NCBI GenBank assembly: GCA_938028665.1
Contig: CALIMB010000086.1
Location: forward strand, 1-39,635
DNA length: 39,635 bases
Source of the DNA: an uncultured Thermomicrobium sp.
Lineage (GTDB): Bacteria > Chloroflexota > Chloroflexia > Thermomicrobiales > Thermomicrobiaceae
Reading direction: 5' to 3'
The stretch's first letter is position 1. The number at the start of each line of letters is the position of its first letter. This document shows, piece after piece, positions 1-39,635 of this stretch. The notes beneath the pieces are model-generated. The model did no database searches, had not been told where the DNA came from, and saw nothing but the letters and a program-made list of their open reading frames with translations. The position numbers were made by a program, and so were the translations under genes.

Positions 1-325
1 TGCGCTTCATGCGCAATCCGAACGCGACATTCTCGTAGACTGTCATATGGGGGAAGAGCGCGTAGTTCTGAAAGACCGTGTTCACGTTGCGCCGGAACGG
101 TGGGATGGTGCCCATCGGGCGCCCTTCAATTAGGACCTCACCGGACGTCGGGTGCTCAAACCCAGCGATCATGCGGAGCGTCGTTGTTTTTCCGCAACCG
201 GACGGACCGAGGAGGGAGAAGAACTCTCCTTGCTGGATTTGCAGGGAAACCCGATCAACCGCAACGACACCATTGTCAAAGACTTTTGTCAACTCTACCA
301 GCTCGACATCGGTCGGTCGCTCCAA
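1..325 (-). CDS. potA: ABC transporter ATP-binding protein, PotA/CysA-like (partial, N-terminal 108 residues)
   Basis: The N-terminal part of a nucleotide-binding subunit of an ABC importer; the C-terminus lies beyond base 1. A Walker A motif ([10 protein letters not shown], about residues 40-49) is followed by a Q-loop segment reading [20 protein letters not shown]. That segment is typical of the spermidine/putrescine (PotA), iron(III) and sulfate importer ATPases. The start is taken as TTG at 325, because an in-frame TGA lies two codons upstream and a GGAGGG ribosome site precedes it. It lies 80 bases behind folC on the same strand and may be cotranscribed. Substrate cannot be fixed from this fragment. 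A polyamine role would suit the agmatinase genes a few kilobases away, but that is inference. Confidence 0.85.
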
Positions 326-405
326 TGCTCACATCCCTCCCATGCCGGTTTCACTTGGTCTGGCCGAACGGGTCAGCCTGGTCACCAATTCTATACCAGA
401 GAGAG

Positions 406-1842
406 TCATTGTCGGCAAGCCGTCTCGGCTTCTGAGGCTGCTCTGCCGGCAGGTTTCGGCCAGCATGTCCGTTGCGTGATGATGTCGGCTGCTGGGTACC
501 AATGTTCTCGTATCTGGCCGACAAGATACAGTGAACCGGTCACGATCACTTGGTCTTCCGGACCAGCAAGTGCGAGCGCGGTTTCGATCGCGGTGTCAAC
601 ATCGGGAATCGCCAAGGCGGTACAGCTCCGGGAGGCAAAGAGTGCTGCCAGCGAGTCTGGATCGGCCGCCTCTCGCAGAATTGCTCGTGGCCTGGTTGTG
701 ATCACAAGATCAGCCTGGGTGGCAAGCTGAGCAGCCATCGCCGCAGCATCGTGACCATCCAGGACTCCGAAAACGATGAGACGTCGTCCCGGTCTGGGTA
801 ACCGATCCAGCGCGGTAAGCAGCGCCTCAAGCTTTTGCGGGTTGTGTGCTCCGTCGAGTAGGACGGTCGGCGCGTGTTGCACGATCTCAAACCGGCCGGG
901 AAAGCGAGCTGTCGCCAGACCCTGTGCGATTGCCTCATCGGGCAGACGAGGTAGCTGTGGAGAGAGTGCTTGGACGGCCGCGACAGCTAGAGCCGCATTC
1001 ATGGCCTGAAAGTCGCCAGCGAGCCCGAGGAGAAACTTACGCTCATGTAGCCTGTCGACGAGGAAGCTCCTCCCCCTTTCGAAGGCGTGGTCAAAATCGC
1101 GTCCTGGCACGAGAACGCGTAGAGGGGCGCCAACAGCAGTGGCTTCGGACTGAAGAACGGCTAGGAGCTCCGGCTCCGTGACTCCAGTGACAGCGGGTCG
1201 ACCAGGTTTAATGATACCGGCCTTATGCCAGGCGATGTCCCGGATGGTTGGACCAAGTGTCCGAATATGATCCAGTCCGACCGTAGTGATCACCGAGACA
1301 GCCGGCTGCACGACGTTGGTCAGGTCGAACCGGCCGCCGACGCCCACCTCGATCACGGCGATGTCCACATGTTCGGCTCGGAAAGCGCTAAAGGCGAGCG
1401 CGGTCCAGAACTCACCATAGGTGAGCGGCTGGCCGCCGCGAGCAACCCACGACCGTACGGCTTCGTCAAGTTCCGAGACTAGGTCAGCAAACCGTTCGGC
1501 TGCGATCAGCTCACGACCAATCTGCAGTTTCTCCGTCTCGACCTGAAGATAGGGGGATACGTGCAGGCCAACGCGATAGCCGGCGCTGTCTAAGATGCTG
1601 GCGATGAATGCTGCGGTTGACCCTTTACCAGAGGTTCCTGTGACGTGGACAACCGGATAGGCGTCCTGCGGGTCATTCAGGAAGCGAAGGAAGGCGCGCA
1701 ATCGCGCCAATCGTCGTTGCGCCCGTAGCCGCACGACCTCGGGCGGTGTACCGGGGGGTGGACCTGGTGGTGCTTGGATCAAGGCGCGCAAGTAGGAGAC
1801 GGCCCAACGATAGCGGGCATTGAGGTGAGAGAAGTCATGCAT
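406..1842 (-). CDS. folC: Folylpolyglutamate synthase / dihydrofolate synthase
   Basis: A 478-residue Mur-ligase-type enzyme that adds glutamate to dihydropteroate and/or folates, using ATP, in the cytoplasm. Visible features are the P-loop GTSGKGS (residues 69-75), the segment VIEVGVGGRFDLTN, the segment TVGLDHIRTLG followed by WHKAGIIKPG, and LLDGAHNPQKLEAL, which opens the C-terminal glutamate-ligase domain. Length is slightly above the usual 420-450. An upstream in-frame extension to 1923 exists, but ATG 1842 has AGAGGAG about nine bases before it and is preferred. The PotA-like gene follows on the same strand. Divergent from the nnrS remnant, with a short intergenic region holding a perfect hairpin. 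Confidence 0.93.
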   Translation of the reverse strand: MHDFSHLNARYRWAVSYLRALIQAPPGPPPGTPPEVVRLRAQRRLARLRAFLRFLNDPQDAYPVVHVTGTSGKGSTAAFIASILDSAGYRVGLHVSPYLQVETEKLQIGRELIAAERFADLVSELDEAVRSWVARGGQPLTYGEFWTALAFSAFRAEHVDIAVIEVGVGGRFDLTNVVQPAVSVITTVGLDHIRTLGPTIRDIAWHKAGIIKPGRPAVTGVTEPELLAVLQSEATAVGAPLRVLVPGRDFDHAFERGRSFLVDRLHERKFLLGLAGDFQAMNAALAVAAVQALSPQLPRLPDEAIAQGLATARFPGRFEIVQHAPTVLLDGAHNPQKLEALLTALDRLPRPGRRLIVFGVLDGHDAAAMAAQLATQADLVITTRPRAILREAADPDSLAALFASRSCTALAIPDVDTAIETALALAGPEDQVIVTGSLYLVGQIREHWYPAADIITQRTCWPKPAGRAASEAETACRQ

Positions 1843-1873
1843 CTGGTGACAACTCCTCTGTACTGCATACACT

Positions 1874-1893
1874 AACGCCGCAATAGCGGCGTT
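1874..1893. promoter_or_regulatory. Perfect inverted repeat between divergent folC and nnrS remnant
   Basis: Eight-base arms AACGCCGC and GCGGCGTT flank a four-base centre (AATA), in the 59-base gap between the divergent starts. It could be an operator or a short hairpin at the 5' end of the folC transcript. On the + strand it is followed by TTTCT, so a weak terminator is also possible. No regulator consensus that I know matches it. Confidence 0.5.
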
Positions 1894-1901
1894 TCTCCTA
1901 T

Positions 1902-3107
1902 ATGATGAGGCCGAGAGTGCCACGCCTCAAACGACAGAGCCTACCACCCTGGCGATTATTCGCCGCCAGCGCCGTGCTGACCAGTACACTGATCGGTTTT
2001 GCGGTCGGAGCCTGGCTCTTCGTCGCACCGGTACTCGCCATTTCACCTGAGCGTCAACTCGAACTCGTTCGCCTCCACGGCCACGTGCAACTGTACGGCT
2101 TTGGGATTGCGCTGACCATTGGTGTTGCCTACTAGTTTCTGCCGCGCTTATGGGGAATGGTGTACCCATCCATGCTCCATCCAGCACGGGCCTGGGCGCT
2201 ACTCGTCGGTGGGTTGGTGATCCGCACGCTTGGTGTCTTGATGGACCAGCATCAACTGACCCTTTGGGGAGCCGTCCTGGAGTGGATCGGCGGGGTTTCA
2301 GTCGCCATCGATTTCGCTCAACTCCTTGCACAACGGTCTGCAAGCGGTAAGCAGCGTGATCCCGCGATACTGGTCGCAGTTGGTCTCGCTGCAATCGGCT
2401 TGCCGGTAGGACTGGGAGCCGATACGCTGGGAGTCGCTGGAGTGTCGTTGGTAGGCAGCCAAATCGGCGTTCTGATGGGGGATCTACGCTATTCTCGTAC
2501 CCATGGCATTGACGATGTCAGGCCGACTCTTCCCGCTCTACTTTCGGACGCGCATACCCGAACGGCGAGGACTGACTGTAACGTTCTCCTCGAGTGCGGC
2601 AGGATTGATCCTACGATGTGTGGATTGGTCATTGGCCAAGAAGGGATCGCACGATTAGGAGGCGCGGTGCAGGGGGTGGGGATACTGGGAGCACTTGTGG
2701 CCCTGCGCTTGCTCGAATCTCGGCGGGTGCCGACCGGATTTGCACGCTTGTTGTGGCGTGACCCGACAGCGTGGATGGGAGCTATTGCCTACGGCTGGTT
2801 TGCGGTGGTTGCCGTCTTGGTCATGTGTAACGCAGTAGTCGAGCGTCGCTGGGCTGTAGCACTCGAGAGGCACCTTCTCGGCGTCGGCTACGTGCTCACG
2901 TTGATTTTTGCGGTTGGCTCTCACTTACTTTTGGGCTGCGCGGGGCAACGACTGCGCGTACCACATGGTGGCTGGTTGCTGCTGGCAGCGGCACTCGGAA
3001 TGACAAGTTTGCGCTCGCTCGCCGCTCTCACCGCTGGCTATCCTTCGGTTTTCGTCAGGAGTCTTGCCGATCTCCCGGGAATGGCTGCCATGGCAGTATT
3101 CGCGTGA
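1902..3107 (+). pseudogene. nnrS: Decayed NnrS-like multi-span membrane protein
   Basis: Resembles the NnrS family (haem/copper membrane proteins tied to nitric oxide stress) through HGHVQLYGFG, an FLPRLWG segment and a succession of hydrophobic spans to the end. The reading frame is broken. An in-frame TAG at 2133-2135 sits exactly where the family has an aromatic residue before FLPRL. After a run of five G at 2477-2481 the homologous reading shifts frame: residues reading IYAILVPMALTMSGRLFPLYF are encoded in the frame that starts at 2482. That frame closes at a TAG at 2656-2658. The original frame becomes plausible again from about 2660 (VQGVGILGALVALRLL). A single TAC/TAT to TAG change plus two indels would explain this. 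Family assignment is from remembered motifs only. Sequencing error is the alternative to real decay. Confidence 0.65.
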
Positions 3108-3228
3108 AGTGTGGGCCTGCTCACGGCAGGGGAAGGGCACCAACAGGGTCGGGAGCCGACGTGTTAGGATATGTTGTGGTTCGGAAAGGCTCAGGTGCCT
3201 ATTGAGCACGGATAGGAGTTGGCAGTCT

Positions 3229-4320
3229 ATGAGTGAAGTGACACGGGAACAGGTTCTCGATGCGTTGCGACCGGTTCAGGATCCGGAGCTACGGCGTAGC
3301 CTCGTTGAGCTCGGGATGATTAAAGATGTCGCTATTGAAGGGACGAGTGTGCGTGTACAGGTTGAGTTAACAACGCCAGCCTGCCCACTACGCGAGAGAA
3401 TACGCAGTGATGTTGAGGAAGCGCTGCGCGGCCTTCCCGGGATCCAACAGGTTGACGTGCAATTTTCGGCTCGTGTGCGGGCGGCTGGCACAGGTCTTCC
3501 TGACCGGCAGCCCATTCCGGGGGTGAAGAACACGATCGCTGTGGCCAGCGGGAAGGGAGGGGTTGGAAAGTCTACGGTGGCAGTGAATCTCGCTGTGGCG
3601 CTTGCGGCGGAGGGAGCAGCGGTTGGCCTTCTTGACGCTGACGTGTATGGGCCGAGCATTCCGTTGATGTTGGGGGCGGAAGAGCAGCCTGGCCTGGCAA
3701 ACAACAAGATCATCCCTGGGCGGGCCTATGGACTGGCGGTGATGTCGGTGGGATACATCTTGGACCCGGAGAAGGCGCTGATCTGGCGCGGCCCGCTCGT
3801 CTCCCAGCTTATTCGTCAATTCCTGAGCGACGTCCAGTGGGGCGAACTCGATTACCTCATCATCGATCTTCCGCCCGGTACCGGGGACGTTCAACTGACC
3901 CTGGTTCAGACGATTCCTCTGTCGGGAGCGATTATCGTCACGACGCCGCAGGACGTCGCCCTGGCAGACGTTGTCAAAGGGCTCCAGATGTTCCGCGAAG
4001 TCAAGACGCCAGTATTGGGGATTATTGAGAATATGAGCTACTTTGTGTGTCCGCACTGCGGCCACGTAGCAGAGATTTTCGGATCGGGTGGTGGTGAGCG
4101 TGTTGCCAACAAATACGGTGTCCCGCTGCTCGGCCAGATCCCGATTGATCCTGCGGTCCGTGAAGGTGGTGACACGGGCGTTCCAGTCGTGGTTGGACAT
4201 CCTCAGTCGGCGACAGCACAGGCGTTCCGGGAAGCAGCTCGTCAGGCAGCAGCACGACTAGCGGTTGAAGCGGCCAAGAAGCCACGGAAACCGACTCTCC
4301 TGTTGCGCCCGAACCGCTGA
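3229..4320 (+). CDS. mrp: Mrp/NBP35-family iron-sulfur cluster carrier ATPase
   Basis: A 363-residue P-loop protein thought to carry and transfer Fe-S clusters to apoproteins. The first 95 or so residues form a MIP18/DUF59 domain (VQDPELRRSLVELGMI). The deviant Walker A SGKGGVGKS spans residues 107-115, with DLPPGTGDVQLT further on. The cluster-binding CPHC (C274, C277) lies in NMSYFVCPHCGH. A longer in-frame start at 3064 would run into the nnrS remnant; ATG 3229 has AGGAG upstream and gives a normal family length. First gene of a run of five on this strand (mrp, fabF fusion, two ureohydrolases, DUF1989), with a 64-base gap to the next. Confidence 0.93.
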   Translation: MSEVTREQVLDALRPVQDPELRRSLVELGMIKDVAIEGTSVRVQVELTTPACPLRERIRSDVEEALRGLPGIQQVDVQFSARVRAAGTGLPDRQPIPGVKNTIAVASGKGGVGKSTVAVNLAVALAAEGAAVGLLDADVYGPSIPLMLGAEEQPGLANNKIIPGRAYGLAVMSVGYILDPEKALIWRGPLVSQLIRQFLSDVQWGELDYLIIDLPPGTGDVQLTLVQTIPLSGAIIVTTPQDVALADVVKGLQMFREVKTPVLGIIENMSYFVCPHCGHVAEIFGSGGGERVANKYGVPLLGQIPIDPAVREGGDTGVPVVVGHPQSATAQAFREAARQAAARLAVEAAKKPRKPTLLLRPNR

Positions 4321-4384
4321 GGACACAGGTTGTCTGTTCGGGTGCAACAAGGCATGCGAGGATGAGGTTTGGAAGGGGAAGGGT

Positions 4385-5743
4385 ATGCGCTGCCCGCACT
4401 GCGGTGATCCGGTACCTGAGGCAGCTCGCTTTTGCCCTTGGTGTGGAGTGCCGCTTGGTAAGGATGTTGGGCCAGTTCGCCGACGTGTCGTTGTCACCGG
4501 TCTTGGGGCCGTGACCCCACTTGGGCTGAGTGCTGAAGAGACGTGGCAGCGGGTGCTGCGTGGTGAGTCGGGAGTACGTCGGATCGAGCGATTCGATCCG
4601 AGTGAACTTCCAGTGCAGATTGCGGCCGAAGTGCGAGGTTTCACGCTTGGTAACTGGGTCGATTCGAAAACTGCGCGTCAAATGGCGATGTTTAGTCAGT
4701 ACGCGCTCGAAGCTGGGGGGCAGGCACTGTGTGACGCGAGACTGGACACAACAAAGATCGATCCAGCACGCGCTGCGGTGGTGATTGGTACCGGGGCTGG
4801 TGGAATGGCGACCATCTTGGAGGCGGAGGAGCTTGCCCAGCGCCGCGGACTCATGCGGATCTCACCCCATTTCATGACCACCTTCCCGCACAACATGCCG
4901 GCTTATCACCTGGCGCAGGCATTTCGCTTCCTTGGGCCAAGCTTGACAGTCTCAACGGCCTGTGCCACCGGTGCGCAGGTGATCGGTGAGGGGGCGGAGA
5001 TGATCCGTTCTGGTGCGGCAGATATTGTGCTGGCCGGCGGAACCGAGTATGCTGTCTTTCCGCTTTTTCTTGCCAGCTTCGCCGTGCAGCGGGCAGCCTC
5101 GACCTGGAATGATCGGCCCGAGGAGGCGAGTCGACCTTTCGATGCGCAGCGGCATGGCTTTGTTGTTGGCGAGGGTGCGGGGATCGTTGTCTTGGAGGCA
5201 CTCGAACATGCACTCGCACGCGGTGCCCGGATCTACGCCGAATTACTCGGGTATGCCTCCAGTAACGACGGTTTCCATCCGATCGCGCCCGATCCTGCGG
5301 GGAGTGGAGCAGCACGGGCGATGCGAGGAGCACTTGTCGATGCGGGGGTGACGCCCGAAGTTGTGGACTACATTAATGCCCATGCTGCTTCAACGCCGCT
5401 GGGCGATCGGGCGGAGACAGTTGCGATTAAGGCAGTCTTTGGGGAGCAGGCTTACCGTATCCCTGTGAGTTCGACAAAGTCGATGATAGGGCATCTGATG
5501 GGTGCTGCCGGTGCCGTTGAGTCGATTATGACAATCCTCAGTATTCGCGACGGCATGGTACATCCGACGCGCAATTATGAATGCCCAGACCTAGAGTGTG
5601 ATCTCGATTACGTGCCCGAGGGAGCACGACGGCATCGCGTGCGCGTCGCGCTCAAGAACTCGTTTGGGTTGGGTGGGCAGAACTGCTGCCTTGTGTTTGC
5701 GGCATGGGAGGGTGAACAGCCTGCCGAACGGAGAGGAGCTTGA
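4385..5743 (+). CDS. fabF: Beta-ketoacyl-ACP synthase II with N-terminal zinc ribbon
   Basis: A 452-residue condensing enzyme of fatty acid elongation. The KAS fold begins near residue 32 (RRVVVTGLGAVTPLG). The Cys-His-His triad is present: Cys193 in STACATGAQ, His333 in NAHAASTPLGD and His370 in MIGHLMGAAG. The C-terminal NSFGLGGQN loop is also present. Unusually, about 30 residues precede the fold and carry CPHC (C3, C6) and CPWC (C17, C20), a complete small zinc ribbon. ATG 4385 is preceded by GGAAGGGGAAGG, so the ribbon is probably translated. A normal-length KAS would need an internal non-ATG start with no clear ribosome site. The gene ends one base before the next start. A role for the ribbon is unknown; a protein-protein contact is a guess. 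Confidence 0.9.
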   Translation: MRCPHCGDPVPEAARFCPWCGVPLGKDVGPVRRRVVVTGLGAVTPLGLSAEETWQRVLRGESGVRRIERFDPSELPVQIAAEVRGFTLGNWVDSKTARQMAMFSQYALEAGGQALCDARLDTTKIDPARAAVVIGTGAGGMATILEAEELAQRRGLMRISPHFMTTFPHNMPAYHLAQAFRFLGPSLTVSTACATGAQVIGEGAEMIRSGAADIVLAGGTEYAVFPLFLASFAVQRAASTWNDRPEEASRPFDAQRHGFVVGEGAGIVVLEALEHALARGARIYAELLGYASSNDGFHPIAPDPAGSGAARAMRGALVDAGVTPEVVDYINAHAASTPLGDRAETVAIKAVFGEQAYRIPVSSTKSMIGHLMGAAGAVESIMTILSIRDGMVHPTRNYECPDLECDLDYVPEGARRHRVRVALKNSFGLGGQNCCLVFAAWEGEQPAERRGA

Positions 5744-5744
5744 A

Positions 5745-6704
5745 ATGCCGAGACGGTACGTGCCAGTGAGTGGGCTTGAGAGTCCACGGTTCGCTGGGAT
5801 TCGCACGTTCGCGCGCCTCCCACACGTTCGTGACCTGGCTGGGGTCGACGTCGCGATCGTTGGAGCACCGTTCGATACTGGGGTGACCTATCGTGTGGGA
5901 GCGCGCTTTGGCCCAGCAGCAGTGCGCGAGATGTCGGCGATGTTGCGCCCGTACCATCCGGCGCTGGATGTTGATGTTTACGAGGTTCTCTCAGTGGTTG
6001 ATTACGGTGACCTTGCAGTGGTGCCGGGATATATTGAGGACAGTTACGAGCGGATTGAGAGCGGCTTAGGGTCACTCTTGGAGCAAGACACGGTCCCCCT
6101 TGTGATTGGTGGAGATCATTCGATCACGCTCGCCGAGCTCCGGGCGGTGGCTCGGCGATATGGTCCGGTAGGATTTGTGCAGTTTGATTCCCATACGGAC
6201 ACGTGGGACGAATACTGGGGGAAGAAGTATACGCACGGGACTCCATTCCGGCGGGCTGTGGAAGAGGGGTTGATTGACACGCGGCGGGCTATCCAAGTCG
6301 GTATGCGTGGCTCACTCTATGGTCCCGAAGACCTTGATCAATCTCGTGCGCTCGGGTTCGAGGTATGGACGACCGACGATATGCGTCGTACCGGCCTTGG
6401 GACGGTCAGTGAAGCGATCCGACGTCGCGTTGCGCAGGGGCCAGTCTTCGTCAGCTTTGACATCGACTTTCTTGATCCGGTCTACGCGCCTGGTACCGGA
6501 ACACCAGAGATTGGGGGATTTACGACGCGGGAAGCACAAGAGCTCCTGCGAGGCCTGGTTGGGGTGGAGATTGTGGCAGCGGATGTTGTGGAAGTCCTAC
6601 CGGCGCACGATGTAAGCGGCATTACGGCACTCGCCGCAGCGAATATTCTATTCGAGCTGCTCGCTGTACTGGCAGTGAACCGGCGCACATCCCGTGTGAA
6701 TTGA
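5745..6704 (+). CDS. speB: Agmatinase-family ureohydrolase (first of tandem pair)
   Basis: A 319-residue binuclear metal hydrolase of the arginase/agmatinase superfamily, which releases urea from a guanidino compound. Metal ligands are visible: GGDHS (His125), FDSHTD (Asp148, His150, Asp152) and SFDIDFLDP (Asp239, Asp241). HGTPFRRAVEEGL and APGTGTPE are as in agmatinases and guanidinobutyrases. The substrate (agmatine, guanidinobutyrate, guanidinopropionate or guanidine) cannot be told from these motifs. Start ATG 5745 lies one base after the fabF stop, with GAGAGGAG six bases upstream, so translation is probably coupled. The next gene is a close paralogue. Confidence 0.88.
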   Translation: MPRRYVPVSGLESPRFAGIRTFARLPHVRDLAGVDVAIVGAPFDTGVTYRVGARFGPAAVREMSAMLRPYHPALDVDVYEVLSVVDYGDLAVVPGYIEDSYERIESGLGSLLEQDTVPLVIGGDHSITLAELRAVARRYGPVGFVQFDSHTDTWDEYWGKKYTHGTPFRRAVEEGLIDTRRAIQVGMRGSLYGPEDLDQSRALGFEVWTTDDMRRTGLGTVSEAIRRRVAQGPVFVSFDIDFLDPVYAPGTGTPEIGGFTTREAQELLRGLVGVEIVAADVVEVLPAHDVSGITALAAANILFELLAVLAVNRRTSRVN

Positions 6705-6754
6705 CGAGAAACCTGTGTAGAGGGCGATCCGTCTGTGGAAGGGGTAGGATCGGC

Positions 6755-7744
6755 GTGGCGCGGATGACCAATTCGGCCGGCGCTCAGGATCCTCATCTGT
6801 GGCAGCCCCGCTTCAGCGGGATCCGGACTTTTGCACGCTTTCCCTATTCGCGACGTCTTGACGGAGTAGACATTGCGATCGTTGGTATTCCGTTCGACAC
6901 CGGTGTCACGTACCGGCCGGGTGCGCGGTTTGGGCCGGCGGCTGTCCGCGAGCACTCGTCGCGTATCGAACAGTATCATCCGGTCCTTGGCTTGGACGTG
7001 TTGGCAGAACTCTCGGTAGTCGATTATGGTGATCTTCCGGTTGTTGCTGGTTATACCGAGCAAAGCTTCCAATTGATCGAAGATGGGCTGCGTGTGCTCA
7101 TTGAGGCGGGAGTCATCCCGATCGGTTTGGGTGGTGACCATTCAATCTCGCTTCCTGAGCTTCGAGCTGTTGCTCAACGGTATGGACCAGTAGCGCTGGT
7201 GCATTTCGACTCGCATGTGGACACCTGGGATACGATTTGGGGAACCAAATATAACCATGGTACGCCGTTTCGCCGGGCAGTCGAAGAAGGATTGGTTGAT
7301 CCCGGCTGCTCAATCCAAATTGGCATCCGTGGGTCCCTCGGGGGACCGGGCGAATTCGAGCAGTCACGCGAGCTAGGCTTCGAGGTCTGGACCGCGCGCG
7401 AAGTGCGGCGAGCCGGACTTGCCGAGGTGCGTGAGGCTATCCATCGCCGAGTGGGGGCGTCTCCGGTCTTCTTGAGCTTTGACATCGACTTCCTCGATCC
7501 CGCCTTTGCGCCGGGAACAGGGACGCCGGAGGTGGGCGGTTTTGCGACTTGGGAAGCACAGGAGCTTCTCTGGGGGCTGGTGGGGCTGGACATTGTGGCG
7601 GCGGATCTGGTTGAGGTCTTGCCCGATCGTGATCCCATGGATGTGACCGCGCTCAATGCGGCGAACCTCGTCTTCGACATGGTAGCGGTCATTGCGGCCA
7701 CGAGGAGGGAGAGACGTTATGGTGCAGTCAATGGCGCCCAGTGA
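6755..7744 (+). CDS. speB: Agmatinase-family ureohydrolase (second of tandem pair)
   Basis: A 329-residue paralogue of the preceding gene with the same ligand set: GGDHS, FDSHVDTWD and SFDIDFLDP, then APGTGTPE. The two proteins align over their full length and were evidently made by tandem duplication, yet differ at many positions. They may have different substrates or form a mixed oligomer. GTG 6755 is chosen because TAGGA lies five bases before it; the in-frame ATG 6764 has too long a spacing. The 3' end overlaps the DUF1989 gene by 26 bases, which suggests translational coupling and a shared pathway. Confidence 0.87.
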   Translation: MARMTNSAGAQDPHLWQPRFSGIRTFARFPYSRRLDGVDIAIVGIPFDTGVTYRPGARFGPAAVREHSSRIEQYHPVLGLDVLAELSVVDYGDLPVVAGYTEQSFQLIEDGLRVLIEAGVIPIGLGGDHSISLPELRAVAQRYGPVALVHFDSHVDTWDTIWGTKYNHGTPFRRAVEEGLVDPGCSIQIGIRGSLGGPGEFEQSRELGFEVWTAREVRRAGLAEVREAIHRRVGASPVFLSFDIDFLDPAFAPGTGTPEVGGFATWEAQELLWGLVGLDIVAADLVEVLPDRDPMDVTALNAANLVFDMVAVIAATRRERRYGAVNGAQ

Positions 7745-8357
7745 GCACATCTTGTTTGGCCGCGTGCCGAAGCGAGCAGCTCAGGTGCGACCGACGGTTC
7801 CCATCGCTTTTCCACTCAAGGAGGGACAGCTTTTGCAGATCACTGATGTCCAAGGAAAACAGGTGGCGGATATGGTTGCCTTCAACTTGCACGATGTCCG
7901 CGAGTATCTCTCAATGTCACAGACACGTGCGATCAACAACTCGCTTGTTCTGACGCAGGGGATGATCCTTTATAGCAACCGTCGCAATCCGATGCTGATA
8001 CTTCTTGAAGATACGGTTGGCCGCCACGATATTTTGCTCCCAGCGTGCGATCGGCGGCGGTACCTGGACGACTATGGGATACCCGACCACCCCAACTGCA
8101 AAGACAACTTGTTGAGTGTGCTTGGGGAGTATGGTCTCCAGGAAGACGATATCCCCGACCCGGTGAATTGGTTCATGAACGTCGGTATCGTTGCGAAGGG
8201 GCGTTTCGAGATCCGCGAACCGCTCTCGGAGCGCAATGACTATGTCTTGCTTCGCGCCCTGATGGATCTTCTCGTCGCTGTCTCTGCCTGCCCGCAGGAT
8301 CAGAATGCCTGTAATGCCTTCAATCCGACAGATATTCTGGTCAGAATCTATGATTAG
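7719..8357 (+). CDS. DUF1989 protein (urea-carboxylase/guanidine-metabolism associated)
   Basis: A 212-residue protein of the DUF1989 family. It shows the family's conserved segments: GRHDILLPACD, NCKDNLLSVLGEYGL, DPVNWFMNV and the closing SACPQDQNACN. Family members near urea carboxylase-type enzymes have been shown to form carboxyguanidine deiminase (CgdAB). Those are paired subunits; this genome has a single copy here and no carboxylase or allophanate hydrolase in view. ATG 7719 has GGAGGGAG just upstream and overlaps the ureohydrolase gene. Role by context: a further step in breaking down a guanidino compound or its product. Its exact reaction is unknown to me. Confidence 0.85.
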   Translation: MVQSMAPSEHILFGRVPKRAAQVRPTVPIAFPLKEGQLLQITDVQGKQVADMVAFNLHDVREYLSMSQTRAINNSLVLTQGMILYSNRRNPMLILLEDTVGRHDILLPACDRRRYLDDYGIPDHPNCKDNLLSVLGEYGLQEDDIPDPVNWFMNVGIVAKGRFEIREPLSERNDYVLLRALMDLLVAVSACPQDQNACNAFNPTDILVRIYD

Positions 8358-8363
8358 GCAGTA

Positions 8364-10064
8364 TCAGGCGATGAAGTAGCGAAAAGTGAGAGGAAGTTCC
8401 TCGGCGGGTGGAATAGAGACAGTCTGACCGTCAATCGTGACTTCCAAGGTCCTCGGATCAACCTCAACACGGGGTGAGGCGGTGTTATAGTACATCGCAT
8501 GCTTAAAAATCCGCCGGGTATTACGGACAGCGACTGCGCGGCGTTGCAGCCCATAGCGAACGAACGCTCCAGTTTCGAGCGTGAGGGGGGCAACAAAGGC
8601 GACAGCCAAAGACGCGGGGGCGCGGCCGAGCCCACCAAACATCGCTCGATAGATCAAGGGCTGGCTCCAGCGGGTAGAACCCATGCCGTCGCCGACCGCC
8701 GCCCAGACCACAAACCCGCCTTTGATAACTGCCGCCGGCTTGGCACCGAAGAAGGCCGGATGCCAGAGGACGATGTCTGCCAGTTTGCCAGGTTCTAAAC
8801 TACCGATCTCGTGATCGAGGCCGTGGGCAATAGCCGGATTGATCGTGTACTTGGCTAGATACTGCAGGATTCGCGGGTTGTCATCGCCTGTATTGGTCAC
8901 GGGATCAAAGCCACCGCCACGCACCTCTTTCATCCGATGCGCAAGCTGCCATGTGCGGCTGATCACTTCGCCAATACGCCCCATGCCCTGCGAATCGGAG
9001 GACATGATCGAAATGGCTCCGAGATCATGCAGGATGTCCTCGGCGGCAATTGTCGTTGCACGGACTCGGTCCTGGGCAGCAGCAACGTCGGTCGGGATGG
9101 TAAGCGAGAGACGGTGCACCGCGACGATCATGTCGAAGAGTTCAGCGATGCTGTTTCGCGAGTAGGGAATCGTTGGACTAGTGGACGAGCCGATAATGTT
9201 TGGCTCAGAAACGATCTCAAGAACGTTTGGTGCGTGTCCACCCCCAGAACCTTCGACGTGGTAGGCGTGGATCGAGCGACCAGCGATCGCCGCGATCGTC
9301 TCACGGAGCGATCCTGCCTCGTTCAGCCCGTCGGTGTGGAGCGCGACCTGGACTCCGGCTTGGTCGGCAACAGTGAGGCAGGCATCGATGACCGCAGGGA
9401 ACGCACCGACATCTTCGTGGATTTTGAACCCGGCGCACCCGGATTCAAGGTGCTCTACCAGTTGTGCCTGGTCGGAGGACCCGCGTCCCAGCACAGCGAG
9501 ATTAAGAGGGATCTCTTCAAAGGCCTCAAAGAGATGCCGGATATTTGTGGCCGGATTGACCCCAAGATCCCACACACCGCCAGAACCCTGGGCAACGAGA
9601 GTCGTGATACCAGCGCTCAGCGCTGCGGGGATGACGCTGGCGGAAGAAAGATGGACGTGCGCATCGATCGCACCAGGAGTGGCGATCAGCCCTTCACCAG
9701 GGATAATCCCGGTGGCATTACTGATGAGGAGCTCCACGTCGTCCATGACGTCCGGATTCCCGGCGCGACCGATTGCGACGATGCGGCCGTCCTTGATGCC
9801 GATGTTGCTCTTCACGATACCGAGCACGGGATCCATCACAATGACGTTGGTGATCACCAGATCAAGCTTGCTCGGTCCGTGATCCCGCCCCGCTAGCATG
9901 CCGTCACGCACCGGTCTCCCAAAGCCGACGAGTGGCTCAAATCCAGGGAGGGTGTCGTCTCGTTCAATGAGGGCAAACAAGTTTGTGTCAGCGAGTCGGA
10001 CTCGGTCACCGGTCGTCGGTCCGTACCAAGAGGCATACTGCCTGCGATCGATGCGGATGGGCAC
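8364..10064 (-). CDS. ureC: Urease alpha subunit, divergent
   Basis: A 566-residue amidohydrolase that aligns with UreC from end to end. Nickel ligands are all present: His136/His138 (HVH), Lys214 (the carbamylated lysine, in GFKIHED), His243, His269 and Asp357 (SSDSQGMG). Catalytic-flap His317 is kept. Departures from canonical ureases: the flap cysteine is replaced (MIVAVHRL instead of MLMVCHHL), the second flap histidine is Arg318, and the loop after TTLVAQG is about five residues shorter and lacks the TNATTCTPG segment. Start GTG 10064 has AAAGGAG upstream, 13 bases behind ureB. Probably acts on urea or a close analogue. Accessory genes ureD/E/F/G are not in the window. Ends six bases from the convergent DUF1989 gene, with no terminator hairpin between them. 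Confidence 0.9.
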   Translation of the reverse strand: MPIRIDRRQYASWYGPTTGDRVRLADTNLFALIERDDTLPGFEPLVGFGRPVRDGMLAGRDHGPSKLDLVITNVIVMDPVLGIVKSNIGIKDGRIVAIGRAGNPDVMDDVELLISNATGIIPGEGLIATPGAIDAHVHLSSASVIPAALSAGITTLVAQGSGGVWDLGVNPATNIRHLFEAFEEIPLNLAVLGRGSSDQAQLVEHLESGCAGFKIHEDVGAFPAVIDACLTVADQAGVQVALHTDGLNEAGSLRETIAAIAGRSIHAYHVEGSGGGHAPNVLEIVSEPNIIGSSTSPTIPYSRNSIAELFDMIVAVHRLSLTIPTDVAAAQDRVRATTIAAEDILHDLGAISIMSSDSQGMGRIGEVISRTWQLAHRMKEVRGGGFDPVTNTGDDNPRILQYLAKYTINPAIAHGLDHEIGSLEPGKLADIVLWHPAFFGAKPAAVIKGGFVVWAAVGDGMGSTRWSQPLIYRAMFGGLGRAPASLAVAFVAPLTLETGAFVRYGLQRRAVAVRNTRRIFKHAMYYNTASPRVEVDPRTLEVTIDGQTVSIPPAEELPLTFRYFIA

Positions 10065-10077
10065 ACTCCGACTCCTT

Positions 10078-10467
10078 TCATTCGTCGGGCTGGTGACAAA
10101 AGCCGCGGGCCAGAAGTTTCTCCAGTAAGGCGTTGAGATCAACCCTCGCAAGCGGTCCATCAACCAGACCGTGGAACCCGCGGACAGTACGCTGCCCCCT
10201 AATGGGGACAAGCGGGACTGTAACGGTCTGGCCTGGCTCGATCCGGATGGCCCAGCCCACAGGGAGATCAGGGCGCATACCAAACGCCTTCCGGCGGTCA
10301 AAGCAAAGGTCGGGATTCGCCTCGAAAACATGGAAGTGGGCAGTGAGATGGACAGGGACGGCGCCGCGGTTGGTGATCTGGATGAGGGTGACCGGTAAAC
10401 CGGCGTTGATTTCGATCTCCCCTTCACCGGGAATGATCCCACCAGGCGGAACGGTGATCTCGCTCAT
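10078..10467 (-). CDS. ureB: Urease beta subunit
   Basis: A 129-residue structural subunit of urease. It shows the family pattern: an IIPGEGEIEINAG opening, a central HFHVFEANPDLCFDRRKAFGMR segment (usually HYHF.E.NP.L.FDR..A.G.R), then IEPGQTVTVPLV and RGFHGLVDGPL. It has no catalytic residues of its own but supports the alpha active site. Its start overlaps the ureA stop by four bases (ATGA), which implies coupled translation and equal subunit supply. Somewhat longer than the usual 100-110 residues, mainly at the C-terminus. Confidence 0.92.
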   Translation of the reverse strand: MSEITVPPGGIIPGEGEIEINAGLPVTLIQITNRGAVPVHLTAHFHVFEANPDLCFDRRKAFGMRPDLPVGWAIRIEPGQTVTVPLVPIRGQRTVRGFHGLVDGPLARVDLNALLEKLLARGFCHQPDE

Positions 10468-10766
10468 CGGATCGGATTCCTCACAGTCACCAGGCGTGTA
10501 CCGTCTGGGAAGAGTGCATCGATATAGAGGACACTCAGCATTTCGGGGACGCCCGGTAGGACGTCATCGCGGGTGAGAAGCGAGCAGGCTTGAGCGACGA
10601 CGTCTTCGTAAGGGCGTCCGGCACGGGCCTCTTCGTAGACCTCATCACAGATAATCGCAGCGGCTTCCGCGTAGTTGAGCTTGATACCGCGGGCACGGCG
10701 CCGCCGAGCGAGCTCGGCGAGTGTAAAGACGGTGAGACGATCCAGTTCCTTTGGCGTGAGATACAT
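10464..10766 (-). CDS. ureA: Urease gamma subunit
   Basis: A 100-residue urease small subunit: MYLTPKELDRLTVFTLAELARRR, then KLNYAEAAAIICDEVYEEAR and PGVPEMLSVLYIDALFPDGT, all close to the family consensus. Length is standard. Its ATG overlaps the stop of the preceding unknown gene (TAATG arrangement), and its stop overlaps the ureB start. The three subunit genes are thus separate, as in most bacteria, in the order gamma, beta, alpha. Confidence 0.94.
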   Translation of the reverse strand: MYLTPKELDRLTVFTLAELARRRRARGIKLNYAEAAAIICDEVYEEARAGRPYEDVVAQACSLLTRDDVLPGVPEMLSVLYIDALFPDGTRLVTVRNPIR

Positions 10767-11110
10767 TACTGCCTCCGCATGGGTCGGGGTGTAGAGTCGG
10801 CCGCTTCCCTGCCACCTGGCGAAAGAGTACCGGTGGTATCCAAGACAAGTTCGAGGCGCGTCCGGTAGGGGATACGATAGTGACGGAGCAGATTGGCGAC
10901 ATTCACACTCCGGTAACCTGATGGGAACTTCGGATCGGGGTGGGGAGAGAGAGCCAGTCGAACCGGCAGATATCGTCCAAGCCGCCCAGCGCGAATTGCT
11001 TGAGCCAGGAGATCGAGATCGGAGTGGCCGGTGATATCCTCGATCCAGAGATCGGGCGGTCCAGAAAAGGGGTTGCGGTCTAACCAGATGTAGAGCCTCT
11101 GCTCAGCCAT
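10766..11110 (-). CDS. Hypothetical protein in urease operon
   Basis: A 114-residue protein that I do not recognise. It starts MAEQRLYIWLDRNPFSGPP and contains a stretch reading LLAQAIRAGRLGRYLPVRLALSPHPDPKFPSG, then NVANLLRHYRIPYRTRLELVLD. There is no signal peptide or membrane span, and no cysteine or histidine cluster like those of nickel chaperones. ATG 11110 has GGGGAAG about eight bases upstream; the longer in-frame extension to 11323 runs across the neighbouring gene. It sits between the HTH gene and ureA, with stop and start overlapping, so it is made with the urease. Possible roles are a maturation or regulatory partner, both guesses. Confidence 0.72.
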   Translation of the reverse strand: MAEQRLYIWLDRNPFSGPPDLWIEDITGHSDLDLLAQAIRAGRLGRYLPVRLALSPHPDPKFPSGYRSVNVANLLRHYRIPYRTRLELVLDTTGTLSPGGREAADSTPRPMRRQ

Positions 11111-11153
11111 GAGGCGCTTCCCCGCAGAACGAACGCATGCCCTGGGTAACTGC

Positions 11154-11402
11154 TCAGGACGTGAATGGAATCCAGGTCTCGGCTGCCGGCAAGCACAGAC
11201 TGTCCCGCGCGTCGGATGCTGGCTGCAGGCGAAGCAGTGCTTCGAGGTCAGAGCGGCGATAGAGACGTTCACGGCGGATACCGCGGCGATAGCTACGAAG
11301 GCGGCCGCGACTTGCATAGGCATAGAGTGTTTCGCGCTTCACACCGAGTAGTGCTGCTGCTTCTGCTGCGGTTAAATACTCGACACCATCAATTTCAATC
11401 AT
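11154..11402 (-). CDS. Small excisionase/MerR-type helix-turn-helix protein
   Basis: An 82-residue DNA-binding protein. The pattern EYLTAAEAAALLGVKRETLYAYASRGRLRSYRRG followed by RLYRRSDLEALL is the winged-helix fold of the excisionase/HTH_17 group. Such proteins recognise short operators or phage attachment sites. Here no integrase is nearby, so a local regulator is more likely. It is the first gene of the urease operon: the promoter lies just upstream (11435-11463), and the next gene begins 43 bases downstream. Autoregulation of the operon is plausible but inferred. GGGAG lies before ATG 11402. Confidence 0.8.
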   Translation of the reverse strand: MIEIDGVEYLTAAEAAALLGVKRETLYAYASRGRLRSYRRGIRRERLYRRSDLEALLRLQPASDARDSLCLPAAETWIPFTS

Positions 11403-11434
11403 CGATCGCTCCCGTGAATACTCCGCGAAGTCTC

Positions 11435-11463
11435 AGTATAACATGCCGTCTTCGGTGTGTCCA
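11435..11463 (-). promoter_or_regulatory. Sigma-70-type promoter of the urease operon
   Basis: Reading the minus strand, -35 TGGACA (11458-11463) and -10 TATACT (11435-11440) are separated by exactly 17 bases. Each hexamer matches five of six consensus bases. Transcription would begin near 11428, about 26 bases before the HTH gene start. Confidence 0.7.
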
Positions 11464-11844
11464 TCGATTCTCGATTGAATTGTAGAGCGTTCAGCGGTTC
11501 CTCCCAAGTCGAGTATGGCTAGCAGACCAGTCAGAAAGGAAGTGCAGTGGTCCAGAGCGAGAATGGCTGGGGCCTTCCGTGCAGTGGCAGAGCGCGAAAT
11601 TGGGGAGTATTTCGGGGTTATGTAAGGAATGTGAACGAAATCCGCAGCAATGTGCATCTGGTGGTGTCTCTTGTGCCCCTGAGATGCGCAGGGAGGCCTG
11701 GCTACGTGAGGCAAAAAGGGTAGCAGCATCGCAGGTTGAGGAGAAACCGCGTCGGCGATGTTGCAGCTGCCTGAGAGCGAGTGCGGATCGGGCCATCGCC
11801 GGTTGAGGGAAAACGCAAGACGTGCAGCACTGAGCGCGGGAAAT

Positions 11845-11861
11845 ACACCAGATTCTGGTGT
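11845..11861. repeat. 17-bp near-perfect palindrome
   Basis: Arms ACACCAGA and TCTGGTGT around a single T. Size and symmetry suit a dimeric regulator's operator, but it lies in gene-poor DNA about 400 bases from the urease promoter and 900 from rpsU. Chance cannot be excluded. Confidence 0.35.
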
Positions 11862-12120
11862 TGAGTGGGGAGGTGCCGTCTTGTGGGAGTTGTCGTACGT
11901 TCCAACCAGGATGGGGGTCTGCACTTCTTGAGCGGAACAGAAGCGGAGATTCGTCGATGTTTCCGTTTTGTCTTGCAGGAGATGTGGGTATCCCTCCGCT
12001 CACGAAACCGAGGAGCCTTCCGTGGCCGTTGACGACAAGGTTCACGGTAACTCCTTTGGGTAGCTTCGCATTCGTCGCCGTCTGGTTTTCTCCGGGGTGT
12101 GGGATAGATGCCTGATCGAC

Positions 12121-12330
12121 GCAAAGTCATGATGATCGACGAATATACAATGTGGAGAAATAACGACGATATTGCAATATGTATGAGTACTTTCCATATT
12201 ATTGTTACACTATCATTACTTGGTTAATTCAGATCATTCATAAACATGCCTATAATGTGGATTACTATGAGTGCAGCACATCCAATAGTTTGTAACAGGA
12301 TGAACACTGATTGGAGCACCGGTCAACTGT
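12121..12330. other. AT-rich island
   Basis: Roughly 200 bases markedly richer in A and T than anything around them. It includes a perfect 12-bp palindrome ATATTGCAATAT (12169-12180) and a perfect TATAAT (12251-12256). No coding frame is apparent. Base composition unlike the neighbours suggests either acquired DNA or a regulatory/structural region. Confidence 0.6.
12228..12256 (+). promoter_or_regulatory. Putative promoter in AT-rich island
   Basis: TTCAGA (12228-12233, four of six) and TATAAT (12251-12256, six of six) lie 17 bases apart on the + strand. rpsU begins about 540 bases downstream, so a transcript from here would have a long leader or be a separate non-coding RNA. Confidence 0.4.
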
Positions 12331-12393
12331 CAAGAGGGCCAGAGACAGACCCTCGGATTCTTCCCGAAGTGGTAAGCCCCCAAGGGAGTTCTC

Positions 12394-12540
12394 TCATACC
12401 GGTTTCACCTCGGCGTAGGCCAGCCCGGTGGTGATCTGGTGTTGAGAGGCAAGGATTTCTCCGTCTTCCAGAAAGCGGCGCTGATGCTCGCGATCTTCCA
12501 ACGGCAGCTTAAACGGCGGCCAGAAGGCATGGCTGCTGTG
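12394..12540 (-). pseudogene. Possible gene remnant
   Basis: A 48-codon open stretch on the minus strand with no start codon. It has a protein-like composition (residues reading FWPPFKLPLEDREHQRRF, then LEDGEILASQHQITTGLAYAEVKPV before TGA). It is bounded upstream by a TGA, and adjacent frames hold other short open pieces. I do not recognise the family. It could be the 3' end of a decayed gene or chance. Confidence 0.25.
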
Positions 12541-12703
12541 TCAGCAGAGTCGCAAGCTATAACAGGACGAGAATCGGTTGGTCGTCTGCTCCTCGTCTGG
12601 GGCTCGCCGTGCCGTCCTCTTTGACCAGCTGAACTGTGGATTGCCTGAAGGGAAAGTGCGGTGAAGAAAGGGTTGTCAAAGCCGATGGACTCGCAAGGGA
12701 GCG

Positions 12704-12731
12704 TGCACAAAGAAAGACTGTGTGGTACTAT
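12704..12731 (+). promoter_or_regulatory. Possible extended -10 promoter for rpsU
   Basis: TGCACA (12704-12709) and TACTAT (12726-12731) are 16 bases apart, with TGG directly before the -10 hexamer giving an extended -10. Each hexamer matches four of six. The position, about 60 bases before the rpsU start, is right. Confidence 0.35.
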
Positions 12732-12794
12732 ATAACGGTGTGCTGGCGCGGTGTTTTGTGCGAATCCGGGTACACCGAAGGGGTGTGAGGTCAG

Positions 12795-13019
12795 GTGGCG
12801 AAGACGGTTCACGTCGAGCTACGCGAGAACGAGAGCTTCGACGCACTGCTGAAGCGGTTCACTAAGGAGCTCCAGAAGGCTGGGGTGCTGCGCGATTACC
12901 GTGCGAAGCGGCACTACGTCAGTAAGTCAGAGCAGCGTCGAGCGAAGATCCGCAAGGCGGAGCATCGCCGTCGTCGCAAGCTCGCGAAGCTCGCCAAGAA
13001 GGGCCAGCTTGGGCTCTGA
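12795..13019 (+). CDS. rpsU: 30S ribosomal protein bS21
   Basis: A 74-residue, strongly basic protein: a VELRENESFDALLKRFTKEL opening, then HYVSKSEQRRAKIRKAEHRRRRKLAK. This is the bS21 pattern of a helical hairpin and a lysine/arginine-rich tail that contacts 16S rRNA near the anti-Shine-Dalgarno region. Start is GTG 12795, with GAGG four bases upstream. A small membrane-protein gene follows almost immediately. No other ribosomal genes are nearby, as is usual for rpsU. Confidence 0.95.
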   Translation: MAKTVHVELRENESFDALLKRFTKELQKAGVLRDYRAKRHYVSKSEQRRAKIRKAEHRRRRKLAKLAKKGQLGL

Positions 13020-13021
13020 GT

Positions 13022-13381
13022 GTGCGACAGGCGACGGGCACTGCCAACCGTCGGCAGAAACGCTCGTTCTTTCTCGTCGTGAGTGAACAAACGTGGCTGT
13101 TGCCGGTGGCGACGGTTGCGTTTGTTCTTTTTGTTGGCGGACCGAGTATTGCTGTCCTGTTCTTTTCGGTCACACCATGGCTGATTGTTCCCTTCTTGCT
13201 CCCATCCTTCCTTGCAACGTGGCTTGGACTGATTGTTGCGCTTGCCGATCTTTTGCAACGCCCAGCGCACCAGTTTCCTGGTGGGCGGACGTTCTGGCTG
13301 ATCCTGATCACACTTTTCAACGTCATCGCATTCTTGCCGTATTGGCTCTTCGTGGCACGGCGGCCGAGACGGACGAGCTAA
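13022..13381 (+). CDS. Small membrane protein, PLDc_N-like
   Basis: About 119 residues with a hydrophobic N-terminal half (two spans) and a final span reading FWLILITLFNVIAFLPYWLFVARRP. The sequence LADLLQRP...GGRTFWLILI...LPYWLF recalls the PLDc_N domain (a short two-span module at the head of cardiolipin synthases or alone). No phospholipase catalytic motif is present. GTG 13022 lies two bases after rpsU, but a GTG at codon 20 is also possible, so the N-terminus is uncertain. The stop codon overlaps the stop of the convergent gene. Confidence 0.65.
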   Translation: MRQATGTANRRQKRSFFLVVSEQTWLLPVATVAFVLFVGGPSIAVLFFSVTPWLIVPFLLPSFLATWLGLIVALADLLQRPAHQFPGGRTFWLILITLFNVIAFLPYWLFVARRPRRTS

Positions 13382-13833
13382 TGGGAGTTCTCGGGCGATT
13401 CGAATGGGCGCAGTCCATGCTGAATTTCCTCAGCAAGCTTCTGAACCTCTGCAGCCGGCGCCAGCGTATTGACGGCGGTCTGGAGCTCTTCAAAAAGACG
13501 ATCCACATGTTCACGCTGCTCCGCGGTCATCGCCTCCCGGATGGTCTCCCACTGCGCCCGGGCCCGTTGGACTGCTGACTGGGCTGCAGCATACTCCTCC
13601 TGCTCCAGCACCTGTCCGTCGCGGACGACTTGCTCTGTGTAGAGGGACAGCTGTAAGACGTCGAGCTCCGCCTGGATCCGCTCAACTGTACCCGAAACCG
13701 CCGGTTGACCAGTATCGCTCTGGTGCGACAATCCCCAGATGATCGCTGCGAGGGCAAGAGCGAGAATGCTGAGCGCGATCGCGACGATACGGTGCCACCA
13801 CGGTCTCCGGCTGTGTGGACGAACGATTGCCAT
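13378..13833 (-). CDS. Membrane-anchored helical protein of the iron-uptake operon
   Basis: A 151-residue protein with a basic N-terminus, one membrane span (about residues 14-36) and an extracytoplasmic helical domain. That domain contains VVRDGQVLEQEEYAAAQ (about 69-85), which resembles GVENGKIVNIEEYQDSW in the lipoprotein at the head of the same operon. In FTR1-type systems, segments of the form G-K-V-x-N-x-x-E-Y-x-E occur in extracytoplasmic domains, from memory of the family. ATG 13833 has GAGG six bases upstream; the upstream gene stops nine bases before it. It is the last gene of the operon. Function by context: part of iron uptake at the cell surface. Confidence 0.7.
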   Translation of the reverse strand: MAIVRPHSRRPWWHRIVAIALSILALALAAIIWGLSHQSDTGQPAVSGTVERIQAELDVLQLSLYTEQVVRDGQVLEQEEYAAAQSAVQRARAQWETIREAMTAEQREHVDRLFEELQTAVNTLAPAAEVQKLAEEIQHGLRPFESPENSH

Positions 13834-13841
13834 GAGTTTCC

Positions 13842-15896
13842 TCACACGCGAGCTGGTTGACCGATCAGTAAGCAGCCGAGCTCCTCAGTTGCGATAGGTG
13901 CCTGAACGGGGAGTGAACGATCGAAGAGGAGATAGCGTGAGCCGATGATCGCACAGGCACACTGCCCGGTTAGGGCCGACAGCGAGAGCTCAGCAGGCGC
14001 TCGCAGCGCGTGACACCAGCCATCAGCGGCACGGAAGCAGATCGCACCAGTACTGTCGATAACGGCGAGTGGCCGACGCTCACGCCGGAAGGGACCGATT
14101 CTCCGGCGCACAGTCGCAGTGAACACACGGTAGAATTCATTTTCGAATTGAAGTTCGAGACACTGTGACGGAACGCCAAGGGCCTGTGCCGCCAGTTGCA
14201 GTGCTTCTGCGCGACTGATCCGTATCTTGGTTGAGCTACCCGAAGGTTCCTCAAGTGCTGTGGCGCGAATGCGCGCTGCATGCCTTTCTGGAATTGGCTC
14301 GACAACAACTTGGACGCTGCGTGGATCTGCACCAAGAGCGACGAGCTGATGCTCGAGACGCTGGATAGTGGCCTGGAGCTCGGCTCCGGAATACAGGTGT
14401 ACCTCTTCGATCACGCTCAGCGGGGTTGTTGTCGCGCCAATCGCGGCCATCACTTCAGCATGGTGTGCGATCGCGAGCGGAAGGCGGAGCCGTTTGGCCA
14501 GTGCTGGTGCAAGCACGCCAGCGCCGCCCCCGAGGCCAATCAGGTGGGGTTGCTGTAACTCGTAGTCCTGCATCAGTTCTCGTGCCAGTGGGACGAGCGC
14601 ATCAACCGCCCGCGCCAAGACTTCCTGCGCTGTCTCGTCAACCGTGCGCCCGAGCAGATCGGCGAGCGGTTGGAACGCAGCGCGAGCGCGCTCACGATCA
14701 CCAAAAGCGTAGTCGTGCGGTGCGAGCAATCCCAGGGCATTCGCTGCATCTGTCAGTGTTAAGGCGGCAGTTCGACCGTTCTGGTCGCGAACCACAACAT
14801 AATCGGGAGTGTCGCCCGGCAGCGGTGCGATGAAGGCGAGCGCAAAAGGCGGCTTGAGGTCGCTGGTAAAACTGACATAGGGCAGGCCAGCGATATGGGC
14901 GCTGCGGGGGCCGAGGCCGATGATTTGGCGGTGTGCGACGCGGATGAGTGAGCCGCCGCCCAGCCCGGCGACATGGACGTCGACTGAGCGCAGGCAGGTT
15001 GGATGCTGCATGATACGCACGTAGCGCAGGACGGGGCGGCCGTCGCGAATAACGCCAAGGTTCGTGCTTGTACCTCCGACCTCGACAAAGAGTGCATCGA
15101 CGGTCGGATGTTCTCGTAATGCACCTGCGACACTGGCTGCTGGACCAGACAGCATGCTTGTCGCTGGAAGCTCAGCGAGTTGATCGATTGACGCCACGCT
15201 CAGATCACCCGTCAGGATCATGGCCGGAGCGAGAATGCCAGCTTCTTGCAGTGCCGCACGTACCCACTGAGTTGTCTTGCGCATGCATGGCAGGATGCTC
15301 GCGTTGATCGCTGCCGTCACCGTGCGAACTTCCAAGCCGTAGAGACCGGTCAGTTGATGGCCCGCTGTGGCGGGAAGACCGAGATCACCGGCTATGGCAA
15401 GCGCGAGGCGTTCCGGTTCTGGATCCTCGACGGCATAAGCAGCCGAAATGGCAACGGCACGGGCCCCAGATCGGCTGAGAGACTCGAGGGCAGCTCGTAC
15501 CCTCTCAGGGGTTACTGCTTCACGATCCAGGTAGGTGTAATGGAGGGTGAGTGTGCGCCCGGGAGCAAGTTTGATCTGATCTAGTCGCGTCCGCTGTTGA
15601 GTTTGCCGCCGCTCCGCACGTGGGCCGATGGCGAGGATCCCAACCGGTACAACATCGCCTTCGAGCAGCGCATTGACTGCTTGCGTCGTGCTGAAGGTGA
15701 CCACGCGGATTTCTTCTGGTGGGATACCAGTTTGGCGAATCAGCGCCTCTAAGGCTTGCACCGCCCCGGCTGCAACACCGTGTTGGGCAGCATGCGTGGT
15801 CGGAACGGCGACGTGAGCGCATAGGTCGCCCGTTTCCTGGTGCAGCGCCACTGCCTTGGTGAACGTCCCGCCGACATCGATGCCGATGCGAATCAC
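13842..15896 (-). CDS. Hydantoinase/oxoprolinase family protein (HyuA-like)
   Basis: A 684-residue protein with an N-terminal ATP-binding fold GIDVGGTFTKAVAL (residues 4-17) and a second sugar-kinase-like element VEVGGTSTNLGVI in the middle. GLGGGSLI and GLGGGAGVLAPALA follow, as in the HyuA/methylhydantoinase/5-oxoprolinase A family. The last 180 residues are less familiar. HyuA enzymes usually work with a HyuB partner, and none is here. GTG 15896 overlaps the FTR1 stop (GTGA) with GAGAGGGGG upstream, so it is translationally coupled to the iron permease. Why an ATP-dependent amide-opening enzyme is built into an iron-uptake operon is unclear. Confidence 0.82.
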   Translation of the reverse strand: MIRIGIDVGGTFTKAVALHQETGDLCAHVAVPTTHAAQHGVAAGAVQALEALIRQTGIPPEEIRVVTFSTTQAVNALLEGDVVPVGILAIGPRAERRQTQQRTRLDQIKLAPGRTLTLHYTYLDREAVTPERVRAALESLSRSGARAVAISAAYAVEDPEPERLALAIAGDLGLPATAGHQLTGLYGLEVRTVTAAINASILPCMRKTTQWVRAALQEAGILAPAMILTGDLSVASIDQLAELPATSMLSGPAASVAGALREHPTVDALFVEVGGTSTNLGVIRDGRPVLRYVRIMQHPTCLRSVDVHVAGLGGGSLIRVAHRQIIGLGPRSAHIAGLPYVSFTSDLKPPFALAFIAPLPGDTPDYVVVRDQNGRTAALTLTDAANALGLLAPHDYAFGDRERARAAFQPLADLLGRTVDETAQEVLARAVDALVPLARELMQDYELQQPHLIGLGGGAGVLAPALAKRLRLPLAIAHHAEVMAAIGATTTPLSVIEEVHLYSGAELQATIQRLEHQLVALGADPRSVQVVVEPIPERHAARIRATALEEPSGSSTKIRISRAEALQLAAQALGVPSQCLELQFENEFYRVFTATVRRRIGPFRRERRPLAVIDSTGAICFRAADGWCHALRAPAELSLSALTGQCACAIIGSRYLLFDRSLPVQAPIATEELGCLLIGQPARV

Positions 15897-17164
15897 GCGA
15901 TCCCCCTCTCTCGATCAGTCGCACCCAGTGCACGTCTCGCTGGTGCTGATCGGTACCAGGACCAGCCGGCCCAGCCCCACGCGGCAAGATAGGCAGTAGC
16001 AAGCGTTGCCTGAGCCAGGAAAACCTCTCGGGTTGGATGGAGACCTAAAACATCGAGGAGACTACGATTGAGATTGGGGAGTTGGATGACTGAGATCGGG
16101 AGGTAGCCGATCATTTGAAGTTCCCACACAGCGTGGCCCAAGATTGCGAGGGACAAGACCATAATGATGAGAATGGCGATCGAGAGGAAGGCACGGAGGG
16201 GGAGCCGCCTTCCGAGACCAAGGACCGCCCATCCGAGTGCCATCAGAAGGAGCGCAGCGATCAGAAGACCGAGGAAAACCCAGAACTCCAGTCGTCGAGC
16301 CATCAGGACGAGTGACTGGTACAACACCGCTGTCTCTACGCCCTCACGGTAGACAGCCGTAAAGCCAAGAAGCGCGATCGCTGATGCCTTGCCAGTTGCA
16401 ACGGCCTCCCACGCGTGTCCTCGCAGGTATTCCATCCAGCGACGAGTGTCGATCCGACGCAGTAGCCAGAGGCTGATCGAGATCATCAGCGCCACTGCCA
16501 GGAGCGACATTCCAATCTCCAAGAGTTCTCGACCGATCGGAACTACCCGCAGGACAACAACCAGGGCCAGCCAGGTGAAGAGACTGGCAGGGATTGCGAG
16601 AGTGGCTCCGATCCAGAGGGGACGACGAAGACGCGGTTGATGAGTGCCTACAAAGCCGAGTAAAGCTGCGATCACGAGAATCGCTTCGATCCCTTCGCGA
16701 AGGAGGATCGAAAAAGAGGCAAGCCCGACGAAGAGTGGTGCAGCAAGGCCAGGACCTCCAACGAGCCGCTCGACTTCGACAAGCCCGTTCTCGATCTCCA
16801 GAAGAAGCCGTTCGATTTCGGAAGATGGTGCGCCACGTTCAATGAGCTGCCGCCATTGAGCGAACTTGACTTCCATTGCAAACGTAAAGTTGGGATCAGC
16901 GACTCGGAGTGGAACTTCAACAAGTTCAAAGTGGTCAAGATACGCTTGCCGTGCCAGACGGAGAGCACGTTCGCGGTCTCCTGACTGGTACGCACTCTGA
17001 CTGTCCCGCATTAACTGGCGAATCGCGGCCAATTCCTGCGAGATGGTCACACCCGAAGAAGGGGATTCGGCAAGAGTGCGTGGTGCGGCGAGGGTGATCG
17101 AGGCGGCGAGCAAGGCGATGAACCATCCAAGCCTGAATAAGTAGCGTGAGGGTGCGACGGTCAC
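15893..17164 (-). CDS. FTR1-family iron permease with extracytoplasmic N-terminal domain
   Basis: A 423-residue permease for high-affinity iron uptake. A signal-like hydrophobic stretch (residues 10-26) leads into an extracytoplasmic helical domain (about 40-140) and then seven or so membrane spans. Two RExxE iron motifs are present: REGIE (156-160) and REGVE (273-277), both at the start of hydrophobic spans as the family requires. The N-terminal domain (QSAYQSGDRERALRLARQAYLDHFE) is homologous by eye to the C-terminal domain of the lipoprotein upstream. GTG 17164 overlaps the lipoprotein stop and has GAGGAGG nearby. Oxidised or reduced iron as substrate cannot be told. Confidence 0.9.
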   Translation of the reverse strand: MTVAPSRYLFRLGWFIALLAASITLAAPRTLAESPSSGVTISQELAAIRQLMRDSQSAYQSGDRERALRLARQAYLDHFELVEVPLRVADPNFTFAMEVKFAQWRQLIERGAPSSEIERLLLEIENGLVEVERLVGGPGLAAPLFVGLASFSILLREGIEAILVIAALLGFVGTHQPRLRRPLWIGATLAIPASLFTWLALVVVLRVVPIGRELLEIGMSLLAVALMISISLWLLRRIDTRRWMEYLRGHAWEAVATGKASAIALLGFTAVYREGVETAVLYQSLVLMARRLEFWVFLGLLIAALLLMALGWAVLGLGRRLPLRAFLSIAILIIMVLSLAILGHAVWELQMIGYLPISVIQLPNLNRSLLDVLGLHPTREVFLAQATLATAYLAAWGWAGWSWYRSAPARRALGATDRERGIA

Positions 17165-18288
17165 CGGAGCACCTCCTCAACCTCCTCGAGTGCGCTTTCC
17201 ACCTGGCGAATCAGCCGCTCCACTTCTCCCACCGGGCGCTCTGCTCGGATCGCGTCGCGGATTGCCTTGAAGTCCTTTTCGAGTTGTTCGACAAGTTGGC
17301 GATGACCGCGCTCCAGCAGAGACGGTTCGAGTGGCTCGAATCCCTCGAGGTAAGCGTTGGCCGCCTCTTCGTAGGCTTGGTTCGTATTGCCAGCACGGTA
17401 AGCCTGCAACGCAGCCGCGAGCTGGGCACGAATCTTGGCAAGCTGCTCTTCGGTTGACGATGTGGTTGGCGAGCTGATAGCGAAAGTGCTGCGTAGTTCA
17501 CTTGCACAATGGAGTAATCGCTCGCGCGCCGTGTTCGCCTCAGCAACTGTCGTTCCTGGAGCATCGTAGAACGACATGAAGGTTGTCTGAGCGAGTGCGT
17601 CCAAATCCTCCTGGATTCTAGTTAGAGTACTGCGTACATCTGGAGGTGCGGTCGCGGAAACGAGTGGAAATTCACGACGCAAAATATGAAAGAATCCCCA
17701 GGAATCCTGATACTCCTCGATATTGACGATCTTTCCGTTCTCAACACCCTCAAGAAACTCGCTGGCCGCAGACTCTGCCAGGAGCGCCAGCGCTGCAGCA
17801 CGGGTTACGTTTGGATCCGAAGAGCCATCGATAATAGCGCGGATCACATCTTGGAGCGCTTGACGTGCTGTCTCGTTGCGTGCTGCAGCGTCGTGAGCCT
17901 GCTGTTTGGTTGCTTCTAGGTAGTCATCCAGCGCTCTGCGGATGCTGGCGAGGTCAGAAGCGTTAAGGCGGCCTTGAACGCTTGCCCAGTATTCAGCAGC
18001 TGGATGCGCAGCATGTGCTTGGGCGAGTGTCCAGTTGCCGCGCTCGAGGTTGGCTCGGCTGGCCTCCAAGTGCCCCAACATCTCGTAAAGTATAGCGACA
18101 AACTCGCTTTCGTCCTCGCCCCCAGGAGCTCGATGACTGGTGTGAGGCGAGTCTGTGGTCGTGGTTGCTGCTGTGCTCACTGGTTGGGTTGCCGGCCGCG
18201 TCTCGACCGATGCTGAACACGCTGCGAGTACAAGCGTCAAGGCACTGTAAACAATCATCGACCGAATGGGGATCCGACCCATACCCAT
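17161..18288 (-). CDS. Lipoprotein of FTR1 iron-uptake operon
   Basis: A 375-residue predicted lipoprotein. A basic N-terminus and hydrophobic segment end in the lipobox LVLAAC (Cys24), followed by a Thr/Ser/Pro-rich linker. The first helical domain includes GVENGKIVNIEEYQDSW (about 179-195). The last domain (about 280-375; QAYRAGNTNQAYEEAANAYLEGFEPLE) matches the N-terminal domain of the FTR1 permease that follows. It probably binds or hands over iron outside the membrane, much as EfeO does for EfeU, though I see no EfeO-like motif. ATG 18288 has AAAGGG eight bases before; ATG 18282 is an alternative. First gene of the operon. Confidence 0.8.
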   Translation of the reverse strand: MGMGRIPIRSMIVYSALTLVLAACSASVETRPATQPVSTAATTTTDSPHTSHRAPGGEDESEFVAILYEMLGHLEASRANLERGNWTLAQAHAAHPAAEYWASVQGRLNASDLASIRRALDDYLEATKQQAHDAAARNETARQALQDVIRAIIDGSSDPNVTRAAALALLAESAASEFLEGVENGKIVNIEEYQDSWGFFHILRREFPLVSATAPPDVRSTLTRIQEDLDALAQTTFMSFYDAPGTTVAEANTARERLLHCASELRSTFAISSPTTSSTEEQLAKIRAQLAAALQAYRAGNTNQAYEEAANAYLEGFEPLEPSLLERGHRQLVEQLEKDFKAIRDAIRAERPVGEVERLIRQVESALEEVEEVLR

Positions 18289-18380
18289 CCTGTCGTCCCT
18301 TTCGTGGAACGCTTCCTCTCTGCTCTGCACTCCCCGATCCGGTCGCCGGCGACCAAATCCGAGTAATTTGCTCGGGATTC

Positions 18381-18409
18381 ATTCTAGAGGGCGATCAAGC
18401 ATGTGTCAA
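18381..18409 (-). promoter_or_regulatory. Sigma-70-type promoter of the iron-uptake operon
   Basis: On the minus strand, a perfect -35 TTGACA (18404-18409) and -10 TAGAAT (18381-18386, five of six) are 17 bases apart. Transcription would start near 18374, giving an 86-base leader before the lipoprotein gene. No Fur-box-like palindrome was noticed over it. Confidence 0.75.
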
Positions 18410-18865
18410 GCGCTCGTGCGTGGGCATGGTCGCATGGCGAGGCGGTGGTATACGGGGCGGACGGCTGCAAAGGTTCTTGGTGCGGACACGGTAGCCTTCG
18501 CGCGGTGAGCGCCGGAGGCGCCTGGCGTTGTGCTGCGAGTGTCCAGTTGTCTGTTGAAGCGGTGGCGATCAGAACGTCAACGGAGCTCAACGTTTCTGGT
18601 AGTCGAAAAGTGGCTGCGGGCACGATGGGTCGCTGGATGGGCGTAGACCATCTTGTGACGGCAACGTCCGTGGTGTCGCGGGGAGCGTGACCACTATGGG
18701 GACTCCCCAACGCTTGGAGTTTTCTCTCTTGACCGCTCGTCTTCACTAAGCGTACCGCGGTGTCCTTGGCATGGAATGCCTGAGAAGCTCTGAGCTACTC
18801 CCGAGCCAGTCGCGCGGGATCTATCCCGGGCCTATCCTTCGGCGAATTTCTGGCAGTGCTATGCT
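18410..18865. other. Intergenic region without recognised gene
   Basis: About 450 bases between the iron operon promoter and the end of the tenA operon. Short open frames exist but none has a motif or ribosome site. A small palindrome CGGGAT-CT-ATCCCG (18815-18828) lies 40 bases beyond the tenA stop. Its two-base centre is too tight for a good RNA hairpin and no T-run follows, so it is not a convincing terminator. Confidence 0.5.
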
Positions 18866-19531
18866 TCAGACCGGCCAGGACTCCATGCGCCAGGCGGCGT
18901 CCCAGAACATCCATTCGTACCGCGACGTAGTGACAAAATGGGCGCGGACAGCTGCGCGCCGTTCCCCGCGGAGATCCGTCACCGCGTCCTCGGTGACGTT
19001 GATCACTGCCTGAACGACCGCGGCGTACTCCGCAGATGCATAGGTAGCAATCCAGCGCTGGTAGAGTGGGTTGGGGGAGCCTGCTTTCTCAAGGTGTTTT
19101 CCTACTTCCCAGTAGATCCAGTAGCATGGCAGGACCGCTCCGAGGAGCTCCTCAAAGGGGCGATCATAGGCAATGCGAAGGAGATACGAGGTGTAGGCTA
19201 AGTTGGTGGGCGCATACGGGGTTGCAGCAATCTCTTCTGGTGAGAGTTCCCATTCGCGGAAGAAACTTTCATGAAGCGAGCGCTCCACGACGAGTGCGAT
19301 TTTGGCATGATCTGCGAAGAGTTCACACCAAGGATCACGCGGTGACTTCGCTGCTGCCAGAGCCAGGCAACGGGCGTAGTCTCGGAGGTAAAGGGCATCT
19401 TGCACGACATAGTACCGGAACGCATCTTCCGGGAGCGAGCCATCTGTCAGGCCGCGCAGGAAAGGATGAGCGAGGATTGCTGCGAAGATATCGGTGATCG
19501 AGCTCCAGAGTTCGTCTGTGAAGCGGGACAT
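18866..19531 (-). CDS. tenA: TenA family aminopyrimidine aminohydrolase/thiaminase II (TenA_C type)
   Basis: A 221-residue helical enzyme of thiamine salvage; TenA proteins hydrolyse aminopyrimidine fragments of degraded thiamine to HMP. The active-site cysteine is present (Cys136 in VLPCYWIYWEVG), with YVVQDALYLRDYAR (Asp45, Tyr48) and the C-terminal SRYEWMFWDAAW, as in the classical B. subtilis-type group. ATG 19531 has AGAAGGAG upstream, 18 bases after the paralogue's stop. Second gene of a TPP-riboswitch-controlled operon. Confidence 0.92.
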   Translation of the reverse strand: MSRFTDELWSSITDIFAAILAHPFLRGLTDGSLPEDAFRYYVVQDALYLRDYARCLALAAAKSPRDPWCELFADHAKIALVVERSLHESFFREWELSPEEIAATPYAPTNLAYTSYLLRIAYDRPFEELLGAVLPCYWIYWEVGKHLEKAGSPNPLYQRWIATYASAEYAAVVQAVINVTEDAVTDLRGERRAAVRAHFVTTSRYEWMFWDAAWRMESWPV

Positions 19532-19549
19532 TGATCGACTCCTTCTCCT

Positions 19550-20197
19550 TCAGATTGGCCATGTCATACCGGTATAGACCATGTCCCAGAACAGGTACTC
19601 GTAGCGTGCTGTAGCGAGGAAAACCCGGCGAATCGCTGGATACTCGCCGGTGCTCGAGCAACGCACGAGCTGTGTCCCGAGCCACTCAACCCAGGCGGCG
19701 AACTGCGGGCTTGTCCAGTTCTCAATCCAGCGAGCATAGGGTCCAGCCAAGCCGACCACTTGCCGAACGGTTGACCAGGCGTCGTAGTACGCCTTTTCAG
19801 CGCCCCAGAGGGCTGCAAGTGCCTCGCCAAGTGACCCGGTTGCTGCAGTAGCGAGAAGAAAGCTCGCGTAACCGAGGCAAACTGGAGTGGGCTCGACCTG
19901 TAGCTCGAGTCTTTGTTGGTGGGCATAATCCTCGAAGATGCTGAGTTCGTTGCGGAAGGCGACAGCTGCGTCCAGGAGGCCGTAGCGGAGTTCGTCGTCC
20001 GGGGCACGGGCGATGAGGAGCGCGAGGAAACGCAGACCGTCTTGGACGAATCGGTAGTCTTGCTGTACCCAAAAGTCGAAGCGCTCACGCGGAAGGCGAC
20101 CGGTGGCGAGTTCGTGGAGAAACGGATGCGCCGTCATGGCCTCCCAGATGGGGCGCGCCTCGCTCAGGAGCTCGTCGAGAAGTGGGGTGGACATCAT
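19550..20197 (-). CDS. TenA family protein lacking the catalytic cysteine (TenA_E type)
   Basis: A 215-residue TenA homologue with FWVQQDYRFVQDGLRFLALL and the C-terminal TARYEYLFWDMVY. At the catalytic position it reads ALWGAEKAYYDAW: alanine replaces the cysteine and Glu134 follows, the mark of the TenA_E group. TenA_E proteins act on other base-degraded thiamine products, and their chemistry differs from TenA_C. Start ATG 20197 or ATG 20194; GGAGG lies four or seven bases upstream. Directly downstream of the TPP riboswitch and followed by the cysteine-bearing paralogue, so the pair may do successive salvage steps. Confidence 0.88.
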   Translation of the reverse strand: MMSTPLLDELLSEARPIWEAMTAHPFLHELATGRLPRERFDFWVQQDYRFVQDGLRFLALLIARAPDDELRYGLLDAAVAFRNELSIFEDYAHQQRLELQVEPTPVCLGYASFLLATAATGSLGEALAALWGAEKAYYDAWSTVRQVVGLAGPYARWIENWTSPQFAAWVEWLGTQLVRCSSTGEYPAIRRVFLATARYEYLFWDMVYTGMTWPI

Positions 20198-20257
20198 CGC
20201 ACCTCCGGGTAACGCAGCTGGAATGAGCTGGCGATTCTGTACGGGGATACCTTGCCG

Positions 20258-20370
20258 ATGTCTGGCCTCCCTTCGCTGGTATTACCCAGATCAGGTCGTG
20301 ACCGGTCGGCGGCGGGATCCTGGGCCGCCCTCTCAGCCTGGTTCACCCAAGCTCCCGGGGCATGTCAGCG
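20258..20370 (-). promoter_or_regulatory. TPP (THI-element) riboswitch
   Basis: Reading the minus strand, the THI core is clear. A P2-like hairpin CTTGG-GTGAA-CCAGG leads into CTGAGAG. Next is a P3 stem GGCGGC/GCCGCC, then ACCTGATCTGGGTAATACCA, GCGAAGGGAGG. These match the conserved CUGAGA and ACCUGAUCUGG..AAUxCCAGCGxAGGGA boxes. The pairing of P1 and the exact ends are approximate. It lies about 60 bases before the first tenA gene. No T-run terminator follows, so control of translation (hiding GGAGG) is more likely than attenuation. Confidence 0.93.
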
Positions 20371-20938
20371 CCTCCACGGTAACCCCGCAGCGGAAGGCGT
20401 GTCAAGGGTTGAGGCGAGTCTAATACGGCGAACTCGATCCACTGGTGACAACGATAGAAGCGTCAATCCAGGTGGATCAACTTCTCAGCAGAGCGGCACT
20501 GTGTGGGATGCTTTGCCCGTTTGCGAACTCATCATTGTGCTGGTAGCTCAAGGCGAGTCTTCAACCTGGTCTCCCGGTTACTCTGCTAGCTGAAGCTTGA
20601 CATCTAGGAGAAGTTGGGTGTCTTGATCTCAGTAGCAACTTCCCTCGCCTCGAGTTTCAGGTACCCAAGCAAGGGGAAGGAGAAGCTCTCTGGGAACCAG
20701 TTGGCACGCTCTCTCGGATAGTGAACCCTGTTGTGGTCTTGAGGCCCAGATATCCGCGTGATTCATGCTGACTGACTCAGGGTATACAGCTGCTCTTGTT
20801 GGCTGGGATACCAAGGTGCTGCGCACCGCACGAGGACTCAAAACAGGGTAAAGAGGGCTGGTCGATATACTAAGACCAGGCATGATGCCCAGGTAGCGTG
20901 ACTGGGCACCACCGGGAGGGAATGTGACAGGGGGACGC
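20371..20938. other. Intergenic region between divergent tenA and rmlA
   Basis: About 570 bases with no supported gene. It should hold the minus-strand promoter for the riboswitch transcript and a plus-strand promoter for rmlA. The best rmlA signal is TATACT (20866-20871) without a good -35. A hairpin with arms TGCCCAG and CTGGGCA (20886-20892, 20902-20908) precedes the rmlA ribosome site. Confidence 0.45.
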
Positions 20939-21718
20939 ATGAAGGGGGTCGTTCTCGCAGGGGGCTTGGGAACGCGGCTCTATCCTCTGACGTTTGCGAC
21001 GAACAAGCACCTCCTGCCCGTCTACGACCAGCCCATGATCTACTACCCGATTCAAACCCTAGTGAAGGCTGGGATTGACGAGATCATGGTAGTGACTGGT
21101 GGTCCGCATGCCGGGGACTTCCTCCGTGTCTTGCGCAACGGTCGGCATCTCGGCGTTCGTCACCTTGAGTATGCGTACCAGGAAGAAGAACGAGGGATTG
21201 CGGACGCCTTAAGTCTTTGTGAGGAGTTCGCTGATGGTGAGCATCTTTGCGTGATTTTGGGAGATAATACGACTGACGCAGATATTCGTCCCGCGGTGGA
21301 GAGTTTTACCGGCGGGGCGTTGATCTTCCTGGCGCGGGTTCCTGACCCGCATCGCTTCGGTTGTCCGGTATTCGACCCAGCTGATCCGACGCGGATCGTT
21401 CGGATAGAGGAGAAGCCGAAGGAACCGAAGAGCTCGTATGCGGTCACCGGACTGTACCTCTACGATAGTCGGGTGTTTGATTTCATCCGGGAATTGGAAC
21501 CCTCGCCGCGTGGCGAATTAGAGATCACCGACGTCAATAATCGCTATTTGGAGCTCGGGCTGTTGCACTGGGTAGAGCTCAAAGGGTTCTGGAGCGATGC
21601 AGGGACATTTGAGAGCTTGCATCGCGCCAATCGCTACTGGGCAGAGCGCCGTGGATACCGTGATCCGGAGACGACGGCATTCCAGCCGATGCTCGCTGGA
21701 GGGCACAGTACGCATTGA
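20939..21718 (+). CDS. rmlA: Glucose-1-phosphate thymidylyltransferase-like nucleotidyltransferase
   Basis: A 259-residue sugar nucleotidyltransferase that would join a sugar phosphate to a nucleotide for cell-surface polysaccharide. The signature VVLAGGLGTRLYPLT (residues 4-18) is followed by NKHLLPVYDQPMIYYPIQ, an Asp-containing VILGDNTTDADI, VRIEEKPKEPKSSYAVTGLYLYD and a closing KGFWSDAGTFESL. All fit RmlA, though shorter than the usual 290. ATG 20939 follows GGGGG; a GTG at 20924 with GGGAGGG upstream is an alternative start. argS begins 14 bases downstream. Nucleotide and sugar preference are not provable here. Confidence 0.87.
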   Translation: MKGVVLAGGLGTRLYPLTFATNKHLLPVYDQPMIYYPIQTLVKAGIDEIMVVTGGPHAGDFLRVLRNGRHLGVRHLEYAYQEEERGIADALSLCEEFADGEHLCVILGDNTTDADIRPAVESFTGGALIFLARVPDPHRFGCPVFDPADPTRIVRIEEKPKEPKSSYAVTGLYLYDSRVFDFIRELEPSPRGELEITDVNNRYLELGLLHWVELKGFWSDAGTFESLHRANRYWAERRGYRDPETTAFQPMLAGGHSTH

Positions 21719-21732
21719 CAGACGGAGGCGCA

Positions 21733-23892
21733 ATGTTCCAACGCGAAGCGGAACGAGCAGCGGAACTGATTAACACTGCACTGGAAGCACTTGGGTATGG
21801 TCGACGTGCGCTGGAGATGCGTCCGATTCCATTCCCTGGGGTGTGGGGTACGTCAACGACGGTCTGTTACCAGATAGCCAACGAGCAGCTTGCTGGGGAA
21901 CTCGAGGCGGCGACAGTTGGCCTTTCCAAGAAAGAAGCGAAACGTCTGGTCCAAGAGCGGGTGCGTGAACGGGCTCAGGCGATTGCCGAGGAGATCGCTA
22001 CCTGGCTTTCCGCCCGCGGTGACTTTGCGCGAGTAGAGGCCGTAAATGGATACCTGAATATCGTCTATGACACAGCTCGTTTTGCCAATGAGGTGCTGCG
22101 GGCGGTATTGACTGCTGGGCCGGACTATGGACGAGGGGCTCCCCGTGGTGAACGAGTCATGGTGGAATATTCTCAGCCGAATACGCACAAAGCATTCCAC
22201 GTGGGGCATCTACGAAACGTTTGTCTTGGCAATGCATTGAGTCGGATTTTACGCTTTGCTGGTTTTGATGTGCTCGAGGCGAACTATATTGGTGATATTG
22301 GCTTGCATGTTATTAAGTGTCTGTGGTGCTATCTGCGCTTCCATCGTGGAGAGGAGCCACCGCGTGAGCAGCGGGGACGCTGGTTGGGTGAGATTTATGC
22401 CGAAGCGGATCGCCGTCTAAGCTATCGGCAAGAGGTCGTCGAACTGCTAAACGAACTCGCACAGGCAGATCCAGTCTTCGTCCAGGCTCTCGACCGGATG
22501 CTGAAAGAGCTCTGGCGGGAGCATAAGGTTGGCGAGGACATTGCCTATCTTTTGGGCCAGATCGCCCACGGACGGGAGATAAAGCCGGAAGCGTTCTACG
22601 ATGGGCAGACCATTGTGAAGTTCTGGCCGATTGTTGGTCGGCAGTTAGAGCATGAGCTGGCGGAGGCGCGCGCTACGGCAGAGCAGGATGGTGAGGAGGA
22701 GACGCTGCAGCGTGTTCGCCAGCTGGAGGAGTGGTACGACCGTTGGCGTCGACTGGCGGCGACACTGGACTGGTGGCCACACGTTCCGCAGTGGGAGCGC
22801 GAGGTTCGCGAGACGTTCCAGCGCTGGGAACGCAAAGACCCAGAGTTTGTCCAGCTCTGGGAGGAAACTCGTACCTGGAGTCTAGAGGAGTTCTATCGGA
22901 TCTATGAAGAGCTGGACGTCCACTTTGACGTGTGGTTTTTCGAAAGTGAAGTGGAGGAAGAAGGGCGGCAGATTGTTCGTGAGCTCCTGGAGCGCGGGAT
23001 TGCTGAGATCAGCGATGGGCTGCCGGTCGTCAAGATCGACGAGAAGCTCGGGTTGGAGAAGGAAACGTACCGGACGCTCCCTATCTTGCGCTCGGATGGA
23101 ACGACGCTCTACTCTACGAAGGATCTTGCTCTCACAAAACGCAAGTTCGAACAGTATCAGGTCGATCGAGCGATCTGGGTAGTGGATGTGCGACAGACAC
23201 TGTACCTGCAACAGATCTTCAAAGTGATGGAACTCTGGGGTTTTCAGCAGGCAGCCAAGTGCTACCACCTGGCGTATGAAACCGTCATGCTGCCAAGTGG
23301 TGCAATGAGTAGTCGATTGGGCAACGTGGTGCTGTATGAGGATGTAGCGCGACAAGTCCTTGCGCGGGCACTGGAAATCATTGAGGAGAAGAACCCGAGC
23401 TTACCACCGGAGGTGAAAGCTGCAGTTGCGCGCCAGGTGGGGTTGGGGAGCCTGAAGTACGGGATGCTTTCGCGGGACAACAACCGCGTCATCGTTTTCG
23501 ATATCGAAGAAGCGTTGTCGTTCGAGGGGCATGCCGCACCGTACATCCAGTACGCGCATGCGCGGGCGTGCCGCATTCTGGAAAAGGTTGAAACATTCCC
23601 GGAAGGGCCGTATGCACTCGAGGATTTGACACAGGAGGAGATTGACCTGATCGAGCAGATCGCGCTCTTCCCTGATGAGGTACAGCGCGCAGCAGATGAG
23701 TACAAGCCGCTGGTTGTTGCAAACTTTGTCTACGAACTCGCCAAACGTTTCAACGAGTTCTATCGCCTCTGCCCGGTGCTCCAGGCGCCGGAGCCGCAAC
23801 GCTCGGCGCGACTGGCAATGGTGGCGGCAGCGCGACAGACGCTTGCCAATGGCCTCGCCTTACTTGGTATCGTTGCCCCGGAAGTCATGTGA
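21733..23892 (+). CDS. argS: Arginyl-tRNA synthetase, with long internal insertion
   Basis: A 719-residue class I aminoacyl-tRNA synthetase. The N-terminal Arg-S domain (about 1-110) precedes EYSQPNTHKAFHVGHLRN (HIGH motif at 156-159), GDIGLHV, a degenerate KMSKS as MSSRLGN (about 525-531), and the anticodon-binding DALR domain. The latter contains SFEGHAAPYIQYAHARACRIL and FNEFYRLCPVL. Usual bacterial length is 550-600. The surplus, roughly 110 residues, lies between the HIGH half and the conserved FYRIYEELDVHFDVWF (about 387). It is charged and helical in look, with many Glu, Arg and Trp. ATG 21733 has GGAGG upstream; an in-frame TTG overlaps rmlA but is less likely. Confidence 0.95.
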   Translation: MFQREAERAAELINTALEALGYGRRALEMRPIPFPGVWGTSTTVCYQIANEQLAGELEAATVGLSKKEAKRLVQERVRERAQAIAEEIATWLSARGDFARVEAVNGYLNIVYDTARFANEVLRAVLTAGPDYGRGAPRGERVMVEYSQPNTHKAFHVGHLRNVCLGNALSRILRFAGFDVLEANYIGDIGLHVIKCLWCYLRFHRGEEPPREQRGRWLGEIYAEADRRLSYRQEVVELLNELAQADPVFVQALDRMLKELWREHKVGEDIAYLLGQIAHGREIKPEAFYDGQTIVKFWPIVGRQLEHELAEARATAEQDGEEETLQRVRQLEEWYDRWRRLAATLDWWPHVPQWEREVRETFQRWERKDPEFVQLWEETRTWSLEEFYRIYEELDVHFDVWFFESEVEEEGRQIVRELLERGIAEISDGLPVVKIDEKLGLEKETYRTLPILRSDGTTLYSTKDLALTKRKFEQYQVDRAIWVVDVRQTLYLQQIFKVMELWGFQQAAKCYHLAYETVMLPSGAMSSRLGNVVLYEDVARQVLARALEIIEEKNPSLPPEVKAAVARQVGLGSLKYGMLSRDNNRVIVFDIEEALSFEGHAAPYIQYAHARACRILEKVETFPEGPYALEDLTQEEIDLIEQIALFPDEVQRAADEYKPLVVANFVYELAKRFNEFYRLCPVLQAPEPQRSARLAMVAAARQTLANGLALLGIVAPEVM

Positions 23893-23904
23893 CCTGAGCC
23901 CTCT

Positions 23905-25347
23905 TCAAGATGGAGTCGGAGTGGGGCTTGGCTCGGGTGTCGGCCCCGCAGTGATCGTGGGCACGGGAGTCGGCTCCTGGGTCGGGTGTGGAGTCGCTTC
24001 GACGGTCGGTGTCGGGTGCGTGATGGTGGGCTCGGGTGTAGGGGTTACGATGGTAACGGGTGATGGCGTTGGCTTCGGTTCGGGTGTCGGGGATGGAATC
24101 AATTCGGGGAGTGGTGTCTTCACCGGTTCGGCGAGTTCCGGTGCTGCCGACGAAGCTGGGATGCGCGGCGCGGTAGCGCGGACCCGAGGCCGTGGCTGTC
24201 CTTGGCGCGGCGGGAACATTTCGTCGAGGATTGCTTGGATAGCATTCCAATTCGGTATGAGATAGAAGGGTTGTCCGGGCTCCCAATAGCTTGTTGTTGC
24301 CGGAAGGAGGGTATAGGATCGAATACGATCCTGCGGAATTTCGGTACCCAGCTTTGCCAGAGCAAGAACCTGCGTCGGGCTAAGGTCAGTTCGCACGGTA
24401 TCGCCAAGTGAGTCAACGAGCTGTGGTGCCTTCCGGATGAGATCGAGCCGGAGCCCTTGCTCTCGCAGCGCACGCAGCACCTGTTGCTGGCGATAGCCTC
24501 GTGCGAAATCGTTATCGTCGTGGCGAGTGCGCACGTAGCGAAGGGCGGTACGCCCATCCATCCGCTGAAGGCCGGGTGCGAAGTAGATGCGCGTGTAATT
24601 GTAGTTCTCCCCCGGATACTCGTCGTCCTTGATTGGTGCGGGAACGTCCACAACCACGCCGCCCACTGTGTCGACGATTCGGACGAAACCCTCAAAGTCG
24701 ACCTCGGCGTAGTAGTGAATGGGGATACCAAAGTTGTATTCGATTGTGGCACGAACAAGTCCTGGACCAGTGATCGGGGAGTTTACGCCAAGGGCGTAGG
24801 CGGCGTTGATCTTTTCTTGGCCATAGCCAGGGATGGTGACCAGAAGATCGCGTGGAATAGAGAGCATGCCGACGTCTTTGGTGAGAGGGTCAATCGTGAC
24901 GATGATGATGGTATCGGACCGGGGGATGTCTTCTGCTTCGCGGCGGTCAATGCCCAGCAAGAGTACGCTAATGCGATCTTTCTTGTCCCAGTTTGGGAGC
25001 TGGATCGTGGAGTCATTGGGGGTCAGCAGAACCACCTCTGGCGTGCCTTGCTCGTTAATGACCACGGTTGCCCGTGGCACGGGCGTGACAAAGACCCGCT
25101 GGTAAGCACGCCAGGAAGCCCAAGCAAGCGGACCAAAATAGGCGAGCAAGCCTGAGATCATGACCACTGCGAGTGTTGCGATGAGAAACCGCAGCGTGGA
25201 GCGGCGTGTTCGCGTTGGTGGTGGAGTTTCGTGCGGGGGTTGTGCCTGGTGGTGAGAGAATCCGTGGCGGGCAGCCCGGAGCTCACGCGCTGTCAGGCGG
25301 ACAAACGGTTGTGTGGGTGATCCTTCTGGTGGCTCGGTTGTTGACAT
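23905..25347 (-). CDS. LytR-CpsA-Psr (LCP) family cell-wall protein
   Basis: A 480-residue membrane-anchored LCP protein; the family transfers glycopolymers from lipid carriers to the cell wall or other acceptors. A basic cytoplasmic head (1-50) leads to one span (about 52-75). The LCP domain follows: SVLLLGIDRRE, PRSDTIIIVTIDP, SIPRDLLVTIPGYGQEKINAAYALG, and YVRTRHDDNDFARGYRQQQVL with its arginines for phosphate binding. From about residue 385 the protein is a Pro/Thr/Glu-rich tail with repeated PTPEP-like units, probably a flexible extracytoplasmic stalk. ATG 25347 has AAGGGA upstream. Convergent with argS, 12 bases apart. Near rmlA, which may supply sugar nucleotides for the same surface polymer (inference). 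Confidence 0.9.
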   Translation of the reverse strand: MSTTEPPEGSPTQPFVRLTARELRAARHGFSHHQAQPPHETPPPTRTRRSTLRFLIATLAVVMISGLLAYFGPLAWASWRAYQRVFVTPVPRATVVINEQGTPEVVLLTPNDSTIQLPNWDKKDRISVLLLGIDRREAEDIPRSDTIIIVTIDPLTKDVGMLSIPRDLLVTIPGYGQEKINAAYALGVNSPITGPGLVRATIEYNFGIPIHYYAEVDFEGFVRIVDTVGGVVVDVPAPIKDDEYPGENYNYTRIYFAPGLQRMDGRTALRYVRTRHDDNDFARGYRQQQVLRALREQGLRLDLIRKAPQLVDSLGDTVRTDLSPTQVLALAKLGTEIPQDRIRSYTLLPATTSYWEPGQPFYLIPNWNAIQAILDEMFPPRQGQPRPRVRATAPRIPASSAAPELAEPVKTPLPELIPSPTPEPKPTPSPVTIVTPTPEPTITHPTPTVEATPHPTQEPTPVPTITAGPTPEPSPTPTPS

Positions 25348-25392
25348 CGCGTTCCCTTCCCCATCCTTGGGGGTGTTGGCGCGCCGCGCAGC

Positions 25393-25401
25393 AGTATAGC
25401 A
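25393..25401 (-). promoter_or_regulatory. Extended -10 promoter for LCP gene
   Basis: On the minus strand TGC directly precedes TATACT, an extended -10 element about 45 bases before the LCP start. There is no good -35 hexamer at the usual distance. Confidence 0.4.
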
Positions 25402-25437
25402 AGGCGCAACGACTCAGCAGCAGTTGCTCGCCAGCGG

Positions 25438-25467
25438 TTGACGGCTTGGGTCGGGTCACACCATACT
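25438..25467 (+). promoter_or_regulatory. Putative promoter of dcd
   Basis: TTGACG (25438-25443, five of six) and CATACT (25462-25467, four of six) lie 18 bases apart, about 53 bases before the dcd start. Confidence 0.45.
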
Positions 25468-25520
25468 CACGTCCGTACGTCGGTTCTCCGGCGTGGTGGG
25501 GTGTCACAGAGGGGGTGAGC

Positions 25521-26111
25521 ATGATCCTTTCCGACCGGGACATCATTGCGGCACTCAAGAGCGGGCGCATCAAGATCACCCCGGAGCCCGATCTGGAGAC
25601 GCAACTCGGCGCTTGTTCGATTGATCTCCGCCTGGGGAACACGTTCATGGTCTTTGAGCATTCTCGTTTCTCTTATATCGATCCGCGGCAGCCGCAGTCG
25701 ATTGGGGACGCGATGCGGACAATCGTGGTTCCTGAGGGCGAACCGTTCATCATGCAGGCGGGTGACTTTGCGTTGGCCTCGACGTTGGAGTACATCGAAC
25801 TTGCTGATGATCTGGTCGGGCGGCTTGAGGGGCGATCGAGTATTGCTCGTCTTGGTATCACGGTCCACAGCACCGCTGCGTTGTTCGAGCCAGGATGGGC
25901 TGGGACGGCGACGATGGAACTCTCCAACCTGGGGCGGATGGCTGTGGCACTGTATCCTGGTATGCGGATCTGTTCTTTTACTTTCGAGCAACTGACCTCG
26001 CCAGCGATGGTTCCCTACCGGATGAAGCGCGGGAACAAGTATGCTGGGCAGACGGATCCCAAGCCCAGTCGACTGGCCGAAGAGCTCAGCTTGGAACACC
26101 GTCGCGGGTGA
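25521..26111 (+). CDS. dcd: dCTP deaminase
   Basis: A 196-residue trimeric enzyme that deaminates dCTP to dUTP, or to dUMP in bifunctional forms, feeding dTMP synthesis. Features: MILSDRDIIAALKSGRI, SIDLRLGN, the conserved GRSSIARLGITVHSTAALFEPGWAGTATMELSN with the catalytic-loop region, and a C-terminal GNKYAGQTDPKPSRL lid that closes over the nucleotide. Whether it also hydrolyses the triphosphate is not clear. ATG 25521 follows GAGGGGGTGAG; an upstream in-frame extension is rejected because the protein then exceeds the family by 105 residues and overlaps the LCP gene. Confidence 0.93.
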   Translation: MILSDRDIIAALKSGRIKITPEPDLETQLGACSIDLRLGNTFMVFEHSRFSYIDPRQPQSIGDAMRTIVVPEGEPFIMQAGDFALASTLEYIELADDLVGRLEGRSSIARLGITVHSTAALFEPGWAGTATMELSNLGRMAVALYPGMRICSFTFEQLTSPAMVPYRMKRGNKYAGQTDPKPSRLAEELSLEHRRG

Positions 26112-26121
26112 GCGGGATGGC

Positions 26122-26661
26122 TCACGGCTCTTTTGCTGGCGTCGGTGTGACTCCCGCTTGATACTCCTCAAAGCGCGCCAGGACAAAGAGAAGAGATGAG
26201 AGGCGATTTAAGTAGGCGAGGAGCTGCTCGTTGTGCACATCACCTTCATGGTAGAGGCGCGCAACGAGGCGTTCAGCACGCCGCACAACAGTGCGGGCAA
26301 AGTCCAGCATCGCCCCTTGGAGGGTGTCACCAGGTAGAACGAAGTGTCTACCGATCGGCACGCGAGCACCGAGACGAGCGATCGTTTCCTCGATTCTCCG
26401 CACGTGCTCCTCAGTAATATGGTATTTCTGCTGTTCGATTCCCGGGGCGAAGGCCAGTTCGGCCATCATCAGATAGAGGTCACGCTGCATGCGGACGAGC
26501 GTCTGTTTCGTCTCCTCGTTCTGTGCAACAGCACGTGCCATCCCCAGAGCCGACGTTGCCTCATCGAGCGTCCCGAACGTCTCAGGGCGAGGAGCGTACT
26601 TCGGTACGCGTCCCCCGAGGAGATCGGTGTACCCCTGATCGCCTTTTCCTGTGTAGAGCAT
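26122..26661 (-). CDS. pduO: ATP:cob(I)alamin adenosyltransferase, PduO type
   Basis: A 179-residue enzyme that transfers adenosyl from ATP to cob(I)alamin to make coenzyme B12. The N-terminal ATP-binding TGKGDQGYTDLLGGR, then TLDEATSALGMAR, VPIGRHFVLPGDT, TVVRRAERLV and the C-terminal AYLNRLSSLLFVLAR are the PduO landmarks. ATG 26661 has AGGAAGGGTAGGG upstream. Convergent with dcd at a gap of 10 bases, and 16 bases downstream of the ABC permease on the same strand. No cobalamin riboswitch or B12-dependent enzyme is nearby. Confidence 0.92.
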   Translation of the reverse strand: MLYTGKGDQGYTDLLGGRVPKYAPRPETFGTLDEATSALGMARAVAQNEETKQTLVRMQRDLYLMMAELAFAPGIEQQKYHITEEHVRRIEETIARLGARVPIGRHFVLPGDTLQGAMLDFARTVVRRAERLVARLYHEGDVHNEQLLAYLNRLSSLLFVLARFEEYQAGVTPTPAKEP

Positions 26662-26677
26662 ATCCCTACCCTTCCTC

Positions 26678-27538
26678 TCAGTCCGGACGTGCGAATTGGC
26701 GCGCAGCCAGCACGATAAGGAAGATGCCCAGTACGAGGACGATTGCTGCATCGAACAACGGGTTTAACGGATGGCCGAACAGAGTGACCCCCAGCTGGTC
26801 GATCACTGGCTGAGGGACGTCAGCTGAGCCGAGGACGACGCGACGGATAGCGTCGATTCCATAGGTGACCGGATCGATTCGCGTCAGGACAGTCAGCCAT
26901 ATAGGGAGGTTGCTCAGGGGATAGAGGGCACCGGAGAGGAATAACAGTGGCGTGACGAGGAAATTCATCACCAAACCAAATCCCTCCGTCGAGCGCATCC
27001 GAGCGGCGATCACGAGCCCGATGCTGGAGAGCGAGAAGGCTAGGAGAAAAAGCAAGGGGATGAGAAGGAGGATCGTCCCGAGCTGCAAGCGAACACCGAT
27101 GAGCGGCGCAAGCAGAAGGAGTAAGAGTCCCTGCAGCATGGAGGTCGTACTCCCACCAAGCGCCTTACCGACAACGATAGCCCAACGAGGAATCGGTGCG
27201 ACAAGGAGTTCTTTGAGAAAACCGAACTCACGATCCCAGACAACCGAGACTGCACTGAAGATAGATGAGAAAAGAACAGACATACCGATGATCCCAGGAT
27301 AGAGGAACTGAACATAGTCTGGCCCGCCTGGCATTCCACCGAGTGTGCCCATCCAGGGCGAAAGGCCGGCGCCGAAGATAACCAGGAAAAGCAGTGGTTG
27401 AGCAATGCCACCCGCAATGCGTGTGCGATCACGCCAGAAACGGAGGAGATCGCGTTGCCAGAGTGTGAGGATGCCAACCACGGCACGTGTTGTAGCCGAG
27501 GGTGAGCGGAGGTTCTCCGTTAGTTCAAATGTTGCCAC
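26678..27538 (-). CDS. ABC-2 type exporter permease (DrrB-like)
   Basis: A 286-residue permease with about six membrane spans. Segments QRDLLRFWRDRTRIAGGIAQPLLFLVIFGAGL and MRSTEGFGLVMNFLVTPLLFLSGALYPLSNLP are typical of the ABC-2/DrrB family of drug, lipid or polysaccharide exporters. The start is taken as GTG 27538, which has GGGGG five bases upstream; TTG 27550 is possible. It lies 16 bases behind its ATPase. Substrate unknown. Confidence 0.88.
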   Translation of the reverse strand: MATFELTENLRSPSATTRAVVGILTLWQRDLLRFWRDRTRIAGGIAQPLLFLVIFGAGLSPWMGTLGGMPGGPDYVQFLYPGIIGMSVLFSSIFSAVSVVWDREFGFLKELLVAPIPRWAIVVGKALGGSTTSMLQGLLLLLLAPLIGVRLQLGTILLLIPLLFLLAFSLSSIGLVIAARMRSTEGFGLVMNFLVTPLLFLSGALYPLSNLPIWLTVLTRIDPVTYGIDAIRRVVLGSADVPQPVIDQLGVTLFGHPLNPLFDAAIVLVLGIFLIVLAARQFARPD

Positions 27539-27554
27539 CGGATCCCCCAATGTG

Positions 27555-28520
27555 TTAGCGTCTCATCCGAAGCCGTTCCCGCATAAGGTCGAGCTCGGAG
27601 GAGTCTTCGTCACGCATCTGCCGGCCGGTTAGGGCGAGGAAGACGTCATCCAGGCTTGGACGACGCAGGCTGACCGACTTGATCGCGACGGTTAAGTGCT
27701 GGACCAGCTGGGGAATCAGCTCGTCACCACGCTCAGCCTCGATGCGGACTACACCGTCGACGACCATGGGAGCCAGGCCAAAGCGTTGCTCAAGCTCTTG
27801 TGCTGCTCGCGTATTGTCTGCGGTGGACAACAGGATAATATCGCGTCCGACACGAGCTTTCAGGCGTTCTGGGGCATCGAGCGCGATAATGCGACCATGA
27901 TCGATGATTGCGACCCGGTCACACTGTTCCGCTTCTTCGAGATAGTGGGTGGTAAGGAAGAGCGTCACACCGATTTGGCGACGGAGTTCCGTGAGGTATG
28001 CCCAGATCTGGCGGCGTGTCTGGGGGTCAAGGCCGAGTGTTGGCTCATCGAGAAAGAGGATCTCTGGTGAGTGCAGGAGTCCACGAACGATCTCCAGTCG
28101 CCGTTTCATGCCACCGGAGAAAGTCCGAACAAGCGAATACCGCCGATCCCAGAGCTCCACCATCTTGAGGAGCTCCGTCGCACGCGGACGCCACAGAGTG
28201 CCGGGAACACCGTAGACACGAGCATGCAGGGCGAGATTTTCCCACGCTGTCAGCTGCGTGTCCAGACTTGGATCCTGGAAGATGATCCCGATCCGCTGCC
28301 GCACCTCGTGCGGCATGCGCTCAACATCAAAACCCGCGACGCGGACTGTTCCAGTCGTTGGTCGGGCGAGGGTACAGAGTACGCTGATCGTCGTCGTCTT
28401 GCCTGCCCCGTTTGGCCCGAGGAAACCAAAGAACTCGCCACGCTCGACAGTAAACGTGATACCGTCCACAGCGGTAATGGCACCGTACCGCTTGACCAAA
28501 TCTCTGACTTCGATCGACAT
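27555..28520 (-). CDS. ABC exporter ATP-binding protein (DrrA-like)
   Basis: A 321-residue ATPase partner of the following permease. Walker A GPNGAGKTTT (about 36-45), the Q-loop GIIFQDPSLDTQLTAWENL, signature FSGGMKRRLEI, Walker B ILFLDEPTLGLDP and the switch TTHYLEEAEQCD are all intact. The C-terminal extension (about 230-300) ending SLRRPSLDDVFLALTGR is characteristic of the daunorubicin-resistance DrrA subfamily. ATG 28520 is preferred for its GAGG spacing, with ATG 28526 an alternative. Drug resistance as such is not implied; many members move lipids or glycans. Confidence 0.9.
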   Translation of the reverse strand: MSIEVRDLVKRYGAITAVDGITFTVERGEFFGFLGPNGAGKTTTISVLCTLARPTTGTVRVAGFDVERMPHEVRQRIGIIFQDPSLDTQLTAWENLALHARVYGVPGTLWRPRATELLKMVELWDRRYSLVRTFSGGMKRRLEIVRGLLHSPEILFLDEPTLGLDPQTRRQIWAYLTELRRQIGVTLFLTTHYLEEAEQCDRVAIIDHGRIIALDAPERLKARVGRDIILLSTADNTRAAQELEQRFGLAPMVVDGVVRIEAERGDELIPQLVQHLTVAIKSVSLRRPSLDDVFLALTGRQMRDEDSSELDLMRERLRMRR

Positions 28521-28654
28521 GGGCATCGCCTCTGTTCTCCCCAGCATCAAAGGGTGTGCAGAGCACACTGGGAAGTGTACTGTTGCGGGCTGTCGAGTAT
28601 CCACGGGTGGGCGGCAAGGGACCGGCCTGCGCCGGAGCCAGGCGGATAGGGGCG

Positions 28655-28684
28655 TTTGTCACGTCATTGTAACCTTTTTTGTCA
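28655..28684. promoter_or_regulatory. Direct repeats TTTGTCA in divergent promoter region
   Basis: Two copies of TTTGTCA (28655-28661 and 28678-28684) lie 23 bases apart, about two helical turns, between the ABC exporter and the oxidase operon. They could be paired half-sites for a regulator of either operon. No matching factor is known to me. Confidence 0.35.
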
Positions 28685-28708
28685 ACATGTCGTAGTTGCG
28701 CTGAGGCA

Positions 28709-28729
28709 CCCCTGTATAGACTACAGGGG
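28709..28729. promoter_or_regulatory. Inverted repeat before the ba3 oxidase operon
   Basis: Perfect eight-base arms CCCCTGTA and TACAGGGG around TAGAC. It ends nine bases before the first gene, overlapping its ribosome site. It may be an operator, or an RNA hairpin that limits translation of the operon. Confidence 0.5.
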
Positions 28730-28737
28730 GAGGGTAT

Positions 28738-29034
28738 ATGCGTTGGACGTTCTTTGCCGCTTGGCTGGCGCTCTTAGTTGGTGGTGGACTGGGTGCCATG
28801 GTGTTCTGGTCGTCCTTTAACCGAGTTGTTGGGGGGAGTGGGACGTCGCGCGATTGGATAGGTCTGGGGCTGGGGCTTGGAGGTGTGGCGGTAACTCTTC
28901 TCGTCGCGAGGTGGGTACTGATGCGGATAGGTGGATACCAGGAGGTGGAGTGGAGGCAATCCGAGAGCACAGAGGAGGCAGGGGGGAAGAGCGAGAGGAG
29001 CGTGGGGTATGTCCAGTATGGAAAATCGCGGTGA
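28738..29034 (+). CDS. Small two-span membrane protein heading the oxidase operon
   Basis: A 98-residue protein with two hydrophobic spans (about 3-25 and 41-63) and a charged C-terminal tail. I do not recognise the family. GGGGGAGGG lies upstream of ATG 28738. Its 3' end overlaps the next gene by 26 bases, so it is surely part of the oxidase operon. By analogy with small accessory proteins of ba3 oxidase operons it may help assembly, but that is inference. Confidence 0.7.
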   Translation: MRWTFFAAWLALLVGGGLGAMVFWSSFNRVVGGSGTSRDWIGLGLGLGGVAVTLLVARWVLMRIGGYQEVEWRQSESTEEAGGKSERSVGYVQYGKSR

Positions 29035-29143
29035 ACGGCGGGAAGAGCATCCGACGGGAACGCTCTTTCTGACACTTCTGATGCTGATCGTCATTATTGG
29101 TATTTGGCTAACCGTCTACTTCGACATGCTGGGGAGGGGGTAG
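29009..29143 (+). CDS. cbaD: Cytochrome ba3 oxidase subunit IIa
   Basis: A 44-residue protein with one membrane span: a hydrophilic start, then PTGTLFLTLLMLIVIIGIWLTVYFDMLGRG. Size, single span and position just before subunit II match subunit IIa of the Thermus ba3 oxidase. That peptide also has a charged head, a G-A/T-L run and a W-L/T-V-Y exit from the membrane. ATG 29009 has GAGGAG eight bases upstream; ATG 29018 is an alternative. Easily missed because of its size and because it overlaps the previous gene. Confidence 0.8.
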   Translation: MSSMENRGERREEHPTGTLFLTLLMLIVIIGIWLTVYFDMLGRG

Positions 29144-29146
29144 GGT

Positions 29147-29614
29147 ATGCGGATCGAAGCCTACGAACGGTTCTTCATGATCTTTGCAGCAATCATGCTT
29201 GCTCTCGGGATTGTTGGCATCGCTATTGGTGCGCTGGTAGCGGGTGTTCATGTTCCCTCTCCCGCGGGACGGGTGGATCCCAGGATGCTGGCGACAACGC
29301 CGCCGTTTAATCAACCAGGCCTTCGCGAGCTCGGAGGCGGCAAGTACGAGGCAGTCGTTATTGCCCGAGCTTGGCAGTTTCAACCCGAGCAGATTGAGGT
29401 GCCAGCTGGGTCAACGGTTACGTTCACCTTAGCGTCGCCGGATGTGATTCACGGCTTTGTACTTACCGGAACCAATGCCAATGTGATGGTGATCCCGGGC
29501 CAGGTTGCCCAGGTAACGGCACGCTTCGACCGTCCTGGTGAGTACTTGTGGGTGTGTCACGAATACTGTGGCTTCGGGCATCACCAGATGTTTGGGAAGG
29601 TGGTGGTGCGATGA
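29147..29614 (+). CDS. cbaB: Cytochrome ba3 oxidase subunit II (CuA)
   Basis: A 155-residue electron-entry subunit of a B-type haem-copper oxidase. One N-terminal span (about 9-33) anchors a cupredoxin domain. The dinuclear copper ligands are His102 (DVIHGF), Cys137, Cys141, His145 and Met148, in the order CxxxCxxxHxxM. Its length and single span match the ba3 subunit II rather than two-span A-type forms. It takes electrons from cytochrome c and passes them to subunit I. The stop overlaps the next start by four bases (ATGA). Confidence 0.94.
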   Translation: MRIEAYERFFMIFAAIMLALGIVGIAIGALVAGVHVPSPAGRVDPRMLATTPPFNQPGLRELGGGKYEAVVIARAWQFQPEQIEVPAGSTVTFTLASPDVIHGFVLTGTNANVMVIPGQVAQVTARFDRPGEYLWVCHEYCGFGHHQMFGKVVVR

Positions 29615-31299
29615 GCGCGGCAGCCCGTCCACAGTCGCTTGCTGGTGGAGGAGTGATTGCCAGGGAGGGGATCTTCCTGGCGGAGCAGCTGTGGCCAATT
29701 AAAGGACAGCTGGTGCTGGCGCTGGTTGGGTTGGCCATTGGCGGATTCATGGGCCTCATGCAGGCACTCGACCGCATCGGCATCGTGATCTATAAGGCGA
29801 TGCTGATGCAGACATACTATCAGGGGTTAACAATCCACGGGGTGCTTTTGGCATTTCTGTTCACATTCGCTTTCAATAATGCATTTGTCTCCCTTATGGC
29901 AATCCGAGGCTTCGAGCGACCTCTGGCAAGCACGTTTCTGGCCCAGGGTGCCTTCTGGACAATGCTTGTCGGGACGCTGCTCGCAGCATATGCGATTCTC
30001 ACAAATCAGGCGACGGTTCTCTTCACCTTTTATGCTCCCATGCGAGCGAGTTCACTGTTCTATCTTGGCGCGGCACTCCTTGTGATTTCCACTCTTCTGA
30101 CGGCACTGAATCTGGTACTGACACGACGGGCCTGGCAACGGGAGCATCCTGGCGAGCGGACACCGCTGCTTGGTTTCGTGGGTGTAGTCACCTATGTCAT
30201 GTGGACGTTGGCCACGCTGGGTGTGGTGGTGTTGGTGGTGTTCTTTCTCCTCCCGTGGTCGCTTGGTTGGCTGAAGACAACCGATCCGCAGTTCAACCGC
30301 ATTCTGTTTTGGTATACAGGACACCCGATTGTGTACTTTTGGCTGATGCCTGCTTACATCTCGTGGTATTTGCTTGTTCCTCGCCAAGTTGGCGGACGAG
30401 TGTTCAGCGATAGCCTTGTCCGGTTGGCGTTCATCCTGCTCCTCGTCTTTTCGGTTCCGACGGGTCTACACCATCAGTACGTTGATCCCGGCATTCCGAC
30501 CGTGATGAAGGTGGTGCATCTATTCACAACCTTTTCGGTCGTCTTCCCCAGTCTCGTCACAGCCTTCACTGTGATGGCAGCACTTGAGGACGGGGGTCGG
30601 GCACGTGGAGGCCGTGGACTTTTGGGCTGGATTTGGAAACTCCCCTGGGGGGATCCGAGTGTGGCCGCCCAGCTTCTGGCGATGCTGGTCTTTATCCTCG
30701 GTGGGGCAACCGGTATTGTTAACGCAAGTTACAACTTAAACAATGTTGTGCACAATACCTCGTTTGTGCCCGGTCACTTCCACATGACGGTTGGCACTGC
30801 GGTTGCCCTCTCATTCATCGGTATCAGTTATTGGCTTATCCCTTACCTCACTGGGCGTGAGCTGATGGGGCGACGCCTCGCGCTTGCTCAGGCCTGGCTG
30901 TGGTTTGTGGGGGTTCTTCTCTTCGCACGCGGGCAGATTGCTGCCGGTCTCCTTGGCGAGCCACGCCGTTCGTCGATTGGTGAGGCGCCCTATCGAGATC
31001 TTATCCATGCCGGCCTGGACAACTGGCTGACGGCAATCGGTGGGACCCTGATGGTGATTAGTGGTCTTCTCTACTTCATTGTCGTGCTTTGGACGATTTT
31101 CGGCGGACGACGACTTTCCCAACCGCTCGAAATTCCGATTGCTGAGATGCGCTTTGGCGCCCGCGAAACCTCACCACTCCTCGATCGCCTTGGGTTGTGG
31201 TTTGTGATTGCGGTCGTCTTGGTGGTCATTGCCTATCTTCCGCTCATTCTCCTCTACCTGCCTCTGCAAAGCGTGTCACCGCCTATCAAGGTCTACTGA
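29611..31299 (+). CDS. cbaA: Cytochrome ba3 oxidase subunit I
   Basis: A 562-residue catalytic subunit with 12-13 spans that reduces O2 to water and pumps protons. Haem b ligands are His76 (LTIHG) and His391. CuB ligands are His238 (GHPIVYFW, with cross-linked Tyr242), His287 and His288 (HHQY). Haem a3 ligand is His389 in VPGHFHMTVG. The GHPIVYFW form in place of GHPEVY (no glutamate) marks the B-type, ba3 class. Start ATG 29611 overlaps the subunit II stop. Followed by a hairpin terminator. Confidence 0.95.
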   Translation: MSAAARPQSLAGGGVIAREGIFLAEQLWPIKGQLVLALVGLAIGGFMGLMQALDRIGIVIYKAMLMQTYYQGLTIHGVLLAFLFTFAFNNAFVSLMAIRGFERPLASTFLAQGAFWTMLVGTLLAAYAILTNQATVLFTFYAPMRASSLFYLGAALLVISTLLTALNLVLTRRAWQREHPGERTPLLGFVGVVTYVMWTLATLGVVVLVVFFLLPWSLGWLKTTDPQFNRILFWYTGHPIVYFWLMPAYISWYLLVPRQVGGRVFSDSLVRLAFILLLVFSVPTGLHHQYVDPGIPTVMKVVHLFTTFSVVFPSLVTAFTVMAALEDGGRARGGRGLLGWIWKLPWGDPSVAAQLLAMLVFILGGATGIVNASYNLNNVVHNTSFVPGHFHMTVGTAVALSFIGISYWLIPYLTGRELMGRRLALAQAWLWFVGVLLFARGQIAAGLLGEPRRSSIGEAPYRDLIHAGLDNWLTAIGGTLMVISGLLYFIVVLWTIFGGRRLSQPLEIPIAEMRFGARETSPLLDRLGLWFVIAVVLVVIAYLPLILLYLPLQSVSPPIKVY

Positions 31300-31330
31300 G
31301 CAGTAGGCTGGGCTCAGCGAGAATACGGTG

Positions 31331-31353
31331 GGGCGAGGGGACATCCCTCGCCC
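31331..31353. terminator. Hairpin between convergent oxidase operon and TPP enzyme gene
   Basis: A perfect nine-base stem GGGCGAGGG/CCCTCGCCC with a five-base loop, 31 bases after the cbaA stop and 41 after the opposite gene's stop. No strong T-run follows on either side, so it would be a weak or factor-assisted terminator, usable from both directions. Confidence 0.6.
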
Positions 31354-31394
31354 TGGCTCGTTGTTGCAGCCGAAATTTCTGCCGGGGTCCCGTA

Positions 31395-33020
31395 TCAGCT
31401 TCGTCGTCCGGCCATAACAATGCCCCAAATGCTTGGCATCTCGCCGACGGGTACCTCGATAAGGATGGGGCGAGGATGGCGCACGGCATCTGCTACAACG
31501 TCGCGGAGTGCGTCGGGCGTCGAGACGCGTACGCCTTCAATTCCAAAACTCTCAGCGAGTTTGATGAAGTCGGGGTTGTACAGCTCTGATGCAATGAAGC
31601 GCCCTGCAAAACGTTCCTTTTGGATCCGGCGTACGTTGCCATAGGCGTTATCGTTGAATACAACAGTGATCACGTCGAGCCGATGCTGGACCATTGTGGC
31701 GAGCTCTGGCAAGTTATAGAAGAAGCCCCCGTCACCGTTGAGGGACAGCACCGGCCGGTCCGGATGGCCTGCTTTGGCTCCCAAGGCTGTAGCAAAGCCG
31801 TATCCCAGGGTACCCTGGTAGCCGGATGTCAGGAAGGTGCGTGGTTGGTAGACCGGAAACGCGTTCCAGGTCCAGTAGCCAACTTGGGTGCTCTCACTGA
31901 CCAGAATCCCTTCTTCGGGGAGTGCTTCCCGCAAGGCCATAGCGTAGGAGGCTTGTGGTTGCACCTCCCAGAGGAGATCGAAGATGCGCTCTTTCAGGGC
32001 GCGGAGTTCGGCACGCCGTGATTCTCGCTGGCGGTTATACAGCGGTAAACGGTTGAGCAAAGCGGCTAGCCCGCACTTGGCATCGGCGACGATCCCAAGT
32101 TTTGGTGGATGGTTGCGCCCAATCTCCTCAGGGTCGATGTCAAGCTGGATAACTGCTTGCTGACGCGGTCCCCACTCGGATGTTGCGGGCTGCAAAAAGC
32201 GCGTACCGACGACGAGAATGACATCGGCTTGTGGAGTCAGCTCACGTGCTGCCACCATGTTCTGTGCGAGGTCGTGTCGGTCATCCAGAGCCCCTTTCCC
32301 GTCCATTGTCAGCACGACGGGTGCTTCGAGAAGCTCAGCAACTGCTCGGAGCTCGTCCCAGGCTTCCGCGAGGAGCACACCGCCTCCGGCAAAGATAAGC
32401 GGCTTTTGGGCTTGCCCAAGCATCCGGGCAGCCTCTTCGACGAGGTCCGGATCGGGCTCTGGTCGCTCGGTGTGAGCAGGAGGGAGGAACTCGACATCAG
32501 CCGTCTTCTGCAGGATATCAGGTGGCAGCTCGAGAGCAACTGGCCGGGGCCGGCCGGTTTTCAGCTGGACGCACGCTTCATGGACGAGACTCGGAACAAG
32601 ATCGGGAGAGGGAGCCCGCGCAGCCCACTTCGTGACCGAGCGGAGTGCTTCAAGCTGGTGTGGAATCTCATGCAGTAAGCCCCGGCCTTTGCCGATCTGA
32701 TCAGACGGGATTTGCCCTGTGATGCAGAGAACCCGGGAGTTACACGCGTAGGCTGTTGCCAAGCCGGCCATTGCGTTCAGCACTCCCGGACCAGGCACAA
32801 CCAGGCAGACCCCGAGCTTGCCGGTCGAGCGTGCATAGCCGTCTGCCATATAGCTCGTGGCCTGTTCGTGTCGGGTGTGAATCACTCGGATGTGGTCGCG
32901 TGCCTCGTACAGCGCATCAAATGCCCAGTCCAGCTGCACACCGGGAAGACCGAAGACGACTTCGATTCCCTCTCGGATTAACTGTCCAACAAGCGCCTGG
33001 CCACCGGTGACCACTGGCAT
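31395..33020 (-). CDS. Thiamine-pyrophosphate-dependent enzyme, acetolactate synthase-like
   Basis: A 541-residue member of the acetolactate synthase / benzoylformate decarboxylase / glyoxylate carboligase superfamily. The catalytic glutamate is Glu52 in HTRHEQATSYMADGYAR. The middle domain has GGGVLLAEA, and the TPP-binding motif GDGGFFYN...VVFNDNAYGNV lies near residue 440. Domain order (PYR, central, PP) and length are normal. No ilvN small subunit or other branched-chain gene is adjacent, so a catabolic or 2-oxoacid decarboxylase role is as likely as acetolactate synthesis. A possible -10 (TACAAT, about 33155-33160) lies upstream without a clear -35. Confidence 0.85.
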   Translation of the reverse strand: MPVVTGGQALVGQLIREGIEVVFGLPGVQLDWAFDALYEARDHIRVIHTRHEQATSYMADGYARSTGKLGVCLVVPGPGVLNAMAGLATAYACNSRVLCITGQIPSDQIGKGRGLLHEIPHQLEALRSVTKWAARAPSPDLVPSLVHEACVQLKTGRPRPVALELPPDILQKTADVEFLPPAHTERPEPDPDLVEEAARMLGQAQKPLIFAGGGVLLAEAWDELRAVAELLEAPVVLTMDGKGALDDRHDLAQNMVAARELTPQADVILVVGTRFLQPATSEWGPRQQAVIQLDIDPEEIGRNHPPKLGIVADAKCGLAALLNRLPLYNRQRESRRAELRALKERIFDLLWEVQPQASYAMALREALPEEGILVSESTQVGYWTWNAFPVYQPRTFLTSGYQGTLGYGFATALGAKAGHPDRPVLSLNGDGGFFYNLPELATMVQHRLDVITVVFNDNAYGNVRRIQKERFAGRFIASELYNPDFIKLAESFGIEGVRVSTPDALRDVVADAVRHPRPILIEVPVGEMPSIWGIVMAGRRS

Positions 33021-33251
33021 TCTCAGTCTCCTCTCGGACAGACGACGCGAATCGCGCGCGACTCGATTGCTCCCGCGCCGGTGCGGTGCATCACTGCGTT
33101 CAGACCGCGGCGATCACTGCCGGATGGAACACCTCCGTGGCTGCCAATGCCACAGTGGTTCATTGTAAAGCACAGTCCTTAGGGCAGACGTATGGTTGCA
33201 GCCGGTGTCTGCACAGCTGTACTGAACGCGAAAAAACTCGTCGGTTGCAAC

Positions 33252-34097
33252 TCAGCGATGGTCGGATATCCAGCCGACACGACCGAGGAAGTCGAGGAGC
33301 GTTGCGTTGAAGACTTCTGGGTTGTCGACTGGGGCGCCGTGACCGGCACCTGGAATTTCCGTGACTTCAGCTTGTGGGAGAAGTTCAGAGAGTGCAACGA
33401 CGGTCTGGCGATAGGCTGGTTGTGTTTCTGCTCCGTAGACCAGGAGTGTTGGTCGCTGAATAGCCGCGAATGGCACGGGACCAGGATCGAATGTGAGGAC
33501 AGCGTCGATCCAGGCTGGTACGCTGAAGATATTGTGTCGCCATTCCTCCAGACGTCGCTGTCCGGCCTTGCGCATCCAGTCTTGACCGAGTCGTGGAATG
33601 AGGAAATGCGCGAGTGCGTCGTCGACCTTGCCCGCGGCCAGGAGTGCGCGCGTGAGTTCGGCAGAGCGGCGTAGGCGTTCCCGTTCATCTTCGCCAGCAA
33701 GCGCAGGCAATGATGGTTCAACAAGGACGAGAGCGTGGACGCGTTGGAGGCGCATCAGGGCCAACGCAAGGGCGATCGTCGCGCCTAAGGAGTTACCAAG
33801 GACAACTGCTTGCTCCACCTGTTCGGCATCCAAGACACTCAGGACATCAAGCGCGGCTTCTTCGATAGTCTGGCGTGGTAATGGTGGTGGACTCATGCCG
33901 TGACCCCGGAGGTGTGGGAGGAGCCACAAGAAGCGAGGAAGACGTAACACCTGATGAATCCAATTTGACGTCCCAACCAGGATCCCATGCAGGGCGAGGA
34001 TCGGTGGGCCGTCGGCAGCCACTCGTCGCTCGTAGGCCAGTTTTGCGCCGTTCGGTGTGACCGCCCAGCGGAGCTCGGTGACGCTCACCGCGGTCAT
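33252..34097 (-). CDS. Alpha/beta hydrolase
   Basis: A 281-residue serine hydrolase. LALHGILVG (oxyanion region), HLRGHGMS, the nucleophile elbow GNSLGA (Ser103) and the catalytic His253 in [11 protein letters not shown] are visible. Function within this very broad family (esterase, epoxide, C-C hydrolase) is open. ATG 34097 overlaps the sucB stop by four bases, so it is translated with the 2-oxoglutarate dehydrogenase genes. A thioesterase-like or lactone-opening task near acyl-CoA metabolism is conceivable but unsupported. Confidence 0.85.
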
Positions 34098-35416
34098 CCT
34101 TCGAGCAGCAGCCGCTCGGGATCCTCGATCAACTCCTTGACACGCACCAGAAAGAGGACTGCCTCGCGCCCGTCCACGATGCGATGGTCATAGGTGAGCG
34201 CGACGTACATCATCGGTCGGATCACGATCTCACCGTTCACGACGACTGGTCGTTCCTCGATTTTGTGCATCCCGAGGATACCGACCTGCGGTGGATTGAG
34301 GATCGGTGTGGAGAGGAGAGACCCAAAGACCCCTCCGTTGGTGATCGTGAAGGTGCCGCCGCTCAGTTCCTCCAGCGTGAGCCGGCGTTCGCGAGCTTTG
34401 CGCGCAAGTTCCTCAATTTCGCGCTCAATCTCGGCGAATGACTTGCGGTCGGCATCGCGTACAACCGGGACGACTAGCCCCTCGTCGGTCGCAACCGCGA
34501 TTCCGATATCGTAGTAGTACTTGACTACAATCTCGTCACCTTGGATTTCTGCGTTGAGTAATGGAAAGGCCTTGAGTGCGCCGACGACAGCCTTGGTGAA
34601 GAACGACATAAAACCGAGACCGACGCCATAGCGTTCGCGGAACTGTTGACGCCAGCGGTTGCGCAGAGCGATCACCGCGCTCATATCAATCTCGTTGAAG
34701 GTTGTGAGCATCGCGGCGGTGTGCTGAGCCTCGACCAATCGCCGGGCGATAGTCTTACGGCGCTGGCTCATCCGAATCCGTTCTTCGCGGCGACCCGTTG
34801 GCGCAAGCAGAGGCGGCAGTTCCGGGGCAGCTGCTGGGGGAGCCGGTGGAGGAGTGACTGGCGCGACTGGTGGGACGGTGGGAGCTGCTGGTGCTGCCGC
34901 ACCATCGGCTGCGCGCGGAGCAGTCTGGCGTTGTGCTACATAGCGGAGGACATCTTCGCGAGTCACACGTCCGCCTTCCCCACTTGGCGGTACTTCTGCC
35001 AGGTCGATTCCGTACTCCTCAGCGAGCCGACGAACAGCTGGTGTGGCCCGGACCAGTGGTGCTGTTCCCGGCATAACAGGTGTGGGAGCAGATGGAGGTG
35101 CGGCCGGAACTTCTGCTGGCGTGGGGCTTGGCGCGGCAGTGGCGACGGCGGCACCAGCTGGGGGTGCAGCAACTGCAACTGCTTCGGCAAGCAAAGCAAT
35201 GACCTCGCCAACCGTGACGGTCTCGCCCTCCTTTTTCAAGATGCGCTCGAGTACTCCAGCGTGGTCGGCGGTAACCTCAACATTCACTTTTTCTGTCTCG
35301 AGTTCAACGAGTACGTCACCGATGGCGACGGGGTCACCCTCCCGCTTTCGCCAGGCACCGATGACGGCCTCAACAATTGACTCCCCCATCTGTGGTACAC
35401 GCACTTCGATCGCCAT
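34094..35416 (-). CDS. sucB: Dihydrolipoamide succinyltransferase, E2 of 2-oxoglutarate dehydrogenase
   Basis: A 440-residue E2 core. The lipoyl domain (1-78) carries the lipoylation site Lys43 in ETEKVNVEV. An Ala/Pro linker follows, then the peripheral-subunit-binding domain (about 123-162, [17 protein letters not shown]), a second Ala/Pro-rich linker and the catalytic domain ending in [13 protein letters not shown] with the active-site His near 411. It sits 20 bases behind sucA, which settles the 2-oxo acid as 2-oxoglutarate rather than pyruvate or branched-chain. The E3 gene (lpd) is not in the window. Confidence 0.92.
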
Positions 35417-35436
35417 CGCCCACCCTCGTGTTCAAC

Positions 35437-38238
35437 TTAGGCCGGTAGAGCTGGCTCAGGGACGCCAGCGAAAGCCTCGGCAACGATCCGTGCCTGTTCC
35501 TGCTCGTGCATCTCAGCGAGGCCCTCGGCCGGACTTGCGCGCTCCGGTCGGCCGATGTAGCGCAGGGGCCGTTCGCCGAGTAGTGACTGCAGGCGCGGCT
35601 GCACGAACATCCATGCTCCCATATTTTTAGGTTCTTCTTGGAGCCACACCACATCGCGTGCATTGGGGTAGCGTGCGATGACTCTGGCTAGTTCCTCTTC
35701 TGGGAATGGGTAGAGTTCCTCGACGCGCACAATCGCAACGTGCCGCGCTTCGGAGAACAGTGGACTCGTCACGAGATCGACGTAGATCTTTCCGCTGCAG
35801 ATGATCAACCGCGTTACGTCTTCCCGGCGATCGGCAGCCAGCGGGTCATCGAGAACGGAGTGGAACGCACCTTCAGCCAGTTCGCGCACTGGAGACATCG
35901 CCTTTGGATGCCGAAGCAAGCTCTTCGGCGTCATGACGATCAAGGGACGCGGATCAAGGGTTCGCAAGGCTGCCTGGCGTCGCAAGAGATGGAAGTACTG
36001 GGCTGCCGTGGTGCAGTTGGCAATCCGCACGTTGTCCTCCGCTGCCAGCTGCAGGAACCGCTCCAAGCGGGCACTCGAGTGCTCTGGCCCCTGTCCCTCA
36101 TAGCCGTGAGGCAGGAGCAGCACCAGTGCGGAGCGTTGCCGCCACTTTGCCCAACCACTTACGATGAACTGGTCGATGATCACCTGAGCTACATTGGCAA
36201 AGTCACCAAATTGCGCTTCCCAGAGAACGAGCGCTTCAGGGGCCTGAACGCTGTACCCGTACTCGAAACCGAGTGGCCCTGTTTCGGAAAGTGGGCTATT
36301 GTAAACAGCGAAACTGGCCCGCGCGGCGGGCATCTGCTGCAGCGGGATGACTCGTTCTCCGGTCTCAAAATCGTAGAAGGCAACATGGCGCTGGCTGAAT
36401 GTCCCGCGAATGGTGTCCTGTCCCGACAACCGGATAGGAACACCCTCGGCAAGAAGTGAGGCGAACGCGAGAAGTTCGGCATGTGCCCAATCAATCATCT
36501 CCTCGCGTTCCACGACCTCAAGTCGACGTTGGAGCTGACGACGCAGTTTGGGATTCAGGTGAAACCTTTCTGGTAGGGTGTGTGCCTGGCGGTTGAGCTC
36601 TTTGAGCTGTTCGAGCGGTACAGCAGTTGACACGGCAATGACACTACGACCATTGTGGGAGGTCCCGTTGCCATACCGCGAGCTAGAGGCCTGGCTCAGC
36701 AACTTTTGGCGGATATCCTGAAGCTGAGCAACCTGGCGCTGCTCGAGTGCGGCCACCTCCTCTTCGGTCACAATTCCTTCGGCGATGAGTCGGCGTGCCC
36801 ACAGCTCGCGAACCGTGGGGTGTTGACCGATGTTGCGATACATCACTGGCTGGGTAAAGCTTGGCTCGTCACCCTCGTTGTGTCCCCAGCGGCGATACCC
36901 AATAAGGTCAATGAGGACGTCCTTGTGGAAGCGTTGGCGGTAGGCAAAGGCCAACCGCGCTGCGGTCAAGCAGGCCTCGGGATCGTCGGCGTTGACATGG
37001 AAGACTGGAATTTCGAACCCGCGAGCCGGATCAGAAGCGTAGAAAGTGGAGCGCCCCTCCTGTGGCTCGGTGGTGTATCCAAGTTGGTTATTGACGATAA
37101 TGTGGAGTGTTCCGCCTGTGGCGTAGCCAGGGATAGCGCTCATATTGAGCGTTTCAGCGACAATACCCTCGCCTGGGAACGCTGCGTCACCATGAATGAG
37201 GATGGGAAGACATGCGTCCACATCTTGAACAGGGAAGCCCGGCTCGGTGCGACGATCCTGAAGGGCACGTGCCATCCCTTCCACGACCGGATTGACAAAT
37301 TCCAGGTGGCTTGGATTATTGGCGAGGATGACCTGAAGCTCCCCGGAGGCGCGCACGCCTCCCATGTGGTACTTGACATCCCCGGTGTATCCCAGGGTGC
37401 CACCTTCCGTCAGTGCTGCCGGCTCCCGGTGATCCAATCCCATGAATTCGGCGAGGATCTGCTCGTAAGGTTTCCCTAATACATGGGCGAGGACGTTCAA
37501 GCGACCTCGATGGGCCATCCCCATCGCGACCTTCGGGATTCCTGTCTCCGCGACTTGCCGCAAGATCTCGTCAAGGATCGGCACCAGCATATCGGTGCCT
37601 TCAATCGAAAAGCGCTTCTGCCCGACAAACGTGCGGTGGAGATACCGCTCGAACACCTCGACAGCGGTCAAACGCTCGAGCAACTGGCGTTTGGCGGCAG
37701 CGTCCAAGCGGACGCGAAACCGCTCCGATTCGATGGCGTCCTCAAGCCACTCGCGCTCGGTCCGATCCTGAAGGTGGCCATAGTCATAGCCGATTGTTCC
37801 GCAGTAGATCTGCCGCAAGCGTTCAATCGCCTCTGCGGCAGAACGAGCCCCATAAGCCGCTGGTCCGCCAACCAGCGTCGCTGGGAGTTGTCCGAGATCT
37901 TCTGAGGTTAGACCGTGATAGGCTGGTTCGAGCGCTGGATCCCCTGGCGGTGGGCTGCCCAAAGGATCAAGCTGTGCCGCCCGATGTCCGCGGTGGCGAA
38001 TGCGTTGTGCAAGCTGGACAACTGCGGTGATCTTAGAAAAATCGAACGCCGGCCCTGCGACTGCAGCGGCCGGCGCCGGAGCCCCGAGCTGTTCAAGACG
38101 AGGTCCCCACTGCTCAAAGAATGCGCGCCAGCTCGGATCAACCGACGCCGGATCTCGGCGATAGTCTTCATAGAGGTCCAGGATGTAACCAACGTTCAAC
38201 CCTGTCAGTCGCTCGAGCGCCTCCTGAACGTCCACCAT
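35437..38238 (-). CDS. sucA: 2-oxoglutarate dehydrogenase E1 component
   Basis: A 933-residue TPP enzyme that decarboxylates 2-oxoglutarate and passes the succinyl group to SucB in the citric acid cycle. The N-terminal peripheral helix (NVGYILDLYEDYRRDPASVDPSWRAFFEQWG) is the E2-contact region. GMAHRGRLNVLAHVLGKPYE, HGDAAFPGEGIVAETLNMS with NNQLGYTT, and a C-terminal RVEELYPFPEEELARVI are the family landmarks. Length is standard. ATG 38238 has GGTGGG upstream; an in-frame extension to 38322 crosses the leader hairpin and is unlikely. First gene of a sucA-sucB-hydrolase operon. Confidence 0.95.
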   Translation of the reverse strand: MVDVQEALERLTGLNVGYILDLYEDYRRDPASVDPSWRAFFEQWGPRLEQLGAPAPAAAVAGPAFDFSKITAVVQLAQRIRHRGHRAAQLDPLGSPPPGDPALEPAYHGLTSEDLGQLPATLVGGPAAYGARSAAEAIERLRQIYCGTIGYDYGHLQDRTEREWLEDAIESERFRVRLDAAAKRQLLERLTAVEVFERYLHRTFVGQKRFSIEGTDMLVPILDEILRQVAETGIPKVAMGMAHRGRLNVLAHVLGKPYEQILAEFMGLDHREPAALTEGGTLGYTGDVKYHMGGVRASGELQVILANNPSHLEFVNPVVEGMARALQDRRTEPGFPVQDVDACLPILIHGDAAFPGEGIVAETLNMSAIPGYATGGTLHIIVNNQLGYTTEPQEGRSTFYASDPARGFEIPVFHVNADDPEACLTAARLAFAYRQRFHKDVLIDLIGYRRWGHNEGDEPSFTQPVMYRNIGQHPTVRELWARRLIAEGIVTEEEVAALEQRQVAQLQDIRQKLLSQASSSRYGNGTSHNGRSVIAVSTAVPLEQLKELNRQAHTLPERFHLNPKLRRQLQRRLEVVEREEMIDWAHAELLAFASLLAEGVPIRLSGQDTIRGTFSQRHVAFYDFETGERVIPLQQMPAARASFAVYNSPLSETGPLGFEYGYSVQAPEALVLWEAQFGDFANVAQVIIDQFIVSGWAKWRQRSALVLLLPHGYEGQGPEHSSARLERFLQLAAEDNVRIANCTTAAQYFHLLRRQAALRTLDPRPLIVMTPKSLLRHPKAMSPVRELAEGAFHSVLDDPLAADRREDVTRLIICSGKIYVDLVTSPLFSEARHVAIVRVEELYPFPEEELARVIARYPNARDVVWLQEEPKNMGAWMFVQPRLQSLLGERPLRYIGRPERASPAEGLAEMHEQEQARIVAEAFAGVPEPALPA

Positions 38239-38279
38239 AGCACCCACCCACCTCGCGTGCTGTCGCTCCGACACCGTTT

Positions 38280-38327
38280 CTTCGGTGGGAAGGCCACCTG
38301 GTTGCGGGGACCTTTTCCCCACCGAAG
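38280..38327 (-). promoter_or_regulatory. Long hairpin in the sucA leader
   Basis: Ten-base perfect arms CTTCGGTGGG (38280-38289) and CCCACCGAAG (38318-38327) are extended inwards by AAGG/CCTT after a three-base bulge. It ends 42 bases before the sucA ATG. It could be an RNA control element, a processing site, or a transcript end from the upstream FAD gene, though no T-run follows. Confidence 0.45.
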
Positions 38328-38426
38328 CTGCGGATGCCGCATATCAATGATACCTCTGAAAGCTGCACGACGGTGTAGCATTGCTCGATTTTCTTGCACG
38401 ACCTATAAGGAGGCCTTTTACCCGCG

Positions 38427-39635
38427 TCAGCAGGTGCCACCGCCATCGAGGGGTAGGCCCGCGGCGATGGCATGTACTCGCTCCGACGTGTAGATGATCG
38501 CCGGGTCGATCGCATGTACCATCGCCGCGACGCGGAGCTCGGCAAGCGTGGGATCAACTCGTGTCCGTGCCTCGAACTGCTTCCAGACCTCCTCAGGCAC
38601 CCGACTCTGCAGTTGGAATGTTGTGAAGTCGTACATCGGACGAAGATCCTGATCACGCTTTAGGGCGTACCGGGCGAGTGCTTGGTCGAGCGAACTCTCT
38701 GCCGGATCGACCCCGGCCAGTTCCTGAGCGAGGAGCCAGGCACTGCGTGCCGCGTCGCCCATGCCCTGGACCGTGTGCGGGTCTTTGTGACACCCTGCAT
38801 CGCCGACCAGTGCCCATCCGGGGCCACTCGCTTGCCGGAGGAAGTTGGGAAGTTGCCCGGTTCCGCGGATCGGTGCAACCTGTTGTCCTGTCGTCAGGCG
38901 TTCCCAAACCTCCGGGATACGACGGAGTCCAGCGAAAAAGTGGTGACGGACGTTGCTGCGAAATGCCGCGAAGGCACGGTGCTCAAGACCATACCCAACA
39001 AGCGTCAACCCACCATCGCATGGAAAGAGGAAAGCCGCTGCATACTCAGCTCCCAGATCAGGATAGTCTCCGCGAACCGCTAGTGCGGCCGGTTCTGGAT
39101 CGATCGGTACCCCGGCGAAGTAGGTGTAATACCATGCGAACAGTGGTGGCATGTGACTTCCTTTGCCAGCGCCAACAGAGCGCGCGATGATGGAGTTGCG
39201 TCCGTCAGCTCCAATGACCAGCGGTGCTCGTGCCGTCCAGCGCTGGCGACCATCATCGATAACCACGCCACTGATCCGTACCGGTGAGCGAATAACCTCC
39301 GTCACGGTTGCCTGTGTCAGCAGGGTTACCCTGGCACGCGAACGTAATTGTTCAACCAGGAGGGTATCCAGCACCTCGCGGCGGATACACAGTGCGAAAT
39401 TGAAGCCGTCATGCTCCGGGAATGGCGCTGCGACATAGGGGAAACGTAACCAACGGAGACGCGGCGCATCAAGAGCCAGGACTGGCTCGGCAAGGTCCAG
39501 CTCACGCAGCACACGGAGTGTGTCCGAGAAGAAAAGATGGGTCGACAAGGTCGAGCTTGGGAATCGTGCTCGGTCGACAAGAAGAATCTTCCACCCGAGG
39601 CGAGCAAGGGCTGCGGCAGTGATGGTGCCAGCGAT
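38427..39635 (-). CDS. FAD-dependent monooxygenase/oxidoreductase (partial, N-terminus missing)
   Basis: At least 402 residues, open to the window edge. The piece begins inside the Rossmann motif (AGTITAAALARLGWKILLVDRARFP), so only about 15-25 residues are missing. Later segments are VIGADGRNSIIARSVGAG (the DG motif of aromatic hydroxylases) and GWALVGDAGCHKDPHTVQGMGDAARSAWLLAQEL (the GD flavin-ribityl motif). These place it in the PHBH/UbiH/geranylgeranyl-reductase-like flavoprotein group. Substrate unknown. A Met 29 codons in would start past the Rossmann motif and is not the true start. It lies upstream of sucA on the same strand, with a 188-base gap. Confidence 0.85.
   Translation of the reverse strand: MAGTITAAALARLGWKILLVDRARFPSSTLSTHLFFSDTLRVLRELDLAEPVLALDAPRLRWLRFPYVAAPFPEHDGFNFALCIRREVLDTLLVEQLRSRARVTLLTQATVTEVIRSPVRISGVVIDDGRQRWTARAPLVIGADGRNSIIARSVGAGKGSHMPPLFAWYYTYFAGVPIDPEPAALAVRGDYPDLGAEYAAAFLFPCDGGLTLVGYGLEHRAFAAFRSNVRHHFFAGLRRIPEVWERLTTGQQVAPIRGTGQLPNFLRQASGPGWALVGDAGCHKDPHTVQGMGDAARSAWLLAQELAGVDPAESSLDQALARYALKRDQDLRPMYDFTTFQLQSRVPEEVWKQFEARTRVDPTLAELRVAAMVHAIDPAIIYTSERVHAIAAGLPLDGGGTC

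Follow-up and report, generated by a model that had tools for sequence, protein, structure and literature searches.

A predicted FTR1-type iron-import operon in Thermomicrobium with helical modules shared by three membrane-surface proteins

We describe a predicted iron-import operon in which three proteins at the membrane surface are made up of repeated small helical modules. The operon was found in the window, i.e. the whole 39,635-nucleotide stretch of an uncultured Thermomicrobium that was analysed; the host is a heat-loving bacterium. As judged from its sequence, the operon probably encodes an FTR1-type importer that is regulated by iron and in which a new lipoprotein serves for capture.

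The products of the four genes (Table 1) are LIPO, a lipoprotein; FTR1, a permease of the family of that name; OXO, which resembles hydantoinase/oxoprolinase A; and SMALL, a short protein with a membrane anchor. According to the original prediction they overlap or nearly touch under one strong promoter. Both parts agree with what we found: the open reading frames overlap by 4 nt at every junction (LIPO/FTR1, FTR1/OXO, OXO/SMALL), and the promoter, close to the sigma-70 consensus, is retained by five relatives within Thermomicrobium. Neither LIPO nor SMALL reaches the cut-off of any Pfam family. The Pfam score of FTR1 (55.2 bits, gathering score 25.3) and its two REXXE motifs place it in the family of oxidase-dependent iron transporters, and its score for the NCBIfam EfeU equivalog is 76.9 bits, below the cut-off of 255.

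Table 1. Features of the operon, with positions in the window.
Feature	Position	Strand	Remarks
Sigma-70-like promoter TTGACA-N17-TAGAAT	18381..18409	-	11/12 consensus match, spacer 17
Palindromic operator AATCCCGAGCAAATTACTCGGATT	18356..18379	-	just downstream of the -10 box
LIPO, lipoprotein, 375 aa	17161..18288	-	lipobox LAAC24, three four-helix bundles
LIPO bundle 1, aa 56-154	17827..18123	-	conserved H73, H92, H95-P, E99
LIPO bundle 2 (module A), aa 159-268	17485..17814	-	hairpin ENGKIVNIEEYQ
LIPO bundle 3 (module B), aa 279-374	17167..17454	-	
FTR1 permease, 423 aa	15893..17164	-	Pfam FTR1 8.5e-15
FTR1 extracytoplasmic module B, aa 36-138	16751..17059	-	conserved D77, H78, E80, E83
First REXXE (REGIE), aa 156-160	16685..16699	-	R156, E157, E160 invariant, 12 sequences
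Second REXXE (REGVE), aa 273-277	16334..16348	-	R273, E274, E277 invariant, 12 sequences
OXO, hydantoinase/oxoprolinase-A-like, 684 aa	13842..15896	-	PF01968 9.9e-47, PF05378 7.5e-22
SMALL, membrane-anchored module A copy, 155 aa	13378..13845	-	
SMALL predicted membrane helix, aa 17-40	13726..13797	-	AlphaFold model
SMALL four-helix bundle, aa 46-148	13402..13710	-	hairpin RDGQVLEQEEYA

Module B is shared by LIPO and FTR1. LIPO 273-374 and FTR1 34-135 align directly with 33% identity over 103 aa (BLASTP, E 2e-9), and the profile-profile comparison of LIPO bundle 3 with the N-terminal domain of FTR1 gives 99.3%, E 7.8e-21. The pattern QAY..G....A...A..AYL..FE, predicted for both regions, is exact from AY onward in LIPO QAYRAGNTNQAYEEAANAYLEGFE and FTR1 SAYQSGDRERALRLARQAYLDHFE, but the leading Q does not hold. 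Module A is shared by LIPO and SMALL, as had been proposed for the middle segment of the lipoprotein. Here the two single sequences, around the LIPO hairpin ENGKIVNIEEYQ and SMALL RDGQVLEQEEYA, are unconvincing, but the profiles of LIPO bundle 2 and SMALL bear the recurrence out (hhalign 92-94%, E 5e-7 to 1e-7).

The likeness could be a by-product of Ala/Glu-rich helices, as every one of these proteins is helical and rich in Ala and Glu, and the poor single-sequence match of LIPO and SMALL would fit such an origin. As controls we reversed the columns, and we also shuffled them 60 times in blocks of seven, a scheme that retains the helix periodicity and the composition. The observed scores of both pairs were reached by 0/60 block shuffles and not by the reversed profile, so that both relations are significant and exceed what heptad-preserving shuffles produce. 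In addition, the hairpin comes after the first helix of the bundle in the AlphaFold models of both LIPO bundle 2 and SMALL. The heptad-block shuffles speak against generic helices as the source of the likeness, and we regard this explanation as extremely improbable. They also answer the refuting condition set with the original prediction. The LIPO model has a pLDDT of 84.8 and a pTM of 0.77, with the three bundles as in Table 1 and the hairpin at 182-187; the SMALL model has a pLDDT of 82.2 and a pTM of 0.64. The predicted fold match between LIPO and SMALL rests on the agreement in the order of elements in these models, together with the profile evidence. Profiles, shuffles and models thus bear out, as homology, the earlier proposal that the three proteins have two types of module distributed among them.

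It had also been suggested that one large ferroxidase/iron-binding protein was split or duplicated. In other Chloroflexota, FTR1 proteins that are single chains of 777-823 aa carry module A ahead of the permease domain, and in two of them a weak module B is also found before this domain. The FTR1 of ammonia-oxidising archaea (735-818 aa) contains two module B copies followed by the permease domain. A split or a duplication is reasonable because the long Chloroflexota chains hold module A and partly module B; a single-chain ancestor that was split here, or modules that were duplicated and shed, would both fit. Unlike these long chains of about 780-820 aa, the operon has its modules spread and duplicated over three proteins, and its FTR1 belongs to a different clade. 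The ferroxidase part of the suggestion did not stand, as neither a cupredoxin nor a haem or multicopper domain turned up among the products of the operon.

LIPO bundle 1 is likely to hold a metal site, because H73, H92, H95-P96 and E99 are conserved; all are invariant in 11/11 sequences. The signature GH-x18-H-x2-HP-x2-E is retained in distant LIPO relatives, from Chloroflexota to ammonia-oxidising archaea. Between bundle 1 and bundle 3 there are hints only (hhalign 2.8%, weak hits elsewhere), and homology is not claimed. LIPO is best read as a capture protein, a lipoprotein whose make-up is new. For SMALL, iron binding is doubtful, because only one conserved acidic residue of those in the LIPO module is left.

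The closest known systems are EfeUOB/EfeUOM and FepABC, in which an FTR1 permease also has an extracytoplasmic helical-bundle partner. The B. subtilis system is a minimal importer of ferric iron that consists of EfeU and EfeO (PMC9174327). With the LIPO model as query, Foldseek gives EfeM (7q1g), EfeO (7wgu) and Algp7 near the top, all with weak scores (for EfeO/EfeM, E 0.02-0.2, probability 0.92-0.99 and low TM-scores). Unlike the partner in EfeUOB, LIPO has no Pfam match to Peptidase_M75 at E 1, so its membership of the M75/imelysin family was dropped, and no HXXE motif was found in its conserved part. The operon further differs from EfeUOB in that FTR1 bears LIPO's own module and that OXO and SMALL are extra; there is no EfeB peroxidase among the four genes. 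FtrABCD, P19-cFtr1 and FetMP have partners of the P19 type and cupredoxins, which are not known to share four-helix modules with their permease. Like the present operon, these other importers are FTR1-based and have dedicated extracytoplasmic partners (PMC9174327, PMC11966278). Sequence searches for solved relatives of LIPO and FTR1 returned designed helical proteins only. A second look with VIA-align gave numerous BRIL-type four-helix bundles, a common arrangement that is uninformative.

According to the mechanism that we propose, LIPO would be lipid-anchored outside the membrane and would capture iron through the His/Glu site of bundle 1. The iron may then pass along the acidic module B of LIPO and be handed to the corresponding module of FTR1, which, judging from its family, would carry it through the membrane using the two REXXE motifs. 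SMALL, with its membrane-anchored copy of module A, probably joins LIPO and FTR1. For OXO, predicted to be cytosolic and from an ATP-binding family, our best guess is an enzyme for a small carboxylate or cyclic-amide ligand that accepts the iron.

The order LIPO-FTR1-OXO-SMALL is present in every Thermomicrobiaceae cassette not interrupted by a contig end, and the cassette is absent from some genera of this family. The same order extends to distant Chloroflexota, and it is found in the genomes G088, G177 and G334, in the Anaerolineae bin L058 and in a bin titled Rubrobacter, which a genome search assigns to the class of the window; L078 has FTR1-OXO without LIPO. A first search of genome contigs with LIPO alone as query gave no match. 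Among 400 Chloroflexota genomes OXO is present in 13, and in 11 of these an FTR1 gene is directly upstream. These 11 OXO-linked FTR1 genes are the 11 best matches of the phylum, with at least 478 bits, followed by the next match at 234 bits; the matches in the other 110 Chloroflexota genomes are far weaker.

Outside Chloroflexota the pairing is found in archaea. The OXO scan kept 80 loci. In the OXO tree, 25 archaeal rows of the Nitrosopumilales type have an FTR1 gene that overlaps or touches OXO, and in two Nitrosocosmicus it is 5-7 kb away; no FTR1 was found near OXO in 22 other Nitrososphaerales rows. At most archaeal and Chloroflexota loci the two reading frames overlap or are at most 31 nt apart. 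Separate 373-aa relatives of LIPO adjoin FTR1 in Nitrosarchaeum. Searched with the FTR1 profile of the cassette, 13/13 ammonia-oxidising archaeal genomes, a sample picked for having OXO, gave a strong match. In the permease tree the archaeal and cassette FTR1 group together against 12 other FTR1 (support 99/95.8), and the OXO tree sets Chloroflexota and archaea against Proteobacteria and Rokubacteria (SH-aLRT 93), i.e. the two gene trees agree. In both bacteria and archaea, FTR1 thus has a conserved partner in OXO. The archaeal FTR1-OXO pair bears on the open question of iron transport in ammonia-oxidising archaea. A study from 2019 reported that Nitrosopumilus maritimus SCM1 lacks genes for membrane transporters specific to Fe (PMC6776035). 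A survey from 2021, in tallying ammonia oxidisers, recorded FTR1 alone, without Fet3p (PMC9723733).

Neither the identity of the third gene, OXO, nor the shared operator described below was part of the original prediction. OXO scores 160 bits for Hydantoinase_A and 78.3 bits for Hydant_A_N, both above the gathering scores, and is assigned by its sequence to the ASKHA-type ATPase family. The nearest solved structures by profile matches are N-methylhydantoinase 7hk5 (6.7e-35) and 5-oxoprolinase 6yra (1.7e-34). The two domains are those of HyuA, 5-oxoprolinase and acetone carboxylase ATPase subunits; unlike these, OXO has no HyuB, and K14, E272 and N279 replace the phosphate-loop Asp of 7hk5 and 6yra. 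The three residues and H334 are invariant in 86/86 relatives, and SAHIAGLPY follows GPR. HyuB is absent from the operon, the one HyuB gene that the genome has lies on a different contig, and none was found in the 13 archaeal genomes searched. With no HyuB in these places and its hallmark residues changed, OXO is a predicted orphan. We found no paper that joins FTR1 with a hydantoinase, save one on an unrelated fungal genome.

The neighbours of OXO in other lineages favour a small-molecule enzyme: genes for a GntP-like permease and for the oxygenase PhyH in Proteobacteria, and an Asp/Glu racemase-like gene in Nitrosocosmicus. As a tentative proposal, OXO may make or break a small carboxylate or cyclic-amide ligand that accepts the imported iron. 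The overlap of the OXO and FTR1 genes favours a permease partner, in which OXO would be a physical, ATP-hydrolysing companion of FTR1 that gates, regulates or energises an ATP-assisted importer. Such a role is consistent with the overlapping or nearly touching genes in both Chloroflexota and archaea, with the matching gene trees and with the missing HyuB, but it appears rather unlikely, given that OXO stands without adjacent FTR1 in Nitrososphaerales and beside the GntP-like permease and PhyH genes in Proteobacteria, and that neither a membrane helix nor a docking motif was identified in OXO. Of the enzyme and the permease partner, the enzyme is slightly more likely. That OXO, as an ATP-dependent cytosolic partner, makes FTR1 an ATP-assisted importer of a type so far undescribed is unlikely; if true, this transporter type would be common to Chloroflexota and ammonia-oxidising archaea. 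Because Nitrososphaerales and Proteobacteria have OXO genes with no FTR1 beside them, the function of OXO is not confined to iron import. OXO could even be a passenger, a metabolic gene that is co-regulated with the importer but takes no direct part in its work, as genes that stand alone in other lineages would suggest; however, Chloroflexota OXO pairs with one FTR1 clade only, the same clade as in archaea, which makes a passenger distinctly unlikely. We keep the enzyme as the preferred reading.

The operator is a palindrome. It reads CCGAG-N7-CTCGG in Thermomicrobium, and the sister genera have CCCGACTA-N3-TAGTCGGG at an unchanged position. We take its shape to resemble that of IscR-type boxes. 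Sites were accepted with at most one mismatch; at three mismatches most matches are chance-like (control counts 0-3). Such sites are located upstream of a second FTR1 gene in genome G169, of a Peripla_BP_2 gene in genome G160 that is closest to iron-siderophore binders, and of genes for SBP_bac_6-like binding proteins in five genomes, the one of the window included. The palindrome before the second FTR1 gene and the ABC binding-protein genes implies that the operon may be under iron control. A common palindrome at iron-uptake promoters, as is characteristic of an IscR/Rrf2 iron regulon, is found here. There is precedent for this in the Iron-Rhodo-box of Rhodobacter, a palindromic box at iron-uptake promoters (PMC4618611). 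In contrast to the Iron-Rhodo-box/IscR regulon of Rhodobacteraceae, the regulator is putative here; the genome of the window has two Rrf2 genes, one adjoining an IscS-like gene.

The operator also bears on the metal. Some archaeal FTR1-OXO loci adjoin cbtAB and the His/Glu site is not specific for iron, so the cassette might import another transition metal, such as cobalt, manganese or copper. We consider this very unlikely, as the operator is common to the second FTR1 gene and the Peripla_BP_2 gene, and the permease is of the FTR1 family with both REXXE motifs present.

Upstream of LIPO no riboswitch or RNA family was found in Rfam, and the 5' leader folds barely better than shuffles. Two operator sites, one in G167 and one in G160, are without a clear gene. 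For the SBP_bac_6 proteins, family models point, below their cut-off, to 2-aminoethylphosphonate transporters, so that a ferric substrate is no more than putative. A further operator site is located upstream of a nitroreductase gene in G169.

In the window, a TPP riboswitch followed by tandem TenA-family genes is placed upstream of the iron operon. One of the two TenA-family genes exceeds the thiaminase II cut-off in the family-model scan, and the arrangement recurs at other Thermomicrobium loci. The small PLDc_N-like gene is convergent with the gene of the membrane-anchored protein SMALL, whose end it overlaps by 4 nt.

Features flanking the iron operon and its homologues
Feature	Location	Strand	Basis or placement
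Two TenA-family genes, tandem	window 18866-20197	-	family models
TPP riboswitch	window 20251-20368	-	Rfam, 57.3 bits
Small gene, PLDc_N match near cut-off	window 13022-13381	+	Pfam-type domain match
cbtB, cbtA, two TrmB-like regulator genes	L092:3970-5708 and similar archaeal loci		before FTR1-OXO
~1100-aa proteins	L079, L080, L087:10199-13567		after OXO, Nitrosopelagicus
Asp/Glu racemase-like protein	L110:7084-7896		adjoins OXO, Nitrosocosmicus

The cassette is also present on a contig titled Rubrobacter (loci L054 / L158). This contig is part of genome G312, which the genome search assigned to the window's own class, so the Rubrobacter label may be a misnaming.

The archaeal FTR1-OXO neighbourhoods of the Nitrosotenuis type carry the cbt and regulator genes on their upstream side. 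For Nitrosopelagicus, the domain scan covered the L079 protein, which contains two copies of module B, the four-helix module common to the LIPO C-terminus and the FTR1 N-domain. In the Nitrosocosmicus racemase-like protein, SNT is found at the position where racemases usually have CNT.

An iron-type palindrome, the predicted operator of the iron operon, also precedes a nitroreductase-family gene in another genome (G169:C1:384194, locus L226), a candidate iron-linked reductase.

Follow-up and report, generated by a model that had tools for sequence, protein, structure and literature searches.

To our knowledge, iron permeases of the FTR1/EfeU type work without a dedicated ATPase and import bare iron, not chelates, and we know of no FTR1 that is driven by ATP. 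ArsA is a cytoplasmic ATPase subunit that is added to the secondary permease ArsB. In the system described here, FTR1-type iron uptake is joined by a further component, an ATP-binding protein of the HyuA family. It resembles the EfeUO and FTR1 systems in that the FTR1 permease carries two REGxE motifs and has a helical partner outside the cytoplasm; unlike them, its permease scores below the EfeU cut-offs, its lipoprotein resembles EfeO and EfeM weakly, and it has in addition the ATP-binding HyuA and a small membrane protein, with no EfeB noticed in the operon. The HyuA protein shares with HyuA, OplA and CapA the Hydant_A_N and Hydantoinase_A domains, the ASKHA fold, the first phosphate aspartate (D7) and the GGT motifs, and differs from them in the absence of HyuB and of the Hydant_A_C domain, in the residues K14, E272 and N279, and in the link to a metal permease. 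Its best structural matches, AcxB, ApcA and ApcA' (Z 27.8 and 24.7), have a kinase-type ASKHA module and act with a metal-binding partner subunit, for which no gene was found here. According to the available text of PMC8453981 and PMC5214803, ApcA' also lacks an aspartate at the position of N279, where it has K281. The likeness to ArsA and ArsB lies in the notion that a cytoplasmic ATPase serves a permease that is otherwise independent; the ATPase fold is unrelated, FTR1 is unrelated to ArsB, and the likeness is one of function only.

We analyzed a stretch of 39,635 nucleotides (the window) from a thermophilic bacterium, an uncultured Thermomicrobium sp. The genome comprises 2.78 Mb in 110 contigs, and its closest named relatives in our genome scan were Bacterium HR28 and Thermomicrobium. 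Four genes follow one promoter on the minus strand, in the order helical lipoprotein (17161-18330, 389 aa), FTR1/EfeU-type iron permease (15893-17164, 423 aa), HyuA-family (PF05378 and PF01968) ASKHA-type ATP-binding protein (13842-15896, 684 aa, GTG start) and small membrane protein (13378-13833, 151 aa). The last of these ends the operon, is predicted to be single-pass and has a helical domain outside the cytoplasm. The lipoprotein gene overlaps the FTR1 start by 4 nt, and the TGA of FTR1 overlaps the GTG of HyuA by 4 nt (GTGA), as the initial annotation had read it in placing the HyuA start within the FTR1 stop codon. The gap of 8 nt from the HyuA stop to the ATG of the small membrane protein gene (at 13833) likewise fits its statement that HyuA ends nine bases before the last membrane-protein gene; an alternative GTG at 13845 for the latter would overlap HyuA. 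The observation is thereby confirmed; the lipoprotein gene is not among the genes that the initial annotation named.

The FTR1 protein, which has an N-terminal helical extracytoplasmic domain, matched the Pfam family FTR1 (PF03239) with 55.2 bits against a cut-off of 25.3 and scored below the EfeU equivalog cut-offs (NF041756, 76.9 of 255 bits; TIGR00145, 73.4 of 303.8 bits). Its two REGxE motifs are at residues 156-160 and 273-277, and R156, E157, E160, R273, E274 and E277 were invariant in 12 of 12 sequences. No Pfam family was matched by the lipoprotein, whose cysteine 38 is invariant (11/11). In Foldseek searches it showed a weak likeness in fold to the M75 (imelysin-like) proteins EfeM (7q1g, E 0.022, probability 0.99) and EfeO (7wgu, E 0.083), with no match at E 0.001 or below. 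It contains a helical domain like the N-terminus of FTR1: among the relatives, the FTR1 profile matched lipoproteins and the lipoprotein profile matched FTR1 proteins, and a profile of the small membrane protein matched the lipoprotein weakly. These cross-matches suggest that the extracytoplasmic parts share one helical domain.

Searches of 158 genomes of the same class recovered 11 full HyuA copies besides that of the window (46-86% identity), together with a fragment at a contig end in genome G120, which has FTR1 on another contig. The next best matches had about 35% identity over half the protein; the subfamily is thus sharply set off. The four genes and their order are the same in ten of the 11 neighborhoods, a conservation far beyond chance; in the remaining one (G116) the last three are present and the contig ends before the first. 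This bears out the description of HyuA as a fixed member of the operon. The surroundings of the operon differ between genera. Furthermore, the FTR1 profile scored above 550 bits in exactly the 13 HyuA genomes of the 158; the next score was 270 bits, and none of the 56 genomes with only a lower-scoring FTR1 has a HyuA of this subfamily. A HyuA match was present in 13 genomes of a wider sample of 400 Chloroflexota, four of them outside the class. Two of these, G711 and G511, have all four genes of the operon, and in G511 174 nt separate HyuA from the gene before it; the HyuA of the other two (G505 and G687) is of the type linked to a GntP/DcuC-like permease.

A scan of species genomes with a 12-row alignment of HyuA found 187 relatives, of which the best 80 were analyzed. 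Among these 80, FTR1 is directly upstream of HyuA in 35 loci, with a gap of -20 to +31 nt as measured from the start codon nearest the first motif. The 35 consist of eight re-findings from the class, two loci from other Chloroflexota (L058 and L078) and 25 of Nitrosopumilus type; thus, this HyuA subfamily does sit beside FTR1 in other genomes, a check that the initial annotation had suggested, and it does so in both bacteria and archaea. No match to the lipoprotein or the small protein was found beside the pair in L078. The constant core is FTR1 and HyuA, and the other two genes are not universal.

The pair was then followed in 250 genomes of Nitrososphaeria, in which related genomes are not independent of each other. 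The HyuA profile matched 76 of them at E 1e-30, including one ordinary partial match (G190, 130 bits), and the FTR1 profile matched 91 at E 1e-10. The genomes with a strong FTR1 (E below 1e-100) were exactly the 75 with HyuA; the remaining 16 had weak FTR1 matches and no HyuA of the FTR1-linked kind. Neither this sample nor that of the 158 class genomes contains a strong FTR1 without this HyuA or the reverse case, and the two form a module that spans two domains of life. A chance neighbor is rejected by the conservation of the operon and by this co-occurrence. The two genes are adjacent in 42 of the 75 archaeal genomes and not adjacent in 33. Twelve of the 33 have them on the same contig and strand (one pair 261 nt apart), and in the other 21 the contig or the strand differs, which may partly reflect breaks in draft assemblies. 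Three of the twelve pairs are 275 kb to 1.06 Mb apart on one contig, and thus the genes stay together without linkage. Where they adjoin, joint loss may be one deletion. We sought EF-2 in 80 of the 250 genomes (40 with the pair, 40 without) and used 78, G192 and G248 having no full EF-2. On the resulting tree, the joint trait changes seven times, five of them on starred branches, and always together. A sign test gave p 0.06, where five independent pairs cannot reach significance and the test pits the trait against itself, since both genes share one distribution.

Among the same best 80 of 187, FTR1 and HyuA overlap by 8-20 nt in 24 of the 25 Nitrosopumilus-type loci, and in the 24 loci of the Nitrososphaera-type branch FTR1 is not directly upstream (one is about 5 kb away). 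Some archaeal loci have a lipoprotein-type gene, either upstream or downstream, while none was seen in the rest, and the profile of the small membrane protein found no separate gene for it in the archaeal loci. The lipoprotein-type partners differ greatly in length; one ends in a PEFG-CTERM sorting signal (L076:3552-4673) and another has a long tandem duplication (L073:9199-12135). Several Nitrosopumilus-type loci (L069, L076, L090, L096, L101, L083 and L098) have cbtB-cbtA, which probably encode a cobalt transporter, and a pair of small winged-helix genes upstream of FTR1 or of the lipoprotein-like gene. Uptake of cobalt was rejected for the Chloroflexota, whose promoter points to iron; cbtA-type genes are in 11 of 81 clustered loci, all archaeal, and the archaeal systems may take up cobalt. 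According to the available text of PMC6776035, Ca. Nitrosopelagicus brevis has iron-specific importers and Nitrosopumilus maritimus SCM1 lacks them, and a later survey, in its available text (PMC9723733), marks genomes with FTR1 alone, without ferroxidase; the available parts of both papers do not mention the HyuA gene.

The absence of HyuB, stated in the initial annotation, extends far beyond the operon. A one-sequence phmmer search that recovered its positive control found no HyuB in any of 91 neighborhoods of the subfamily, eight of which are repeat genomes and some of which are cut by contig ends. With a profile, HyuB was missing from 18 of 33 HyuA-carrying genomes searched, namely all 15 thaumarchaeal genomes, G095, G097 and G174, and was found elsewhere, at least once, in the other 15, including 10 Thermomicrobium-like genomes; it matched six of 14 control genomes. 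The window's genome has a single HyuB match, on another contig, and it adjoins an ordinary HyuA. Three HyuA-family genes are present in this genome, one with HyuB, one with an S-Me-THD-type gene and one with FTR1. The second of these (514 aa; L045:6956-9630, contig C16 of G000) is directly followed by the S-Me-THD-like gene, which represents another type of HyuA partner. These results support the view that the FTR1-linked HyuA is independent of HyuB. The initial annotation had considered that relatives might carry the gene apart from FTR1 and beside HyuB. The second part was found nowhere in the neighborhoods, and the first occurs in the 33 Nitrososphaeria genomes with FTR1 elsewhere and in the sister clade described below.

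Hydant_A_N and Hydantoinase_A matched HyuA above their Pfam cut-offs (78.3 and 160 bits), and each of 39 subfamily members matched both domains with E no higher than 0.01. Hydant_A_C (PF19278) matched none of the 39 at E 0.01; it scored 48.9 bits in the HyuB-linked paralog of the same genome, and the short S-Me-THD-linked paralog is also without it. Equivalog scores in NCBIfam were far below those required (caprolactamase alpha, 86.6 of 1000 bits; acetophenone carboxylase alpha, 38.1 of 1250 bits). Alignment with caprolactamase showed that K14, E272 and N279 replace D18, D295 and D302 of CapA. These three residues were invariant in 88 of 88 subfamily members, K14 having been part of the seed pattern of the genome scan and E272 and N279 not, and four of four ordinary HyuAs have aspartates there. 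D7, which corresponds to D11 of CapA, is kept in all 88. The roles of D11, D18, D295 and D302 are taken from PMC8453981, whose available text reports that D11 is needed for activity and that the D11A and D295A variants retain only traces. The hydantoinase-type enzyme of the initial annotation, if taken in the ordinary sense, is not supported, given the replacement of three active-site aspartates and the missing C-terminal domain. As judged from the residues, the loss of these aspartates could mean that the ATPase activity is weak or absent. In four genomes of Nitrososphaeria (G369, G397, G330 and G345), the HyuA open frames are 871-913 aa long with two-piece or shortened matches, and may carry an insertion.

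An AlphaFold2 model of HyuA from 39 sequences (mean pLDDT 83.9) matched 5svc_B with Z 27.8 over 502 residues, 5l9w_b with Z 24.7 and 6yra_A with Z 20.5, in a comparison that hardly covers residues 551-684. The Z scores to HyuA and carboxylase structures ranged from 18.9 to 27.8, and identity to 6yra_A and 9h03_A was 23% over about 500 aligned residues. As far as the model indicates, the ASKHA fold of the carboxylase and hydantoinase alpha subunits is kept. Weaker matches were FtsA (Z 15.5), a diol dehydratase reactivase (Z 14.8) and EutJ (13.4).

The promoter of the operon has a -35 box TTGACA (18404-18409, minus strand), which is conserved in relatives, and, 17 nt from it, a -10 box TAGAAT (18381-18386, minus strand). 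Just downstream of the -10 box is a palindromic operator-like site of the CCGASTRWWWYASTCGG family (18359-18376, minus strand), with one mismatch in the window. The palindrome is present in nine of 10 operon upstream regions compared (the window and eight relatives); it is absent from L042 and L043, and the L039 sequence ends too early. It occurs nine times at two or fewer mismatches, and 13 times at three or fewer, in the 197 kb around the operons, compared with 0-1 times after shuffling for the former. At one mismatch or fewer, the only site in the window's genome is that at the operon promoter. Five genomes contain four further such sites and no match to a reversed control pattern. One of the four, in G123, precedes an FbpA gene, whose product matches ferric-iron-binding structures (7w3w, E 5e-87) and has one NCBIfam match, to a 2-aminoethylphosphonate binding protein, far below the cut-off; no gene that we recognized as an iron gene adjoins the other three. 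Of 12 genomes, all but G125 and G097 encode an FbpA-type homolog, whose gene shares a contig with the operon and is close to it in G116, G117 and G118. Nine of the 10 have a similar promoter and palindrome (1-3 mismatches) upstream of the gene, and only the most distant homolog (G095, 30% identity) is without them. Because the palindrome is common to the operon and the gene of an FbpA-type ferric-iron ABC transporter, it supports a role in iron. An iron context, and not amino-acid catabolism, is therefore what the operon with FTR1 and this shared palindrome point to, in agreement with the initial annotation, and the HyuA gene very probably does belong to an iron-uptake module.

Fur, IdeR, DtxR and MntR boxes were sought by their consensus strings in a loose scan of the promoter regions, which gave only two scattered Mnt-like matches, and control of this kind was rejected. 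Rrf2 proteins with three cysteines are encoded in five of six loci read, with L252 left out, and we infer that an Rrf2 protein is the candidate regulator acting at the palindrome. The palindrome core in G115 is the IscR type-1 consensus as quoted in PMC6599224, from which the window's copy departs in both arms.

Beside the FTR1-linked clade, 21 loci among the best 80 of 187 form a sister clade of the same HyuA subfamily in our tree; five of its eight outgroup rows were in a wrong frame, and the tree was used unrooted and only for the split between clades. In these Proteobacteria and Rokubacteria, HyuA is directly behind a permease in 18 of the 21 loci (one of the other three starts too close for a judgment), and the permease has a weak likeness to GntP/DcuC. 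These permeases and ArsB are both assigned to the ion-transporter superfamily. No strong FTR1 was found in the genomes of the 21 loci (at most 266 bits). L218 and L220 from Chloroflexota, which are outside the HyuA tree, have the same permease-HyuA layout. Of the 21 loci, 18 have a gene for a PhyH-type dioxygenase and 17 encode a protein of another cluster, which has an HExxH motif in the sequences read; an alcohol dehydrogenase is also among the catabolic-looking genes nearby. A second conserved cluster (L218, L220, L056, L059, L113 and others) thus consists of the GntP/DcuC-like permease, HyuA and the HExxH protein, which belongs to no Pfam family. Genes read from their translations as RraA-like, KDPG-aldolase-like and sugar-kinase-like are near the cluster in G687 and beside that of L220. 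Such sugar-acid-type genes near the G687 cluster would also allow a metabolic kinase.

We tentatively propose, as the likeliest explanation, that HyuA is a HyuB-independent cytoplasmic ATP-binding partner that energizes or gates FTR1. Outside the cell, the helical lipoprotein would bind iron, as would the helical domains of FTR1 and of the small membrane protein, and the iron would cross FTR1 via the REGxE sites; HyuA would dock on FTR1 from the cytoplasm, and its ATP cycle would drive or gate the release of iron into the cell. HyuA may thus serve FTR1 as ArsA serves ArsB, in function and not by kinship. The proposal is drawn from the strict co-occurrence, the operon linkage, the independence from HyuB, the ASKHA fold, the kept D7 and the palindrome shared with FbpA, as well as from the sister clade, in which HyuA is also directly behind a permease. 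Against it we count the three replaced aspartates with their possible cost to ATPase activity, the lack of a known ATP-driven FTR1, the 33 of 75 archaeal pairs that are non-adjacent, the few independent changes in co-occurrence, the lipoprotein and small protein that are not universal, the single site before FbpA among four further palindrome sites, and the catabolic-looking genes of the sister clade, which suit a small-molecule kinase. The initial annotation had offered either the processing of an iron chelator or a modification of the transport system; a role on the permease fits the data somewhat better.

It is rather unlikely, if well worth weighing, that HyuA instead works alone as an ATP-dependent kinase or hydrolase on an organic iron ligand, such as a carboxylate or a lactam-type chelator, which would free the iron or recycle the ligand after uptake, close to the chelator idea of the initial annotation. 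The invariant active-site positions suggest chemistry, and the sister clade keeps company with GntP/DcuC-like organic-acid permeases and catabolic-looking genes. However, the operon has no second cytoplasmic enzyme that could take over an activated intermediate, we noticed no siderophore gene among the listed open reading frames of the window, K14, E272 and N279 do not match the catalytic set, and FTR1, as we understand it, imports bare iron and not chelates. The chemistry of HyuA-family proteins is the phosphorylation of carbonyl or carboxylate oxygens, according to the available text of PMC8453981 and PMC5214803, and in this respect the family suits a ligand kinase. It is distinctly unlikely that HyuA acts in assembly, repair or regulation, like ASKHA proteins in the style of FtsA, PilM, EutJ or the reactivases, and helps FTR1 to insert, cluster or switch off at high cellular iron. 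The matches to FtsA, diol dehydratase reactivase and EutJ speak for it, and the altered phosphate motifs would suit slow hydrolysis; however, the Z scores of the FtsA type fall below those to HyuA and carboxylase structures, and such factors would rarely be tied so strictly to one permease subfamily. That HyuA is an ordinary hydantoinase or oxoprolinase alpha subunit, in the operon by chance and served by a remote HyuB, is highly improbable despite its clear Pfam membership and the one HyuB encoded elsewhere in the genome, as that HyuB adjoins its own HyuA, the C-terminal domain and three aspartates are missing in the subfamily, and the HyuB-free genomes and neighborhoods largely refute it.

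Returning to HyuA as a partner of the permease, its position behind permeases of unrelated families in both clades suggests a general permease partnership. A wider reading, which we regard as unlikely, is that the K14/E272/N279 subfamily represents a new class of permease-associated ASKHA ATPase. One clade would energize or gate FTR1 in Chloroflexota and ammonia-oxidizing-type archaea, and in Proteobacteria, Rokubacteria and some Chloroflexota the sister clade would do so for the GntP/DcuC-like permeases; if so, two unrelated kinds of secondary transporter would become ATP-dependent. For FTR1 itself, the pairing of the permease with HyuA in the absence of HyuB means that these importers may depend on an undescribed ATP-handling part, and a strictly co-occurring ATP-binding partner would change the view of how iron importers are powered or controlled. 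Such a role would also suggest a function for archaeal proteins that Pfam places with the hydantoinases. The FTR1-HyuA pairing is stated in no paper among the matches listed in our literature search, whose coverage excludes most subscription journals.

Two further units in the window were observed. Directly upstream of the iron operon is a thiamine-salvage unit, consisting of a TPP riboswitch (20251-20368, minus strand) followed by two TenA-family genes (19550-20197 and 18866-19531, both minus strand). This riboswitch, upstream of the tenA genes, is the only Rfam match in the window at gathering score, and riboswitch control of the iron operon was rejected. Two agmatinase-like genes in tandem, named from their translations, are beside a urease operon (5598-7744, plus strand, and 8364-11323, minus strand).
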